NCBI GenBank assembly: GCA_003327425.1
Contig: QOQW01000001.1
Span: 1-64,000, forward strand
Direction of reading: 5' to 3'
Source of the DNA: Candidatus Ozemibacter sibiricus
Lineage (GTDB): Bacteria > Muiribacteriota > Ozemobacteria > Ozemobacterales > Ozemobacteraceae
Length of the DNA stretch: 64,000 bases
Shown piece by piece: positions 1 to 64,000 of this stretch; position 1 is the first letter of the stretch, and every line of letters starts with the position of its first letter. The translations under genes were made by a program, and so were the position numbers. The notes beneath the pieces were generated by a model that worked only from the letters and a program-made list of their open reading frames with translations, was not told the DNA's origin and did no database searches.

Positions 1-92
1 ACCCGATCCCATTCCGAACTCGGAAGTTAAGCCCGGACACGCCGATGATACTGCATGGGCAGCTGTGTGGGAAAGTAGGTCGCCGCCAAGAT
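1..92 (+). rRNA. rrf: 5S ribosomal RNA, 3' portion (5' end outside window)
   Basis: The first ~92 bases carry the conserved 5S core: CCGAACTCGGAAGTTAAGC in loop B/helix III, then GCCGATGATACTGC and GTGGGAAAGTAGGTCGCCGCC near the 3' end. About 25 bases of the 5' strand lie before the window, so the molecule is partial only because of the cut. 23S and 16S genes would be expected upstream. A strong hairpin follows within five bases. The exact 3' end is inferred from pairing in other 5S RNAs. Confidence 0.93.
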
Positions 93-96
93 CATG

Positions 97-124
97 AACC
101 CCCCAGGACCAATCCTGGGGGGTT
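97..124 (+). terminator. Hairpin after 5S rRNA (no T-tract)
   Basis: A perfect 12-bp stem (AACCCCCCAGGA with its complement) closes a CCAA tetraloop directly behind the 5S gene. Its position argues for transcription termination or 3' processing. It is followed by CGCTCG, not a T-run, so it is not a textbook intrinsic terminator. The same lack of a T-run is seen at other hairpins in the window. Confidence 0.65.
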
Positions 125-314
125 CGCTCGTACGGTGGATTTCTGGGCAGATGGTCGGCACCCTGGCTTCAGTGCCCACCTTATGAAAGATTGAAAAGAC
201 CCCTGCCAGCATTCATGAAAATTCCAACGAGGTTGGGCCGGCGTTGTCACCTTGTACTTTCTGTCGCGATGTGGTGGGCGATGAGCGCCGTCGCAGCCAC
301 CCTAGGATCAGCGC

Positions 315-1754
315 GTGAACGGAACGGTTGAGCTGCGCGTCCTGGACGGGGAACGGCGAGGGCAGGTGCTGTCCTTCGCCTCTCCGGCGGTTGTCTTGTT
401 CGGCAGGGTTCCCGATGCCACTCTGTGCATCGTGGAAGATCCGTTCGTTTCCCGGCATCATTTCCTGCTGGAGATTTCCCCTCCCTTTTGTCGGCTGACC
501 GACCTGGGGAGTCGCAACGGGGTCTTCGTCAATGACACGCTCTACGGCGGCCGGGCGAGTGGTGCCCGCAAGAACGCCTGGCCTCTGCCGCCGTCTTCGG
601 TGTTTTTGGGCGATGGCGATCAGATCGTAGTCGGAAAAAATCGTTTGCAGGTCTTCATCGCAGCGGCGTCGACTCCAGGTTTCCAGCCGTTGCGGCGTAT
701 CCGAGAGGCCTTGCGCCGCGGGCCGTCCGGTCTGGCGGTGGCCACGCCCCGCATGGGCGAGCTGGGCGCCGGAGCGCAGGTGGGCCGCTACCAGGTCGAG
801 GAGGTCATCGGGTACGGTTGGATGGGCGCGACCTACCGGGCCACCGATGGCGTGACCGGTGGCCGAGTCGTCCTCAAGACGCTCGTGCCCAACATCGTGT
901 TCGATGAAGGTGCGGCGGCGCGATTTCTGGCTCTCGCCCAGCCGCTGACAGGGCTGGTTCACCCCCGGATCGTACGCCAGCTCGATGTATGGCGCTCGGG
1001 CAACATCTTCCTGGCGGCGCAGGAATATCATGAAGGGGTGAATCTGAAAGAATTTCTTGCGCAGCGCGGAGGACGCCTGGCTCTGGAAGAGGCCTTGCCC
1101 TTGATGAACGACATCCTGGACGCTCTGGTCTGGGCCGAAGCCGAGGGGTGCCTCAAGGCGCAAGGGACGGCGGTGGGCGAGTCTGCCAGTCGCGAGCGTC
1201 TCTGGCACCGGAACCTGAAGCCCCAGAATATCCTGGTGAGCGGGGAAGGGGGCGCCCGGCGAGCCTTGATCGTTGACCTGGGGCTGTTCAGCGGGCTCGA
1301 ACGGGCGGGGCTCATCCAGATGATTCTGGCGGGATTATATGCCGAGGCCGCTCCATATTGGCCCCGCGAGCGCGTCACCTTCTATGGGCAGACCATCGGG
1401 CCGTCGGAAGTCTTCTCGGTGGCCGCGCTGCTCTATGAATGCCTGACGGGGGCCCGGCCCCGCGAAGGCTTTGCTGCCTGGCCGGCCGAGGCGCGCCAAG
1501 CCGGTCGTCCGATCGGGCTGGCCGAGGTGATGCGGGTGATGGCCGAGCACCCTCCTGTTCCGATTCGGGAGCGTCGCCCGGATCTCCCCCCTGTCGTAGC
1601 GGAAGTTTTCGATCGAGCGCTGGCCGAACCGATGGTCATGCGGGGGCAGGAAGACCCGGCCGAGGTTCTGGCACGGGCGCGCTTCCCCGATCTGGCGGCC
1701 TTGCGGCGCGCGTGGCAAAGCGCCTGCGCCGCGGCCGGATGGCCGATCCGCTGA
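315..1754 (+). CDS. FHA domain - degenerate Ser/Thr kinase (pseudokinase-like) protein
   Basis: 479 aa from a GTG start. Residues ~5-105 form an FHA phosphothreonine-binding domain (GRVPDATL, SRHH, GSRNGVFVN). Residues ~155-460 form a Hanks-type kinase fold. The glycine loop reads GYGWMG and the ATP lysine is kept (K188). The catalytic HRD is HRN (N300, followed by LKPQN) and the DFG motif is DLG (D321). Loss of the catalytic Asp suggests a pseudokinase or very weak kinase, while the metal-binding Asp and the Asn of KPQN remain. No membrane segment is seen, so it is probably cytosolic. A full kinase fusion begins 166 bases downstream on the same strand, making it a plausible phospho-dependent partner of that enzyme. 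The partnership is inference; the fold assignment is firm. Confidence 0.85.
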   Translation: MNGTVELRVLDGERRGQVLSFASPAVVLFGRVPDATLCIVEDPFVSRHHFLLEISPPFCRLTDLGSRNGVFVNDTLYGGRASGARKNAWPLPPSSVFLGDGDQIVVGKNRLQVFIAAASTPGFQPLRRIREALRRGPSGLAVATPRMGELGAGAQVGRYQVEEVIGYGWMGATYRATDGVTGGRVVLKTLVPNIVFDEGAAARFLALAQPLTGLVHPRIVRQLDVWRSGNIFLAAQEYHEGVNLKEFLAQRGGRLALEEALPLMNDILDALVWAEAEGCLKAQGTAVGESASRERLWHRNLKPQNILVSGEGGARRALIVDLGLFSGLERAGLIQMILAGLYAEAAPYWPRERVTFYGQTIGPSEVFSVAALLYECLTGARPREGFAAWPAEARQAGRPIGLAEVMRVMAEHPPVPIRERRPDLPPVVAEVFDRALAEPMVMRGQEDPAEVLARARFPDLAALRRAWQSACAAAGWPIR

Positions 1755-1871
1755 CCCGGCCTATTCCGAACACGAAGCCGCGCGAGTGGGAAGGAGCGCG
1801 TCCGCGGCGGGTGGCCCTCGAGATCGCCAGTCCAGGGCCGCGGGGAGGGTGTGCTATCATGAGGCGCAGCG

Positions 1872-1889
1872 AGGGAGCCCCCGCTCCCT
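1872..1889 (+). other. Small GC hairpin between the two kinase genes
   Basis: AGGGAGC and GCTCCCT pair around a CCCC loop, 31 bases before the next start codon. There is no T-tract. It may attenuate or stabilise mRNA between the FHA-pseudokinase and the kinase fusion, or be chance in GC-rich DNA. Confidence 0.3.
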
Positions 1890-1920
1890 GAACGAACGGG
1901 CGAGGACGGACGAGCGGTCG

Positions 1921-4900
1921 ATGTTTCCCAACGGGGCGCTCATCAATGGGCGATACCGCCTTTTGATCAAACTCGGCGAAGGCGGGATGGGAGCGGTCTT
2001 CAAAGCCTACGAAGCCGAGATGTCGCGGGTGGTCGCGCTGAAGTTCCTGCATCCGGATGTCGCCCGCGATCCGGTGGGGGCTGGCCGGTTCCGGCAGGAA
2101 GGCGAGATCCTCGCGACCATCCGGCATCCGCGGATCGTCGAGATCTACTGCCTGGAAACCGAAGAGAAGACCGGGCTGCCGTTCATGGTCATGGAGTTTT
2201 TTCCGGGGCGGAGCCTGATGGATTTCCAGAAGCGGCTGGCCCAGGATCCGCTGCGGGTGATCCGGTTGTTCATCGATCTTCTGGATGGCGTGCAGGCGTT
2301 CCATGCCCGGCAGATCGTCCATCGCGATCTGAAGCCGGCCAATCTGCTGCTCGATCCCCGGGGCGCGCTGAAGATCGTCGATTTCGGCATCGCCAAAGGG
2401 GCGCGCCAGCAGACCCAGCCAGGGCTGGCCCTGGGAACGCCCTGGTACATGTCGCCCGAGCAGTGCGAAGGAAAGCCGGACATCACCCCCAAATCCGACA
2501 TCTATTCCCTCGGGGTGGTGCTGTGGGAAGTGCTGACCGGCGCGCCGCCTTTCAAGGTGCCGACCGAAGCGTCAGATCCGATGCTGGCGGCCATCATCCA
2601 GCATCTGACCGCGCCGCCTCCGCTCGAGGAGCTGGAGCGCAGCCCCTTTGGCGTCTGGTTCACCGATCTGCTGCGCGCCATGCTCGAAAAGGACCCGAAG
2701 CGGCGGCCGGAGATTCCCGCCATCGTCGAGGCCTTGCAGACCATCAAAAGCCGGCTGCTGGCGCGTTCCGATGCGATCGAATGGCGCTTCCCGGTGCATC
2801 GGCTCCTGCAGGCCGGACCGTTCGGCGGGGTCCATGAAGGCAGGGATGCCCGCACCGAGGCGCCGGTCTTGATCCGGGTGCTGGTGGCTTCTCCCGCCTG
2901 TCACCGAGCCGAGGAGGGGCCGTCGGGCTCGCGACCGGACTCGCCTCGGCCGGCCCCCGGCCGCGAAGCTGATAGTGGCCAGGCATCGGCCATCGAGCGG
3001 CGCCTGCAGCGTCTGGCCGAGGTCAAGCATCCGGTGCTGTGCCCGGTCATTCAGTACGGGTATGACCAGGAAAAGCAGCGGTTCTTCCTGATCCAGGAGG
3101 CGCCGGGCGGCGATTCCCTGAGGGCTCGCCGGGAAGCCCTGGGCCAGGATCGCCAGGCCGCCGCGACCTTCCTGTTGCGGCTGCTCGAAGGTCTGGAGCC
3201 TCTGCATCGGCTGGGCGAGCCGCATGGCAACATCCATCCCGATTTCCTGGGGATCGACCAGCAGGGAAATCCGCGGCTCAGCGGCTTCCCCATCACGGCG
3301 CGAACCACCCGGACCAGGGCGGAGTCGGGGGAGGCCGGTCGCTACCTGGCCCCCGAGCAATGGGGGCCCGAGCCGGCGACGCCGGCGGCCGACATCTATT
3401 CGGCAGGGCTGGTCTTCTGGGAAGCGCTCTTCGGCAAGCTCCCGGCGAGTGTTCCGGACCAATCCCCGGTCGCGCCGGTCGCGGTGGCCGCGGCCTCGAC
3501 GCTGGCGGAGACGTTGTCCCTCCAGCCGTTGTCGCCGCAGGATCCGTTGTTCCCGTTCCTGGACTCGCTCCTGGCCATGCTCCGACCGGACCCGCGCCAG
3601 CGGCCTTCGTTGGGCGATCTGCTCCGTGGCCTGCGAGACGTGGTGGCGGCCTTCGATCGCGCCGTGGTCCAGGGGGGAAGGGGCGTGGTCCGGCGCCAGT
3701 GCCTGATTCTGACCCGAGATGCGGCCGTGGCCACGCTGATCGAGCTGACCCTGAAGGAGTATGGGTTCCAAGCGCGACGGGCGCGCAGCTACGCTGACAT
3801 GACCCGCTTGTCGGGCCAGGTTCCGACGGTGGCCTGGTTCATCGATCTGGATGGCTACCTCAAAAGCGTGGCCGACATCACGGCGCTGGCCTTGAAAGCG
3901 GCGCCAGAAGCGAAGATGGTCTTCCTGGCGACGGCCTTCACCCGGGAGCTGGCCGAGGAATGCCTCGACCAGCGGGCGGTCGGGCTCCTGGTCAAGCCGT
4001 TGGTCATCCCTCGCCTGGTGCAGACCCTGAACGCGCTGTGCGAGGAGCCCGAACTCGTCGAGCGCGATGGGCTGTCGGCGCTCCGTCCTGACCTGGCGGG
4101 CGATGAGGCAGTGAGCCGCGCCGCCGTGGGGCAGGGGGGCAGCCCTTTGCAGATCCTTTTTTTCGAATGCGGGGTGTGCGGGGAACGATTCGGCAGCCCG
4201 CAGTTCAAACCGGGCGCGTTCGAGGTCCAAGGCACCGAGACCGATTTCTGCCCGATCTGTCCGGCCGGGGTGGTGCCTGAGCTCTATGCGATCGTCGTGT
4301 GTCCGTCGTGTCTGTATGCGAATTTCGCGGGCCGGTTCTCGCGGGTGGAGGCGGCGGCCGAGGCGCTGGCGAGCTTTCTGGCGCCGCCGGCCAGCGAACG
4401 ACGGAGCAAAGTGGCTCTCGATCTCGACTTCGGTGGCGAACGTGGACTGGTCGAGGGGTGCCGCAGCTACGAGCTGGCCGCCCTGACCGTCGAAGAGCTG
4501 GCTCCCCTGGAATACGACCGGCAGGCGAGCGGCATCTTCCTGAAAGGAGCCTGGCTCTGCCGGCGTCTTGGCAAACCCTTGATGGAAACAGAATTCTTGA
4601 GTCGGTCGCTGGAATGCCTGGTGCGGCTCTACCACCCGTACCTGCTCTTGAGCAGCCGCTTCCCGGGGTGGGAGGCGGTGCAGGAGCGGCTGAAACCAGG
4701 CCAGAAGCCTCTTTCCGAGCGAGCCGTGGTGGTCAACGGGTTTCTCGCGGCCGAGCTGTCGGCCCGGCTCGGGCTGGCCGAGCAAGCGGAATTCTACTTC
4801 GAGCAGGTGTTCGGGCTGCCGTTCCTGTCACGGTATCCCCTGTTGTCACGGCATATCCATGCCGCCTACCGGACCTTTAAATTCAGGACGGACCAGCCCC

Positions 4901-4926
4901 CGGACCGGACCTCACCGGGGGCTTGA
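1921..4926 (+). CDS. Ser/Thr kinase - pseudokinase - receiver-like - DUF2225 fusion
   Basis: About 1001 aa. The frame is open further upstream, but the ATG at 1921 is chosen because the kinase homology begins right after it (GRYRLL, then GEGGMG at 19-24). Kinase 1 looks active: K41, HRD (D136) followed by LKPAN, DFG (D154), and a TPWYMSPE activation segment. Residues ~290-560 are a second kinase fold lacking catalysis, with HGNIHPD in place of HRDLKPxN and SGF in place of DFG. Residues ~594-715 resemble a response-regulator receiver with a candidate phospho-Asp in FIDLDG and the conserved Lys in LVKPL, but the N-terminal acidic pair is incomplete. The C-terminal ~255 residues match DUF2225: paired Cys motifs (CGVCGERFG, CPIC, CPSCLYANF) then helical repeats. 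It is probably a cytosolic signal integrator. Domain boundaries are approximate. Confidence 0.88.
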   Translation: MFPNGALINGRYRLLIKLGEGGMGAVFKAYEAEMSRVVALKFLHPDVARDPVGAGRFRQEGEILATIRHPRIVEIYCLETEEKTGLPFMVMEFFPGRSLMDFQKRLAQDPLRVIRLFIDLLDGVQAFHARQIVHRDLKPANLLLDPRGALKIVDFGIAKGARQQTQPGLALGTPWYMSPEQCEGKPDITPKSDIYSLGVVLWEVLTGAPPFKVPTEASDPMLAAIIQHLTAPPPLEELERSPFGVWFTDLLRAMLEKDPKRRPEIPAIVEALQTIKSRLLARSDAIEWRFPVHRLLQAGPFGGVHEGRDARTEAPVLIRVLVASPACHRAEEGPSGSRPDSPRPAPGREADSGQASAIERRLQRLAEVKHPVLCPVIQYGYDQEKQRFFLIQEAPGGDSLRARREALGQDRQAAATFLLRLLEGLEPLHRLGEPHGNIHPDFLGIDQQGNPRLSGFPITARTTRTRAESGEAGRYLAPEQWGPEPATPAADIYSAGLVFWEALFGKLPASVPDQSPVAPVAVAAASTLAETLSLQPLSPQDPLFPFLDSLLAMLRPDPRQRPSLGDLLRGLRDVVAAFDRAVVQGGRGVVRRQCLILTRDAAVATLIELTLKEYGFQARRARSYADMTRLSGQVPTVAWFIDLDGYLKSVADITALALKAAPEAKMVFLATAFTRELAEECLDQRAVGLLVKPLVIPRLVQTLNALCEEPELVERDGLSALRPDLAGDEAVSRAAVGQGGSPLQILFFECGVCGERFGSPQFKPGAFEVQGTETDFCPICPAGVVPELYAIVVCPSCLYANFAGRFSRVEAAAEALASFLAPPASERRSKVALDLDFGGERGLVEGCRSYELAALTVEELAPLEYDRQASGIFLKGAWLCRRLGKPLMETEFLSRSLECLVRLYHPYLLLSSRFPGWEAVQERLKPGQKPLSERAVVVNGFLAAELSARLGLAEQAEFYFEQVFGLPFLSRYPLLSRHIHAAYRTFKFRTDQPPDRTSPGA

Positions 4927-4958
4927 CCCACAGGTCGTCAGAATGGGCAGGGGGCGAC

Positions 4959-5201
4959 TCAGGCCTTGTCCTCGAGCTTCTTGGGATGGCAGAGGGCGGT
5001 GGGTTCGACCGCTACACGACCGCACGCCGAGCAGAAATGCTCGACCTTCTCGATCATCGGCTTGCAGAGGTGGCGTTCCTCGCCGGCCTTGGCCCCGCAG
5101 TATTCGCAGGCGAAGACCTTCTTGGCCGGGGTCGGATCGCACAGATGACCAGGATCGGCGGCGACCGCGCCGCAGGTCTTGCAGGTACGCAGGTGGGACA
5201 T
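4959..5201 (-). CDS. Small triple zinc-ribbon-like protein
   Basis: 80 aa on the minus strand. The ATG at 5201 is preferred over an upstream in-frame start because GGAGA lies about six bases before it. The protein is three near-identical units, each CxxCG followed ~9 residues later by HLCDP, HLCKP or ALCHP. Twelve or more possible metal ligands (Cys/His) fill the chain, so each unit probably binds one zinc or the units pair to share metals. No catalytic motif is visible. It stands alone, convergent with the kinase fusion and with its own promoter. Its function is unknown; a zinc-stabilised binding module is the simplest reading. Confidence 0.75.
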   Translation of the reverse strand: MSHLRTCKTCGAVAADPGHLCDPTPAKKVFACEYCGAKAGEERHLCKPMIEKVEHFCSACGRVAVEPTALCHPKKLEDKA

Positions 5202-5247
5202 AGGTTTCTCCGAGATCACCGGCGACGCCGGAAGTTAGTCTAATCTA

Positions 5248-5276
5248 ACAATAGTCGTCGGCCGGGGGTCTGGCAA
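5248..5276 (-). promoter_or_regulatory. Sigma70-like promoter for the zinc-ribbon mini-protein
   Basis: On the minus strand TTGCCA (5276-5271), 17-bp spacer, TATTGT (5253-5248). It lies about 47 bases upstream of the ATG at 5201, giving a ~40-base leader with a GGAGA ribosome site. Confidence 0.55.
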
Positions 5277-5426
5277 GGAAATTTCCCGTGGCGAGTGCGC
5301 AATGTTTATACATTTTTTCTGAGGGGCTAAAGAAGGCTGCCCGGGGCTGCCGATACATTTAAGGGGGCATGGTCGGTTTCGAACCGGGCCCCGCATGGAG
5401 GCAACTGCCACTCAAGGAGGAGTGTC

Positions 5427-6536
5427 ATGGCCCATCGTGTCGGCGTTCATTCCGAAATGTTCTTCCAGGCCCGCCGGACGGAGCTGGTGGTGGAGGCGTT
5501 CACTGGCCGCGGGCGAAAGCCCCCGACAGGGAAGACCGACATCGAGCAGGATCTGCTCGACCTGTCCCCGCTGGCCACCCTGGGCACCGCTCTCGACCGG
5601 TTCCGGCGCGAGAGTCCCGACGGCGCCCGGTTGCAGATCACCTACACGGTGACCGAGGTGGCCAATGGCCTGAAAATCGGCAACCCTCGGCTCGAGCGCG
5701 ATCTCGATTTCCTGCTGCGGCTGATTGCGCGCGATGACGAGGAGCTGGCGCGTCTCCGGGCGCAGTTTCGAGAACTGCTGGATCTCGCCTCGGCAGGAGC
5801 GACGGGGGCGTTCGCCTCTGCCGCGGGAGGGGGCGAGGGCAGTCGCGTGCGAGCGGCCTCGGCGGAGGGTGTCGGTGCGGCCGCCGAATCCGGCGAGGCC
5901 GATCGGCCGGCGCTGGCCTGGACGGCCGATATGGAGATCCTCAGGGAGCTCAGCATTTCGCTGGAGAAGGTCCAATCGCGGCTCGAGATCCGGTCGGCGC
6001 AGGTGAAGAAGATCGATCCGCTGGTGCTCGATCTGGACGGCAACGGCTATGATCTCACCGAGGCCGGCGAAGGGGCCAGCTTCGACATCGATGCCGACGG
6101 CCGGCTCGATCGGACAGCCTGGGTCAAAGGCGGCGATGCCTTGCTCGTCCTCGATCGCAACGGCAACGGCCGGATCGACGATGGCCGGGAACTGTTCGGC
6201 GACCAGAACGGAGCGGCCAACGGATTCCTCGAGCTGGCGACATTCGATCGCACCAAGGATGGCCGGATCGACCAGCGCGATCCGGTCTTCAAGGCGCTCC
6301 AGCTCTATCGTGACCTCAATGGCGACGGGGCCATCCAGGCCAGGGAGCTGGCCAGCCTGCCCGAGCTGGGCATCGCGTCGCTCGATCTGCGGTTCATCCG
6401 CCAGTTGTCCGAGATCCGAGGGAACACCCTGATCCTGGAGGCCAGCTTCACCCGCACCGACGGGACGTCAGGCAAGATCGGCGATTTCCAGTTCGGCTAT
6501 CGCCCGGGAGCCGGAGCTCCTATTCCCAAGGGATGA
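5427..6536 (+). CDS. EF-hand-like calcium-binding repeat protein
   Basis: 369 aa with an excellent ribosome site (AAGGAGG ending 7 bases before the ATG). Residues 1-125 are helical and unrecognised; 125-170 is an Ala/Gly-rich linker. From ~205 onward there are at least five calcium-loop motifs: DLDGNG, DIDADG, DRNGNG, DRTKDG and DLNGDG, with the block DGRELFGD. This module is known from large secreted haemolysin-type and adhesin-like proteins, where it binds Ca2+. No signal peptide is visible, so export would need another route, or the protein is internal. No obvious operon partner; the next gene starts 109 bases later. Confidence 0.72.
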   Translation: MAHRVGVHSEMFFQARRTELVVEAFTGRGRKPPTGKTDIEQDLLDLSPLATLGTALDRFRRESPDGARLQITYTVTEVANGLKIGNPRLERDLDFLLRLIARDDEELARLRAQFRELLDLASAGATGAFASAAGGGEGSRVRAASAEGVGAAAESGEADRPALAWTADMEILRELSISLEKVQSRLEIRSAQVKKIDPLVLDLDGNGYDLTEAGEGASFDIDADGRLDRTAWVKGGDALLVLDRNGNGRIDDGRELFGDQNGAANGFLELATFDRTKDGRIDQRDPVFKALQLYRDLNGDGAIQARELASLPELGIASLDLRFIRQLSEIRGNTLILEASFTRTDGTSGKIGDFQFGYRPGAGAPIPKG

Positions 6537-6644
6537 CCCTGAGCTGGTGGGGGCCATCGGGCAGGTGAGGCTGGTTCTGGAAGGTTGGTACTGGCAGCGC
6601 AGGCGCCATCCTGGTAGAATCGTCGACCGAAAGGATTCGGCACG

Positions 6645-7826
6645 ATGATTCCTGCCTGGAAACGCATCCTCCTGGGCCTGGTGGCCCTGGGCGCGGCGGC
6701 GGCCATCTGGCTTCCCCTCTGCCACAAGGTCTTCGACGACCCGCCGGAAGCCTTCCACGCCGCGACGGGGATTCCCCCCAAAGCGCGCTTGCTGCTCAAC
6801 CAGCATCTCCACCTCTGGACCGACCCCGAGAGCGGGGCCCGCGAGATGGAGAAGATGCGGGTGCGCAACGCCGAGTGGGATTTCATGGCCCGTTGTTTCT
6901 TCGTCTGGGCGCTTGGCAACATCGCGCTGCGCGACCCCGCGCTGAAAGGCACCGTGCTGCCCATCATGGATCGGATCATTGATGAGACGATCCGGCTCGA
7001 GCAGGAGAATGGCCTGTACTTCTTCCTCATGCCTTACGCCCAGGCCATGCCGTTCAAACTGCAGCCTGCCCGCAGCCAGTTCCTCGATGGGGAAATCGCT
7101 CTCATGCTGGGAATTCGCCGGGTGGTCGAGGAGAAAGAGGCCTATCGGCCGTTGCTGGCCGAGCGGGTGCGGTGGATGGTCGAGCGCATGGAACAGAGCC
7201 CGGTGCTGTCGGCCGAGAGCTATCCCGATGAATGCTGGCTCTTCTGCAATACCGTGGCGCTGGCCGCCATTCGGATCAGTGATTTCCTCGACGGCAACGA
7301 TCATGGAGAGTTCTTTCGGCGTTGGGTGGCGGCGGCCCGGGCCAAGTTGATCGAGCCCAAGACCGGGATGCTGGTCTCGGCCTACAATGTGGCCGGCGAT
7401 ACGGTCATGGAAGGCCCGGAGGGGTCGTCGATCTGGATGGCCGCGCATTGCCTGGCGCTGATCGATGAGCCATTCGCCCGCGAACAGTACGAGAAGGCGG
7501 TGCAGCACCTCGGCCGGACCATCGTAGGATTCGGCTACAGCCGCGAGTGGCCGGAGCTTTGCCCCGGCCATAGCGATGTCGATTCGGGGATGATCCTGCC
7601 GCTGCTCGAGGTGTCGACCGGAGCGAGCGGGCTGGCCTTCGTCGGGGCGGCGACCTTCGGCGATCTGCCGACCCTGGCGCGGTTGCATCGTTCCCTCAAT
7701 CTTGGCGGATTCGGCAGGCAAGAGGGAGATCGGCTCAAGTACTGCGCCAGCAATCAGGTGGGCGATGCGGTGCTGCTCTATTCGATGGTGCTGGGGCCCG
7801 TCTGGCAGAAAGTGGCGGGGAAGTGA
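6645..7826 (+). CDS. Membrane-anchored helical protein, possibly linalool dehydratase/isomerase-like
   Basis: 393 aa. One N-terminal membrane segment (~8-24) anchors the chain; the rest is predicted alpha-helical and Trp/Tyr-rich. Motifs such as SYPDECWLFCNT, GSSIWMAAH, GFGYSREWPE and DVDSG are evenly spaced, as in (alpha/alpha)6-barrel enzymes. I recall this pattern from proteins annotated with the linalool dehydratase/isomerase domain, but cannot confirm it. A two-TM protein starts four bases after the stop, so the two are probably co-translated and may form a membrane complex. The substrate is unknown. Confidence 0.45.
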   Translation: MIPAWKRILLGLVALGAAAAIWLPLCHKVFDDPPEAFHAATGIPPKARLLLNQHLHLWTDPESGAREMEKMRVRNAEWDFMARCFFVWALGNIALRDPALKGTVLPIMDRIIDETIRLEQENGLYFFLMPYAQAMPFKLQPARSQFLDGEIALMLGIRRVVEEKEAYRPLLAERVRWMVERMEQSPVLSAESYPDECWLFCNTVALAAIRISDFLDGNDHGEFFRRWVAAARAKLIEPKTGMLVSAYNVAGDTVMEGPEGSSIWMAAHCLALIDEPFAREQYEKAVQHLGRTIVGFGYSREWPELCPGHSDVDSGMILPLLEVSTGASGLAFVGAATFGDLPTLARLHRSLNLGGFGRQEGDRLKYCASNQVGDAVLLYSMVLGPVWQKVAGK

Positions 7827-7830
7827 AAAG

Positions 7831-8163
7831 ATGGAGATGAGCCTGTGGCAAAGGATCTGGCGGGCGCCGACCTTCAGTCCGCTCGGGTTTCTGGTGCGCA
7901 GCCTGCTTTTGGTGGGCTTTTTCGTGATCTGTGACAGCCTGGGCTGGCGGGAATACACAACCATTCTGAGCGGAACCAGTCCCACCGGCGCCCCGCTCGA
8001 TACCACGATGAGCCTGATTGGCTGCACCTACTTCGTGGCCTATGCGCTGGTGGTGGTGGTCGCTCCCGTGCTGCTGATCGCGGCGGTTTTGCTGCGTCTC
8101 ATGCTCGGCGCGACCGGTACGGCCGAGGCCGATCTGCCAGCCGATCCGCTGGAAGAGGACTGA
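7831..8163 (+). CDS. Small two-TM membrane protein
   Basis: 110 aa. The ATG lies four bases after the preceding stop. It has two hydrophobic stretches (residues ~22-38 and ~66-92) separated by a Thr/Ser-rich loop, with an acidic C-terminal tail ending EED. No family recognised. Tight coupling to the helical membrane-anchored protein suggests an accessory or anchoring subunit. Confidence 0.6.
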   Translation: MEMSLWQRIWRAPTFSPLGFLVRSLLLVGFFVICDSLGWREYTTILSGTSPTGAPLDTTMSLIGCTYFVAYALVVVVAPVLLIAAVLLRLMLGATGTAEADLPADPLEED

Positions 8164-8198
8164 CGCCGCTCCTTTCCCAGGCGATGTTGCGGCTCCGC

Positions 8199-9341
8199 TC
8201 AAGAGACCTTGGCTTGGTCTGCCGACGAGGGGAGCAGCGATTCGCTCTCCAGTCGCAGGAGCACCCCGGCCAGGATCTCCGCGCCAGAAGCATGGCCATG
8301 GCGAGCGGCCGCGAGGATGGCCGCGGGCGAGAGAGGCTGCGTGCAGAACGAGTGAAGGAACCTTTCCCAGCGGAGATTCGTTAGGCCATGAGCGGCCATG
8401 GCCAATTGGTGCCAGGCCACGGGAGAGGTGCGGGCGCGGATCTCCGGCAGGAGGGCATCGCTGAGGCGGACACGGCACGGCGGGCCGAGCCAACGATCGG
8501 CGAGCAGAAGCCCGGTGATCAGGTCGTCCCAGGAGGGGGTGGAGCCGGTGCCGCGTCCGAACCACGTCGCGAACGGAGCCAGATCGATCGGTGGTCGGCC
8601 GGCGAGGGCGCCGGCCGTCGTCATGCCTGCCTCGGGCGGCCGAGCGATCGTGGGGGCGCGCAACGCCTGACGAAGGGCGGCCAGGGGGTGGGTGAATTCG
8701 TTGGTGGTTCGGCCGAGGAAGGCTTCCAGCAGGGCGCCTGAACCAGCGCTGGCGTCGGTTGGCGAAGGACATCGGGCGGCTTGGTTTTGAATGGAACCCT
8801 CGCCGGGGGGGGGCGGAGGGCACTCGGCCGTTGGGGCCGGCCTGGCTTGCCGTCGGGTGTGGATAGGGGCGGCGGAGGGAAGGGGACGGAGCGAGGAGTT
8901 CGGGGCGGGAGGAGCGTTGGGGGGCGGACATTCTTTTAAGCCTGGACCATCTTGAGCACATGAAGAGGGATCGACCATCAGGATCGGGCGGGGGGTGGCG
9001 AGCGGCAAGCAGCGCCGGAGCAGACGCGTGTTGGCGGTGAGCAGGCCCGGCGCAGCGGCGGTCGGTCGGTCGGGCGGGAGCAGGTCGGGCCCGCGCTCCC
9101 AGCGCCAGGGGCCCAGCGCCAGAATGCCGGCCGGGTCCAGGAGGAGGGGGGAGGTGGCCGCGGCCATCCAGGCCTGATCAGGTACGAGCACGGCCAGAGG
9201 ATGGACGAGGTCGGGGTCGGAGGTTAGGAACAGCGGGGCCGAATCCAGCCAGACGATGGCTCCGTGACGGAACACGCTGCCCGGTGCCGCTTCCCAGGGC
9301 CCAGCTGTCGGCAGCCAGCTATCGATGCGCACTCTGTACAT
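8199..9341 (-). CDS. DUF2877 family protein (AllH-like)
   Basis: 380 aa, convergent with the preceding pair. The C-terminal half (~215-330) carries the DUF2877 signature: a glycine-rich GRGTGSTPSWDD loop with the following helical segment. One member of this family, AllH, is a subunit of oxamate carbamoyltransferase in allantoin catabolism. No AllF/AllG partner is in the window, so that role cannot be inferred. Residues ~130-205 are a Pro/Ala/Cys-rich, low-complexity insertion that is probably disordered. No clear Shine-Dalgarno precedes the ATG at 9341. Confidence 0.65.
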   Translation of the reverse strand: MYRVRIDSWLPTAGPWEAAPGSVFRHGAIVWLDSAPLFLTSDPDLVHPLAVLVPDQAWMAAATSPLLLDPAGILALGPWRWERGPDLLPPDRPTAAAPGLLTANTRLLRRCLPLATPRPILMVDPSSCAQDGPGLKECPPPNAPPAPNSSLRPLPSAAPIHTRRQARPAPTAECPPPPPGEGSIQNQAARCPSPTDASAGSGALLEAFLGRTTNEFTHPLAALRQALRAPTIARPPEAGMTTAGALAGRPPIDLAPFATWFGRGTGSTPSWDDLITGLLLADRWLGPPCRVRLSDALLPEIRARTSPVAWHQLAMAAHGLTNLRWERFLHSFCTQPLSPAAILAAARHGHASGAEILAGVLLRLESESLLPSSADQAKVS

Positions 9342-9977
9342 GCTCTGGCAGTGACCGTTTGAATCAACCTGCGTGCCGAGGGCGTCGTGGCAAGGTCCTC
9401 GGCCGGCTCAGGGAGAGGAGCGCCGGTGTGGCTTCAGACGGCCTCGCCAGGCGGCGCCGGTGCGCCCAACCCTTGGTCGGTGGCCATCCATCAGGGCTTT
9501 GTTCGGTCGAAGAGCCCTCGAAGCGGCAATGGTGCGGCCTGGTCCACCGAGGCGTTCCATTTCTCATGCGGGCATTCCCTGAGGAGGGATGGCGGTCTGA
9601 AGGCAGGTAACAAAGGGAGGGGCAAAAGATCGGAACCGCGACCAGGTTCCTAAGGAATTCTGTTCAGGACCGCGGCGTGCGACTTGTTGAGCTGCCATGC
9701 CCATGGCCAACCTCCCGTGATCCATGATATAGCATGAATGGCTTTTGAATGGCGGAGCTTCTGCTACAGGCAAAGGCAACGCCAACCGGCAACGGCCGTT
9801 GTCAGCCAAGACGCATCAATCGGACACCGGAGAAGCAATCGACCTGCCTGGATAGGCCGTCGCCCGGGGCTGGCCGGTCGCTGAGGGGCCATGGCCCTTT
9901 GCTCCTGGCGAGCACGGCGGGCAGGGGGCTTTCTCTCAGATTTGGAGTCGACAAGGTTTACCTGAAAACCATGGAGG
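9342..9977. other. Intergenic region without a supportable gene
   Basis: 636 bases between divergent genes. Short open frames exist on both strands but have no ribosome site, conserved motif or plausible composition. One small inverted repeat is present (GGAACC/GGTTCC, 9632-9650) and an AT-richer patch at ~9718-9735. It presumably holds promoters for the DUF2877 gene (minus) and the radical SAM gene (plus), but I could not identify a convincing -35/-10 pair. Confidence 0.6.
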
Positions 9978-12782
9978 ATGATGGGTAGAAATCTGATGAC
10001 TGATCCCGCGGCGATCGCCGCGTGGGTGGAACGCCACCGACGAGCCTTGTCGGGCCGTGGTCTGTGGCTGCGGGGCGGCGAGCCCAATACCCTCGATCCG
10101 GCGGGCTTCGGGGCGGCCCGCTTACGGGTGCTGATCGTTCGGCTTTCGGAATATGGCGAGGTGGCGGCCGGGCTCACCCATTCCCTGCTCTTCCAGTTGG
10201 CCGCCGGAGTGGAGGGCGTTTACGTCGACCTCGCCTTCCTGCCGTCGGCGCGCGACGAGTCCCTCATGCGGCGGGACGGCATTCCGCTGCTGGTGGGCAC
10301 AGGATCGAAGCAGCCGGCGAGCGCGTTCGATATCCTGGCGGTCAGCAACTCGGTGGTGCAGGAGCTGATCAATCTGCCGGCCCTGCTGGCGCATTCGGGC
10401 ATTCCCTTGTCGCGGGAAGGGCGGGCAGCGGGCCGGTTCCCCTTCGTGCTCCTGGGAGGAAGCAACTCCTACGTGACGTCGGTGCTGCACGGCCCGCTCG
10501 GCTCGTCAGAGGAAGGTGGCGGGGCCGGGCTGGTCGACGGGGTGGTGGTCGGCGATGGCGAAGAGGCGTTCCCGCGCTTCCTTGCGCTGGCTCGCGATCT
10601 GGCAGGCCAGGGCCGTGCTACTCTGCTGGCGGCCGCCCGGCGTGATGTGCCCGGCTTCTACGATCCGTCGGCCTATCGGCAGGAATTCGATGGGGCAGGG
10701 CGGTTGGCCCGCATTGTCCCAGCGGCGGGCGCCCCTTTTCCGGTCAGAGCGCATCGGGCCGATCCCGAGGCACCGAAAAATTACTTTGTACGAGGGCCCA
10801 TTTTCTATCATGAAGAGGCCGCCGGCACCGCGCCCCTTCTGGTGACCTCCGGATGCCCGTATTTCTGCTCCTTCTGCAAGGAGTCCTGGGAGCAGAAGCC
10901 CTACCGGGAACGGCCGGTGGCTCGCCTGATCGACGCGGCGCGGCAGATGAAGGCCAATCTGGGGCTGAGCGAGATCGGTCTGATGACCTTCAACCTGAAC
11001 ACCTGCTCCGGGTTGCGCCCGTTGCTGGCTCAGCTGGACCGGCTCTTCGACCGGGTGGCGCTGAAGAGCCAGCGCTTCGATGCGATCGCCTACGCTCCCG
11101 ACCTGCTCGAACGGCAACTGGCCGCTGGGAAACGGACCTATACCTGCGCCATGGAAGGGATCAGCGACCGGCTGCGCGAGCGGTTGCAGAAGAACCTGCC
11201 CGAGGCGGTGCTGCTGAAGGGCTTCCAGGAGTTGTTCCAGCGCCAGGTGCGGCAGATGAAGGTCTTCGTGATCGTCACCGGCTGGGAGGAGGAGAGCGAC
11301 CTGCAGGAATTCGGCCGGCTGCTCGATCGACTCAAGAAGATGATGGAAGGCCGGCGCGGCCGACCGTTGCTCACGTTCTCGCTGGCGGCGTTGTTCCGGC
11401 CGCCCCGCACGCCCTTGCAGGCCATGGCGCGCCCCGGCGGGATGGCTCGGCTCGAGCATCTGATGCAGCGGGTGTTGACGGCGGTCAGGCAGGCGGGATT
11501 CGAGGGACGGATCAGTGCGGGCCCGGCCGACGCCATCGTTTCGGAATGGCTGGCCTATGCCGACCGGCGCGGGACCGCGCGCCTGGTCGAGGCTTCGGTG
11601 GCGCGGGGCTTCCGCTACCGAGGGGAATGCGGGGCTGACCTGGCTGCTTTCTTGACCACCGACTCCCCGACCCCGACCGGACCGGAAGGGTATCTGAGCC
11701 CGGTCGCCGCAAGATCGGACCTCGAGGGTCGCCCATCACCATCGCCTGAGCGGCGGGCAAGCGCCAGTGGCTCGGGTGAGGAAAGCCCGGAAAAGGCCGA
11801 GGTGGCGGGCATCGCCAGAGAAGAGGGGCATGTTCGCCATGGTAGGGTCTTATACCCTTGGGACGATGTGGATGTCGGGGTCTCGGCCGAGTTTCTGGCC
11901 CGCAATACCGCCGTTCTCGAACAAGGTGGTTCTTTGCCGTCGTGTCTGGCTCGCCCCTTCGGAGGCGGGGCCTGCCTCGGCTGCGGAGCCTGCCGCACCG
12001 ATGCCGAGCGCCAGACCACGCTGCAATGGGCGCCGCCGGACGAGGGGCTGGGCGTGGCTGCCAGAGCGGGATCTGGAGCAACCCCGACCGGGCCGGGGAG
12101 CGCTCGCGCTCGAGGCGGCGCGGCGCGGGCCGAGCCCGTGCTCCGGCGGTGGCGGGTGGTGGCGAGCCTTCCGCGGCGGTGGGCCGAGACCGGCCATCGC
12201 TTCCTGGGGGCGGTGCTGGCTCGGAATCTCATGCGCGGGCTTCCCGGTTTGGTGGAGACCTTCGTGCGGGTCGATCGGAGCATGGAGCGACAGGCCAGCT
12301 ATGGTCTGTTCTGGGCGGAAATCCTGGTGAAGGCAGAATGGTCCGGGCCAGCCCCAGCCGATCGCGTCGGGGCGTCGACTCCTGGGGCCGGTTTCCCGCT
12401 GAAAGGCGAAGACGCCGATGGGATGGTGATTCATGAGGTGCGTCTGGTGCCTGGCCGGGCCGACGTGCCGGGCGACGAACCGGGGTACCAGCTTCGGCTC
12501 GAGCTGCCGAGCGAGGGTATCGATCCGGCCCCGCGGGTCGATGAGGTCTTGCACAGGTATCGATGGGCTCACCAAAAACGATGGATCGGCGATCGCCTGA
12601 CCTGGCTGTTGAACCCCGGCCAGGCCAAGAAGAGCGGGCTCGTCCGTCTCGAATGGCGGCGGGGGGTCGGCAGCCTCGAACTCGAGGTCCTGCGCTGGCC
12701 TGAACCTCACGTCCTGCCGGCCTTGAGCGGTGGGGATGGCCTCTGCGAAGTGCTGGCGTTCATCAAAAAGCCGTCTTTGTGA
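9978..12782 (+). CDS. Large B12-binding-type radical SAM protein with C-terminal Cys cluster
   Basis: 934 aa from the first ATG; starts at 9981 and 9996 are also possible because a GGAGG abuts 9978. Residues ~45-225 resemble a cobalamin-binding (Rossmann-like) N-domain. C293, C297 and C300 form the CPYFCSFC radical SAM motif that binds the catalytic [4Fe-4S] cluster and S-adenosylmethionine. The barrel continues to ~550. A Pro/Ser/Ala-rich linker follows, then a second Cys motif (GACLGCGACRT) that could hold an auxiliary cluster or zinc, and a C-terminal ~200-residue domain I do not recognise. The gene is monocistronic with long flanks. The reaction is unknown: methyltransfer or B12-dependent rearrangement would be typical. 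Confidence 0.8.
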   Translation: MMGRNLMTDPAAIAAWVERHRRALSGRGLWLRGGEPNTLDPAGFGAARLRVLIVRLSEYGEVAAGLTHSLLFQLAAGVEGVYVDLAFLPSARDESLMRRDGIPLLVGTGSKQPASAFDILAVSNSVVQELINLPALLAHSGIPLSREGRAAGRFPFVLLGGSNSYVTSVLHGPLGSSEEGGGAGLVDGVVVGDGEEAFPRFLALARDLAGQGRATLLAAARRDVPGFYDPSAYRQEFDGAGRLARIVPAAGAPFPVRAHRADPEAPKNYFVRGPIFYHEEAAGTAPLLVTSGCPYFCSFCKESWEQKPYRERPVARLIDAARQMKANLGLSEIGLMTFNLNTCSGLRPLLAQLDRLFDRVALKSQRFDAIAYAPDLLERQLAAGKRTYTCAMEGISDRLRERLQKNLPEAVLLKGFQELFQRQVRQMKVFVIVTGWEEESDLQEFGRLLDRLKKMMEGRRGRPLLTFSLAALFRPPRTPLQAMARPGGMARLEHLMQRVLTAVRQAGFEGRISAGPADAIVSEWLAYADRRGTARLVEASVARGFRYRGECGADLAAFLTTDSPTPTGPEGYLSPVAARSDLEGRPSPSPERRASASGSGEESPEKAEVAGIAREEGHVRHGRVLYPWDDVDVGVSAEFLARNTAVLEQGGSLPSCLARPFGGGACLGCGACRTDAERQTTLQWAPPDEGLGVAARAGSGATPTGPGSARARGGAARAEPVLRRWRVVASLPRRWAETGHRFLGAVLARNLMRGLPGLVETFVRVDRSMERQASYGLFWAEILVKAEWSGPAPADRVGASTPGAGFPLKGEDADGMVIHEVRLVPGRADVPGDEPGYQLRLELPSEGIDPAPRVDEVLHRYRWAHQKRWIGDRLTWLLNPGQAKKSGLVRLEWRRGVGSLELEVLRWPEPHVLPALSGGDGLCEVLAFIKKPSL

Positions 12783-12800
12783 AAAAAATCCTAATTTTGT

Positions 12801-12828
12801 TTGACTTTCTGGGGATTTTTCCTACAAT
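12801..12828 (+). promoter_or_regulatory. Strong sigma70-like promoter of the hydrogenase operon
   Basis: TTGACT (12801-12806), 16-bp spacer, TACAAT (12823-12828), preceded by an A/T-rich patch (12782-12800) that could act as an UP element. The predicted start gives a ~68-base leader before the receiver-protein gene. Confidence 0.7.
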
Positions 12829-12902
12829 AAGGGGGCCATCGGTCGGTATCGGGCCAGGGAGGCCGCGGCAGGTGGCACAACGCGCGCAAGGAGTTCGTGA
12901 CT

Positions 12903-13271
12903 ATGGCCAAGATACTGCTCGTCGATGATGACAAGGACTTCGTGGACATCAATCGCGCCCATCTCGAAAAGCATGGGTACACCGTGGTGGCCGGCCACAA
13001 CCCCCAGGAAGGGATGGCCCTTTTGCACAAAGAGAAGCCAGACCTGCTGATCCTGGACGTGATGATGGAAGAAGCCGACGATGGTTTTGCCATGGCCCAG
13101 AAGATCCGCAAAGAGGGCAACAAGATCCCGATCATCATGCTGACCTCCGTTGCCAAGATCACCGGGCAGTCCTACGGCAAGGACAGCGCCATGGTGCCGG
13201 TGAACGAGTTCTTCGAGAAGCCGGTGCCGGCCGACAAGCTGCTGGCTGCCATCAAGAAGTACGTGAAATAA
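12903..13271 (+). CDS. Stand-alone response-regulator receiver protein
   Basis: 122 aa, only a receiver domain. The ATG at 12903 is preferred over the GTG at 12897 because AAGGAG sits nine bases upstream. Complete phospho-acceptor set: acidic VDDD near residue 8, the phospho-Asp in LILDVMM, Thr in MLTS and Lys in FEKPV. There is no output domain, so it must act by protein contact or as a phosphate relay. It is the first gene of the hydrogenase operon and begins the transcript, 13 bases ahead of the NuoE-like subunit. That placement suggests signal-dependent control of the hydrogenase complex, but this is inference; no cognate histidine kinase is present. Confidence 0.92.
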   Translation: MAKILLVDDDKDFVDINRAHLEKHGYTVVAGHNPQEGMALLHKEKPDLLILDVMMEEADDGFAMAQKIRKEGNKIPIIMLTSVAKITGQSYGKDSAMVPVNEFFEKPVPADKLLAAIKKYVK

Positions 13272-13284
13272 CGAGGAGACCGTC

Positions 13285-13803
13285 ATGCTCGCATCCGAAA
13301 AAGACCAACTCCGGCACGAAATCACCGCGATCGCCAAAAAGTACGAGTTCCATCGCAGCGGGTTGATGCCCGTTCTGCAACATGTGCAGCGGGCCTACCA
13401 TCACATTTCCCCGGAAGCGATGCAGGAGGTGGCCGATGTGTTCGGCATCCATCCTGCCGAAGTGCATGGGGTGGTGAGTTTCTATTCCTTTCTGTCCACC
13501 AAGAAGAAGGGGAAATTCATCATTCGGCTGTGCCAGACCATCTCCTGCGAGATGGCTGATAAGAAGGCCATCGCCACGCAGCTCGAGAACGACCTGGGCA
13601 TCAAATTCGGCGAGACGACGCCCGATGGCATGTTCACCCTGGAATACACCAACTGCCTGGGCATGTGCGATCAGGGGCCGGCCATGCTGGTCAATGACGA
13701 AGTCTACACCAAGGTGACGCCGGAAGGGGTGGCCGATATCATCGAAAGCTATGTCAAGAAGTTCGGGGCGCACGTGACCCACGAAGAAGGAGCCGAGAAA
13801 TGA
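13285..13803 (+). CDS. hydC: [FeFe] hydrogenase NuoE-like [2Fe-2S] subunit (HydC/HndA)
   Basis: 172 aa with GAGGAG before the ATG. Thioredoxin-like NuoE/24-kDa fold. The four [2Fe-2S] ligands are present as C83-x4-C88 and C124-x3-C128. It passes electrons between the flavin subunit and the hydrogenase chain in trimeric NAD(H)-linked enzymes. Its last bases overlap the next gene (ATGA), typical of translationally coupled subunits. Confidence 0.93.
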   Translation: MLASEKDQLRHEITAIAKKYEFHRSGLMPVLQHVQRAYHHISPEAMQEVADVFGIHPAEVHGVVSFYSFLSTKKKGKFIIRLCQTISCEMADKKAIATQLENDLGIKFGETTPDGMFTLEYTNCLGMCDQGPAMLVNDEVYTKVTPEGVADIIESYVKKFGAHVTHEEGAEK

Positions 13804-14987
13804 GCCGCCACAAGACCGATCTGGTGATCTTTTCCGAGATTCACGTCGACCAGGCCTTGAAGAAGGCCCTGGCCCGCGAGCGGGCCGATCTCATCAACGA
13901 AGTGCGCGACAGCGGCCTGAAAGGGCGCGGCGGCGCGGGCTTCCCCACCGGCACCAAATGGAATCTGGCGGGCGCGGCGCAGGGCGATCGCAAGTTCGTG
14001 GTCTGCAATGCCGACGAAGGCGAGCCGGGTACTTTCAAAGATCGAGTGCTGCTCACCGATTACGCCGAGCAGCTGATCGCCGGCATGGTGGTGGCGGGCT
14101 ATTGTATCGGCGCCCGGGAAGGCATCATCTACTTGCGGGGCGAGTACGAATACATGATGCGGGGTCTCAAAGAGACCATGGTCGCGATGCGCAAGCGGAA
14201 CCTGCTGGGCAAGGACATCGCGGGAAAGAAAGGCTTCGAGTTCGACATCCACATCCATCTCGGGGCGGGCGCCTACGTCTGCGGCGAGGAAACGGCCCTG
14301 ATCGAGAGTCTCGAAGGACATCGCGGCGAACCCCGCAATCGGCCGCCCTTCCCGGTCACTACGGGGTATCTCGGCTGTCCCACGGTGGTCAACAACGTCG
14401 AGACCTTCATTACCGCGTTCCACATCATCGACAAAGGCGCGGCCTGGTTCAGGAAGTTCGGAACCGACAAATCGACCGGCACCAAGCTGTTCAGCGTATC
14501 GGGCGATTGCGCCCGCCCGGGCGTCTATGAGTTCCCGATGGGCATCACGGTGGCCAACCTGCTGAAGGAGGTCGGGGGCGAGAACGCCAAGGCCGTTCAG
14601 ATCGGGGGCGCGTCGGGGCGGTGCGTGGCGCGCCATGAGTTCGGTTCGACCATCGCTTATGAAGACATTCCCACCGGCGGCTCGATCATCGTCTTCGGGC
14701 CCCACCGGAACATGCTGCAGGTGGCGAAGAACTTCATGGAATTCTTCCTCGAGGAATCCTGCGGTCAGTGCACTCCCTGCCGGTATGGCACCGAAACCCT
14801 CCTGGAAGGGATCAAACTGCTCGAGCAGAAGAAATGTCCGATGAAGTATCTGCGTGAATTGATCTCCTTGGGCGAGACGATGCAGGTGTCGAGCAAGTGC
14901 GGTCTGGGGCAGTCGGCCCCCAACGCCTTCATCTCGATCCTGCAGAACTTCAAGCACGAGATCCTGGCCCATCCGCAGGGCGAGTGA
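13800..14987 (+). CDS. hydB: [FeFe] hydrogenase NuoF-like FMN/NAD(H)-binding subunit (HydB)
   Basis: 395 aa, overlapping hydC by four bases. It contains the NuoF core: GRGGAGFPTGTKW (FMN), ADEGEPGTFKDR, a GAGAYVCGEETA NAD-site loop, an SLBB segment, and the N3-type [4Fe-4S] ligands C321, C324, C327 and C367. It oxidises or reduces NAD(H). Compared with the ~600-residue HydB of Thermotoga-type enzymes, it lacks the N-terminal [2Fe-2S] extension and the C-terminal 2x[4Fe-4S] ferredoxin domain, so it is a minimal form. Confidence 0.93.
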   Translation: MSRHKTDLVIFSEIHVDQALKKALARERADLINEVRDSGLKGRGGAGFPTGTKWNLAGAAQGDRKFVVCNADEGEPGTFKDRVLLTDYAEQLIAGMVVAGYCIGAREGIIYLRGEYEYMMRGLKETMVAMRKRNLLGKDIAGKKGFEFDIHIHLGAGAYVCGEETALIESLEGHRGEPRNRPPFPVTTGYLGCPTVVNNVETFITAFHIIDKGAAWFRKFGTDKSTGTKLFSVSGDCARPGVYEFPMGITVANLLKEVGGENAKAVQIGGASGRCVARHEFGSTIAYEDIPTGGSIIVFGPHRNMLQVAKNFMEFFLEESCGQCTPCRYGTETLLEGIKLLEQKKCPMKYLRELISLGETMQVSSKCGLGQSAPNAFISILQNFKHEILAHPQGE

Positions 14988-15006
14988 AGACAAGGGAGAG
15001 AACAAC

Positions 15007-16950
15007 ATGGCTCACAAACAACCCCACAACAGCCAGTGCGGCAGCGATCGCGCTCCTCTCAGCCAGCGCCGCTTCAAGATGCCGGAAATCAAGAACGAGA
15101 AAGATCTGGGCGCCATGGTCAAGGTGACCATCGACGGCACGGAGATCGAAGTGCCGTTCGGCACCACCATTCTCGATGCCGCTCGGAAGCTGAACATCAA
15201 GATCCCGACGCTGTGCTACCACGAAGATCTGTGCGTTGCCGGCGTGTGCCGGGTCTGCGTCGTGGAGGTCGAAGGGCAGCGCACCCTGCAGGCCGCCTGC
15301 GCCTACCCCGTAACGGGGCCGATCAAAGTGTCGACCTATTCCGCCAAAGTGCGCAAAGCGCGCCGCCACAACCTCGACCTCATGCTCAAGCACCACTATG
15401 GCGAGTGCTATAGCTGCGTGCGCAACAACAACTGCGAGCTGCAGAGCCTGGCCAAGGAGTATGGCGTCGATTTCTACCGCTTCGGCCACGTCGACAAGCC
15501 GCATCATGAGATCGATCGCTCCAGCTACAGCGTCGTGCGCGACATGAACAAGTGCATCCTGTGCCGGCGCTGCGTGCGCACCTGCATCGACCTGCAGGAA
15601 GTGGGCGTGCTCGAGGCGATCAATCGGGGGCCCCACACCGAGATCGCCACTTTCAACGAGATGCCGCTGGGCGATGTGATCTGCATCAACTGCGGCCAGT
15701 GCATCAATCGTTGTCCGGTCGGCGCTCTGCGGGCCAAGGATCCGTCCGATGAGATCTGGGCGGCGATCGACGATCCCAACAAGCATGTCGTCATCCAGAC
15801 CGCGCCCAGCCCGCGCGCCGCCATTGGCGAATGTTTCGGCCTGCCGCCCGGCACCTCGGTCACTCGCCAGCTCAACACCGCCCTGCGCCGCGCCGGCTTC
15901 GACAAGGTCTTCGACACCAACTTCACGGCCGACCTCACCATCATGGAGGAGGCCACCGAGCTGTTGATCCGCCTCAAGAAGGCCCTGGTCGATAAAGACA
16001 AGACCGTCAAGCTGCCGCAGTTCACCTCCTGTTCTCCGGGCTGGGTGAAGTTCTGCGAGCATTTCTACCCGGAGTTCACCGATTACCTGTCGACCTGCAA
16101 GAGCCCGCAACAGATGTTCGGCGCCCTGCTCAAGACCTGGTACGCCGAGCGGGCCGGCATCGATCCCAAAAACATCGTCACCGTGGCGTTGATGCCGTGC
16201 AGCGCCAAGAAATTCGAGTGCAACCGCCCCGAGATGACCTCGAGCGGGTACAAAGATGTCGATTATGGTCTGACCAGCCGCGAACTGGCCCAGATGATCA
16301 TGGAAACGGGGCTCGACCTGCCCAATTTGCCGCCGTCGGACTTCGACGATCCGGTGGGTGAGGCGTCGGGCGCCGGTCTGATCTTCGGGGCCACCGGCGG
16401 CGTCATGGAAGCCGCGCTGCGCACTGCCGTCGAAGTGGTGACGGGCGTCAAGACCGAGAACATCTTCAAGAACCTGGACATCATTCCAGTGCGTGGGTTC
16501 GAAGGGGTGCGGTACTACGAGATTCCCATCGAGAAGACGGCACCCGTCCCGCCCTTGCTGCAGAAAGCCATTGGCGTTAAATCCTTCGACTTCCTCAAGG
16601 GGGCGACCTTGAAGGTCGCGGTGGCCCATGGCACCGCCAACGCTCGCCGGGTCATGGAAGACATCAAGGCCGGCGGGAAGTTCGCGGAAGCGCATTTCAT
16701 CGAATTCATGGCCTGCCCCGGCGGCTGTCTGGGCGGCGGCGGTCAGCCCATTCCGACCTCGCCCGAGATCCGGGAGGCGCGCGCCAAGGCGATCTATGCG
16801 GAAGATGCCGAACTGGCGGTCCGCAAATCGCATGAAAACAAACATGTGATCGATCTCTACAAGGAATTCCTGACCGATGGTCCGTGCGGCCACAAGTCGC
16901 ACCACCTGCTCCACACGCACTACCTGAAGCGCGGCAAGCGCATCGTGTGA
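15007..16950 (+). CDS. hydA: [FeFe] hydrogenase catalytic subunit (HydA, trimeric/bifurcating type)
   Basis: 647 aa, the usual size for HydA of NADH/ferredoxin-linked hydrogenases. The ATG at 15007 has GGGAGAG six bases upstream. Domains: N-terminal [2Fe-2S] plant-type ferredoxin (C70, C81, C84, C98); a NuoG-like His/Cys cluster (around C134); two [4Fe-4S] CxxCxxCxxxC motifs (~180-240); H-cluster domain from ~255. The three H-cluster motifs are TSCSPGW (C342), MPCSAKK (C398) and a CPGGC motif (C570, C574) followed by LGGGGQP. The first normally reads TSCCPxW; here the second Cys is Ser343. The chain reversibly produces H2. No HydE/F/G maturases lie in the window, so they must be elsewhere. 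Confidence 0.94.
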   Translation: MAHKQPHNSQCGSDRAPLSQRRFKMPEIKNEKDLGAMVKVTIDGTEIEVPFGTTILDAARKLNIKIPTLCYHEDLCVAGVCRVCVVEVEGQRTLQAACAYPVTGPIKVSTYSAKVRKARRHNLDLMLKHHYGECYSCVRNNNCELQSLAKEYGVDFYRFGHVDKPHHEIDRSSYSVVRDMNKCILCRRCVRTCIDLQEVGVLEAINRGPHTEIATFNEMPLGDVICINCGQCINRCPVGALRAKDPSDEIWAAIDDPNKHVVIQTAPSPRAAIGECFGLPPGTSVTRQLNTALRRAGFDKVFDTNFTADLTIMEEATELLIRLKKALVDKDKTVKLPQFTSCSPGWVKFCEHFYPEFTDYLSTCKSPQQMFGALLKTWYAERAGIDPKNIVTVALMPCSAKKFECNRPEMTSSGYKDVDYGLTSRELAQMIMETGLDLPNLPPSDFDDPVGEASGAGLIFGATGGVMEAALRTAVEVVTGVKTENIFKNLDIIPVRGFEGVRYYEIPIEKTAPVPPLLQKAIGVKSFDFLKGATLKVAVAHGTANARRVMEDIKAGGKFAEAHFIEFMACPGGCLGGGGQPIPTSPEIREARAKAIYAEDAELAVRKSHENKHVIDLYKEFLTDGPCGHKSHHLLHTHYLKRGKRIV

Positions 16951-17316
16951 GTTCGGTCCGGGCGCTTGCGGGCTGAGCCACGCGAGCTGGCCAGGACGAA
17001 TCACGAAGACCTCTCCGGAAGGGCGCGGGATGACCGCGCCCTTCCCCTCTGAGGGCGCATCGAGCCGCGCCAGAAGGGGGTTTCGTGGGATCATGGGATC
17101 AGGACAAACGCCAAATCTTGAAGGGTGCCACTGCGAAGAGTCTCTTTTCCCCAGGTCACCGCCAGAACCCAAGGGCAACCGGCCCCTGGACCCCTGATCG
17201 ATGTCGTGCTCTTGGGGCGGCTCACCAGCCGGTCGGCGGTCTCGCCGAACCCCAGGTGGAGGTGTCTTTGCTGACTACAGGCGTTGGCAGGTTGGCGTTT
17301 GCCCTGCCTCCGGCCC
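16951..17316. other. Intergenic region after the hydrogenase operon
   Basis: About 370 bases with no supportable gene. It contains one strong hairpin (listed separately) and then GC-rich sequence leading to the glcD promoter. Short open frames here lack ribosome sites. Confidence 0.6.
17017..17045 (+). terminator. Hairpin after hydA (no T-tract)
   Basis: A perfect 12-bp stem (GGAAGGGCGCGG and its complement) with a GATGA loop, 66 bases after the hydA stop. It is followed by CCTCTG, not T's. Its position fits termination of the hydrogenase transcript. Confidence 0.55.
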
Positions 17317-17346
17317 TTGTCTATGGTCTCTTTCCCGCGATAGAAT
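17317..17346 (+). promoter_or_regulatory. Sigma70-like promoter upstream of glcD
   Basis: TTGTCT (17317-17322), 18-bp spacer, TAGAAT (17341-17346). It is the only convincing pair in the intergenic region before the glcDF-rnhB-yraN run. Confidence 0.5.
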
Positions 17347-17436
17347 GCCCACCTATGTTGATTCCCTTAGCCAATGCCGTTGGCCATTTCTGTCAGAAGG
17401 CGGCCCGGCGACCGCCTGGCTCTGCCGCTTTGGCCC

Positions 17437-18807
17437 ATGGCTGGTGACGCCCTCGCACGGTTCGCCGCCGAACTCGGCCCGTCGTTGTTCTCGGCCGATC
17501 CGGTGGGCCTGGTCTGCCATGCCTACGATGCCACCAACGAATTCGTCCTGCCGGCCGGGGTGGTTCGGCCCAGGCAGGCGGCGGAAGTCGGGGCGGTGCT
17601 CGCGGCGGCCAACCGGCATGGCGTGCCGATCGTGCCGCGAGGCGCCGGAACCGGGTTCTCGGGCGGCGCCCTGGCCGTGCGCCACGGCGTGGTTCTCGAC
17701 CTGCAGGGAATGAACCGGATCCTCGACCTGGACGAAGCTGCCATGACCGTGCGGGTCGAGCCGGGAGTGGTTACCTTCCACTTGCAAGAACTGGTCGAAG
17801 CGCGGCAATTGTACTACCCGCCCGATCCAGCGTCATCTAAGATTTGTACGATTGGTGGAAATGTGGCGGAAAACGCTGGGGGGCCCCATTGTGTCAAATA
17901 CGGGGTCACGCGCGATTACGTGCTGGTGGTCGAGGGTTTCACCGGTGACGGACGCCCGCTGCGGGCCGGCAAGCCGACCCTGAAGAACCGGGCCGGCTAC
18001 AATCTGAAGGACCTGCTGATCGGCAGCGAAGGGACGCTGGGGGTGTTCACCTCGATCCTGTTGCGGCTCGTCCCCAAGCCCGAGGCGGCCGTGCTGTTCG
18101 CCGCGTTCTTCCCTGACCTCGATGCGGCGACCGGTATGGTCAACACCTTGTGGCACGCCGGGATCAACCCTGCCAGCCTCGAGTTCATGGACGAAGCCGC
18201 TCTGCGAGCAGTGGAGCGGCATGCGCCCTTCGGTCTGCCGCGGCACTACCAGGCCCTCCTGCTGATCGAGGTGGATGGCCGGGCCGAGGAGATGGCCGGG
18301 CTGCGGCAACGTGTGGAGGGTTGTCTGCGCGGCGTGGCCGGGGAGGTGCGAGTGGCGACCATGGCTGCCGAGCGAGCCGCCCTGTGGGAGATCCGTCGCA
18401 AGGCGAGCCCGGCCATGCGAGCGTTCGGCACCAAGAAAGCCAACGAGGACATCGTGGTGCCGCGGCAGCACATTCCCGCCGCCATGCGGGGGCTGCGGGC
18501 CATCGCCGAACGGCATGCGCTCAACATCATCTCTTTTGGGCACATCGGGGATGGGAACATCCATGTCAACATCATGTATGACGCCGACAACCCAGAAGAA
18601 GCGCGCAAAGTGCCGGTGGCCATCCAGGAGGTGTTCGACCTGGTCGGCCAGTTCGATGGGGCCGTCTCGGGGGAACATGGCATCGGTATCGCCAAGAAGC
18701 CCTACCTGCCGCGCAATCTCGATCCGGTCAGCTATGATCTCATGCGCTCGATCAAGCGGATCTTCGATCCCAACGGGGTCCTCAATCCGCACAAGATCTT
18801 CTACTGA
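17437..18807 (+). CDS. glcD: FAD-linked oxidase, glycolate/D-lactate dehydrogenase GlcD-type
   Basis: 456 aa from the ATG at 17437. The frame is open from another ATG at 17374, but family alignment (a YDATNEF-like start) favours the shorter form; neither start has a clear ribosome site. FAD-binding PCMH domain: PRGAGTGFSGG, then GGNVAENAGGP, and GSEGTLGVFT. C-terminal oxidase cap with FGHIGDGNIHVN and SGEHGIGI, conserved in GlcD/Dld. It oxidises a 2-hydroxyacid such as glycolate or D-lactate, passing electrons to the GlcF-type protein encoded 150 bases downstream. No GlcE is present. Confidence 0.88.
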   Translation: MAGDALARFAAELGPSLFSADPVGLVCHAYDATNEFVLPAGVVRPRQAAEVGAVLAAANRHGVPIVPRGAGTGFSGGALAVRHGVVLDLQGMNRILDLDEAAMTVRVEPGVVTFHLQELVEARQLYYPPDPASSKICTIGGNVAENAGGPHCVKYGVTRDYVLVVEGFTGDGRPLRAGKPTLKNRAGYNLKDLLIGSEGTLGVFTSILLRLVPKPEAAVLFAAFFPDLDAATGMVNTLWHAGINPASLEFMDEAALRAVERHAPFGLPRHYQALLLIEVDGRAEEMAGLRQRVEGCLRGVAGEVRVATMAAERAALWEIRRKASPAMRAFGTKKANEDIVVPRQHIPAAMRGLRAIAERHALNIISFGHIGDGNIHVNIMYDADNPEEARKVPVAIQEVFDLVGQFDGAVSGEHGIGIAKKPYLPRNLDPVSYDLMRSIKRIFDPNGVLNPHKIFY

Positions 18808-18957
18808 TGGTCGACGCGGCAGACCAGGCCGGTCGCCCCCAAGGGACGGTTTGGCCGTGGGGTGGCGCCGCCCGAGGATGTCAGCTGACGGTAAGGCCGT
18901 GATCGACTGGGTTGAATCGGGGGTGGGCGGGCACGCAGGGCAGGGAAGGACCCGGTC

Positions 18958-20154
18958 ATGAAGCCACGGTCTCGGCGTGATCTGGAGCGGCTCTGGCACG
19001 AGCAGTTGAAAGCCTGCGTCAAGTGCGGAACGTGTCTGGCGTTCTGTCCTGTCTATCAGCGGGAACGCCGCGAGCAGGCATCGATGCGGGGCAAGCTCGC
19101 CCTGCTCCAGGGGTGGAATGAGGGTCTGCCCGTGCCGGCCCCGGCCATTGTCGAAGCCTTGAACTCTTGTACCGGCTGTCAGAACTGCCGCGCCCATTGT
19201 CCCAACGGGGTTGATACCACTCTGGCTGTTTGGCTGGGGCGCCTTCTGCTGCCGCGCTCCGCTTGGGAAATTGCTGGCCTCCGGCTGTGGGCTTGGGCGT
19301 TACAGTTTCCAACCGGTCGAAGCCTCTGGCGATGGTGGCGCCGGAGAAGGCCAGGAGAGGAAGGCTGGCTGGCCGATCTCCGAGGCTTCCTGCCTCAATG
19401 CAGGGTGAGAAGACGCATCGGGCCTGGTGTGGTGAAGGATGCCCAACCTTGCGGTACCGTCGTTGTTGGCGGCTGCGAAGGGTCGTGTTCTGCAGGGGCA
19501 GTCACCGGTCGCTGGCCATGGAACGCGGCAGGGACGGGCCAGCGCATCATCTCTCTCGTTGGGGAGCCGTGTTGCGGCGCCCTGGCGCTCGAGATTCCTG
19601 ATTTGGAGTCGTTCGCTCAACAAGCCTCCACGTGGTTCCGCTCTCTCATCGCTCTCGCGCCTGAGCGGGTTGTCATCGCCGATCTGCGGTGCTTGGCTGC
19701 GGTATCTCGTATGAAGGATCTTTGCGACCTCGAAGCCGAAGAAACAACGGTATGGCAACGTATTACCGATCCTTTCACCTGGGTGATCGAGCAGGGAGAC
19801 CGTCCCCCAGCGAGGTCAGCAGGGCCTGTGCTGCTCGCTGATCCCACTGCCCATTGGCCGGGTAGTAGCGTAGGTACATCGGCTCGTCGCTTGCTCTTGC
19901 AGGCCGGAGCGACCGCTGTGGTAGACTCGGGAGTGGCCGGCGGAGGATGTGATTGTCGGGGTGGCCGAACGGAGCGAGGTCTGGCGGCCGGGCCCGACCC
20001 GCGCGAGGTGATCGAGCAGCGGGCTCGAGGGCTGGGAGCCGATCGGGTGCTGACCGTGTGTCCGACCTGTCCGGAACGGGCGCGGCGAATGGGGCGTCGG
20101 CTGCCATGGGAATACGCCCTGACGTGGCTGGGCCGAGGAGACATGGATTCATGA
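18958..20154 (+). CDS. glcF: GlcF/LldF-type iron-sulfur oxidoreductase subunit
   Basis: 398 aa. Two N-terminal [4Fe-4S] ferredoxin motifs (CVKCGTCLAFCPV, CTGCQNCRAHCPN) are followed by heterodisulfide-reductase-like Cys-rich (CCG) regions: GEPCCGAL near residue 205 and a diverged second copy with CDC and CPTCPE. It receives electrons from the FAD oxidase and hands them to a quinone or another carrier. It overlaps rnhB by four bases (ATGA), so hydroxyacid oxidation genes and RNase HII share a transcript, probably by accident of gene order. Confidence 0.85.
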   Translation: MKPRSRRDLERLWHEQLKACVKCGTCLAFCPVYQRERREQASMRGKLALLQGWNEGLPVPAPAIVEALNSCTGCQNCRAHCPNGVDTTLAVWLGRLLLPRSAWEIAGLRLWAWALQFPTGRSLWRWWRRRRPGEEGWLADLRGFLPQCRVRRRIGPGVVKDAQPCGTVVVGGCEGSCSAGAVTGRWPWNAAGTGQRIISLVGEPCCGALALEIPDLESFAQQASTWFRSLIALAPERVVIADLRCLAAVSRMKDLCDLEAEETTVWQRITDPFTWVIEQGDRPPARSAGPVLLADPTAHWPGSSVGTSARRLLLQAGATAVVDSGVAGGGCDCRGGRTERGLAAGPDPREVIEQRARGLGADRVLTVCPTCPERARRMGRRLPWEYALTWLGRGDMDS

Positions 20155-20900
20155 AACGGGGGCGCCTCGGAAAGGCTGGGAGAGCCGAAATGGTTCCAAT
20201 TGCCGAAAACCGGCGGGGAAGCCAAAGTGCCGATGGTCGGTCTGCCCGCGATCTTTGGCGGTTCGAAGCCGAGGCCTGGGCCCAGGGGTACTCCCTGGTG
20301 GCAGGCGGAGATGAAGCCGGGCGCGGGCCATGGGCCGGTCCCGTGGTGGCGGCCTTCGTGATCCTTCGCCGGGAGGATCCCATCGCCGGGGTGGATGATT
20401 CCAAGAAGCTCACCCGCGAGCGGCGCCGCGAGCTGTTCGACGAGATTCGGGCGCGGGCACTGGCCTACGGTATCGGCGAAGCCTCGCCGCGGGAAATCGA
20501 CCGTTTGAACATTCTCGAAGCGACTCGCCTGGCTTTCCAGCGCGCGTTTGCCGCCCTGACGCCGGCTCCCGATTTCGTTCTGCTCGATCATATCCGCCTG
20601 GGGTGGCTGCGCGTGCCGTCTCGCTCCTTCCCCAAGGGCGACTCTCTCAGCGCCTCGATCGCGGCGGCCTCGATCCTGGCCAAAGAAACGCGCGATCGGC
20701 ACATGGAAGCCATGGATCAAGCCTTTCCCGGCTACGGATTCGGCCGGCATATGGGCTATGGCACCCCCGAACACCAGGAGGCCTTGCGTCGGCTCGGCCC
20801 CTGCGAGATTCACCGACGGAGCTTCAAACCCGTCGCTTGTCTCTGTCAAAAACCGGTTGGCATCACTCCTTCTTTGTTCGCCAGTGAGGAAGTCGAATGA
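20151..20900 (+). CDS. rnhB: Ribonuclease HII
   Basis: 249 aa. The ATG at 20151 overlaps the glcF stop; GAGGAG lies ~10 bases upstream. Catalytic carboxylates are in place: DEAGRG (D54, E55), LLDH, and ETRDR. Other signatures: VDDSKKL, SIAAASILAK and GYGTPEH. It cleaves the RNA strand of RNA/DNA hybrids and removes misincorporated ribonucleotides. The ~45-residue N-terminal extension before the catalytic domain is longer than usual. The arrangement rnhB - fliK-like - flhB-like - yraN is known from other flagellated bacteria. Confidence 0.93.
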   Translation: MKRGRLGKAGRAEMVPIAENRRGSQSADGRSARDLWRFEAEAWAQGYSLVAGGDEAGRGPWAGPVVAAFVILRREDPIAGVDDSKKLTRERRRELFDEIRARALAYGIGEASPREIDRLNILEATRLAFQRAFAALTPAPDFVLLDHIRLGWLRVPSRSFPKGDSLSASIAAASILAKETRDRHMEAMDQAFPGYGFGRHMGYGTPEHQEALRRLGPCEIHRRSFKPVACLCQKPVGITPSLFASEEVE

Positions 20901-20913
20901 AGAGGGTGGCGGA

Positions 20914-22017
20914 ATGATGGTGCGATTGACGCTGGAAGGGGCCGGTCGGGGCTGGCCCCCAGGCCAGGTCGTGCGGGGCGAGGTGCTGGCTTCGGATGAG
21001 AAAGGCAGCCTGCTCGTGGTGGAGGGGCGTCCGGTCACCACGAACAAGCCGCTCGAGGCCGGGCGAACCTTGGCGGGGCGAGTGGAAGTCGGAGCCGATG
21101 GGCAGGCCCATCTGGCCATGGAAGCCGAGGAGGGGGCGACGGCGGCGCCGGAAGGCGGGGCCCGGGCAGTGTTGCAGCATTGGGGTTTGCCACCCACCGA
21201 CGAGAACCTGGCCCTGTGGCGCTTGTTGCAGCGCGCGGGTGGACGCGCCAGCCCCGAAGCTCTACTGGCACTGAAAGAACTGCTGGCGCGGTTGGGGGCC
21301 GGGCTCGATCGGGCCTCGCAGCAGGCGCTGAACTTGCTGCTCGCTCGGCGGTTGCCCGAGGGGGCTTTTCCCCTTCTGCTGCAATACGTGCGTGGGGAGC
21401 TGACGTTCGCCCGTATGTGGCAAGATCTGCCAGCGGCCTGGCAAGAGGCGCTGCAGCAAGCCTGGGGCGAAAAGCCAATTTTGGAGCGCTTGGTCGGGTT
21501 GTTGCAGGAAGCGGGGGCGGATGATCTGGCTGCCGGTCAGGCTCTCGCCGATGCGTGGCCGGCCAACCTAGCTCTGCAAGAGATGCTGTCCCAGCCGCCG
21601 ATGGGAGCGGCCGAAGGGCGCCTCTACTTCCAGTGGCCGGTGTTCTGGTCGGGGATGGATCTTCCCGATACGCTCGAAGGCGAGGCCTTCTTCGAAGGGG
21701 GTGATGGGCCGGGGCGCGGGTTCAGCTTGCGTGTGCAGGTGACCCCTCCCCGGCTGGGGCGCTTGGAGATCGGCCTGCACCGACTGCGCGAGGCGCTCTG
21801 GATCCATTTCGCCGCCCAGCAGGCCGAGGTCATTCCTGCTTTGAGAACCATCTTCGAGCCGCTGGAAGAGCGACTGCGCGCCTTGGGATGGACTTCGTTG
21901 CGGCTGACGGTAGGGCGCCTGCCGGGACGCGAATTCTTCCTGGCCCCGTTGGAGGCAGCGATGGATCCCGCGAAGGAGCCCCCTGCGTCTCCTTCACGCC
22001 TGGATGTGCGGGTGTGA
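20914..22017 (+). CDS. FliK-like flagellar hook-length control domain protein (YlqG-type)
   Basis: About 367 aa from ATG 20914 (a second ATG follows at 20917). Long Gln/Leu/Ala-rich middle, then a C-terminal ~110 residues resembling the FliK C-domain (LRVQVTPPRLGRLEIGLH, with a hydrophobic strand pattern). FliK measures hook length and switches FlhB specificity. The next gene encodes an FlhB-like C-terminal domain, supporting a functional pair. The position between rnhB and yraN matches the Bacillus ylqG-ylqH arrangement. This may be a paralogue separate from the main flagellar operon, which is not in the window. Confidence 0.65.
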   Translation: MMVRLTLEGAGRGWPPGQVVRGEVLASDEKGSLLVVEGRPVTTNKPLEAGRTLAGRVEVGADGQAHLAMEAEEGATAAPEGGARAVLQHWGLPPTDENLALWRLLQRAGGRASPEALLALKELLARLGAGLDRASQQALNLLLARRLPEGAFPLLLQYVRGELTFARMWQDLPAAWQEALQQAWGEKPILERLVGLLQEAGADDLAAGQALADAWPANLALQEMLSQPPMGAAEGRLYFQWPVFWSGMDLPDTLEGEAFFEGGDGPGRGFSLRVQVTPPRLGRLEIGLHRLREALWIHFAAQQAEVIPALRTIFEPLEERLRALGWTSLRLTVGRLPGREFFLAPLEAAMDPAKEPPASPSRLDVRV

Positions 22018-22024
22018 GGCAAGC

Positions 22025-22312
22025 ATGAGCGGGAAACGGCCAGTCAGGTTCGAGGACATCGCGGTCGCGGTGCGCTATGTGTTCGGGAAGGGGGGCGAAG
22101 CGCCGCGGGTCGTGGCCTCGGGACGAGGCCTGATGGCGGCTCGCATCGTCGAAGAGGCACGCAAGCATAAGGTTCCGCTGCGAGAGGACAAGTCGCTCGC
22201 CGAGTCTCTGGCCAAGGTGCCGTTAGGCACCGAAATTCCACCAGAACTGTGGGAAGCGATGGCCGAGGTGCTGGCCCAGATCTATCGGCTCGACGGGAGC
22301 CGCCAACTGTGA
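22025..22312 (+). CDS. FlhB C-terminal-domain-like protein (YlqH/FlhB2-type)
   Basis: 95 aa. It corresponds to only the cytosolic domain of the FlhB/YscU export-switch family: VRYVFGKGGEAPRVVASGRG, EEARKHKVP, and a final AEVLAQIYRL. The NPTH autocleavage motif of full FlhB is absent, as in other stand-alone versions. It starts seven bases after the FliK-like gene and overlaps yraN by GTGA. It probably binds the FliK-like partner rather than forming an export channel. Confidence 0.82.
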   Translation: MSGKRPVRFEDIAVAVRYVFGKGGEAPRVVASGRGLMAARIVEEARKHKVPLREDKSLAESLAKVPLGTEIPPELWEAMAEVLAQIYRLDGSRQL

Positions 22313-22677
22313 CGAAAACCCGCCAGAGTCTGGGGCGCCGGGGCGAGGAGCTGGCGGCTGCCCTGCTAGAGGGGAAAGGGATGGTCATCCTGGGGCGCAA
22401 CGTGCGCACCAGATATGGCGAACTGGATCTTGTCGCCCGAGATGGCGATACCGTGGTCTTCGTCGAAGTGCGAAGCCGCACCCAGACAGCGCATGGCGAC
22501 CCGTTGGAAACAGTATCGCGGGCCAAACAGGGACGCGTGACCCGGATGGCGCGATGGTACCTGGCGGCTCACCACCTGCCCGCCGACACCTACTGCCGAT
22601 TCGACGTGGTCGGAGTGGTCTTCGCGCCGGGCTGCCCACCCCAGGTGACGCATGTAGTGAATGCCTTCTGGGCCTGA
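22309..22677 (+). CDS. yraN: YraN/UPF0102 family putative endonuclease
   Basis: 122 aa from a GTG that overlaps the previous stop. Family hallmarks: GRRGEELAAALL near the N-terminus, RNVRTRYGELDLVARDG and VFVEVRSR, forming the restriction-endonuclease-like D..E-x-K/R pattern. Its biochemical role is not settled; it is usually near rnhB, as here. Confidence 0.88.
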   Translation: MTKTRQSLGRRGEELAAALLEGKGMVILGRNVRTRYGELDLVARDGDTVVFVEVRSRTQTAHGDPLETVSRAKQGRVTRMARWYLAAHHLPADTYCRFDVVGVVFAPGCPPQVTHVVNAFWA

Positions 22678-22714
22678 CCTGGCATGCCGGTCTCGATGAC
22701 GTAAAGGCCTGGTT

Positions 22715-22743
22715 TTGCCATTCCAGCCGATTTCTGGTAGTGT
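22715..22743 (+). promoter_or_regulatory. Sigma70-like promoter of the SLBB export gene
   Basis: TTGCCA (22715-22720), 17-bp spacer, TAGTGT (22738-22743), giving a ~40-base leader before the ATG at 22789. Confidence 0.55.
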
Positions 22744-22788
22744 ATGGCGCTGATCCGAGTGCCATCTCTCACCTGTCAGGGGTTCTCC

Positions 22789-25473
22789 ATGCAGATTTCC
22801 AAGCCAATCGTCGGTGTCATTCTGTTGGTTTTTCTGGTAACGGTGCCGGGCGGCGTCGTTGCCCAGACCCTCAAGCTCGCTTCGCCATCCGTCTCTTTTG
22901 ACAAAACCCAGCCATCAGGGACTCTCAGGCAGCCCACCGGGCGCCTGATGGCTAGCCCTGACAAGTCAGTGATTGGACAAGGGACGGAACAAGCAATCCC
23001 AGAAACTGCACCCAGTACTCAGGAAGCCATCGAGAACCGACTACGGCTGGAAGGCTTGCAAAAGGCATTGGAAGCCAAAAGGCGGGAAGAACTGCGGCAG
23101 GCTGAGAAACGGAAGATTTTCAAGGGGGACTTCGGGGCTCGTCGGGGCAAGTTCCGAGAGCGCGAGCATGAGCCGGGCGAGGTCACCGCGATCGATGAAG
23201 CCCGCATCGAACGGGAGCTCGGCACCGACCTGCAGCGTCAAATCGAGGTCGAACCCTTCGGTCGAGCCTTCTTTCTGAAAGGGGAAGACATTTCTGCCTC
23301 TCTCGAGACCGTATCAGCTCCGTCCTCCTACGTCCTTGGGCCGGGAGATGCGCTGAAGATCATCATCTGGTCCGAATTGGGCGATGAAACCGTCTATGAT
23401 GTCACCGTCAATCCCGAGGGGCAAGTATATATTCCGATTCTAGGCATCATGCGAGTGGCTGGCCAGACTGTTGGTCAGTTCCAAGAGACGGTGCTCGGGA
23501 CCTTGGCCGCGAAATTCCCTCACTTCAAGGGACAGGTCACTCTATCGAAGGTTCGTACCTTGCAGATCTTCATGGCCGGTGAAGTGCGTCGCCCTGGGGC
23601 CATGATGGTTTCCGCCCTGGCCACGGCGTTTCATGCTCTGTATCGGGCCGGCGGTCCCACCGACCGTGGTACCATGCGGCGAATCCGGGTGTTGCGTGGA
23701 GCCCAGCCGATCGCCGAGATCGATCTGTATGAGTATTTCTTGAATGGCGACAAAAGCCAGGATGTGAACCTCGAAAGCGGAGATACCATCTTTGTTCCTC
23801 CTGTCGGAGGACGGGTCACCATCAAAGGAGAAGTCATCAGGCCCGGCATCTTCGAGATCCTGGCCGAAAAGACGCTGGCCGATGTGCTGGCCATGGCCGG
23901 AGGCATCGATGCTTCCGCCTACACCGGTCGTGTACGGGTCTTTCGCTGGCAGGGGGGGAGTCGGCGCCTGATCCACGACGTAGGGGCCGGCCAGGACGGT
24001 GGTGCCCTCGCCTCCTTCCAGATCCGGCCTGGTGATGAGATCGAAGTTGAGCGGGCGATCGAAGAGGTCGGCAATCGGGTGCGCATTCAGGGGGCCGTCC
24101 TGCGCCCTGGCGAGTATGCCGCGACTCCTGGTACAACCGTCAGCCAGGTGATCGCCAAAGCCGGGGGAGTGGCCGCCGAGGCCGCCTTGGGGGCCGGACA
24201 GATCATCCGCAAGCTGGCCGAGGGGCGCGAGGAGATCTTGACCTTCCACCTGGGCCGGGCCCTCGAGAAGCGGCCCGAGGATGACCTTCCGGTCAAGGCG
24301 TATGATCGCATCAAGATCTTCTTTGCCAATGAGATCGAGGCCGATACCAAGCGGGTGACGATCGCCGGGGCCGTTCGACGGCCTGGAGAATACATCCTGC
24401 GCAAGGGCATGACGATTCGGGATTTGATCTTGCTGGCCCAGGGCCTGACGGCTGATGCTTCAGGAGAAGCCGAGGTGGCTTCAGCGAAGGATTCCGTCCG
24501 TGGTAGCGACGTTCGTCGGGTGACGCTCGAGCAACTTATGAAGAACCCTAAAAGCCCGCAGAACCTGGTACTGAACCCTCTGGATAAGGTGAATGTGTTC
24601 AGCCGTGGAGATCGCCTGCTCGAGCCTGAAACCGTCATTCTGGCGGGAGAGGTCAAGCGCCCCGGGCCGTATGCCCTGCGGCACCCTGGCGAAACGCTGC
24701 GGGAAGTGATCGCTCGAGCCGGTGGGTTGACGTCTCGGGCCTTCCCCGAAGGGGCGGTCTTCATGCGGCGGGTGGCCAAGGTAGCCCCTGAATCCCAGAT
24801 TCAGGCGGCTGAGAGGGTTCGTGAGGAATTGTACCAGCAAGCTACCCTCGATCTGCAAGCCGACCTTTTGCGAGCTGGTGCGTCGCTGCCCGCCGAAAAA
24901 GACAAGGTCGCCCCTGTCCGACCGATCGACAAAACCATTCTGGCCGATTCCCCTGCTATTGAGAATAATGAATCCACCCCAACGTCTGTTGGCGAGACCA
25001 GTCAATTCGCCGGTTTGGGGTATTCTTCCCGCAGTTTGGCCACCGAAGCTGTACGCATCCCGATCCGGTTGGCCGAGATTCTCAAGCAGGGCTCGGGCCG
25101 CCGTGAAGAGGATGTGGTTCTCGAAGATGGCGACCAGATCACCATTCCAGCCATTCCCACGACAGTGTCGGTCGTCGGCGCGGTGGTCAGCCCCACCACG
25201 CTGCCCTATCGCGAACGGAAAGGCCCACGTCATTACATCGATCTGGCTGGCGGGTTCACCTCGTTTGCGAACCATGCCCGTACCGTCGTGGTCAAGCCCA
25301 ATGGCGAAGTCCTGCCGCTGCGACGGGTGCGCGAGATCGCTCGAGGCGATATCATCCTTGTTCCCCCCAAAGCTCGCCTCGTCAGGCCCGACAAACTCAA
25401 GGATGCCGGCCAGATCGCGCAGATCCTGGGCAACCTGGCGGTCATGTACAAAGTGGTGGTCGATCTGAATTGA
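22789..25473 (+). CDS. Polysaccharide export protein with six SLBB domains
   Basis: 894 aa. The ATG at 22789 has AGGGG six bases upstream and starts a clear signal peptide (hydrophobic core ~8-22, cut near VVAQT); an upstream in-frame ATG at 22744 lies on the predicted -10 and is less likely. Residues ~50-170 are charged and probably disordered. A Poly_export (Wza N-terminal) domain follows (LGPGDALKI, VNPEGQVYIP). Then six SLBB repeats, recognised by GEVxRPG-type turns (GEVRRPG, GEVIRPG, GAVLRPG, GAVRRPG, GEVKRPG, and a diverged GAVVSP). It should form part of the outer-membrane polysaccharide translocon. Longer than Wza (~380 aa). No polymerase or glycosyltransferase genes are adjacent. Confidence 0.9.
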   Translation: MQISKPIVGVILLVFLVTVPGGVVAQTLKLASPSVSFDKTQPSGTLRQPTGRLMASPDKSVIGQGTEQAIPETAPSTQEAIENRLRLEGLQKALEAKRREELRQAEKRKIFKGDFGARRGKFREREHEPGEVTAIDEARIERELGTDLQRQIEVEPFGRAFFLKGEDISASLETVSAPSSYVLGPGDALKIIIWSELGDETVYDVTVNPEGQVYIPILGIMRVAGQTVGQFQETVLGTLAAKFPHFKGQVTLSKVRTLQIFMAGEVRRPGAMMVSALATAFHALYRAGGPTDRGTMRRIRVLRGAQPIAEIDLYEYFLNGDKSQDVNLESGDTIFVPPVGGRVTIKGEVIRPGIFEILAEKTLADVLAMAGGIDASAYTGRVRVFRWQGGSRRLIHDVGAGQDGGALASFQIRPGDEIEVERAIEEVGNRVRIQGAVLRPGEYAATPGTTVSQVIAKAGGVAAEAALGAGQIIRKLAEGREEILTFHLGRALEKRPEDDLPVKAYDRIKIFFANEIEADTKRVTIAGAVRRPGEYILRKGMTIRDLILLAQGLTADASGEAEVASAKDSVRGSDVRRVTLEQLMKNPKSPQNLVLNPLDKVNVFSRGDRLLEPETVILAGEVKRPGPYALRHPGETLREVIARAGGLTSRAFPEGAVFMRRVAKVAPESQIQAAERVREELYQQATLDLQADLLRAGASLPAEKDKVAPVRPIDKTILADSPAIENNESTPTSVGETSQFAGLGYSSRSLATEAVRIPIRLAEILKQGSGRREEDVVLEDGDQITIPAIPTTVSVVGAVVSPTTLPYRERKGPRHYIDLAGGFTSFANHARTVVVKPNGEVLPLRRVREIARGDIILVPPKARLVRPDKLKDAGQIAQILGNLAVMYKVVVDLN

Positions 25474-25513
25474 TCATACCTCGCGGCGACGCGTGACGGA
25501 AAGGAATGTTCCC

Positions 25514-26854
25514 ATGCCGGATTCCATCACCAAAGTGGTCAAACGCAATGGTCAGGTGGTCACCTTCGATAAAGAGAAGGTCGTGAATGCGATCTTCAAG
25601 GCGGCCCAGTCGGTGGGCGGCAAAGACCGCCGCTTGGCCGAGATCCTGGCCGACAAGGTCGTGCATCAACTGGCCCTGACCAAGAAACCCGATGCCCTGC
25701 CTTCGGTCGAAGAAATCCAGGACATCATCGAAAAGGAACTCATCGAAGCCGGGCATGCCAAAACCGCGAAGGCGTTCATACTCTATCGTGCCGCGCACGC
25801 CAAGCTTCGCGAGGGCAGAGAACAGGATCACGCCACGAGCGGCAACATTCCGTACAAGAAGATCTGGCAGGTGCTGAACTGGGCGATCGACCATGATTGC
25901 TTCAGCATCAAACGCATCAACGAGCGCATTGCCAACGGCACCTATCCTCAGCTTGTCTTGGAAGCCAACGAGAAGTATCAGGCCGATGTCAAAGCGGCGG
26001 CCGACAAGATCCTGGCCCGCCGCGGTCAGGTCCGGATCGTCATCATCGCCGGGCCATCGAGTTCGGGCAAGACCACCACCACCATCAAACTGGGCGAGGT
26101 TCTGCAGCAACAGGGATTCGAACTGTTGGCGATGAATCTCGACAACTATTACTTCGACCTCTCGCACCATCCGCGCGACGAGTTCGGCGATTACGATTTC
26201 GAGACCCCCGAAGCCCTCGATCTCGCCTTGATCAACCAGCATCTGGCCGACCTTCTCGCCGGCAAGACCATCCAGATGCCCCGGTACAATTTCAAGACCG
26301 GCAAGCGCGAAGAGCAGACCGATCCGCTCACGCTCAAAGACCACCAAATCCTGCTGCTCGACAGTCTCCATGGGTTGTATGCCCCGATGACCCAGAGCGT
26401 GCCGGCAGAAAAGAAGTTCAAGATCTACATCGAATCGCTGTGCCAGATCAAGAACCACGACGGAGAATTCCTGCGGTGGACCGACGTCCGCCTGCTGCGC
26501 CGCATGGTCCGCGATTCCTGGCATCGCAGCTACAATCCCAAGCAGACGCTCGAACACTGGCACTATGTGCGAAGATCCGAGATCCGGCACATCATTCCCT
26601 TCGTCGGGACGGTCGACCACATCATCGACGGCTCGCTGGCCTACGAACTGCCGGTCTACAAAAAGCACCTCTTCAAGTATTTTCCTGACTTCGTGAAAGA
26701 ATACCGGGAAGACCCCAAACGGCAAGACGCCTACATCCGCGCCAAGCGAGTCCATGACATGCTGGCCGCTTTCACCCAATGGGACGACGAGTCCGTCATC
26801 CCGAAAGACGCCTTGATCCGCGAATACATCGGCGGCAGCATCTATAAATACTGA
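25514..26854 (+). CDS. ATP-cone domain fused to uridine kinase/PRK-type kinase
   Basis: 446 aa. ATG 25514 has AAGGA eight bases upstream. Residues ~3-95 are an ATP-cone (KVVKRNGQVVTFDKEKVVNAI), the nucleotide-sensing domain of ribonucleotide reductases. Residues ~165-400 are a phosphoribulokinase/uridine-kinase-type P-loop domain (GPSSSGKTTT from G180; DNYYFDL; PRYNFKTG). The fusion implies a nucleoside or sugar kinase gated by ATP/dATP levels. The substrate is not determined. Monocistronic, followed by a hairpin. Confidence 0.87.
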   Translation: MPDSITKVVKRNGQVVTFDKEKVVNAIFKAAQSVGGKDRRLAEILADKVVHQLALTKKPDALPSVEEIQDIIEKELIEAGHAKTAKAFILYRAAHAKLREGREQDHATSGNIPYKKIWQVLNWAIDHDCFSIKRINERIANGTYPQLVLEANEKYQADVKAAADKILARRGQVRIVIIAGPSSSGKTTTTIKLGEVLQQQGFELLAMNLDNYYFDLSHHPRDEFGDYDFETPEALDLALINQHLADLLAGKTIQMPRYNFKTGKREEQTDPLTLKDHQILLLDSLHGLYAPMTQSVPAEKKFKIYIESLCQIKNHDGEFLRWTDVRLLRRMVRDSWHRSYNPKQTLEHWHYVRRSEIRHIIPFVGTVDHIIDGSLAYELPVYKKHLFKYFPDFVKEYREDPKRQDAYIRAKRVHDMLAAFTQWDDESVIPKDALIREYIGGSIYKY

Positions 26855-26879
26855 TTTCTCGCCCTCCTGGCTCTCGTCG

Positions 26880-26899
26880 CGGCCCCCTCACGGGGGCCG
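26880..26899 (+). terminator. Hairpin after the ATP-cone kinase (no T-tract)
   Basis: Eight-bp all-GC stem CGGCCCCC/GGGGGCCG with a TCAC loop, 25 bases after the stop codon. It is followed by TTCGGC. Confidence 0.55.
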
Positions 26900-26948
26900 T
26901 TCGGCTCCTTGGCGGTCTTGATCCGCATTTTCCTGGCCAGAAAAGACT

Positions 26949-26978
26949 TTGACTTGCCGGAAGAGCAAGTGCTATAAT
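26949..26978 (+). promoter_or_regulatory. Strong sigma70-like promoter of the parvulin gene
   Basis: TTGACT (26949-26954), 18-bp spacer, consensus TATAAT (26973-26978). The leader is ~77 bases. Confidence 0.72.
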
Positions 26979-27061
26979 CCACCGCCTGCCCCCTCTCCGG
27001 GGCAGACCGGATACGGTTTTCCGACCGTTTGGTACACTGACAACCACGAGGTGACGGAATC

Positions 27062-30043
27062 ATGGCGAAGGCGAAGTTCATGTCGATGAGGTGGCTGCGA
27101 CTCCACCTGAAGGAGATCATCTGGGCCACGGTCATTCTGTTCGTGCTGTCGTGCTTCATCATCGGCTATGGGACTTCCCGGGCGGCCCGCACCCAGGAAG
27201 AGCGTAAGAGACGCGCCGACGCCGCCGAGAAACGGGCTCGCGAACGCCAGGAAGCGATTCCCGAGAACCTTGTCGGCAAGATGAATCTGCCGGCTGTCCA
27301 TGTCTCGCTTCCTACGCCTACTGCCTCCATCACCCGCGTCATCGATGTCCAGACGGTCTACAACGCCCTGCGCCAGCGCCCTGAGTACAAGCGCCTCATG
27401 GGAATGCCTCCGGCTTTCCGCGCCAGTTTCGGCAGTCAGATCCGGGAAGGGGTTCTCAAGGGGCTGATCATGGAACAGCTGGTCGGAATGTACGCCCAGG
27501 CCAACGGAATCAAGCCTTCTGCCACTCCTCAAGCGATGGTCGGGGTCGTGCGCCAGAAAATGGCCCCCGTCGATTTCAACCGCCGTCTGCACGAAATGGG
27601 ACTCACCGAAAAAGAGCTGGGTGATCGCCTCTACCTGGAAGAGATCAAAAAAATGGTCGAGCAAATCATGTCCCGGCCCGTGCCGGCCGCCAGCGCGACC
27701 GACGAGTTCCTCAAATCGTTCTACGAACAGAACAAGATCCGATTCAAGAAAGATGACGAGGTGAGCCTGCGCCACCTCGTGATTTCGCCTGAAGACTTCG
27801 CAGGCCAAACCGCCATCACCGAAGAAGAGATCAAAGAATATTTCGATAAGCACCGCAAGGACTTCATGAGCTCCAAGCGGGTATCCGTGCTGCACATGGT
27901 CATCAACCCTGATGATCCGGCATTCCGACAAGCTATTCCGGTCGAGGAAAGCGAGATTCGGCGCCGGTATGCCGAGCAGATCGAGACCTTCAAAGAACCA
28001 GAGCAGGTTCAAGCTCGGCACATCTTGATCAAGCCTCGGAATACCTTCGAGAAAGACCTCGAGACCTTTTCGGTCTCCCTGCGTCGCTTCACCCTGGCGA
28101 CCGACACTACCCCGGCTCGCTACACCTTCGAGATGGCGGTTGATAAAGCCAAGGCGGGCATCAACCTCAAGGCTACTGATATAACCCTCGTCCTGACCGA
28201 CGGGCAGAGACTCCAGCCCGCAGAGGGGTTGGACATCGACCATCCGATCGCCCTGCCCATCGCTGGGGCGCCGAAGGAAACCGTGCGCGGGAAGGTGGCC
28301 TTCCTCCTGCCGGCGGCTGGCGATCAAAGTGGCCCGGTCCTGCCGGCGACCTTGGAGATTCGCGATCATTCCAGCACCCATCGCTTCGACATCGCGGCGG
28401 CTCATGACCTCGAAAAGGCCTTCGCCGCGGCCGAAGCACGGGCGCGCGAACTGCTCGCTCAAATCCAGGAAGGCAAAGAAGACTTCGCCAGCCTGGCCAG
28501 CCAATTCTCGGAAGACATCGCTTCCAAGAAAGATGGCGGCAATCTTGGGTTCTTCTCGCGAGGGCAGATGGTCAAGCCCTTCGAGGAGGCGGCGTTCGGT
28601 GCCGCCATCGGTGAAGTGAAGGGGCCGGTCCGGTCCAACTTCGGCTATCACCTGATCAAGGTCGAAGGTCGGAAGGCCGAGCGGGTGATTCCTCTGGAAG
28701 AAGCACGGCCCAAGCTCATCGAAGAGATCCGCAAAGAGCAGGCCCACCTGAAAGCCGAGACCAATCTGCAGGTGGCCCGTGAATACCTCGAACGCAAGAG
28801 CCAGACCTTCGGCGAGCTGGCTCGGAAATACTCCATGGGTTCGACCGTGACGCAGGATGGCCGGTTGCCCGTCTTCTTCAAAGGCGAGATCACCGATGAT
28901 TACACGCCTGCCCAGAAAGCCATCCTGAGCCAAGAGATCGGCGACAACGGGCACATCATCCCCGAGATCGAGAACGAAGTGTTCAAGCTCGAACCTGGCG
29001 AAGTGTCCGAGGTCATCAAGACCCAGACCTTCAACGAGAAAGGCGAGCCGGTGGTTCGCTACCATCTCTTCCAGGTCGAATCCTTCCTCGAACCCATCCA
29101 GTTGTCGTTCACCGAATCGGTGAAGAGCAAGATCCGTGACATCCTCGAGAAGGAAGCGCGGCGCAAGCTGGCCGAAGCCAAAGCCAAGGAGTTCGCCACC
29201 CAGGTGACCCCGGAGAATTTCGAGGCGCTGGCCTCCAGCACCTTCGAGACCCAGGTCGCCAGTCTCACCCTGCCTTTCTCGACGAATCCGGGCTATTCCA
29301 ATTTCGCGCTGACTCCCGCCGTCGGTCAGGTGACGATGGATGGCCACACCTGGGTGCCTGGCTTGCACAAGGGTCTGCTCGAGGCGCTTCGGGGGTTCTC
29401 GGAAGCTGGGCCCGCTGCTCCTCGCAAGGTATTCGGCCCCGTCGAGAGCGAGTTGGGGTTCCACTTCTTCCAGATCACCGAGTACAAATCCAACCAGGTG
29501 GTTCCCTTCGAGGAAATCAAAGACAAATTGCGCCGGATGCTCGTCCAGGTGCCAACCGAGGAAGAGGTCCAGAAGGAGTTCGAGAAGAACCGCGAGCAAT
29601 TCGATCAGCCGGCCAAGCGGAAGGTCCGGCAGATCGTGACCACCACCCTGGACAAAGCCGAAGAAGTCATGCGGGCCCTGAAACGTGGCGAGATGTTCTC
29701 GCTGCTGGCCAAGCGATATTCGGTCGATGGTACCAGCTCGAATGGAGGCTTGCTGGGCGAGGTGGCTCGCGGGCAGTTGCCGGCCAGCCTCGATGAAGAG
29801 CTTTGGAAGCTGAAGAAGGGGGAATACACCAAGCCCATTCAGACTTCCTATGGCTACGTCATTATGATGCTTGATGAAGATGAAAAGCCTGCGGTGAAAG
29901 CCACCTTGACCCCAGAGATAGCCAGGCGGCTGCGGGAGTACCTCAAGAACAAGAACGCCGAGGAACTGTTCGAGAGCTTCATAACGGGGTTGTGGAACTC
30001 TGCGACGGTCATCCGGCACTCCGAGGTGTTGAACGAGCTGTGA
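27062..30043 (+). CDS. Membrane-anchored multi-parvulin peptidyl-prolyl isomerase/chaperone
   Basis: 993 aa. One N-terminal membrane segment (~16-38) then a periplasmic chain. A SurA/PpiD-like N-domain spans ~90-230. Parvulin (PpiC) modules are recognisable by GGNLGFFSRGQM with SNFGYHLIKV (centred ~490) and GGLLGEVARGQL with TSYGYVIMML (centred ~895); a weaker copy is near 590 (DGRLPVFFKGE). Three HLVI/HMVI/HILI beta-strand starts at ~235, 276 and 316 look like parvulin beginnings, the last interrupted by a ~100-residue insertion. It should fold exported outer-membrane or surface proteins. PpiD has one parvulin unit and SurA two, so this is an expanded architecture. Confidence 0.88.
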   Translation: MAKAKFMSMRWLRLHLKEIIWATVILFVLSCFIIGYGTSRAARTQEERKRRADAAEKRARERQEAIPENLVGKMNLPAVHVSLPTPTASITRVIDVQTVYNALRQRPEYKRLMGMPPAFRASFGSQIREGVLKGLIMEQLVGMYAQANGIKPSATPQAMVGVVRQKMAPVDFNRRLHEMGLTEKELGDRLYLEEIKKMVEQIMSRPVPAASATDEFLKSFYEQNKIRFKKDDEVSLRHLVISPEDFAGQTAITEEEIKEYFDKHRKDFMSSKRVSVLHMVINPDDPAFRQAIPVEESEIRRRYAEQIETFKEPEQVQARHILIKPRNTFEKDLETFSVSLRRFTLATDTTPARYTFEMAVDKAKAGINLKATDITLVLTDGQRLQPAEGLDIDHPIALPIAGAPKETVRGKVAFLLPAAGDQSGPVLPATLEIRDHSSTHRFDIAAAHDLEKAFAAAEARARELLAQIQEGKEDFASLASQFSEDIASKKDGGNLGFFSRGQMVKPFEEAAFGAAIGEVKGPVRSNFGYHLIKVEGRKAERVIPLEEARPKLIEEIRKEQAHLKAETNLQVAREYLERKSQTFGELARKYSMGSTVTQDGRLPVFFKGEITDDYTPAQKAILSQEIGDNGHIIPEIENEVFKLEPGEVSEVIKTQTFNEKGEPVVRYHLFQVESFLEPIQLSFTESVKSKIRDILEKEARRKLAEAKAKEFATQVTPENFEALASSTFETQVASLTLPFSTNPGYSNFALTPAVGQVTMDGHTWVPGLHKGLLEALRGFSEAGPAAPRKVFGPVESELGFHFFQITEYKSNQVVPFEEIKDKLRRMLVQVPTEEEVQKEFEKNREQFDQPAKRKVRQIVTTTLDKAEEVMRALKRGEMFSLLAKRYSVDGTSSNGGLLGEVARGQLPASLDEELWKLKKGEYTKPIQTSYGYVIMMLDEDEKPAVKATLTPEIARRLREYLKNKNAEELFESFITGLWNSATVIRHSEVLNEL

Positions 30044-30126
30044 GCCTCGTGAGCCAACGACGCGGCAAGGCCAGAGGGGCCTGCCCATGGTGACCGTGGT
30101 GGGCATGACCTCCGAAAATGGAATGA

Positions 30127-30158
30127 CGCGGCCCGGGGGCTTCGGCTCCCGGGCCGTG
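30127..30158 (+). terminator. UUCG-tetraloop hairpin after the parvulin gene
   Basis: A ~14-bp GC stem including two G-T pairs, capped by C-TTCG-like loop (TTCG at 30141-30144). A second small hairpin (GCCCT/AGGGC) follows at once. No T-tract. Likely terminates or protects the parvulin transcript. Confidence 0.55.
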
Positions 30159-30258
30159 CCCTCAAAAAGGGCATGATGAACATGGGCGACAGCGTTCTCC
30201 AGGCGTTCTCGCGCGTGGCGCTGGCAAAAACTGATCTGTTGGCGGCGAGCTGAACCGC

Positions 30259-30555
30259 ATGCGATTGGATAAATTCCTGCAAGTTTCTGGGCTGATCAAA
30301 CGTCGAGTGCTGGCCAACGAAGCCTGTCGTCGCGGGCTGGTCAAGGTCAACGGGCAGCTCGCCAAACCCACCCGGGAGCTGCAGCCGGGTGACGAGGTCG
30401 CTCTCGACCTCCCCAGGCGAGACGTTGCGGTGCGGATCCGCCAGGCCCTTCCCGACCGGCCTTTCAGCAAGGTCCAGCGCGCCGACTATGTGGAAGTCCT
30501 GCGCGACCTGCCTCGAGCCGGGCCTCCTGACGACCCTGACGGGGAAAGCTGGTAG
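30259..30555 (+). CDS. S4-domain RNA-binding protein (RqcP/HslR family)
   Basis: 98 aa. N-terminal S4 motif (MRLDKFLQVSGLIKRR, then AxEAC and GxVKVNG, PGDEV). Related small proteins bind 50S-peptidyl-tRNA in ribosome quality control (RqcP) or after heat shock (HslR); which one this is cannot be told. It stops exactly one base before the rsmA start, so the two are translationally linked. Confidence 0.85.
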   Translation: MRLDKFLQVSGLIKRRVLANEACRRGLVKVNGQLAKPTRELQPGDEVALDLPRRDVAVRIRQALPDRPFSKVQRADYVEVLRDLPRAGPPDDPDGESW

Positions 30556-31461
30556 ATGGCGCCTTCGCGTCCGGCCCGTCGTTCGCCGGGTTCATGGTCG
30601 GGTCATGACCGTGATCGGTCTTCATCAGGGCAGCCCCGTCCAAAAAAATCGCTGGGGCAGAATTTCTGCGTCGATCCGCGTCTGGGCTCTGAGGTCGTGG
30701 CCAGACTGGCCCCGACGACCGGCGACGAGATCTGGGAGCTGGGGCCGGGCCCGGGCGCGTTGACCCGCCTGCTGGTCGAAACCGGTGCCACCGTCCGCGC
30801 TTTCGAAATCGATGAGCGCTGGCGCCCCGAGTTGGAAACCCGGTTCGCGGGACGCGCCACCTTCCATTGGGGAGATTTCCTCGAACTTGATCCCACGCCG
30901 TTCGTTCCTGCCAGCGGGGGATTCCTGGCCTGCGGCAACCTGCCATATTATTGCGCCACGCCGATGATCCGGCGGTTGCTGGCTCTGCCACGGCGCCCCG
31001 ATCGATTGGTCTTCGTCATTCAGGAGGAAGTCGCTCGCAAAGCCATCGCCCAGCCCGGGACCTCGGCCTACGGCTTTCTGTCCGCCCAATTGCAGCTCGC
31101 CGCGGAAGTGAAAATGGGGTCGGTGTTTCCGCCGTCGTCGTTTCGGCCAGTCCCGAAGGTTTCCAGCGCCATCTTGGAGCTTCGCCCACTCGCGCTGCCT
31201 GCCAACGAAATCGCTCGCCGGCAGCGCGCCCTGTGGTTGCTGTCGGTCATGCTCCGGCAGCGTCGGAAGATGGCGGTGAACCTGTTACGGCGGGCCTTGC
31301 CCCAGGTCGAATGGCAGAGTCTCTTCGAGCAGGTGGCTCTGCCGGCAGGTTGTCGTGGGGAAGCCATTCCCTTCGCGACGTTGCTCCGTCTCGTCGATGC
31401 CGTGCCGGCCGATGCCTGGCCGCCCGCCTATCAGGCAGCGGAACCGGACGGCTCCTTTTGA
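30556..31461 (+). CDS. rsmA: 16S rRNA dimethyladenosine transferase RsmA (KsgA)
   Basis: 301 aa. PKKSLGQNF begins the conserved domain; a 28-residue Arg/Ser-rich N-extension precedes it. SAM motif GPGPGALT, acidic E in FEIDE, and the catalytic NLPYY are present. It dimethylates A1518/A1519 of 16S rRNA. The Arg-rich extension is unusual and raises the chance that the true start is downstream, but no alternative ATG with a ribosome site is evident. Confidence 0.92.
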   Translation: MAPSRPARRSPGSWSGHDRDRSSSGQPRPKKSLGQNFCVDPRLGSEVVARLAPTTGDEIWELGPGPGALTRLLVETGATVRAFEIDERWRPELETRFAGRATFHWGDFLELDPTPFVPASGGFLACGNLPYYCATPMIRRLLALPRRPDRLVFVIQEEVARKAIAQPGTSAYGFLSAQLQLAAEVKMGSVFPPSSFRPVPKVSSAILELRPLALPANEIARRQRALWLLSVMLRQRRKMAVNLLRRALPQVEWQSLFEQVALPAGCRGEAIPFATLLRLVDAVPADAWPPAYQAAEPDGSF

Positions 31462-31467
31462 CCTCCT

Positions 31468-32226
31468 TTACCAGTCGGGCCAGACCGACTTGACGTTGTT
31501 TTCGATCTGGTTGGCCAGGTCAGTCGCCGGAATGCCCCGCAGCTCGGCCAGAAAGCGGCCGATCGATGGCAGGGCGGCCGGTTCGTTGGTTCGAGTCGGC
31601 CACCAGGGCGGGGCGAGATCGGGAGCATCGGTTTCGAGCAGCAGGCGCGCCGCTGGCGCCAGACGCGCCACGCGCGGGGTTTTGCGGGCCGTGGGCCGAC
31701 AGAGCGATCCCGAGAACGACAGGAAGGCGCCTTCCCGCAGGAACCCTTGCGCCACCTCCCAGGAGCCGCAAAAGGAATGCATGAGCCAGGGCAGTCCGCG
31801 GCCGGCCTCGCGCAGGATGGCCAGCGTTCGCTCCCAGGCGCCCCGGACGTGCAGGATGAGCGGCAGGCCGTGCGTCCGCGCCAGCGCGAGCTGCGCCCGG
31901 AAGACCTGTTCCTGGTGGTCGAGGGGCACGTCGGCCAGGGTGTCGAGGCCGGTTTCGCCGATGGCGCGGGGCTGGTAGTCACGATCGGCGAACCGTCGGG
32001 CGATCGTTTCGGGGTCGATCTCGGCGCAGATGCCCGGATGGATGCCCCAGGCCCGGTCGATCCACGGTGGCCACCCGTGATCGGCGACCGGTCCACGGAT
32101 GGCGGGGATCAGAATTCGACGCACTCCCGCTGCCCAGGCCCGGTCCAGCACGCCGCGCAGGTCGTCGACCAAGGGCTCGACGTCGAGGTGGCAGTGGGTG
32201 TCGAACCAACGCGCCAGCTCGTTCAT
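31468..32226 (-). CDS. tatD: TatD-family metal-dependent hydrolase
   Basis: 252 aa. HxH motif at the start (DTHCHLD), GEtGLD (IGETGLD), LHVRGA, MHSFCGS, and DAPDLAP near the end, giving the usual two-metal TIM-barrel site. Family members are 3'-exonucleases or D-aminoacyl-tRNA-like hydrolases. Final gene of a long minus-strand run; it converges on rsmA with a six-base gap. Confidence 0.9.
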   Translation of the reverse strand: MNELARWFDTHCHLDVEPLVDDLRGVLDRAWAAGVRRILIPAIRGPVADHGWPPWIDRAWGIHPGICAEIDPETIARRFADRDYQPRAIGETGLDTLADVPLDHQEQVFRAQLALARTHGLPLILHVRGAWERTLAILREAGRGLPWLMHSFCGSWEVAQGFLREGAFLSFSGSLCRPTARKTPRVARLAPAARLLLETDAPDLAPPWWPTRTNEPAALPSIGRFLAELRGIPATDLANQIENNVKSVWPDW

Positions 32227-32241
32227 GCAGCGAGGCCTGGG

Positions 32242-33399
32242 TCAACCCAGGGCCAGGGCGAGGATTTCCAGCAATTCGTCGTTGGTCAGGGCGACGGGAT
32301 TGGCCTGCATGCTCGACGAGGCCCGCGCTTTTTCGACGATCTGGGGGAAATCGGCAGGCGTGAGCCCATAACTGCTCAGGGCCCGCGGCTGCACCAGGTC
32401 GACCAGATCGCGCACCCACCCGATGGCGTCATCGGCGCGCGCCTCGGGCCGCCCGGTCAGCAGGCGGCCCAGTTCATCGAACCGCTGCTGCAGCGTGGGG
32501 TCTGACCCCCGCTCGCGCACGGCCCGCAGGTTGACGGTGAGCACTTCGGGCAGCAACCGGGCGCAGAGAGCGCCATGCGGGGCGGGAAACAGCCCGCCCA
32601 GCGGGGCGGCCAGCCCGTGCACGGCGCCCAGTCCGGCGTTGGCCAGGGCCATGCCTCCCAGCAGGCTGGCCAGGGCGAGATCGCGGCGGGCCTCGCGGTC
32701 ATCGCCCTGTCGGAAGGCGCGCGCCAGGGCGCGAGCCGCGCGCGGCAGGCCTTCCCGGCAGACGGCATCGGCAAGGGGATTGGCTTTCAGGCTGAGGAAG
32801 GGCTCGATGAGCTGGGTCAGGGCATCCAGACCGGTGCTGGCGGTCAGCTCCGGTGGCAGGCTGTAGGTGAGCTCGGGGTCGACCAGCGCGAGGCGGGGCA
32901 GCATCAGGTGATGACGCAGACTGACTTTGACCTTCTGCGGCGGGGCGGCCAGCACCGCGTTGCGGGTGACTTCCGATCCGGTGCCGGCCGTGGTCGGGAC
33001 GGCGATGACCGGCAGGCCGGCGCGGGTCAGCGGTCGGCCGCGTCCGATCACCTCGAGGTAGTCCTCGATGGGGCCGTCGTTGCACAGCAGCGTGGCCACC
33101 GCCTTGCCGGCATCGATCACACTGCCGCCGCCGATCGCGATGACCAGCGCCACGTTGCCGTGCCGGGCCCGCTGCGTGGCCGCCTGGATCTGCCCGATCG
33201 TCGGTTCGCCCGCCACCTGGAACAGCGTGATCGGGCGTTGCCGGCTTTTCAGTTCGGCCAGGGCGAACTCGGCGCGCCGCCGGTCGCTGCCGCACAGGAC
33301 CATGACCGGGCCGGGCCACTCGTCGGCCAGCCCGCCGAGCTGGTGACGAACCCCCTCGCCGAAGATGATCCGCTGGGCGGTGGCGAACGTGAATTGCAT
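32242..33399 (-). CDS. Iron-containing alcohol dehydrogenase
   Basis: 385 aa. ATG 33399 is chosen because homology starts there (MQFTFATAQRIIFGEG). NAD-binding GGGSVIDAGK and GTGSEVT; metal site residues in GAVHGLAAPLGG and the following FPAPHGAL. Family III ADHs reduce aldehydes or oxidise alcohols with Fe2+/Zn2+. In a hydrogen-producing fermenter it may make ethanol or propanol. It begins two bases after the ABM gene's stop. Confidence 0.9.
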   Translation of the reverse strand: MQFTFATAQRIIFGEGVRHQLGGLADEWPGPVMVLCGSDRRRAEFALAELKSRQRPITLFQVAGEPTIGQIQAATQRARHGNVALVIAIGGGSVIDAGKAVATLLCNDGPIEDYLEVIGRGRPLTRAGLPVIAVPTTAGTGSEVTRNAVLAAPPQKVKVSLRHHLMLPRLALVDPELTYSLPPELTASTGLDALTQLIEPFLSLKANPLADAVCREGLPRAARALARAFRQGDDREARRDLALASLLGGMALANAGLGAVHGLAAPLGGLFPAPHGALCARLLPEVLTVNLRAVRERGSDPTLQQRFDELGRLLTGRPEARADDAIGWVRDLVDLVQPRALSSYGLTPADFPQIVEKARASSSMQANPVALTNDELLEILALALG

Positions 33400-33401
33400 G
33401 C

Positions 33402-33707
33402 TCAGGAACCCACCTCGGCAGGCTCGAAGGCGTGGAATTTCAGGCTGGTGCGGGGGGACGCCATCATCGGCGCGACAGTCTCGCGCCACACCTGGTAGTG
33501 GGCGGTTTCCTTGTGCGCCGCTGGGGCGTCGGCCGTGCGATAGCCTTCGATCAGCAGGAACCGACAGGGGTCATCGGCCTGCTGCAGGAGATCGAACCGG
33601 CCGATGCCTGGCTCCTGGCGACTGTGCCGGACATTGACCAGCGTCGCTTCCCGAAAGGCCTCGATGCATTCGGGTTTGACCTGGATCTGCACGACCACGG
33701 TCATCAT
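33402..33707 (-). CDS. ABM-fold (antibiotic biosynthesis monooxygenase-type) small protein
   Basis: 101 aa. The start at 33707 has GGAGG eight bases upstream. Family cues: VVVQIQVKPECIEAF, EPGIGRFDLL, FLLIEGYRT and YQVWRETV with a final SLKFH. These small dimeric ferredoxin-like folds include quinol/aldehyde-type monooxygenases and signal-responsive enzymes. Here it precedes an alcohol dehydrogenase, so a role with a carbonyl compound is possible but unproven. Confidence 0.82.
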   Translation of the reverse strand: MMTVVVQIQVKPECIEAFREATLVNVRHSRQEPGIGRFDLLQQADDPCRFLLIEGYRTADAPAAHKETAHYQVWRETVAPMMASPRTSLKFHAFEPAEVGS

Positions 33708-33776
33708 GCGAGGAACCTCCATGTCACGATCTGGGAAGGGCCGTCCTGCTTCAGTATACTGCGAACGCGGCCTTCT

Positions 33777-34742
33777 TCACAGATCGAGGTCGAGTTCGGC
33801 GATGGCCTGTCTGGCTTCTTCCCGGGTCAGGGCACGAGGGAAGTTGAACAGCGGGCCGCCGGGGCGCTCGTTGTAGAAAGGGCGGTTGCAGTCGGGGCAA
33901 CCCGAGGTCTGGAAGGCCAGGCCGTCGGCCAGCCGCTCGTGCAGCTCTTCTGGCGACAGCCCGAACGACCGCAGGCGCCCGCGCTGGTCGAAGCGACACT
34001 GGGTCAGAGTGATCACCCCTGTCTGGCGCAGGTGGCGAAACGCCTGCACACGGCGCCAGGCGCCCAGCTCGGGAGGGCAGCCCTGGCCGTTGGCAGCCGG
34101 CGTGAACGCGAACAAGGCGACCAGACCGCCTCGCTGCAGAATCGCCTCGACGGTGGCGAGAAAGTCCTGCTCGCGGTCGCCGAGACCGAAGATGAGGTGG
34201 ATCTCGAGCCGAGGCCCATGCCGATCGAGGGCTGCGGCGAGCCTGGGCCAGTCGGCGGCCCACTCGCGCTGCTTGTGCTGGGCATAGGTCGCTGGCGTCG
34301 CGGCATCGAGGCCGATCCCGACATGGTCGAGCCCCAGGGCCAGCAACGCATCGACGAGCGGAACCTGGGCCGGATGCAGGGTCAGGCTGAGCGGTAGCCT
34401 GGTGGTCTGGAGAGCGGCGATGCAGAGAGGCAGCACGGCGGCGGCGCTGTCGTGCCATCCTGTCTGCAGGCAGATCCGTCGCAACGGACCAGGTTGCTCG
34501 CGCAGTCGGCGCACCACATCCGCCCACGGCCATTCCGGCCAGGCCACCCGCGACAGCCGGTCGCTTCTCGCGTTCCCGCCCGCACGAGGGCAGAAGGAAC
34601 AAGCGCCCCGACACCCGGGATCCCACAGGAGATACGCGGTGGTGGGCGCCACCTCCTGACGCGCCTCGCACAACCCGAGGGCGATGGCGGTCCCGTAGCT
34701 GACCCGGATCGTCGACGGTAGGCGACCCGCCCGCTCATTCAT
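33777..34742 (-). CDS. Radical SAM protein, biotin-synthase/LipS2-like
   Basis: 321 aa. Start at 34742 overlaps the preceding gene by eight bases. Radical SAM cluster C44-x3-C48-x2-C51 (CRGACSFC), then a TIM-barrel with HPAQVP and GIGLDAA. Near the C-terminus a SGCPDCNRPFYNERPGG block could bind an auxiliary Fe-S cluster as sulfur donor. The pair with the neighbouring radical SAM gene resembles LipS1/LipS2, the two-protein lipoyl synthase described in archaea and some bacteria. Assignment is from memory of motifs and gene pairing, not from a search. Confidence 0.6.
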   Translation of the reverse strand: MNERAGRLPSTIRVSYGTAIALGLCEARQEVAPTTAYLLWDPGCRGACSFCPRAGGNARSDRLSRVAWPEWPWADVVRRLREQPGPLRRICLQTGWHDSAAAVLPLCIAALQTTRLPLSLTLHPAQVPLVDALLALGLDHVGIGLDAATPATYAQHKQREWAADWPRLAAALDRHGPRLEIHLIFGLGDREQDFLATVEAILQRGGLVALFAFTPAANGQGCPPELGAWRRVQAFRHLRQTGVITLTQCRFDQRGRLRSFGLSPEELHERLADGLAFQTSGCPDCNRPFYNERPGGPLFNFPRALTREEARQAIAELDLDL

Positions 34743-35654
34743 ACGGGTGCTCCGGTGCCGACACGCTGAGGGAACAGCATTCCCGGCCGATGGTGACGGG
34801 AAGCCCTGCCGCCTGCAGATCGGCCACCAACGTCCGGTCCGGCATGACGATCGTGCGGGCGCCGGCCAGCCAGGCCAGTCGATCGGCACGTTGTCGCCAC
34901 CCCCCGCCGGGGCGCATGCACCCCAGATGGAGCGGGCAGGGCAGGCGGTCGGCGGCCTCGGCGATCAGCTCGGCGACCACGGCGGGGTCGGGGACTGGCC
35001 GATCCGCCAGGGCGGTGCCGGGGGTCGGGCGGAAGACCAGAAAGGTCAGAGCGGGTGGTGGTCGTCGGCTCAGGTAGTCGAGAACGTTCCGCTCACCGGA
35101 AAGGATGCCTCCGCGCAAGCCGATGGTCAGATGGGGGATCACCGGGAACGCGTCCTGCAGGCGCTCGTATGCTTCGAACCAATCGCGGGCCGGGCGGTCC
35201 AGTCCGTAGATCTCGCGGGCGGTAGCATCGTCGCCGATCAGATCGAACGAGACGGTGACCGGCCGTCCGCGCAAGGGGTGCAGGCGGCTGCCGTCTTGCA
35301 GGCCGACGTGCAGGTTCAGAGGCAGATCGGCGGGCAGAGCCAGCAAGCGGTCGAGATGGTCGGCCAGGGGGACCTCTCCGGTCGGCCGGCTGCCTCCGCT
35401 GATCAGCAGCGATCGGACGTCGGTCAGGCCGGCCGCACAGATGGCGTCGAGAGCGGTCATGCCCTGCAGGTAGTGGCCGTTGCAGTGGGCGCAGCGCTGC
35501 TGGCAGACCGAGCCGGTGACCGAGACGGCCCGGGTCTGGGTTGGCACCGCCGAGACCAGAGCGAGCGGCCGTCGCGTCGCCCTTTCCCCCAGGCGTTCGA
35601 TCAGCGCCTGGTCGGGCCCAGCGGCCCAGCGGGCCAATACCTGGGCCAAGCCGG

Positions 35655-35658
<4 letters not shown>
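34735..35658 (-). CDS. Radical SAM protein, LipS1-like
   Basis: About 307 aa. The only start with a good ribosome site is a CTG at 35658 (GGAGG seven bases upstream) whose bases form CTGA with the pilB stop; TTG 35649 is the alternative. Radical SAM motif C52-x3-C56-x2-C59 in CQQRCAHCNGHYLQGM, followed by ISGGSRPTGEVPL. C-terminal CMRPGGGWR and ECCSLS supply further Cys. It overlaps both pilB and the LipS2-like gene, so translation is coupled through three genes of unrelated function. Confidence 0.6.
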
Positions 35659-37442
<1,784 letters not shown>

Positions 37443-37453
37443 GGGGGAAACTC

Positions 37454-39160
37454 CTAGCCTTCGATGCCGAGCGCTTGCTCAAACTGCTTTTGGGCGTTGA
37501 GGACGAATTCGACGATGATCTTCTCGTGCTCGGGCGAGACGTTGTTGAAGGAGATGATCCCCTCGTAGGTTTCTTTGCCCAGGGCCTCGACGTCGGCGGA
37601 GGCCGATTTCTTCAAGCGGACCAGGCGCCCTTGAATGCCCTGGACGAACTGGTTGCCGAGCTGGAACGAGAAGATGACGTATTTGCCCTGCTCGATGTCT
37701 TCGGTGGTCTCGACCACGCAGCCGCCGGCCGACAGGTTGGTGATGACGCCACGCATCTCGAAGTCGCCGCTGGTCAGCGTGCTGTCGATCAATTCGCCCG
37801 ACAGCAGCACCTTGAACTTGCAGGGGATCCGGGCTTCGGTGCGCACGAAGGCGCGCTTGTTGGCGCCTTCCACCTTGAATTTGAAGGGCACCAGGGCATT
37901 CTGGAAGATATCGGACAGCGTGCGCAGCTCCTTGGCGGAGCTGCTGGTCTGGTCGACGATGACCGTCTTGCCCAGGGCGGCATTCGCCACGTTCTGGATC
38001 TGCTGCGAGATCTGGTCGGTGATCTTGGAGATGGTGTTGACCTTCTGGTACATCTGGTCGGAGGTCTCGCTTTGCTGCTGGGCCGAGGTGCTGATGTCCT
38101 TGATGATGTCGTTGAGGGTCATGGCGGTGGTCACCATCTTGCCCAGGCTGGCATTGACGGCGTTGATGACGTCCATGCCCTCGTAGACCTTGGCCGTATT
38201 CGAGCGCATCATTTCGGCGGCGTGCTCGGTCTTCTGCAGGATGTCGTTGATCAGGTTGTTGATCTTCTTCGACGATTCGGCGGACCCGCGGGCCAGCTTG
38301 CGCACTTCCTCGGCGACGACGGCGAAGCCGCGGCCCTGCTCGCCGGCGCGGGCCGCTTCGATGGCCGCGTTCAGGGCGAGCAGGTTGGTCTTTTCGGCGA
38401 TGTTGGCGATTTCGGTCAGGATGGCGCCGATCTGCTTGCTGCGGTCGTTGAGATCGTTGACCAGCTTGGCCGACCCTTCGGTCAGCTCCTTGATCTTGAT
38501 CATCTTGTCGACCGATTCCTTGACCGAACTCTGGGTGGTCTGGGCGATCTGGGCAACTCCCTGGCTGTCTTCGCGGGCGATGACCAGCTTGGAGCTGATG
38601 TCCTTGGTGATGCTGAAGCTGTTTTCGAGGGAAGAGATGGTCTCGCGAAGATTGGCGGCGTTCTCGACCGCATTCTTGTTGACTTGCTCGACTTTCTCGA
38701 CGATCTCCTTGATGACCTGCGAACTGACCTGCGCGGTCCGGTCGAGGTCGGTCGAGGCCTCTTCCAGTCGGAAGGAGATCATCAAGACCCGCTTCAGCAC
38801 TGAAACGACCAGGTTGAACATCTGCTCGAAGATGTCGAGATCGCGGCTCAAGCCGGTCTTGGTCGAGGTGAAGCCGGTGCGTTGCAGGCCCACCCGTTCT
38901 TCCAGGTCGTTGAGCACCAGGGTGATCAAGCCCAGGATGATCTCCCGGCCGAACCAGCCGATGAGGGCGCCGGCGCCGAGCCCGACCCCCAGCGCGACCA
39001 GGATGAAATTGGTTTTGACTTTGCTCAGGGCGCTGCCGAACAGGGCCAGGCCCAGGCCGGCGAACACGGCCCCGACGATGCCCCCGATGACGAAAGAAGT
39101 GATCCAGACGTTTTTCTGCGGATCAGCTTTCTTATTGATGAGAACGGATGACAGGCCCAT
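37454..39160 (-). CDS. Methyl-accepting chemotaxis-type receptor fused to PilZ domain
   Basis: 568 aa from ATG 39160 (GGGGAG ten bases upstream; a TTG two codons earlier also fits). Two N-terminal membrane helices (~18-70) with almost no periplasmic loop, so it senses something internal or membrane-based. The coiled-coil signalling domain contains the invariant hairpin tip ([20 protein letters not shown]). Residues ~440-565 are PilZ: RAFVR (RxxxR) and NLSAGG, the c-di-GMP contacts. Directly upstream of pilB, itself with a possible c-di-GMP-binding domain; together they suggest c-di-GMP control of pilus extension. Confidence 0.93.
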
Positions 39161-39239
39161 CAACAATGATCTCCCCGGGGGAACGAGGGCAGGGTATCAC
39201 TAGTTCCCTTGACTGTATCGGAGAGAGGAAGGAAATTCT

Positions 39240-39980
39240 TCATTTGTCGGTCGCCGAAGGCTCGCCCGAGGCCGACGGGGTGGCCTCTCCTTTCCGGCGG
39301 CGAGCGGTTTCGTATTTCTCAGGGCGTTGATCGCGCTTGATTTTGTCGAGGATGCCGTTGACGAATTCCCCGCTGCGGTCGGTGGAATACTTGCGGGCGA
39401 TTTCGATGGCTTCATTGATCGTGACATTGACCGGGACATCGGGGAAGAAGAGCAATTCGCAGGTGGCGAACCGCAGGATCGCTCGATCGAGGGAGGCCAT
39501 GCGGTCGAGGGACCAGTGGTCGGCGACCTGGGACAGCAGGCCATCGATCCGGGTGCGGTGCTCCTGAGTGCGCTCCACCAGGTCGCGGGCGAACTGATGG
39601 AGCTGCTCGACCCCGGCGACCTTGTCGGCGACCCGGTCCAGCAGTGCTTTGACCGGATCGCTCGACAGTGGGACCGCGGCCGGGCCGTGGAAGGAATCGA
39701 GCACGAGCTGCTCGATCGCCTCCCGACGGCGGCCGGCGTCGGCCAGGACTTCCAGGGGCAGAGCCGAGATGCCGTCGATGAACGATTCGATCTCGGCGGT
39801 CTGCCCCTGGACGGCCGGGGTGGAGAGGATGAACTCGCGGGCGAGGCTTTCCAGGGCGGGCTGCAGGTGTTCTTCCGTGACGATGGTGGTCAGGGCGGCC
39901 AGCGGATCATGGCCGACCAGATCGGCCTGGTAGAGCGCCTTCAGGGCCGCTTCCCGGGATTTGCGTCGTCGCGAGGACAT
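39240..39980 (-). CDS. nusB: Transcription antitermination factor NusB
   Basis: 246 aa. RRKSREAALKALYQADL at the N-terminus and the C-terminal core (RAILRFATCELLFFPDVP, NEAIEIARKYS, FVNGILDKI) are typical NusB. Normal NusB is ~140-160 aa; here ~80 residues are inserted after helix 1 and ~20 added at the C-terminus. It acts in rRNA antitermination with NusE/S10. Follows ppdK by 34 bases. Confidence 0.9.
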   Translation of the reverse strand: MSSRRRKSREAALKALYQADLVGHDPLAALTTIVTEEHLQPALESLAREFILSTPAVQGQTAEIESFIDGISALPLEVLADAGRRREAIEQLVLDSFHGPAAVPLSSDPVKALLDRVADKVAGVEQLHQFARDLVERTQEHRTRIDGLLSQVADHWSLDRMASLDRAILRFATCELLFFPDVPVNVTINEAIEIARKYSTDRSGEFVNGILDKIKRDQRPEKYETARRRKGEATPSASGEPSATDK

Positions 39981-40014
39981 GCCAGTGAACTCCTCTGGAG
40001 GACAAGGGAGAGAT

Positions 40015-42789
40015 TCAGTGCTTGGGCTCGAGGGGCTTGTGGCCCTGGGCCTTCAGCACCTTGGCGCGCACTTCTTTGTGCTGGATGGAGGCGTGGGCGG
40101 CGGCCAACCGCGCGATGGGGACGCGGTAGGGAGAGCAGCTGACGTAGTCGAGCCCGGTCTTGAAACAGAATTCGACCGAGGCGGGATCGCCGCCTTGCTC
40201 GCCGCAGATGCCGATCTTCAGCTCGGGGCGGGTCGCCCGACCGCGCTCCACGCACATCTGGATGAGCTGGCCGATGCCTTCCTGGTCGATGGTCTGGAAC
40301 GGATCGGCATCGAGCAGCCGCTTCTCGAGGTAGTCGTGCATGAAGGCGCCGGTGTCGTCACGGCTGAACCCGAAGCCCATCTGGGTCAGGTCGTTGGTGC
40401 CGAAGCTGAAGAACTCGCAGGTGCGGGCCATCTTGTCGGCCAGCAGGGCGGCACGCGGAATCTCGATCATCGTGCCGTAGTGGTAGTCGATCTTCTTCAG
40501 ACCGCTGGCTTTCAGGACTTCCTCATAGATCCGGTCGACGATCTTCTTGGTGTAGTCGAGTTCGCGCACGTCGCAGGTGACCGGCACCATGATCTCGGGA
40601 TGGACCTTCTTCCCTTCTTTGAGTAGCTCGGCCGCGGCTTCGAAAATGGCTCGGACCTGCATCTCGGTCACCTCAGGATAGGTGATCCCGAGGCGGACGC
40701 CGCGGTGTCCCATCATCGGGTTGCTCTCGTGCAAAGCTTCGCCGCGCTTCTTCACGTCTTCGACCTTGATGCCCAGGCTCTTGGCCAGTTCCTTCTGCTT
40801 CTCCTCCGATTGCGGGACGAATTCGTGGAGCGGCGGATCGAGCAGGCGGAAGGTGACCGGCAGGCCTTCCATCTCGGCGAGCGTGGCTTTGATGTCGTTC
40901 TTGACGAAGGGATACAGCTCTTTCAACGCGGCCTGACGCTCTTCGAGGGTCTTGGACAGGATCATCTTGCGGAGGTAGAACAACGGCTGGTCGGAGCCTT
41001 CCCCGTAGAACATGTGCTCGGTGCGGAACAACCCGATGCCCTCGGCTCCGAACTGCCGGGCCACTCGGGCATCTTTCGGGGTGTCGGCGTTGGTCCAGAC
41101 CTGCATCTTGCGATACTTGTCGACCATCTTCATGAACTTCTGGAACCGGGGGTTCTCGGACGCATCCATCATGGGCAGCTGACCTTCGTAGACCAGGCCA
41201 CGGGTGCCGTTCAGGGTCACGAAATCGCCTTCCTTGAAGGTCTTGTTGCTACCCTGGATCTTCAGGACCTTGGCATGGGGATCAGGATGCAATGCCCCGG
41301 CCCCGACGATGCAGCATTTGCCCCAGCCGCGAGCCACCAGAGCGGCGTGGGAGGTCATGCCGCCACGGGCGGTCAGGATGCCCTGGGCGGCGCGCATGCC
41401 TTCGACGTCCTCGGGATTGGTCTCTTCGCGGACCAGGATGACTTTCTTGCCGGCTTTGGCCCAGGCCACCGCGTCGGCCGCGGTGAAGACGATCTGGCCG
41501 ACCGCCCCGCCGGGGCCGGCGGGCAAGCCTTTGGCGACCGGTTCGGCCTTCTTTTCAGCCGCGGGATCGACGATCGGATGCAGGAGTTCATCGAGCTGCG
41601 CCGGGGCGACCCGCAGCACGGCGGTCTCCTCGGAGATCAGCTTCTCATCGAGCATGTCCATGGCCATGTTGAGGGCGGCCGTGCCGGTGCGCTTGCCGCT
41701 GCGGCACTGCAGCATGTACAGCTTGCCCTCCTGGATGGTGAACTCGATGTCCTGCATGTCCTTGTAATGTTTTTCCAGCTTGGTGCGAATGTCTTCGAGC
41801 TGCTTGTAGGTATCGGGCATCGCCTCTTCGAGGCTCTTCAGATGCTTGTTCTGTTCGTTCTTGGTGGCATTGTTCAGCGGGCTGGGGGTGCGGATGCCGG
41901 CGACGACGTCCTCGCCCTGGGCGTTGACCAGCCACTCGCCGTAGAACTTGTTCTCGCCGGTGGCCGGGTTGCGGGTGAAGGCCACGCCCGTGGCGCTGGT
42001 GTCGCCCATGTTGCCGAAGACCATGGCTTGCACGTTGACGGCCGTGCCCCAATCATCGGGAATGCCTTCGATGCGGCGGTAGGCGACGGCGCGCTTGCCG
42101 TTCCAGCTCTTGAAGACGGCGCCGATGCCGCCCCACAGCTGTTCCATGTGGTCATCGGGGAATTCCTTCCCCAGCACTTCCTTGACCCGCTGGCGGAAGG
42201 CCATGGACAGCTCTTCGAGATCCTTGGCGGTCAGGTCGGTGTCGGCGGCGTAGCCGTGCTTGGTCTTGACTTCCTGGAGCATGTCGTCCAGTTGCTTGCG
42301 GATGCCCTTGCCCTCGGGGGGCTCGATGCCTTCGGCCTTTTCCATGACGACATCCGAATACATCATGATCAAGCGGCGATAGGCGTCCCAGACGAAGCGG
42401 GGGTTGTTCGTCTTCTTGATCAGGCCCGGAATGGTCTTCGTGGTCAGACCGATGTTGAGGACGGTCTCCATCATGCCGGGCATCGACTTCCGCGCGCCCG
42501 ACCGACAGGACAGCAGCAGTGGGTTTTTCGGGTCCCCGAATTTCATCCCCATTTCGCCCTCGATGGCCTTCAGCCCTTTCTCGACCTGGCCCTCGAGTTC
42601 CTTGGGGAATTTGCCCCCGAGCTTGAAATACTCGGTGCAGCATTCGGTGGTGATGGTGAAGCCGGCCGGCACCGGCAGGCCGATGTGGCTCATCTCGGCC
42701 AGATTGGCCCCTTTGCCGCCCAGCAGGTCTTTCATGTCCTGGCGGCCATCAGCTTTGCCGCCGCCAAACGAATAGACGTATTTCTTCAT
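40015..42789 (-). CDS. ppdK: Pyruvate, phosphate dikinase
   Basis: 924 aa from ATG 42789 (AAGGAG ~15 bases upstream); the open frame runs further but homology starts at MKKYVYSFGGG. N-terminal ATP-grasp domain, swivelling phospho-His domain (GGMTSHAALVARG, His ~481), and C-terminal PEP/pyruvate TIM barrel (LFRTEHMF, GTNDLTQM, CGEQGGDP). It interconverts pyruvate + ATP + Pi with PEP + AMP + PPi, useful for PPi-based glycolysis or gluconeogenesis in anaerobes. Slightly longer than the common ~875 aa. Confidence 0.96.
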   Translation of the reverse strand: MKKYVYSFGGGKADGRQDMKDLLGGKGANLAEMSHIGLPVPAGFTITTECCTEYFKLGGKFPKELEGQVEKGLKAIEGEMGMKFGDPKNPLLLSCRSGARKSMPGMMETVLNIGLTTKTIPGLIKKTNNPRFVWDAYRRLIMMYSDVVMEKAEGIEPPEGKGIRKQLDDMLQEVKTKHGYAADTDLTAKDLEELSMAFRQRVKEVLGKEFPDDHMEQLWGGIGAVFKSWNGKRAVAYRRIEGIPDDWGTAVNVQAMVFGNMGDTSATGVAFTRNPATGENKFYGEWLVNAQGEDVVAGIRTPSPLNNATKNEQNKHLKSLEEAMPDTYKQLEDIRTKLEKHYKDMQDIEFTIQEGKLYMLQCRSGKRTGTAALNMAMDMLDEKLISEETAVLRVAPAQLDELLHPIVDPAAEKKAEPVAKGLPAGPGGAVGQIVFTAADAVAWAKAGKKVILVREETNPEDVEGMRAAQGILTARGGMTSHAALVARGWGKCCIVGAGALHPDPHAKVLKIQGSNKTFKEGDFVTLNGTRGLVYEGQLPMMDASENPRFQKFMKMVDKYRKMQVWTNADTPKDARVARQFGAEGIGLFRTEHMFYGEGSDQPLFYLRKMILSKTLEERQAALKELYPFVKNDIKATLAEMEGLPVTFRLLDPPLHEFVPQSEEKQKELAKSLGIKVEDVKKRGEALHESNPMMGHRGVRLGITYPEVTEMQVRAIFEAAAELLKEGKKVHPEIMVPVTCDVRELDYTKKIVDRIYEEVLKASGLKKIDYHYGTMIEIPRAALLADKMARTCEFFSFGTNDLTQMGFGFSRDDTGAFMHDYLEKRLLDADPFQTIDQEGIGQLIQMCVERGRATRPELKIGICGEQGGDPASVEFCFKTGLDYVSCSPYRVPIARLAAAHASIQHKEVRAKVLKAQGHKPLEPKH

Positions 42790-42845
42790 GGGGGTTGATT
42801 GTCTCCTTCGTTGCATTCGGGTCGAGCTCCGAAAGGCTCGCGGGA

Positions 42846-42874
42846 ATGGTATCACACCCCCCCTCGCGAAGCAA
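42846..42874 (-). promoter_or_regulatory. Sigma70-like promoter candidate for ppdK
   Basis: On the minus strand TTGCTT (42874-42869), 17-bp spacer, TACCAT (42851-42846); leader ~50 bases. Confidence 0.4.
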
Positions 42875-42990
42875 GGGAGGCGGGCCGTCTCCGGTGTTCG
42901 CGGCCATGATTGGGGCACCCTTGCCAGGGGATCCCTGGTGGGTGTTCCGCCCAGGAGGCGCATCCGGTCGGTGGGACGGCGGCCCGCGCG

Positions 42991-43019
42991 TTGACAGGCC
43001 GGGACGCGAATGGTATGAT
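42991..43019 (+). promoter_or_regulatory. Consensus sigma70 promoter, probably giving a leaderless mRNA
   Basis: TTGACA (42991-42996), 17-bp spacer, TATGAT (43014-43019): the best promoter in the window. Only five bases separate the -10 from the ATG at 43025, so transcription should start at or inside that codon. Confidence 0.75.
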
Positions 43020-43024
43020 CGCCT

Positions 43025-43471
43025 ATGATGGAACAACGCATGATGGGATGGCGGCCCGGAGTGCTGCTGCTGGGCTTGGCCATCGGCCTGGGGCTGTGGG
43101 GCGCTCTTCGCTGGCTCGGCCCCCAGCCCAGAATGGTCGATGCCTCGCGAGCGGAAGGCTGTCTCCAGGCGTTCATCGAATTTCGGCGGTCGGGTGACGA
43201 AGTTCGGCTGGCACAAGAGCTGGCACGCTTGAAGGTGAGCCGCGCCGAATTCGAGCGGATCATCGATCGGTTCATCCACTATCGTATCAGCAAGTCCGCT
43301 CTGGCTCAGGCCCAGAAGCTCCTCGAAGCCTTCAAAGACGGGTACAACATTCAACCTGAGCGGGTGTTCGAACCGGTCCGCCCCGCGACGTATTCCTTCC
43401 AACTCGATGCCGAGGTGTTGACGGTCATCACCGAGCGTCCCGAGCTGGTTTCACAAGCCTTCGGAAGTTGA
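43025..43471 (+). CDS. Single-TM envelope protein of unknown function
   Basis: 148 aa. One hydrophobic segment (~11-29), then a soluble domain with a helical Arg/Glu-rich stretch and a short beta C-terminus. No family recognised. No Shine-Dalgarno before either ATG at 43025/43028 or 43040/43043, consistent with a leaderless transcript. First of three genes encoding envelope proteins (spacing 7 bases, then a four-base overlap). Confidence 0.7.
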   Translation: MMEQRMMGWRPGVLLLGLAIGLGLWGALRWLGPQPRMVDASRAEGCLQAFIEFRRSGDEVRLAQELARLKVSRAEFERIIDRFIHYRISKSALAQAQKLLEAFKDGYNIQPERVFEPVRPATYSFQLDAEVLTVITERPELVSQAFGS

Positions 43472-43478
43472 GCCCTGC

Positions 43479-44234
43479 ATGAACGACCACCTAGGATCGC
43501 CGGTTCCCAGCTCAGGCCCACCATCTCCCACCCCCGAAAGGGCCGCTGACGACCGTCTGGTTGGCGGCCTTCCCTCCGGGGAGTCATGGGAGACCCTGCC
43601 GCCTTTCCAGGGCGGCGAGAGCGCTTACCGGATGGGGCCCGGGTCGACCTGGTTCTATGGCTGGTTCACCCGGTTCCACTTCCTGGAAAAGAGCTTCACG
43701 ATCGCTTTCGCCTTCATCGTCTTCTCGGTCATCGCTCGTCATGTGCGGTACCACCGTGACTTGCTCTCCTACATCGGGATCATGCTGATGATCACCACCG
43801 CCTACCTCGAGATCCTCATCATTCGCGATCATCTCTGGGTGCTCGAAGGGGCTTTGCCAGAGGCGCAGCGCTGGCGCGACATCTTTTTCAGCAAGCAAAG
43901 CCTCAATCAGATGCGCTGGCGGAAGATCCTCGCCGTCCTTTTCGCCATGGTCGTTTTCACCTATGTGTACCACCAGACCAAAGCCTCTGAGATTTACTCA
44001 TTCCTCGGCATCATCCTGATGGTCACCGTGTTGTATTTCGAAGTCCTGGCCATCCGAGATGAGGTGCAAGTCCTGGTGAATTCGTTGCGAGCCCGGCAGA
44101 TCGAAGAAGCCGTGTTGCGGGGAAAGACGGGCCCGGTGGGTGGTGGGGCAGCGCCATCCATAGCCCCGGTTCCCTCCCCATCCATGGACGATCACCAACC
44201 CGGGGGACTCGCCCCGAAGGACGACGAAATGTGA
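43479..44234 (+). CDS. Four-TM protein with internal duplication
   Basis: 251 aa. Cytosolic Pro-rich N-tail (~1-55), then two repeats (~70-135 and ~140-205), each with two membrane helices ending in the same signature: SYIGIMLMITTAYLEILIIRD versus a SFLGIILMVT...YFEVLAIRD copy. The tail after ~210 is Pro/Gly-rich. An ancestral two-helix unit was duplicated. No function recognised. Overlaps the FecR-like gene by GTGA. Confidence 0.75.
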   Translation: MNDHLGSPVPSSGPPSPTPERAADDRLVGGLPSGESWETLPPFQGGESAYRMGPGSTWFYGWFTRFHFLEKSFTIAFAFIVFSVIARHVRYHRDLLSYIGIMLMITTAYLEILIIRDHLWVLEGALPEAQRWRDIFFSKQSLNQMRWRKILAVLFAMVVFTYVYHQTKASEIYSFLGIILMVTVLYFEVLAIRDEVQVLVNSLRARQIEEAVLRGKTGPVGGGAAPSIAPVPSPSMDDHQPGGLAPKDDEM

Positions 44235-45181
44235 CCACACGGGGCGTTGTGGCCCTGGCCCTGGCCGTCACCATTCTTTTCAGCGCTTGCCCCGGCCAGG
44301 GAGCCTCGCTGCGTGGTGGGTGGGCCATGCGCTCCGTCCCCGGGGCGATGGTGGAGATCCTGCTCCCGAGGTACCAGAGCTACCGACCTTTGTCGCCGGG
44401 GGATTCCATACCCGAAGGAGCCTTGGTCCGCTATCGCCCCGATGGCGTCGCCGCTGATGCGTCCGCCGCCGTTCTGATCGACGGGCCGGAGGTCGTCGCG
44501 CTCGAGATGCATCGCGGCGCGGTGCTGCGACGCGGGAAAGGGGAATGGGTTCCCCTGTTGGGGCGATTCAAGGTCACCATGGTCCCGCCAACCGCCAGTG
44601 GAACGCCGTCGCCGGCTTCCGATGATTCGTCCCTTTTCCGGGCGAGATTCCCCCGGGGGCGCTTCGAACTGCAGATCGGCGAGGCTCTCTTCGAAATCGA
44701 TGGCCGCGGCAACGGAGCGGTCGTGCTCCAGAAGGGCCAGGGGTGGGTGAAAACAGACAACCGGGCCATCATCCGTCTCGAACCTGGGCAGCAGCTCGAT
44801 CTGCCTCGCTGGGGCTCTTTCGGCCGGCTTCGCAATCCCGATGCCCGTTGGGCCGAGCGGTCGCGCGGCTTTCTGACGTCGGCGGCGGTCCGCCCCATCC
44901 CACCGATGAACCTTGATGAAACGGGCCGACGCGACGACGAAGGGATCGAGGTATTTCCCGACATGGGAACGGATGGCAGCCCCGAGAATGACCTGATTCC
45001 CGGCCAGGAATCATCTCTTCCAGCGTCGGACACGGAGCTGGAGCCGCCAGCCGTTCTCGACCTCCCCGAACCGCCGGACGGTCCCCAGGATCCGGCGCAA
45101 GAATGGGAACCGGCTTCGGCAACGCTCTTGCCGAGCGATCCAACCGAAAGGCGCCCAGCCTCTTCGCCCGCCGTTCCTTGA
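44231..45181 (+). CDS. Exported FecR-like/low-complexity protein, possible lipoprotein
   Basis: 316 aa from a GTG overlapping the previous stop, with AAGGA eight bases upstream. N-terminal export signal; the sequence ILFSAC could be a lipobox or a standard cleavage region. Residues ~30-200 are beta-rich with GRFELQIGEALFEID and LEPGQQLDLP, reminiscent of FecR-type domains. The C-terminal ~100 residues are Pro/Glu-rich. Possibly a periplasmic partner of the preceding membrane proteins. Confidence 0.55.
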   Translation: MTTRGVVALALAVTILFSACPGQGASLRGGWAMRSVPGAMVEILLPRYQSYRPLSPGDSIPEGALVRYRPDGVAADASAAVLIDGPEVVALEMHRGAVLRRGKGEWVPLLGRFKVTMVPPTASGTPSPASDDSSLFRARFPRGRFELQIGEALFEIDGRGNGAVVLQKGQGWVKTDNRAIIRLEPGQQLDLPRWGSFGRLRNPDARWAERSRGFLTSAAVRPIPPMNLDETGRRDDEGIEVFPDMGTDGSPENDLIPGQESSLPASDTELEPPAVLDLPEPPDGPQDPAQEWEPASATLLPSDPTERRPASSPAVP

Positions 45182-45343
45182 CGGGCAGGCGACCAGGAAC
45201 CTTTTCCGGTCCCTTCCCCTCAGAAGGCGGAGTCTTTGAATCCCTGCGGCCACCGCAAGGCTGAACGACAAGGGGCGAAACTCCCACCTCGGTGGTGCCG
45301 ATACTCCATATAAGCCCTCTTTGCGGGCCATGTTCGAGAAAGG

Positions 45344-45424
45344 ATGGCCGACATGCTCATCTTCTGGATCCTGACCGCCGCGACGGTGTGGTTGATCATT
45401 CACGAGGCTCGACAGAATGGTTAG
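45344..45424 (+). CDS. 26-residue transmembrane micropeptide
   Basis: ATG at 45344 follows GAGAAAGG by a few bases. The peptide is one hydrophobic helix (residues ~4-19, Leu/Ile/Trp/Val/Ala) with a polar end HEARQNG. Its last codons contain the ATG of the next micropeptide (ATGGTTAG overlap). Composition is what a real small membrane protein would show, but conservation has not been tested. Confidence 0.5.
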   Translation: MADMLIFWILTAATVWLIIHEARQNG

Positions 45425-45489
45425 ACGGTTGCTGGTGTTCGCCCTCGTCTGCATGTTCTGGACCTGCGCGCTGGCAGGGTGCGTCTGAG
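45418..45489 (+). CDS. 23-residue minimal lipoprotein (signal peptide plus Cys-Val)
   Basis: ATG 45418 lies inside the preceding micropeptide gene, with GAGG ten bases upstream. The peptide is Met-Val-Arg-Arg, a 14-residue hydrophobic core, then LAGC, a canonical lipobox, and only one more residue (Val). After processing the product would be a lipid-modified Cys-Val dipeptide, comparable in scale to entericidin-type mini-lipoproteins but even shorter. Confidence 0.5.
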
Positions 45490-45600
45490 CGCCGGATCTC
45501 CCAAGGATTCCTGGGCATTCGCGACGACCGACGCCGTCCGGTGATCGGGTGATTGGTGCGGCCCAACGCGCGGTAGCGATGGGCCCCTGCCTGGGCTGGC

Positions 45601-47088
<1,488 letters not shown>

Positions 47089-47090
47089 GG

Positions 47091-47411
47091 TCAGCCTCCT
47101 GCCCCGGCCGTGGCCGGTGCCGATTTGTCGAAGATGGTGCGTCCTTCCAGGCAGACGGAATCGACGATGCCGACGATGGCGGCGTCGGCCGGCGCTTCTT
47201 TGTCGCCGAGCAATTGCTGCACCGAGCTGCCTTCCTTCATCAGCAGGACCACCTCATCGAGGTCGGCGCCCATGAAGTCGATCGCCAGCACCTCCGGGCC
47301 CTTGGGCTGAAGGGCGAGGTCGACGGGCTGGACCAGCAGCAGAGGCCGTCCGTCGAAGGCGCGGTGCTTGAAGGTGGCCACCACCTTGCGAACGACGCGC
47401 CCGAGATTCAT
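47091..47411 (-). CDS. Microcompartment vertex protein (EutN/CcmL, BMC-P)
   Basis: 106 aa. Family start [13 protein letters not shown], then the LLLVQP strand and [11 protein letters not shown] near the C-terminus. Pentamers of this fold cap the vertices of the icosahedral protein shell. It starts within the four-base overlap with the other vertex gene and ends two bases before the aldolase gene. Confidence 0.92.
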
Positions 47412-47677
47412 GGCTTTCCCTCGATTCGGTCGATGATTCCGAGAATCGTGGCATCAGAGGGAGGCCGTTGCTTGACGAACGGTAGCGATGCCTCGCTCCC
47501 ACCGCACAGGAAGACGGTTTCCCCGTTTCCCGCGTCGGTGGAATCGCAGGCGATGAACGGCTGGCCCGTCGCTTTCCCGTCGGCGTCGATGGTGGTGACG
47601 ATCAGCAGTTTCACGCCCTGCATCTGGGGGTCTTTCTGGGTACATACCACCCGCCCCAGGACCCGTCCGAGGTACAT
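47408..47677 (-). CDS. Microcompartment vertex protein (EutN/CcmL, BMC-P), second copy
   Basis: 89 aa. MYLGRVLGRVV, LLIVTTID, and TILGIIDRIEG match the family. First gene of the vertex-vertex-aldolase operon; overlaps the second vertex gene by ATGA. The two copies are diverged, so they are not a recent duplication. No hexameric shell (BMC-H/T) gene is in the window, meaning this is a satellite to a main locus elsewhere, or an unusual shell. Confidence 0.92.
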   Translation of the reverse strand: MYLGRVLGRVVCTQKDPQMQGVKLLIVTTIDADGKATGQPFIACDSTDAGNGETVFLCGGSEASLPFVKQRPPSDATILGIIDRIEGKP

Positions 47678-47824
47678 TCCTTCCTCCCTGGAAGATCTTG
47701 CAAGACTCTAGCAGAACTCCGCCCTGAATGCAACGCGCCCTTGCCTCTGCAACACTGCATGGGAGGCAATGTTCGGCGAGCCGGACGTTCACCGGCGACG
47801 GGGCCTCGAGCCCGGAAGGGCCGG

Positions 47825-49525
47825 TCAGCCCTGGCGCCAGGCGGCGAACCGCTCGAGCAGCCCGCGGGTCGAAGCGTCATGGCCGCTCAGATCGACCGGC
47901 CGCCCGGCGGCCAGCGCTTCTTCCTCAGCCAGGATCTTCTTGGCCAGCACCTTGCCCAGTTCGACCCCCCATTGGTCGAAGCTGTTGATCCGCCAGATCA
48001 CGCCCTGCACGAAGATTTTCATTTCGTACATCGAGATCAGGCTGCCCAGGCTGCGCGGGGTCAATTGCTGCAACAGGATCGTGTTGGTCGGCCGGTTGCC
48101 AGGGAAGACCTTATGGGGAAGCAGGGCTTCCAGTTCGGCGCGGGGCAGCCCTTCTTTCTCGAGTTCACGGCGCGCCTCTTCTGCGGTCTTGCCCTTCATC
48201 AGGGCTTCGGTCTGGGCGAACAGGTTCGCCAGCAGCTTCAGGTGATGGTCGGCATACGGATGGTGCGGGCGCACGCAGCCGATGAAATCGCAGGGAATCA
48301 GCTTCGTTCCCTGGTGGATGAGCTGGTAGAAGGCATGCTGGCCGTTGGTGCCAGGTTCGCCCCACAGGATCGGGCCGGTCTGGTAGGTGACCGTCCTGCC
48401 GTCCCGATCCACCGACTTGCCGTTGCTCTCCATGTCGCCTTGCTGGAAGTAGGCTGGAAACCGGTGCAGATACTGGTCATACGGCAGGATGGCGGTCGTC
48501 TCGGCGCCGAAGAAATTGTTGTACCAGATGCCGAGCAGGGCGAGGATGACCGGGATGTTCCGCCGCAGCGGGGCGGTGCGGAAATGCTCGTCCATGCGGT
48601 GGTACCCCTCGAGCAGTTCCTCGAACCGCTCGAACCCGATGGCGAGGGCGATCGACAGCCCGATCGCTGACGGGCTGGAATAGCGCCCGCCGACCCAGTC
48701 CCAGAAGGGGAACATGTTCTCGGCGTCGATGCCGAACTTCTCGACCTCGGTCCGGTTGGTCGACAGCGCCGCGAAGTGGTGCCGGACGGCCTTCTCATCG
48801 CGCAGCGCCTCCAGCAGCCAGCGTCGCGCCGTGTGCGCGTTGGTCATCGTTTCCTGGGTGGTGAAGGTTTTCGAGGCCACCAGGAACAGCGTTTCTTCGG
48901 GGGCGAGGTCGCGCGTCTTCTCCCAGAAGTCGGCGCCATCGACGTTGGAGACGAACCGCACGGCCGGCCCCTGGCGGGTGTAGGGTTTGAGCGCTTCGGT
49001 GATCATGACCGGGCCGAGGTCCGAGCCCCCGATGCCGAGGTTGACCACCGTCTTGATCGGTTTGCCGGTGAAGCCGCGCCAGGTACCGTCCCGCACGCGC
49101 TGGCTGAAGGCCTTCATGCGGGCCAGGACGGCATTGACCTCGGGCATCACATCGTGCCCGTCGACCAGAATGGGCCGGTTCGACCGATTCCGCAGGGCCA
49201 CGTGCAGCACGGCCCGCTTCTCGGTCCAGTTGATCTTCTCTCCCCGGAACATGGCTTCGATGGCCGCCGGCACGCCCGCCGCCTCGGCGAGGTTCAGCAG
49301 CAGGTCCAGGGTTCGTTCGGTGATCCGGTTCTTGGAGAAGTCGACCAGCATTCCGTCGAACTCGAGACTGAACTTCGCAAACCGCTGGGGATCCTCGGCG
49401 AAGAGGTCGCGCATGTGGCGGGAAGCGATCTCGCGATGGTGGTCGGCGAGCGCTCGCCATTCTGGCGCCTCGGTGAGCGTGTGACCGGCGCGGATGAACT
49501 CGTCGATCCGGGAAGAGAAGGGCAT
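47825..49525 (-). CDS. pgi: Glucose-6-phosphate isomerase
   Basis: 566 aa. ATG 49525 has AGGAGG six bases upstream. Signatures: [12 protein letters not shown], the [11 protein letters not shown] sugar-phosphate block, [11 protein letters not shown], and the C-terminal QWGVELGK. Interconverts glucose-6-phosphate and fructose-6-phosphate. It has its own promoter and probably is not part of the microcompartment operon, from which a 147-base gap separates it. Confidence 0.96.
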
Positions 49526-49814
49526 GGTGGTCCTCCTGGGCGGCAATGGAATCGGCAATCCCCTCCGTTATACTCCGGGCTTCCCGGCCTCGCAAGAGGG
49601 TCGGCGGTTTCCTCGGGAATGCCCGTCTTCGACAGCCTCGACGGGAGATCGAGGCACAGGAGTGGTGGCGCGAATGTCCCGCGGGCCCACGATGGGAATC
49701 CCCTGGTTTGATGGTACAGCGGTCGACAGGCGGAGAGGTCCCTGCCGTCAGGGTTGAAAAGGGCCAGGCAACCGCTGGCGCGCCGGCCCTTCGGGAGAAA
49801 GGTGCGGAAACCCC
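49526..49814. other. Intergenic region between pgi and tRNA-Pro
   Basis: No supportable gene. It contains the divergent pgi promoter (listed) at its left end. The rest is GC-rich with no other motif I trust. Confidence 0.55.
49567..49595 (-). promoter_or_regulatory. Sigma70-like promoter of pgi
   Basis: On the minus strand TTGCGA (49595-49590), 17-bp spacer, TATAAC (49572-49567); leader ~35 bases before ATG 49525. Confidence 0.55.
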
Positions 49815-49843
49815 TTGCAGGCCATGGGGGAATGTGGTATACA
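49815..49843 (+). promoter_or_regulatory. Sigma70-like promoter of tRNA-Pro
   Basis: TTGCAG (49815-49820), 17-bp spacer, TATACA (49838-49843), 33 bases before the tRNA. Confidence 0.6.
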
Positions 49844-49876
49844 AAGAGTCAGTGGTTCGGCTGCACGGCCGACCCG

Positions 49877-49949
49877 CGGGGCGTAGCGCAGTTGGTAGCG
49901 TACTTGAATGGGGTTCAAGTGGTCGCTGGTTCGAGTCCAGTCGCCCCGA
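49877..49949 (+). tRNA. proT: tRNA-Pro (anticodon GGG)
   Basis: 73 bases. Acceptor stem CGGGGCG/CGCCCCG with discriminator A; D arm GCGC...GCGT; anticodon stem CTTGA/TCAAG enclosing ATGGGGT, so the anticodon is GGG (reads CCC/CCU). TpsiC arm GCTGG-TTCGAGT-CCAGT. The CCA end is not encoded and must be added by nucleotidyltransferase. Confidence 0.95.
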
Positions 49950-49953
49950 TGAC

Positions 49954-49980
49954 GACGGGCTCCCGATTCGGGAGCCCGTC
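49954..49980 (+). terminator. Hairpin after tRNA-Pro (no T-tract)
   Basis: A ~12-bp stem (GACGGGCTCCCG and its complement) only four bases from the tRNA end, followed by GCTCGTTAAG. A second hairpin, GGCTTTGC/GCAAAGCC at 50007-50028, follows. It may serve both tRNA 3' trimming and termination. Confidence 0.6.
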
Positions 49981-50182
49981 GCTCGTTAAGTCCGATTTCG
50001 AGCAAGGGCTTTGCGCCAGGGCAAAGCCGCTCTGCCCTCGCCCCTGGCGTTCCTGCCTTCAAAGGCCCGTCGGTGCCGAACGCTTTCCCTCATTTCCGTC
50101 TTAATGGGGCTGGCTTGTTCGTGGAGGTTGCGATGGCGGCGGGGTCATCCCATTTGATTCAGGTGTGGGGGGTCTGTTTTAG

Positions 50183-50211
50183 TTGCATATTGGCGTATCT
50201 GGTCCTACAAT
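50183..50211 (+). promoter_or_regulatory. Sigma70-like promoter of the PLP-lyase gene
   Basis: TTGCAT (50183-50188), 17-bp spacer, TACAAT (50206-50211); the leader is ~33 bases with AAAGGAG just before the ATG. No riboswitch space is left. Confidence 0.6.
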
Positions 50212-50249
50212 GCCCCGCTAGAGTCTGTGCTCGGGAAAGGAGTTCCACC

Positions 50250-51479
50250 ATGAAAGACCATGGCAAGCTGGGTATCGAGAGTCTGTGCGTTCATGCCGGC
50301 CAGCACCCGGATGAATTGTACGGCGGAGTCAGCGTGCCCATCTACCAGTCGTCCACGTTCGCGTTCGAGAGCGCGGCCCAGGGGGCGGCCCGCTTCAGCG
50401 GAGCCGATGACGGGTACAAATATACCCGTCTCGGGAACCCGACTACCTCGGCCCTCGAAGAGTGCGTCGCCCAGCTGGAAGGCGGCGGCCAGGGGTTGGC
50501 CACCGCTTCGGGGATGGCGGCGGTCAGCACCGTCTACCTGACTTTCCTGGGGGCCGGCGCCCATATGGTTTCCACCGATTCGGTCTACGGGCCTTCCCGC
50601 ACCCTGGCCGAACGAGAACTCTCCCGGTTCGGGGTCGAGACCACCTACGTCGATACCACCGATCCGGCCAATGTCGCGCGGGCCATCCGGCCCTCCACCA
50701 AGCTCGTCTACCTGGAAACCCCCGGCAACCCGACCCTGGCCATCAGCGATATCGCGGCCTGCGCCCGGATCGCCCATCAAGCCGGCGCCCTCCTCGTGGT
50801 CGACAACACCTTCTGCAGTCCCCTGCTCCAGAGACCGCTCGATCTGGGCGCTGACATCGTTCTGCACAGCATGACCAAATACCTCAATGGCCACTCCGAT
50901 GTCGTGGCCGGTATTCTGGTCACGCGCCAGCCCGACCTGCTGACGCGGATGAAACGCGTGCTGGTCCAAGTGGGAGGGACCATCGATCCCCATCAGGCCT
51001 GGCTGGTCCTGCGCGGGATCAAGACCCTGGCCCTGCGGGTGCGGGCGGCCGAGCAGACGGCCCGCCGACTGGCCCAGGACCTCGCCACGCACCCGGCGGT
51101 GGCCTGGGTGAGATACCCCGGCTTGCCCAGCCATCCCCAGCATGAACTGGCCAAAACCCAGATGAACGGGTTCGGCTCGATGATCTCCTTCGAACTGAAG
51201 GGGGGCGTCGAGGCCGGCCGCCTGCTCATGGACTCGGTGCGGCTCTGCGTCCTGGCCGTGTCGCTGGGCGGGGTCGAAACGTTGATCCAGCATCCGGCCA
51301 GCATGACCCACGCCAGCATGGGCCCCGAGGCCCGGCGGGCCGCCGGCATCACCGACGGACTGGTGCGGCTGTCGGTCGGCATCGAAACCTACGAAGATCT
51401 GCGCGCCGATTTGTGGCAGGCCCTCGACCGTGTGGTCACCGCGACGACGCCCCAAGGGGAAGCCCAGGTCGGAGTTTGA
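50250..51479 (+). CDS. Cys/Met-metabolism PLP enzyme (cystathionine gamma-synthase/methionine gamma-lyase family)
   Basis: 409 aa; AAAGGAG ends seven bases before ATG 50250. Family features: SLCVHAG, YKYTRLGNPT, the PLP lysine K210 in SMTKYLNGHSDV, and SVGIE near the end. The fold acts in gamma-elimination or gamma-replacement of sulfur amino acids. Which enzyme it is (synthase, cystathionine gamma-lyase or methionine gamma-lyase) cannot be decided from sequence alone; the CGS-typical Met pathway genes are not adjacent. Confidence 0.9.
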   Translation: MKDHGKLGIESLCVHAGQHPDELYGGVSVPIYQSSTFAFESAAQGAARFSGADDGYKYTRLGNPTTSALEECVAQLEGGGQGLATASGMAAVSTVYLTFLGAGAHMVSTDSVYGPSRTLAERELSRFGVETTYVDTTDPANVARAIRPSTKLVYLETPGNPTLAISDIAACARIAHQAGALLVVDNTFCSPLLQRPLDLGADIVLHSMTKYLNGHSDVVAGILVTRQPDLLTRMKRVLVQVGGTIDPHQAWLVLRGIKTLALRVRAAEQTARRLAQDLATHPAVAWVRYPGLPSHPQHELAKTQMNGFGSMISFELKGGVEAGRLLMDSVRLCVLAVSLGGVETLIQHPASMTHASMGPEARRAAGITDGLVRLSVGIETYEDLRADLWQALDRVVTATTPQGEAQVGV

Positions 51480-51507
51480 GCTTTCCCCTTCGTGGTCACG
51501 CCCGATA

Positions 51508-51543
51508 AGCTCGAAACCCCGCCGTATGGCGGGGTTTCGAGCT
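51508..51543. terminator. 16-bp bidirectional hairpin between converging genes
   Basis: A perfect 16-bp stem (51508-51523 with 51528-51543) around GTAT. It lies between the PLP enzyme gene and pilC, which converge, and serves both. TCGAAACCCC gives a weak A-rich flank on the minus strand, but no T-tract on the plus strand. Confidence 0.65.
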
Positions 51544-51578
51544 TCGCGAACCGCGCGGGGTGAGCAACCCCGATGCGG

Positions 51579-52790
51579 TCAGTCGGCGGCGTTGACCAGT
51601 TTGAGCATGGGCATGAAGACGGCCAGGACGATGCCGCCGATGACGATGCCCATGAACACGATGACGATCGGTTCGATGATCGAGGTCAGGCCCTTGACGG
51701 CGTTGTCGACTTCGGTGTCGTAGAAGTCGGCGATCTTGGTCAGCATCTTGTCGAGTTCGCCGGTCTCCTCGCCGACGGCGATCATCTGCACGACCATCGG
51801 GGGGAAGACGTTGGAGTTCTTCAGCGGCTCGGCGATCGATTCGCCTTCGCGGATCGAGATGCGGGTCTTGTCGACGGCTTCGGCGATGACCACGTTGCCG
51901 GCGGTCTGGGCGGTGACTTCGAGCGCTTGCAGAATGGGGACGCCCGAGGCGATCAGGGTGCCGAGGGTGCGAGTGAACTTGGCCACGGCGACCTTGCGCA
52001 TCATCATGCCGATGGCCGGCATCTTCAGGATGTTGGTGTCGAAGATGCGCGAGCCGGTCTTGGTCTTGAAGAAATTCACGATCAGGAAGGGGACGCCCAG
52101 CAGGACCGGCAGCACGACGAACCACCAGCTGACCATGAAGTCGGAGATCCCCAGCAGGATCTGGGTGGCCAGGGGCAGTTCGACCTTCATGCCCATGAAG
52201 ATTTCTTTGAATTGGGGTAGCACGAACATGACCAGGGCGACGACCACCAGACCGGCGATGGCGAACACGACGACGGGGTAGGTCAGAGCGCCCTTGACCT
52301 TCGATTTCAAGTTCTCGGAGCTTTCCAGGTAGTCAGCCAGACGGTTCAGGATCTGATCGAGAATACCGCCGACCTCGCCGGCTTTGACCAGGCTGCAGAA
52401 CAGTTCGGAAAACACGCGCGGATGTTTCTCGAGGGCCTTCGAAAAGGTCGAGCCGCCTTCGACATCGGTGCGGATCTGGGTGATGACCCGCTTGAACGAC
52501 GGGTTCTCGGACTGCTGTTGCAGAATGGTCAAGCAGCGCACCAGCGGCACGCCAGAGCCGATCATGGTGGCGAACTGACGGGCGAAGATGCAGACCTCCT
52601 GCGAGCTGATGCCTCGCTCGAAGAGCGCGAAGGGAGAAAGCCCTCCGCCACCTTTCTTCTCGGTGATGCTGGTGACGAAGTACCCCTTCTCACGCAGTTT
52701 GGAAATGCAGGCTTCTTTGCTTTCACCGTCCATTTCGGCGGTGACGATCTTTCCATCCCAGTTGCGGGCTTTATAGGTAAAGGTCGGCAT
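51579..52790 (-). CDS. pilC: Type IV pilus inner-membrane platform protein PilC (GspF family)
   Basis: 403 aa. ATG 52790 has AAGGAGG six bases upstream. Two GspF repeats (FARQFATMIGSGVPL, and FTRTLGTLIASGVPI) each with membrane helices (three in total, near ~175-200, 225-245 and 375-400) and the EETGEL motif. It forms the base on which the pilus is assembled, working with PilB (encoded at ~36 kb). Monocistronic. Confidence 0.95.
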   Translation of the reverse strand: MPTFTYKARNWDGKIVTAEMDGESKEACISKLREKGYFVTSITEKKGGGGLSPFALFERGISSQEVCIFARQFATMIGSGVPLVRCLTILQQQSENPSFKRVITQIRTDVEGGSTFSKALEKHPRVFSELFCSLVKAGEVGGILDQILNRLADYLESSENLKSKVKGALTYPVVVFAIAGLVVVALVMFVLPQFKEIFMGMKVELPLATQILLGISDFMVSWWFVVLPVLLGVPFLIVNFFKTKTGSRIFDTNILKMPAIGMMMRKVAVAKFTRTLGTLIASGVPILQALEVTAQTAGNVVIAEAVDKTRISIREGESIAEPLKNSNVFPPMVVQMIAVGEETGELDKMLTKIADFYDTEVDNAVKGLTSIIEPIVIVFMGIVIGGIVLAVFMPMLKLVNAAD

Positions 52791-52878
52791 GGCGTTCCTC
52801 CTTTCGAGGGTCGCTGACGTTCCCAGCACCTTCCAGCACGAAACGTGCCAGGTCACGGATTCCCTTTGTATCGGAAGT

Positions 52879-52908
52879 AGTATAAGATGCCTTGACAGGT
52901 TTGTGCAA
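52879..52908 (-). promoter_or_regulatory. Sigma70-like promoter of pilC
   Basis: On the minus strand TTGCAC (52908-52903), 18-bp spacer, TATACT (52884-52879); leader ~80 bases. The region is shared with the divergent topB gene. Confidence 0.55.
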
Positions 52909-52967
52909 ATTTCCGCACATTGTCCTCTCCCGATTTGCACACTTCACGCTCTGAGGTCGGCAACCAG

Positions 52968-55400
52968 GTGCCCTCACCCGTCAGACTGATTTTTTCAGAA
53001 AAGCCTTCGGTCGGTCGCGACATCGCCGAGGTGCTCGGGGCGACCCGCAAGCGGCAAGGCTACCTCGAAGGGAACGGATTCATCGTCACCTGGGGCATCG
53101 GGCACCTCGTCACCCTCGGCCAGCCGGAAGAGCAAGATCCCTCCTGGAAGAAATGGGATCTCGATCGTCTGCCCATGCTGCCGCGCGACTGGAAGCTGAG
53201 CGTGCTGCCCGATACCCGCGACCAGTTCGAGGTCGTGCGGGAGTTGATGGCACGCCCCGAGGTCACCGAGGTGGTCAACGCCGCTGATGCCGGTCGAGAA
53301 GGCGAGCTGATCTTCCGCCTCGTCTATCGGAAAGCCGGTTGTACCAAACCGGTCAAGCGCCTGTGGATCTCGAGCATGACCGATGAGGCCATCCGGGAAG
53401 GATTCGCGACCCTGCGGCCCGGGGCCGAGTTCGACCCGCTGGCCCGGGCCGCCGAGTGTCGGCAGCGGGCCGATTGGCTGGTCGGCCTGAACCTGACCCG
53501 GGCCTACACCAGGAAATATGGGGAGATGCTGACCATCGGCCGGGTCCAGACGCCCACGCTGGCCATGGTGGTCAAGCGGCACCAGGAGATCGCGGCCTTC
53601 CAGCCCCGCGACTATTGGGAGATTCGCGTTTCCTACGGCGATTTCTCCGCCCTCTGGTTCGACCCTCGCGAGAAGGAAACACCGACCCGCCTCTGGGACA
53701 AAGCCGCGGCCGAAGCTCTTTCCCAGAAACTGGCCCGAGCCGAGGCCGAGGTGCGCAAAGTCTCCTCGGCGTGCAAGAAACAGCCCCCGCCGCTGCTCTA
53801 CGACCTGACCACCTTGCAGCGCGAGGCCAACACACGGTTCGGCTACACCGCCGCCCAGACCCTGGCGGCTGCCCAGTCCCTCTACGAGCGGCGGAAAGTG
53901 ATCACCTATCCACGCACCGACAGCCGCCACCTGTCGGAGGATCTGCACCCCACCTTGAGCCGTCGCCTGGCGGCCTTGCCGGGCGAGTATGCCCCCTTCG
54001 TGCAGCCGCTGCAGGGCAAGACCCTGCCCAAGCAAAAACGGGTGTTCGACAATGCCAAGGTCAGCGACCACCACGCCATCATCCCGACCGAGCAGCGCCC
54101 GGGCGATCTGAACGCCTGGAAACCCGAAGAGCGCAGAATCTACGACCTGGTGGTCCGCCGGTTCCTGGCGGTGTTCCATCCCGATCACGAGTATCTGTCG
54201 ACGACCGTGCTCCTGCAAGCGGATGGCGAACACCTCAAGGCCACCGGACGCGTCGTCCTCGTGCCCGGCTGGCGGGCGCTCTACGATCGCCACGACAAAG
54301 ACGAGACGACGGCCGGTGGCGAGGAGGGGGAGGAAGGGGATGATCAAGCCCTGCCGGCCTTGCAACAGGGCGATCGTCGCCAGCCCCAGGGGGCCGAGCT
54401 GTTGACCCGGCAGACCAAGCCGCCGCCGCCCTACACCGATGCCACGCTCCTGCAGGCCATGGAGACGGCCGGCAAGCTCGTGGAGAACGATGAACTTCGT
54501 CTGGCCATGAAGGAGAGCGGCCTGGGCACGCCCGCGACGCGGGCCGAAATCATCGAGAAGCTGATCCGGGTGGGGTATCTGGTGCGCGAGAAGAAAAAGC
54601 TCCAGCCGACCCCGAAAGGCATTCAACTGATCGCCCTGGTCGATGCCCAGATCGCCAGCCCTGAATTGACCGGCGCCTGGGAAAAGCGCCTCGCCGATAT
54701 CGCCAAAGCCAAGGCCGAAGCTGGGCCGTTCATGGCCGACATCGAGACATTGGTGACGGATGTGGTCGAGCGGGTGCGGCGCGAACGGACTGTGGTCCGC
54801 TTCGCCCCCGCTGGGGCGGCGGCCCGTTCATCCAGAGTTGGCGCTGCCGATGCTCCCGCCTCCCGTCAGGGCCGGTTCCCTTCGAATCACGGGAGCCGGG
54901 CCGCGCCGCCACCGACGCCGAAAGCGCGTCCTGCCGGCGAGCGAACCACCGCTGCGGCATCCCAAGCGGCGACCGGCGCCTCGGCGGTGGCTCCCTCGGC
55001 CACCGGCGCGGCGGCACGATCCTCGGCCGCTCCTGGCGCCGGTGTGTCCCCGACCGGGCGGCCGACCTTCGGCATTTGCCCGGCGTGCGGCCGGGGGAAC
55101 ATCATCGAAGGCAGCCGGGGATTCGGCTGCGACCGCTTCCGGGAGGGGTGTTCCTACGTGGTCTGGAAGGAATTCCTGGGCAAGAAGCTCTCGTCAACGG
55201 CGATCAAGGCCTTGATCGCCGGCCGCCCGACCCGGGTGCTGAAGGGGTTTACCCGCGAGGATGGCCGCGTCGTCAGCGGGAAGATCCGCATGCGGGCAGA
55301 CGGGAAGGGCATCGAGCTGGTCGAGTGGGGAGCTGACCAGGAGGTTGACCCGAAAGAGGGGAAGGCCCGCTCCGGCTCAGGGGGCGAACAACCAGCCTGA
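52968..55400 (+). CDS. topB: DNA topoisomerase III (TopB-type)
   Basis: 810 aa from GTG 52968 (GAGG 11 bases upstream; a TTG at 52920 is the alternative). TOPRIM start (RLIFSEKPSVGRDIA, DAGREGELIFR), RVQTPTLAMVVKR, and catalytic Tyr ~314 in ITYPRTDSRHLSED. A ~110-residue Ala/Pro/Arg-rich linker (~630-690) precedes a C-terminal zinc-ribbon (CPACGRG...CDRFREGCSYVVW). It relaxes and decatenates single-strand-containing DNA. Its end overlaps the converging DUF2993 gene by 24 bases. Confidence 0.95.
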   Translation: MPSPVRLIFSEKPSVGRDIAEVLGATRKRQGYLEGNGFIVTWGIGHLVTLGQPEEQDPSWKKWDLDRLPMLPRDWKLSVLPDTRDQFEVVRELMARPEVTEVVNAADAGREGELIFRLVYRKAGCTKPVKRLWISSMTDEAIREGFATLRPGAEFDPLARAAECRQRADWLVGLNLTRAYTRKYGEMLTIGRVQTPTLAMVVKRHQEIAAFQPRDYWEIRVSYGDFSALWFDPREKETPTRLWDKAAAEALSQKLARAEAEVRKVSSACKKQPPPLLYDLTTLQREANTRFGYTAAQTLAAAQSLYERRKVITYPRTDSRHLSEDLHPTLSRRLAALPGEYAPFVQPLQGKTLPKQKRVFDNAKVSDHHAIIPTEQRPGDLNAWKPEERRIYDLVVRRFLAVFHPDHEYLSTTVLLQADGEHLKATGRVVLVPGWRALYDRHDKDETTAGGEEGEEGDDQALPALQQGDRRQPQGAELLTRQTKPPPPYTDATLLQAMETAGKLVENDELRLAMKESGLGTPATRAEIIEKLIRVGYLVREKKKLQPTPKGIQLIALVDAQIASPELTGAWEKRLADIAKAKAEAGPFMADIETLVTDVVERVRRERTVVRFAPAGAAARSSRVGAADAPASRQGRFPSNHGSRAAPPPTPKARPAGERTTAAASQAATGASAVAPSATGAAARSSAAPGAGVSPTGRPTFGICPACGRGNIIEGSRGFGCDRFREGCSYVVWKEFLGKKLSSTAIKALIAGRPTRVLKGFTREDGRVVSGKIRMRADGKGIELVEWGADQEVDPKEGKARSGSGGEQPA

Positions 55401-56132
55401 GGCGGAAAGGCCCGTCGGAGTGATGGTGAGCGATTCCAGGCGGGCGGGGTAGGGGAGTTGGGAAAAATCCCACAGGGGGTTGAGCCACCCGAGCACTTGC
55501 GTGCGCAGCTCGGACGTCATCGGCTGGCCGTTGACCTGCGCCTCGAGAATATCGATGACCAGTCGGTCGCCCTCGATGGCGAGCGTGACGGTCGCCCGGA
55601 AGGGAGATGGTTCCTGGGCCAGGAAGGACAACACATTGCCGGGAAGGCGGTCCAGCCGGACCCGCCCCGACACCTCTACCGCATTCGGGAGGAACCGAAG
55701 GGCGACCGCTTCGAAGATCTTCCGTTCGCCATGGGTCTTGGCGATTTCCTGATCGATGAACGCTTGCAGGTCGGCGGCGGTCAGCGTGGCTCTCGCCTGC
55801 AGGGCGGCCAGGGTCCTGACCTCGTCGAACCCGGCCTGCCCGGCGGCGAGGCTGGCCTGCAGGCGGGGGGTCAGGCCTTCGAGTTCGACCTCGCCTTCCT
55901 TGACCCGGAATCCCTTGAAGGTGGCGTGGCGCACGGTGAAGATCACGCGGTCGCCGCGATCCTGGTGGGGCTGGCCCATCAGCCAGCGCAGCACCGCGAG
56001 CGCTTCCCGCTCGAAATCGGCGATCTGCCGCGGGCCCATCGGCAGGGCGAAGCCGGGAGGCGCCGCGCTGCCGGCGAGGCTGCCCACGAGCACGACCAGC
56101 AGCCCGAGTCGGATCATGACGTTCTGGCGCAT
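55377..56132 (-). CDS. DUF2993 (LmeA-like) secreted protein
   Basis: 251 aa; AGGAGG before the ATG. Signal peptide with cleavage near AAPPGFA. A beta-rich domain typical of DUF2993: VEVSGRVRLDRLPGNV, then DILEAQVNGQPM and the closing LESLTITPTGLSASG. Family members bind phospholipids and act in cell-envelope assembly. Converges on topB with overlap. Confidence 0.8.
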   Translation of the reverse strand: MRQNVMIRLGLLVVLVGSLAGSAAPPGFALPMGPRQIADFEREALAVLRWLMGQPHQDRGDRVIFTVRHATFKGFRVKEGEVELEGLTPRLQASLAAGQAGFDEVRTLAALQARATLTAADLQAFIDQEIAKTHGERKIFEAVALRFLPNAVEVSGRVRLDRLPGNVLSFLAQEPSPFRATVTLAIEGDRLVIDILEAQVNGQPMTSELRTQVLGWLNPLWDFSQLPYPARLESLTITPTGLSASGWLFAP

Positions 56133-56212
56133 GGCTTCCTCCTGTCACGGTGGCGGTTCCTTGAATCTACCATGAATGGGCGGCTCCCGGGAAGGAACGC
56201 CGGACCTGCCCG

Positions 56213-56241
56213 TTTACAGGGCAGGCCCGATGCGGTAGCCT
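56213..56241 (+). promoter_or_regulatory. Sigma70-like promoter of the rhomboid gene, short or leaderless
   Basis: TTTACA (56213-56218), 17-bp spacer, TAGCCT (56236-56241). The ATG at 56249 is seven bases after the -10, so the mRNA would have at most a base or two of leader. Confidence 0.5.
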
Positions 56242-56248
56242 GAGCGGC

Positions 56249-58429
56249 ATGGATCTGGCGGCTCGTCTCATCCTCTACATTCTGATCGCCAACGTCGGCT
56301 ACATGATCTTTTCCCTGGTGCGGCGCGGCGTGCGAGCGTTCGGCGGGTACATCCTGCAGTTGACGGCCTTGTTGGTCGGCATGCTCCTGCTGGTGGCGCG
56401 CGGCGAAGACGGAGCCTGGGCGGTCGGCCTGTCGCTGGCCGGCGTCTTCCTGCTGGTCGGCTTGCCGCTCCTGCTGCAGAAACAGATCGAACGGCTGGTC
56501 GCCGACCAGCGGCTCGCCGAGATCGAACCGCTGGCTCGCTGGAAAGCCCGTCTGGCCTGGAGCGATGTGAATGCCCATCTCGAGACGATCGCTCGCATCA
56601 CGGCCAGCGCCCCCGACGCCGCCGCGGGGCATGAAACCGCGGCAGCCCTCAAAGGCCTGCTGGGGAAAGGGGAGCCGTATGATGGCATGACCAGGGTCTT
56701 CCTGGCCATGGTGCTCTTCCAGGGGCGACGGTTCGAGCAGTTGCTGCGCGATCTGGTGGTACCGGACCGGCCGTTCGACGACTATCCCTTCGAAGAACTG
56801 CTGTACGTGGTCCGGGGGTTCCTGGAGACGGGGCAATACGACAGCGCGGTGCAGGCCCAGATGGCCCTCGAGCGCAAAGTCCTCGACGAGGGGGGCAATG
56901 ACGAGCTGTATGGCAACCTTGTCGTCTGTCGCTTGATCTTCTTCGCCTTCATGGGCTGGGAGGTCGAATTCGCGGCGCTCGCCGACAGCCCCGATCCGGT
57001 CGTGCAGGGGCTGCCTGCCGCCTTGCGGAAATACTGGTACGGGTTCAGCTGCTTCAATGCCGGGCAGTTCACCAAGGGCGAGGCCCTCATGCAGGAAGGG
57101 CTCGAGGAGGCGGCGGAGGAGCTGCCCGCCCACTGGCTGCAATGGATGGCCAGTCGCCTGCAGGGGCTGCGCGAAGGCAAGGAATTCCATCATACCGCCA
57201 TCGTGCCCAGTCTGACCGAGCTGCGGGCCCGGTATCAGCCGACGTTCCACCAGCTCATCCAGAAAGCCACCGAAGCGGCGCGCCCGCCAGCGATGCGCGA
57301 CCGGGTCACCACCGGTCTGATCATGGCCATCCTGCTGGTCTATGTCCTCACCGCCTGGATCTTCGGCGACATCAACGATCTCATCGAGCTGCTCGGGTTC
57401 GGGGCCAACAGCGGTCTGCTGGTGCGGCAGGGGGAATGGTTCCGGCTCTTCACCTATCAATTCCTCCATCTGGGCTCGGTGCATCTGGTGATGAACATCA
57501 TCGCCCTGCGCTATTTCGGTCCTCCGCTCGAAACCCTGCTGGGGCCGGCCCTGTTTCTCGGGCTTTTCCTGTGGTCGGGGGTGACCGGCGGGCTGGCCAC
57601 GGTGCAGGGGCCGGCCGGTTTGTCGGTCGGCGCCTCGGCCGCCATCGCCGGCCTCTTGGGAGCGGCCCTCGCCTTCGAACTCCTCGGCGATCGCCGGCAG
57701 AAAGTGCTGGGCGGGCAGAATTACCTCGCCCCCCTGGTGTTCATCATCATCATCAATCTGTTGATCGGGCTCATCGAGAAAGGCATCGACAACCGGGCCC
57801 ATGTCGGAGGGTTCGCCGGCGGCCTGGTGGCCGGCATCGCGCTGGTGATGGTGCATGGACGGTCCCTGGCCACCAAGGTGGCCGAGCTGGTGGCCATGGT
57901 GTTCGTCATCGCGTTGTTCGGACTGTCCTCGCGGCAGTTCCATGAGGCCAGGACGAGCGGCGGGTATCCGCCCCGCGAGGTGCGTCTGCAAGGGACGGTG
58001 CCGGCTGCCTGGCCGGTGCACCTGTCCATCCCCGCTGGCTGGGAAGTGCTGACCGGGACCAAGGGTTCCCGCGCACGCGCCCTGCAGGGCCCTCTCGGCG
58101 AGCGGATCGACCTCATCGTGGTGACCAATACCGACCCCGAGGAGCACGTCCTCAAGGAATACCTCGACGAACGGACCAGGTCGCTGGCCGAGAGTGCCGC
58201 GCTCGAGTTCCGCTCGCGCCTCGGGCCGTATGAACGGAACTACCGGGGAAGGACGCTGCATGAGGTGAAATGGCGGCTGGCCCTCGAGGGCCGGAAGCTG
58301 ACCCAGCGTGAGTTCCTGTGGTTCGGCCCTGGACGCCTGCTGCTGCTTCAGTGTATCCTGCCCACGCATCATGACGACCGCTACGATCCTGTGCTCCAAG
58401 CCATGCTGGAAACCTTGACCTGGAAGTGA
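56249..58429 (+). CDS. Rhomboid-family intramembrane protease with long extensions
   Basis: 726 aa. N-terminal two helices (~5-25, 30-75), a ~270-residue soluble helical region (~85-350), then a rhomboid domain of ~6 helices. Catalytic Ser463 in GASAAIAG, His518 in HVGGFAGG, and the HLVMNII loop are present. A C-terminal soluble domain of ~165 residues follows (possibly ligand-binding). Core GxS reads GAS, the active pattern. It cleaves membrane proteins within the bilayer; the target is unknown. No ribosome site, consistent with the very short leader. Confidence 0.9.
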   Translation: MDLAARLILYILIANVGYMIFSLVRRGVRAFGGYILQLTALLVGMLLLVARGEDGAWAVGLSLAGVFLLVGLPLLLQKQIERLVADQRLAEIEPLARWKARLAWSDVNAHLETIARITASAPDAAAGHETAAALKGLLGKGEPYDGMTRVFLAMVLFQGRRFEQLLRDLVVPDRPFDDYPFEELLYVVRGFLETGQYDSAVQAQMALERKVLDEGGNDELYGNLVVCRLIFFAFMGWEVEFAALADSPDPVVQGLPAALRKYWYGFSCFNAGQFTKGEALMQEGLEEAAEELPAHWLQWMASRLQGLREGKEFHHTAIVPSLTELRARYQPTFHQLIQKATEAARPPAMRDRVTTGLIMAILLVYVLTAWIFGDINDLIELLGFGANSGLLVRQGEWFRLFTYQFLHLGSVHLVMNIIALRYFGPPLETLLGPALFLGLFLWSGVTGGLATVQGPAGLSVGASAAIAGLLGAALAFELLGDRRQKVLGGQNYLAPLVFIIIINLLIGLIEKGIDNRAHVGGFAGGLVAGIALVMVHGRSLATKVAELVAMVFVIALFGLSSRQFHEARTSGGYPPREVRLQGTVPAAWPVHLSIPAGWEVLTGTKGSRARALQGPLGERIDLIVVTNTDPEEHVLKEYLDERTRSLAESAALEFRSRLGPYERNYRGRTLHEVKWRLALEGRKLTQREFLWFGPGRLLLLQCILPTHHDDRYDPVLQAMLETLTWK

Positions 58430-58436
58430 GGCTCTG

Positions 58437-59657
58437 ATGACCCCCGATTCCGTTTCCCCCTCCGCCGTCCCGCCGGTTCCAGGTTCCGATGCGACGACGG
58501 TGCCTGCCTCAGCGCCTCCGGCCGCTCCTCCGGCCGCTCCTCTGGTCGCGCCTTCGGCGGTGGCCGTGTCGACCGGCGTGCCAGCTTCGCCGGCGGCTCC
58601 CGCTCCGGCCTCGACGCCGACGCGCGGGCCCAAAAGCGGCGAGCCTCCCATGGGGGGGCGGCCGGGCTTGCCGCGGGTTTCCCTCGACCGGCTGCGCCGC
58701 GAGATCGGCAAGGTCATCGTGGGCAACCAGGAGGTGGTCGATCAGGTCTTGATCACCCTGTTCGCCGGCGGCCACGCCCTGCTCGAAGGGGTGCCGGGGC
58801 TCGGCAAGACGCTCCTGGTGCGCACCATCGCCAGCGTCCTGCAGCAGAGGTTTCGCCGCATTCAGTTCACCCCCGACCTGATGCCGGCCGATATCATCGG
58901 CACCAAGTTGATCCGCGAAGACGAGCAGGGTCGCCGCTCCTTCGTATTCGAACCCGGGCCGCTGTTCGCCAACCTGATCCTGGCCGACGAGATCAATCGG
59001 GCCACCGCCAAGACCCAGTCCGCTCTGCTCGAGGCCATGGCCGAAGGCACCGTCACCTCCTGCGGGGAGACCTACGCCCTGACGCCCCCCTTTTTCGTGC
59101 TGGCCACGCAGAACCCCATCGAGATGGAAGGCACCTATCCGCTGCCCGAGGCCCAGGTCGATCGGTTCATGTTCAAGATCCTGGTCGAGCTGCCGTCTCG
59201 CGAGATGCTGGAAGGCATCCTCGAGCGGACCACCGGCAACGAGCAGGTCCAGCTCGAGCCGGTGATGTCAGGGGAAGAGATCGTAGCAGTCCAGAAGCTG
59301 GTTCGCGACGTGCCTATCGCCAGGCATCTGCGCGAGGCCATCGCTTCGTTGATCCTGGCCACTCAGCCCAAATCGGCGAATGCGCCGCCGCCGGTCAAGC
59401 GCTATGTCGCCTACGGCAGTTCCCCTCGGGGCTTGCAAGCGGTGGCTTTGGCGGCGAAATCCCTGGCCTTTCTCAAAGGGCAGAACCACGTGTCGTTCGA
59501 AGAGATCAAGGCCGTCGCCCGGCCGGCCCTGCGTCATCGCCTGATCATGAATTTCGAAGGCGAGGCCGAGGGCATTTCGTCCGACGAGATCATCGGCAAG
59601 ATTCTCGCCCAGCTCGAAACGCAGGTCTCCCTCGGGAAAACCGCCACCACCGGGTGA
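58437..59657 (+). CDS. moxR: MoxR-family AAA ATPase
   Basis: 406 aa. The first ~75 residues are Pro/Ala-rich and disordered, then the AAA core: Walker A GVPGLGKT (from G118), Walker B LILADEINR, sensor ATQNPIEMEGTYPLPEAQ and arginine finger region. MoxR proteins act as chaperones that activate von Willebrand-domain partners. Two such partners are encoded on the opposite strand, ending only ~140 bases away, a convergent instead of co-directional version of the usual moxR-VWA operon. Starts 7 bases after the rhomboid gene. Confidence 0.93.
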   Translation: MTPDSVSPSAVPPVPGSDATTVPASAPPAAPPAAPLVAPSAVAVSTGVPASPAAPAPASTPTRGPKSGEPPMGGRPGLPRVSLDRLRREIGKVIVGNQEVVDQVLITLFAGGHALLEGVPGLGKTLLVRTIASVLQQRFRRIQFTPDLMPADIIGTKLIREDEQGRRSFVFEPGPLFANLILADEINRATAKTQSALLEAMAEGTVTSCGETYALTPPFFVLATQNPIEMEGTYPLPEAQVDRFMFKILVELPSREMLEGILERTTGNEQVQLEPVMSGEEIVAVQKLVRDVPIARHLREAIASLILATQPKSANAPPPVKRYVAYGSSPRGLQAVALAAKSLAFLKGQNHVSFEEIKAVARPALRHRLIMNFEGEAEGISSDEIIGKILAQLETQVSLGKTATTG

Positions 59658-59665
59658 TCGGGCGC

Positions 59666-59685
59666 GGGGCGACCAAGGTCGCCCC
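59666..59685. terminator. Bidirectional hairpin between moxR and the VWA gene
   Basis: Eight-bp GGGGCGAC/GTCGCCCC stem with CAAG loop, just after the moxR stop. Weaker than others; it may terminate both converging transcripts. Confidence 0.4.
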
Positions 59686-59800
59686 CGACCGCGGCGCGCG
59701 GCCCGCCCCTTGCGTGCGGTCCGCCCCTGGCTTGCTGGCCGCGCCAGTCGCGACCGGCTGGCTCTCTGCCCGCCAGGGCCGGCCCTTCGTCCCGGTCGGT

Positions 59801-62578
59801 TCAGCGGCCTTCGAACCGCTTGTAGCGTTCCCACATCTGATGGGCTTCGCGGGTGGCCTGGGCTTTCATGAAGAAGGCCTTGGCGCGCAGGTAGAACCGC
59901 TTGGCTTCGGCCTCTTCGCCGCGCAGCGAGTGCTCTTCCGCCAGATTCTGGAACTTCTGCGCCAGTTGCCGGTAGATCTCTTCGGGCGCTTCCGTCGCAC
60001 CGTCTTTCAGCTCGGAGCGGCCGCGCAGGCCGAAGAGATTGGCCCGTCGCAGGTAGATGTCGACGAGGTAGAGCAGCATGGCCAACAGCACCAGCCACGG
60101 CCATAGAGGGACGAACAGCACGGTGGCGACTCCCGCCGGCATGGTGTGCAGGCTCACCTGCTCGGGGTCTTCCACCAGCTCGCCCCCCGTCTGCTCAGCG
60201 ATCTGCCGCAGAAGAGGAAGGTTGGGCCGGGTGATCGCCAGTTCGCGCGATTCGTTGACCGCCACCAGCGTGGTACCGACCCGTGCGCCCTGCTCGTTGG
60301 CCACCTCGGCCACCCACAGCCCCGGGGTCGCGGCTCGCAAGACCGCTTCGTAGCGGCCATCGGGTCCCATCGTCAACGTCAGGTGGCGGCTCTGGCTGGC
60401 GGCGTCGGTCAGCCGCAGGATGCGAAGAGGCGATGTTTCGCTGGCCCCGGGTTGCACCCACACCTGCAGATCGGCCCCGCGCTGGGCGGTCTCGATGGTG
60501 AACCGCTCGGGAGCCCCTTCCGACAACTCTTTGATGGTTTGTCGAAGCAATTTGCCCAGGCCGTTCCAGCGTGCCCAGGAGCGGGTCCAGACGGGCAGCA
60601 GGTCGGGGGTGAACGCCGCGGTGCGGCCCAGGCCATGGCGCCACCAGGCCAGCACGGGGTCGCCCCGAGGGCTGGCTAGCACCACCGTCGCTTTGTCCTT
60701 TTTCTGCGTGATCACCAGCCCATCAAGGCTCGGAATTTCATTTCGGGCGATGCCTCGGGCCAGCGTGCTCGATTCCAGGAGCAGCGGCTGGAACGATTCC
60801 TCGATGAACGGCGGGGCCGAGATCCGCTTGAATTCCTTGCGGAAGATCTCAGGCAGCTCGGCGAAGTTCGGACTCTCGTAGAACTCGCCGCCAGTGCCAT
60901 CGGCGATGGTCTGCAGGGTTTCGGGGTTGACCTCGGTGCCGGCCGCCACCGTGGTCACCGACACCTTGTACTCGCGGAAATTTTCCAGCAGGGGGGTCAC
61001 GAAATGGAAATCGGAGGGGATGCCATCCGACATCATCAGCACGTTCTTATGCGCGAAGGGCTGGTCTTTCAACGCGACCAGCGCCTGGGCCAGGGGCAGC
61101 GAGAAGACGGTGCCGCCGCCCGGGTAGTACTGGTCGAGCGTGCGATAGATGTCGTCGAGATCGTCGATCTGCTGGAGCGGCAGGACCCAGGTCGGCAGAT
61201 GGTTGAACATGATGATGCCGACATACTGGCCGCGGCACAGTCGCAGAATCTCCTTGGTGGCGGCGATCAGGTAGTCCCAGGAGTCGCCGTGCATGCTGCC
61301 CGAGCAGTCGAGCACCAGGATCAGGGCCAGCGGCTGGTTGACGGTGCGCTTGGGCATGCGGACGGGCAGTGCCTCTTCGATGGGAGTCTCGGTCCACTCG
61401 CCCAGCCCGTAGGAGTTGGGCCCGCCGACCATCAGCAGACCGGTGCCGTTGCGCACGGCCTGTTGCAGGGTGGCGAGGTCATCCTGGGAGAAATGCTGGC
61501 GATGGATGTTGTTGAGAATGACACAGGAATATGGGAAGAGCGCGGTTCGCAGGTCGGCCGGCCATGACCCGGGGCTGGCCGTGCTGAAGTCGATCTGCTC
61601 GGCCGCCAGCAGGTCACGCAGGAAGCGTCCGGCTTTGGGGTCCTCCTCAAAGACCAGGGCCTTGGGCATCGAGCGCACGGTGACGGTGGCATACTGACGC
61701 GCTGGCGGGCTGGGTGGGGAGCTTCCGGTCACCTGGACGACATACCCCACCACCCCGCGGGCCTGGGGCTTCATTTCGACCGTGTGGGCGGCCAGTCCCG
61801 GTGTCCCGGCAGGCAGAATCCGCCGGATCGAGGTGCCGTCCGAACCGCGCAGATCGAGGGTCAGGCTGCCGCCCGGCGGGTTGTCGATCAGAATGTGCGC
61901 GGAAAACGCCTCCCCGGGGAAGACGCGATCGGGAAACGCCGCCCGCACGATTCGCGGGTAGGGCGGGCGCGGCACGGACGACAAGGGAATCACATCGACG
62001 GGAAGGTTGGCTTCGGCCAGATGGCGGGTGGCGGCTCCAACGCCGCCGTGGGTGTCGCCGCCGTCCGTGAACAGGTAGAGGCGGCCCCGCCGGTCGGGGG
62101 GGATCGCCTTCATTCCCTCTTCGAGCGCTCCTCCCAGGTCGGTGCTCGCTTCGCGGGGCAGTCTCGCCAGGGCAAGATCGACCGCTTCCCGCTCGGGAGG
62201 CGACTCGGCCCAGCCCGCCGGCAGGCGGTCGATCGTCCCGCACGGCCCGCTGAAGAACAGGTAGGTCGGCTTCACGTGCGAGGGCAGGTCGCTGGTCAGA
62301 CTGGCGACGGTTTTCAGCGCTCCGGCCAGACTGTCGAAATCGACGGAGGGGGAGACGTCGAACAGGAACACCGCTCGGTGATCTTCTTGGAACTTCTGGG
62401 TTTCCCAGCGGGGGTCGAGGAGAGCGAGGACGAGCAGTCCGCACACGGCCAGTTTGAGCCAGAGCAGTACCCGTTTGCCGGCAGCGGTCACGAAGATCGG
62501 GGTCCGGATCCAGAAGAGGGTCAGCCCCAGAACCGGAACCAGCCACACGATGCCGTACGGGTTGCCCAGGGTGATCAT
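59801..62578 (-). CDS. Large von Willebrand factor A membrane protein with GATase-like domain
   Basis: 925 aa. ATG 62578 begins two bases after the upstream gene's stop. N-terminal helices (~8-26, 38-55), a first degenerate vWA-like segment (VFLFDVSPSVDF), a class-I glutamine-amidotransferase-like fold (~300-395; the usual Cys nucleophile is not seen), then a full vWA with MIDAS (LDCSGSMHGDS near 423). A C-terminal helix (~865-885) is followed by a cytosolic tail. Such proteins are surface or periplasmic metal-dependent adhesion scaffolds and are MoxR clients. Convergent with moxR. Confidence 0.87.
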   Translation of the reverse strand: MITLGNPYGIVWLVPVLGLTLFWIRTPIFVTAAGKRVLLWLKLAVCGLLVLALLDPRWETQKFQEDHRAVFLFDVSPSVDFDSLAGALKTVASLTSDLPSHVKPTYLFFSGPCGTIDRLPAGWAESPPEREAVDLALARLPREASTDLGGALEEGMKAIPPDRRGRLYLFTDGGDTHGGVGAATRHLAEANLPVDVIPLSSVPRPPYPRIVRAAFPDRVFPGEAFSAHILIDNPPGGSLTLDLRGSDGTSIRRILPAGTPGLAAHTVEMKPQARGVVGYVVQVTGSSPPSPPARQYATVTVRSMPKALVFEEDPKAGRFLRDLLAAEQIDFSTASPGSWPADLRTALFPYSCVILNNIHRQHFSQDDLATLQQAVRNGTGLLMVGGPNSYGLGEWTETPIEEALPVRMPKRTVNQPLALILVLDCSGSMHGDSWDYLIAATKEILRLCRGQYVGIIMFNHLPTWVLPLQQIDDLDDIYRTLDQYYPGGGTVFSLPLAQALVALKDQPFAHKNVLMMSDGIPSDFHFVTPLLENFREYKVSVTTVAAGTEVNPETLQTIADGTGGEFYESPNFAELPEIFRKEFKRISAPPFIEESFQPLLLESSTLARGIARNEIPSLDGLVITQKKDKATVVLASPRGDPVLAWWRHGLGRTAAFTPDLLPVWTRSWARWNGLGKLLRQTIKELSEGAPERFTIETAQRGADLQVWVQPGASETSPLRILRLTDAASQSRHLTLTMGPDGRYEAVLRAATPGLWVAEVANEQGARVGTTLVAVNESRELAITRPNLPLLRQIAEQTGGELVEDPEQVSLHTMPAGVATVLFVPLWPWLVLLAMLLYLVDIYLRRANLFGLRGRSELKDGATEAPEEIYRQLAQKFQNLAEEHSLRGEEAEAKRFYLRAKAFFMKAQATREAHQMWERYKRFEGR

Positions 62579-62580
62579 GG

Positions 62581-64000
62581 TCAATTGCGCCTCATGAACA
62601 ACCACCACTCGCCCAGCAGGACCAGCAAGGCGGCTGACAGCAGCCCCGGCCACGGCGACCCCAGCAGGTGGCGGGTGGCTTGCGCCGCCAGTTGCGTGCT
62701 GGTGGGGGCCTGCGGCCGGCCTGGGGTGAGACGGGCTTCCGACGGGGCCTGCAGGTTGATGGCTACCACTCGCCCGGCATCCCCCGGCAGGGGATGCCAG
62801 CCGGCGATCACCGGGGCTTGGCCGCGCCACAGCGCAGCCAGGCCGGCATGGCCGACCGGATAGGCCAGTCGCGGGAACTTGTCGCGCAGCAGGTATTCGA
62901 GGGTATTGAACAAGAGAATGGGCAGGAAGAAATTACCCTGCAAGGCCGGGTCGTCGGGCGCCACGCCGATCCAGACGTGCGGGACGGGACGGCCCGCGAC
63001 CAGCGTCGTCTCTTCGGCCAGCAGGATGCCTCCTACCGCCTCGATCAGCGGGGTGCCCGGCAGGAGCCCCGGTCGCAAGGCCGAGGGGGGGGCGGCATCC
63101 CAATCGGTGTAGGCCAGCAGAGGGTGCTCGCCTGCCCAGGGCAGGATCTCGCCCGGCTGCACGGGACGCGGGCCGGGCAGGAAGGCGGCGGTGGGCAGCC
63201 GCCGGGCGTCGTGGGGCAGCGAACCCAGCGCCAGCAGCGCATCGAGGGGGGGATCCGCCGAGGCGGTGTCGGTCGGCACGAACGAGATCAGCGGCATGGC
63301 GCGACCCAGGCGGTGCAGGATGGAGCCGCGGGGGGCCATCAGTCCGACGGTCGGCGGCCGCCCGGGATCGGCGAAGTACCAGGCGTCATCGGCCGGGTTC
63401 CGATTGCGATCGACCGAGGTGCTCAGCCGCAGGATGCCCTGGCGAACCGGCAAGGGGGGCAGCGTCACGGTATGCAGCCCGGGCTGCGGCAGTCGAACCG
63501 GCGGGAGCGGGGTCACCGTGCCGTCGGCTTTCTCGAGGCTGAGACCTGCTTCGAAGGCGGCTGGCACGGCGGAAAAGACGGCGACGGTGCCTTCCAGGAA
63601 ACGGCCCGCTTCGTCGAGCGAGAGGTCGGCGCCAACGAGGGCGACATTGGCGCTGTCGGTGCCGAAGATCTCCACCCGGATGCTGGTCTGCGGCATGAAA
63701 TCACGCGGCATCGGCAGCTCGAGCGTGTCGGTCAGCAGGTAGATCTCGTCGGGGCTGAGCCCTTCCAGGTCGCGCAGCAGGCGCAACACTCGTTCGGGGC
63801 TGGGGGTGGCCTGATGGCCGGAGGTGAGCTGGGCGGCCGCCTGGGCCGCCGCCGGCGCGTCGGTGAAGCGTCGCACGGGGGTCAGGGTGCTGCCCAGCGT
63901 ATAGAGGGCAACCTCGCCGCCCGCTGACCGACACAGCTCCACCGCGCGGTCGCGGGCCTGCGCGAAGCGCGATGGCCGGAGGTCCTGGGCTTGCATCGAC
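62581..64000 (-). CDS. BatA/VWA-type membrane protein, C-terminal part (start outside window)
   Basis: More than 470 residues visible on the minus strand, beginning near MQAQDLRPSRFAQARDRA, which corresponds to the segment after the MIDAS motif in BatA-type proteins. The N-terminal membrane helices and MIDAS lie beyond 64000. The middle contains beta-rich repeats and the C-terminus ends in one membrane helix (LLSAALLVLLGEWWLFM) plus RRN. It is the first visible gene of the VWA operon. Confidence 0.8.
   Translation of the reverse strand, partial: SMQAQDLRPSRFAQARDRAVELCRSAGGEVALYTLGSTLTPVRRFTDAPAAAQAAAQLTSGHQATPSPERVLRLLRDLEGLSPDEIYLLTDTLELPMPRDFMPQTSIRVEIFGTDSANVALVGADLSLDEAGRFLEGTVAVFSAVPAAFEAGLSLEKADGTVTPLPPVRLPQPGLHTVTLPPLPVRQGILRLSTSVDRNRNPADDAWYFADPGRPPTVGLMAPRGSILHRLGRAMPLISFVPTDTASADPPLDALLALGSLPHDARRLPTAAFLPGPRPVQPGEILPWAGEHPLLAYTDWDAAPPSALRPGLLPGTPLIEAVGGILLAEETTLVAGRPVPHVWIGVAPDDPALQGNFFLPILLFNTLEYLLRDKFPRLAYPVGHAGLAALWRGQAPVIAGWHPLPGDAGRVVAINLQAPSEARLTPGRPQAPTSTQLAAQATRHLLGSPWPGLLSAALLVLLGEWWLFMRRN

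Follow-up and report, generated by a model that had tools for sequence, protein, structure and literature searches.

A linked pair of genes for an FHA-pseudokinase and a kinase-pseudokinase-receiver-DUF2225 protein in one family of Candidatus Riflebacteria

What might a bacterium do with two adjacent genes that together encode one evident Ser/Thr kinase, two kinase folds with altered active sites, an FHA domain, a receiver and a DUF2225 domain? The genes, here called P1 and P2, lie near the beginning of the stretch of DNA that we analysed (the window, 64 kb). The window is the first part of contig C7 in a genome of 5.7 Mb (G000) and opens with the end of a 5S rRNA gene (bases 1-91). The host belongs to a family of uncultured bacteria whose named members are Candidatus Riflebacteria MAGs. 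A sequence-only reading of the locus had described a phospho-relay assembled from folds that usually occur apart. The domains and motifs it described are present, far beyond what chance would give, and both frames have the codon-position GC of coding sequence. P1 and P2 were searched for in 40 genomes of the phylum, and comparison samples of 379, 392 and 292 genomes were drawn from the Myxococcota, the Planctomycetota and the phylum of the Obscuribacterales.

Domains and motifs of the two proteins

P1 (315..1754, forward strand, as are all features of the pair) encodes an FHA-pseudokinase of 479 residues, identified by Pfam and by comparison with its orthologs, and is a short form without the cyclase domain found in the long form. 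In an alignment of five orthologs the FHA domain (residues 28-76, 396..542; Pfam E 9e-10) has the canonical GR, SR.H and S.NG..N positions conserved in all five, with a His-to-Asn change in one. The fold and the binding-loop residues Arg, Ser and Asn are those expected of a phospho-Thr reader. The kinase fold (Pkinase residues 159-383, 789..1463; Pfam E 3e-13) has HRN instead of HRD in its catalytic loop (1206-1214), and HRN is conserved in all four P1 orthologs whose sequence spans the loop, bearing out the earlier description of an FHA reader joined to an HRN kinase fold. By its motifs the domain is a pseudokinase through loss of the HRD catalytic Asp, a substitution that is no proof that all activity has gone. 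The VAIK Lys, the catalytic-loop Asn and the DxG Asp are retained in the alignment, so P1 may have kept the ability to bind ATP. The window copy, a long branch in the tree, has no alpha-C Glu; in G016 this residue is apparently lost or shifted.

P2 (1921..4926; Pfam and orthologs) encodes 1001 residues. Its open reading frame begins at GTG 1786, but we ruled this out as the start, as the orthologs in G011 and G010 have their first residue opposite ATG 1921, which makes this ATG the most likely start; the end, at 4926, had been placed correctly. The first kinase domain (residues 13-270, 1957..2730; Pfam E 7e-68; HRD at 2320-2328) has the VAIK Lys (as VALK), alpha-C Glu, HRD, catalytic-loop Asn, DFG and APE all intact, with each motif present in every ortholog that spans it, and its best PDB matches are PknB and PknA. 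These motifs mark it as a predicted active PknB-type Ser/Thr kinase. The second (residues ~276-590, 2746..3690; Pfam and motif alignment) retains APE and has lost the VAIK Lys, HRD (now HGN), the catalytic-loop Asn and the DFG Asp (SGFP or GGFP) in six of six orthologs. With Lys and both Asp residues gone throughout, it is classed as a pseudokinase. The description of P2 as an active kinase followed by a pseudokinase, a receiver and DUF2225 thus stands, with motif calls valid in all orthologs that span them.

The receiver-like domain (residues ~591-708, 3691..4044) has no Pfam match in window P2 and was recognised by profile and structure. A profile of 13 sequences, combining the C-terminal half of P2 with stand-alone homologs, was compared with the PDB, where receivers head the list and make up nearly all matches at E ~1e-3. 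The AlphaFold model of the receiver-DUF2225 part (mean pLDDT 82.6) has the canonical (beta-alpha)5 order in the receiver, and a Foldseek search with the receiver model gave receivers or receiver-containing proteins in 50 of 50 cases among the matches listed. The phospho-acceptor Asp and the Lys-Pro are invariant (13/13). The acidic pair that holds Mg2+ at the end of beta-1 is reduced to one residue, an Asp in 12 of the 13 sequences, while the other metal-site position is non-acidic (R, K, S, H or Q among the residues seen) and the beta-4 Thr/Ser varies. As the pair is down to a single acidic residue, we regard the domain as an atypical receiver. The DUF2225 domain that follows (residues 749-971, 4165..4833; PF09986, Pfam E 5e-22) scores 79.1 bits against a gathering cut-off of 21, and combines a zinc ribbon, whose two CxxC pairs are invariant, with a helical, TPR-like tail.

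Distribution, linkage and origin of the pair

P2 occurs in seven of the 40 genomes of the phylum, all of one family (G000, G016, G013, G011, G010, G005 and G017); the contig in G005 is incomplete and the copy in G017 is a decayed remnant. P1 was found in G000, G016, G011, G010 and G013, each of which also has P2. The sequence-only reading had staked its case partly on the two genes being linked elsewhere, and they are: in four of the five genomes with both (G000, G016, G011 and G013), which represent three genera, P1 and P2 lie side by side in the same orientation. The P1 gene of G013 is interrupted by an assembly break, and we count the genes as adjacent because its final codons (RYPDLAAFRTALLEACEAVGWTRGG, stop) are found 92 nt upstream of the P2 ATG. 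In G010 they occupy separate contigs, and neither lies near a contig end. Five genes that follow P2 in the window have no match at the P1-P2 loci of G016, G011 and G013, and match only in G017. As the window's neighbours are unmatched at the other pair loci, the pair has been conserved as a unit. In G017 P2 has decayed and no close P1 was found, so the system is dispensable. The G017 remnant (L088, 1-3100 of contig C176) fuses the end of the pseudokinase in frame to the C-terminal part of DUF2225, and has neither receiver nor zinc ribbon.

An extended -10-like box, TGTGCTATCAT, at 1850..1860 (forward strand), lies 69 nt before the ATG of P2; the same sequence stands at the same distance from P2 in G013, and it occurs once in the window, where a scan tool did not report it. 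Its presence in both genomes suggests that P2 may have its own promoter. Some genomes have boxes of this kind ahead of P2, and G011 has them ahead of each of the two genes, so P1 and P2 may be transcribed separately.

The earlier reading would also have failed had the fusion of a kinase to DUF2225 been widespread. It is not: it was found in one Riflebacteria family only. Large DUF2225 frames of the phylum, checked with kinase and DUF profiles, contain no kinase except in P2, and no such fusion was found in the 379-, 392- and 292-genome samples, whose phyla do not include Bacillota and Spirochaetota, where DUF2225 may be frequent. DUF2225 is rare in the three phyla sampled, and its weak matches at kinase-bearing loci there span chiefly the TPR-like half. 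The frames and samples checked rule out the view that kinase-DUF2225 fusions are common, and we found nothing on the architecture of P2 in the literature on DUF2225 and on Riflebacteria kinases. The two genes are linked and restricted to this lineage, and the combination is new, but its modules are already paired in the family.

This pairing runs against the idea that the folds of P2 usually occur apart. Kinase-free receiver-DUF2225 proteins of ~410-425 residues, 34-43% identical to the C-terminal half of window P2, stand alone in seven genomes of its family, where tandem kinases with both domains intact are common as well. In a tree of kinase domains the first kinase of P2 falls near the first domains of the tandem kinases, and its second attaches beside their second domains (split support 89/81), a placement made uncertain by a long branch. 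The simplest reading of these sequences would be that P2 derives from a tandem kinase, that the motifs of the second domain were lost, and that the chain became joined to a receiver-DUF2225 module. Two tandem kinases of the window's own genome (on contig C39, 1803 and 1416 residues) have two successive kinase domains like P2, but neither of their kinases has lost a motif, and their C-termini are unlike that of P2.

Other arrangements of these modules were also seen. One of the two C39 Ser/Thr tandem kinases (L133, L134) has a C-terminal beta-helix region. In G009 (contig C198; L092, 3365-5728) two receiver-DUF2225 genes adjoin, the second split across two frames. Proteins in G026, G022 and G024 (L054, L055 and L058) read as a cyclase-like end, an FHA domain and an active kinase, and adjoin a second kinase gene, forming another cyclase/FHA/kinase pair in the family; a related protein in G016 has a Clp_N match.

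A cyclase domain in the relatives of P1

The P1 proteins of G016, G011 and G010 are longer than those of the window and G013 by ~170 C-terminal residues, which the short forms lack. The extra residues carry both metal Asp residues and the transition-state Arg of class III cyclases, together with the Lys/Asp pair associated with ATP preference, and have His for the transition-state Asn. Their profile matches solved class III cyclases in the PDB (E 1e-7), and the predicted fold resembles the adenylyl cyclases Rv1900c and Ma1120 (E 1e-10 to 1e-9). Sequence and model agree in identifying the C-terminus of long P1 as a predicted class III nucleotidyl cyclase. Within the phylum this cyclase subfamily is found solely inside P1 of the three genomes, with no second copy there. 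We also considered whether the domain had moved elsewhere in the window's genome, and found no copy (one match at E 0.003, none at 1e-10). A short P1 peculiar to the window, or produced by an assembly error, was rejected too, since P1 in G013 stops at the same short C-terminus, with P2 immediately after it. The two genomes with short forms cluster in the P2 tree (86/90) and, more weakly, in the P1 tree (57/52), and their grouping in the P2 tree fits a single loss or a single gain of the cyclase.

The cyclase is likely to be the output in these relatives of P1, and their possession of it makes P1 look more like a phospho-controlled output protein than a step in a relay. In long P1 the pseudokinase lies directly N-terminal to the cyclase, as the KHD does in the eukaryotic receptors GC-A and GC-B, and control of the cyclase by a phosphorylated pseudokinase is established for GC-A (PMC9672810). 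The likeness implies no orthology: long P1 is bacterial, its FHA domain takes the place of hormone receptor and membrane span, and the window copy is cyclase-free. The TOMM system kinase/cyclase fusion (TIGR03903) similarly has a kinase fold and a cyclase in one chain. P1 scores 59.7 bits against that model, below its cut-off of 705.75, matches through the kinase part only, and differs in having HRN in its kinase fold and an FHA domain upstream of it.

Bacterial pseudokinases are largely unstudied (PMC12599244). In Mycobacterium tuberculosis the FHA domain of FhaA docks on the phosphorylated tail of the MviN pseudokinase, and the complex with PknB shows that such proteins, an FHA protein together with a kinase and a phosphorylated dead kinase, can work as a single switch (PMC12599244). 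P1 and P2 combine the same elements: a predicted active kinase of the PknB type, a dead one and an FHA reader. The mycobacterial elements are three separate proteins that act on cell-wall synthesis, whereas P1 has FHA and pseudokinase in one chain and the P2 kinase, unlike PknB, is fused to a second pseudokinase, a receiver and DUF2225. Pfam finds no MviN/MurJ integral-membrane part in P1 or P2, and neither belongs to the MviN type, which is defined by that part.

How the pair might signal

Our main reading, to which we give a probability of about 45%, is that the genes encode a soluble Ser/Thr phospho-signalling pair, with P2 as writer kinase and P1 as its FHA-bearing reader and effector partner. 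The first kinase of P2 would be the active writer, while its pseudokinase, atypical receiver and zinc-ribbon/TPR-like DUF2225 would gate kinase activity and dock partners. The FHA domain of P1 would read phospho-Thr, probably on the activation loop or tail of P2 itself, and the HRN pseudokinase would serve as an ATP-binding allosteric scaffold. We infer from the observed domains, motif states, orthology, linkage and short and long forms that P2 may phosphorylate P1 and be docked by its FHA domain, with the receiver and DUF2225 as putative inputs and the pseudokinase controlling the cyclase where there is one. The motif states fixed across the family count in favour of such a pair (first P2 kinase intact, second dead in 6/6, HRN in 4/4), as do the conserved FHA positions, the maintained adjacency, the presence of P2 wherever P1 was found, the cyclase at the end of long P1 and the mycobacterial and GC-A precedents. 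Against it count the -10-like boxes that may point to separate transcription, the separation in G010, the decay in G017 and the state of the window's P1, which is cyclase-free, long-branched and without the alpha-C Glu.

As the pseudokinase directly precedes the cyclase in long P1, phosphorylation by P2 and FHA docking may there switch cyclic-nucleotide synthesis; in the short forms of the window and G013 the FHA-pseudokinase might have P2 itself, or proteins encoded elsewhere, as its target. The fullest version, which we consider unlikely as a whole, is a two-protein switch: P2, with its own pseudokinase, receiver and zinc/TPR-like module, would phosphorylate and dock P1, and the dead kinase of P1 would exert allosteric control over the cyclase fused to it. 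If true, bacteria would have their own equivalent of the way in which receptor guanylyl cyclases couple a pseudokinase to a cyclase, and the switch would join cyclic nucleotides to Ser/Thr phosphorylation and aspartate receivers.

The genes might instead be independent neighbours, P2 being one more reshuffled architecture in a lineage rich in kinases and P1 acting on other kinases. The abundance of kinases in the family genomes, other tandem kinases among them, fits this view, as do the two genes living apart in G010 and the separate promoters that the -10-like boxes suggest. Adjacency in four genomes of three genera, where the window's other neighbours are unmatched, is harder to explain in this way, and P1 was never seen without P2; we therefore think independence rather unlikely. 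The suggestion that the window copy is decaying, with a truncated and functionless P1 at a locus heading for loss, draws on the missing cyclase and long branch of P1 and on G017, a genome of the same genus that retains only a P2 fragment. We rate it very improbable, because G013 is cyclase-free too and the grouping of the short forms in the P2 tree, echoed in the P1 tree, fits one stable change, while P1 keeps its FHA and kinase-fold motifs, P2 is full length with all motifs, and both frames have coding composition.

The sequence-only reading had proposed a relay. Pfam finds no histidine kinase or HPt donor in P1 or P2, and the metal site of the receiver has one acidic residue, so a His-Asp relay within the pair is not supported by sequence; a donor could be unlinked. 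A histidine kinase elsewhere in the genome might then act on the P2 receiver, which would switch the P2 kinase and through it P1. The invariant Asp and Lys-Pro and the canonical fold favour this branch, as does the same receiver preceding DUF2225 in the stand-alone proteins; the depleted metal site, the variable beta-4 Thr/Ser and a pair with no donor of its own weigh against it, and we judge it quite improbable. Ser/Thr kinases are known to modify response regulators (PMC4601284).

This small gene pair places two distinct conserved dead kinases beside an evident active kinase, with a measurable cyclic-nucleotide output added in relatives. With an active kinase and such an output, the pair should make bacterial pseudokinase function directly testable in vitro. 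The locus also places the uncharacterised DUF2225 in a signalling context.

Several other genes of the window deserve mention. Convergent with P2 lies a gene for a Cys-rich protein of ~80-86 residues with repeated CxxC (4959-5219, reverse strand), 83% identical in G017. Genes for an EF-hand-like protein (5427-6536, forward) and a radical SAM protein (Radical_SAM_N2; 9978-12782, forward) follow, and their order is conserved in G017 despite the decay of P2 there. A single-domain receiver (12897-13271) stands just before a gene run (13285-16950, forward) that ends in the large subunit of a multi-cluster [FeFe]-hydrogenase. Further along (45601-47411, reverse) a gene for an EutN/CcmL shell protein adjoins one for a DeoC-family aldolase, neighbours that hint at a bacterial microcompartment.
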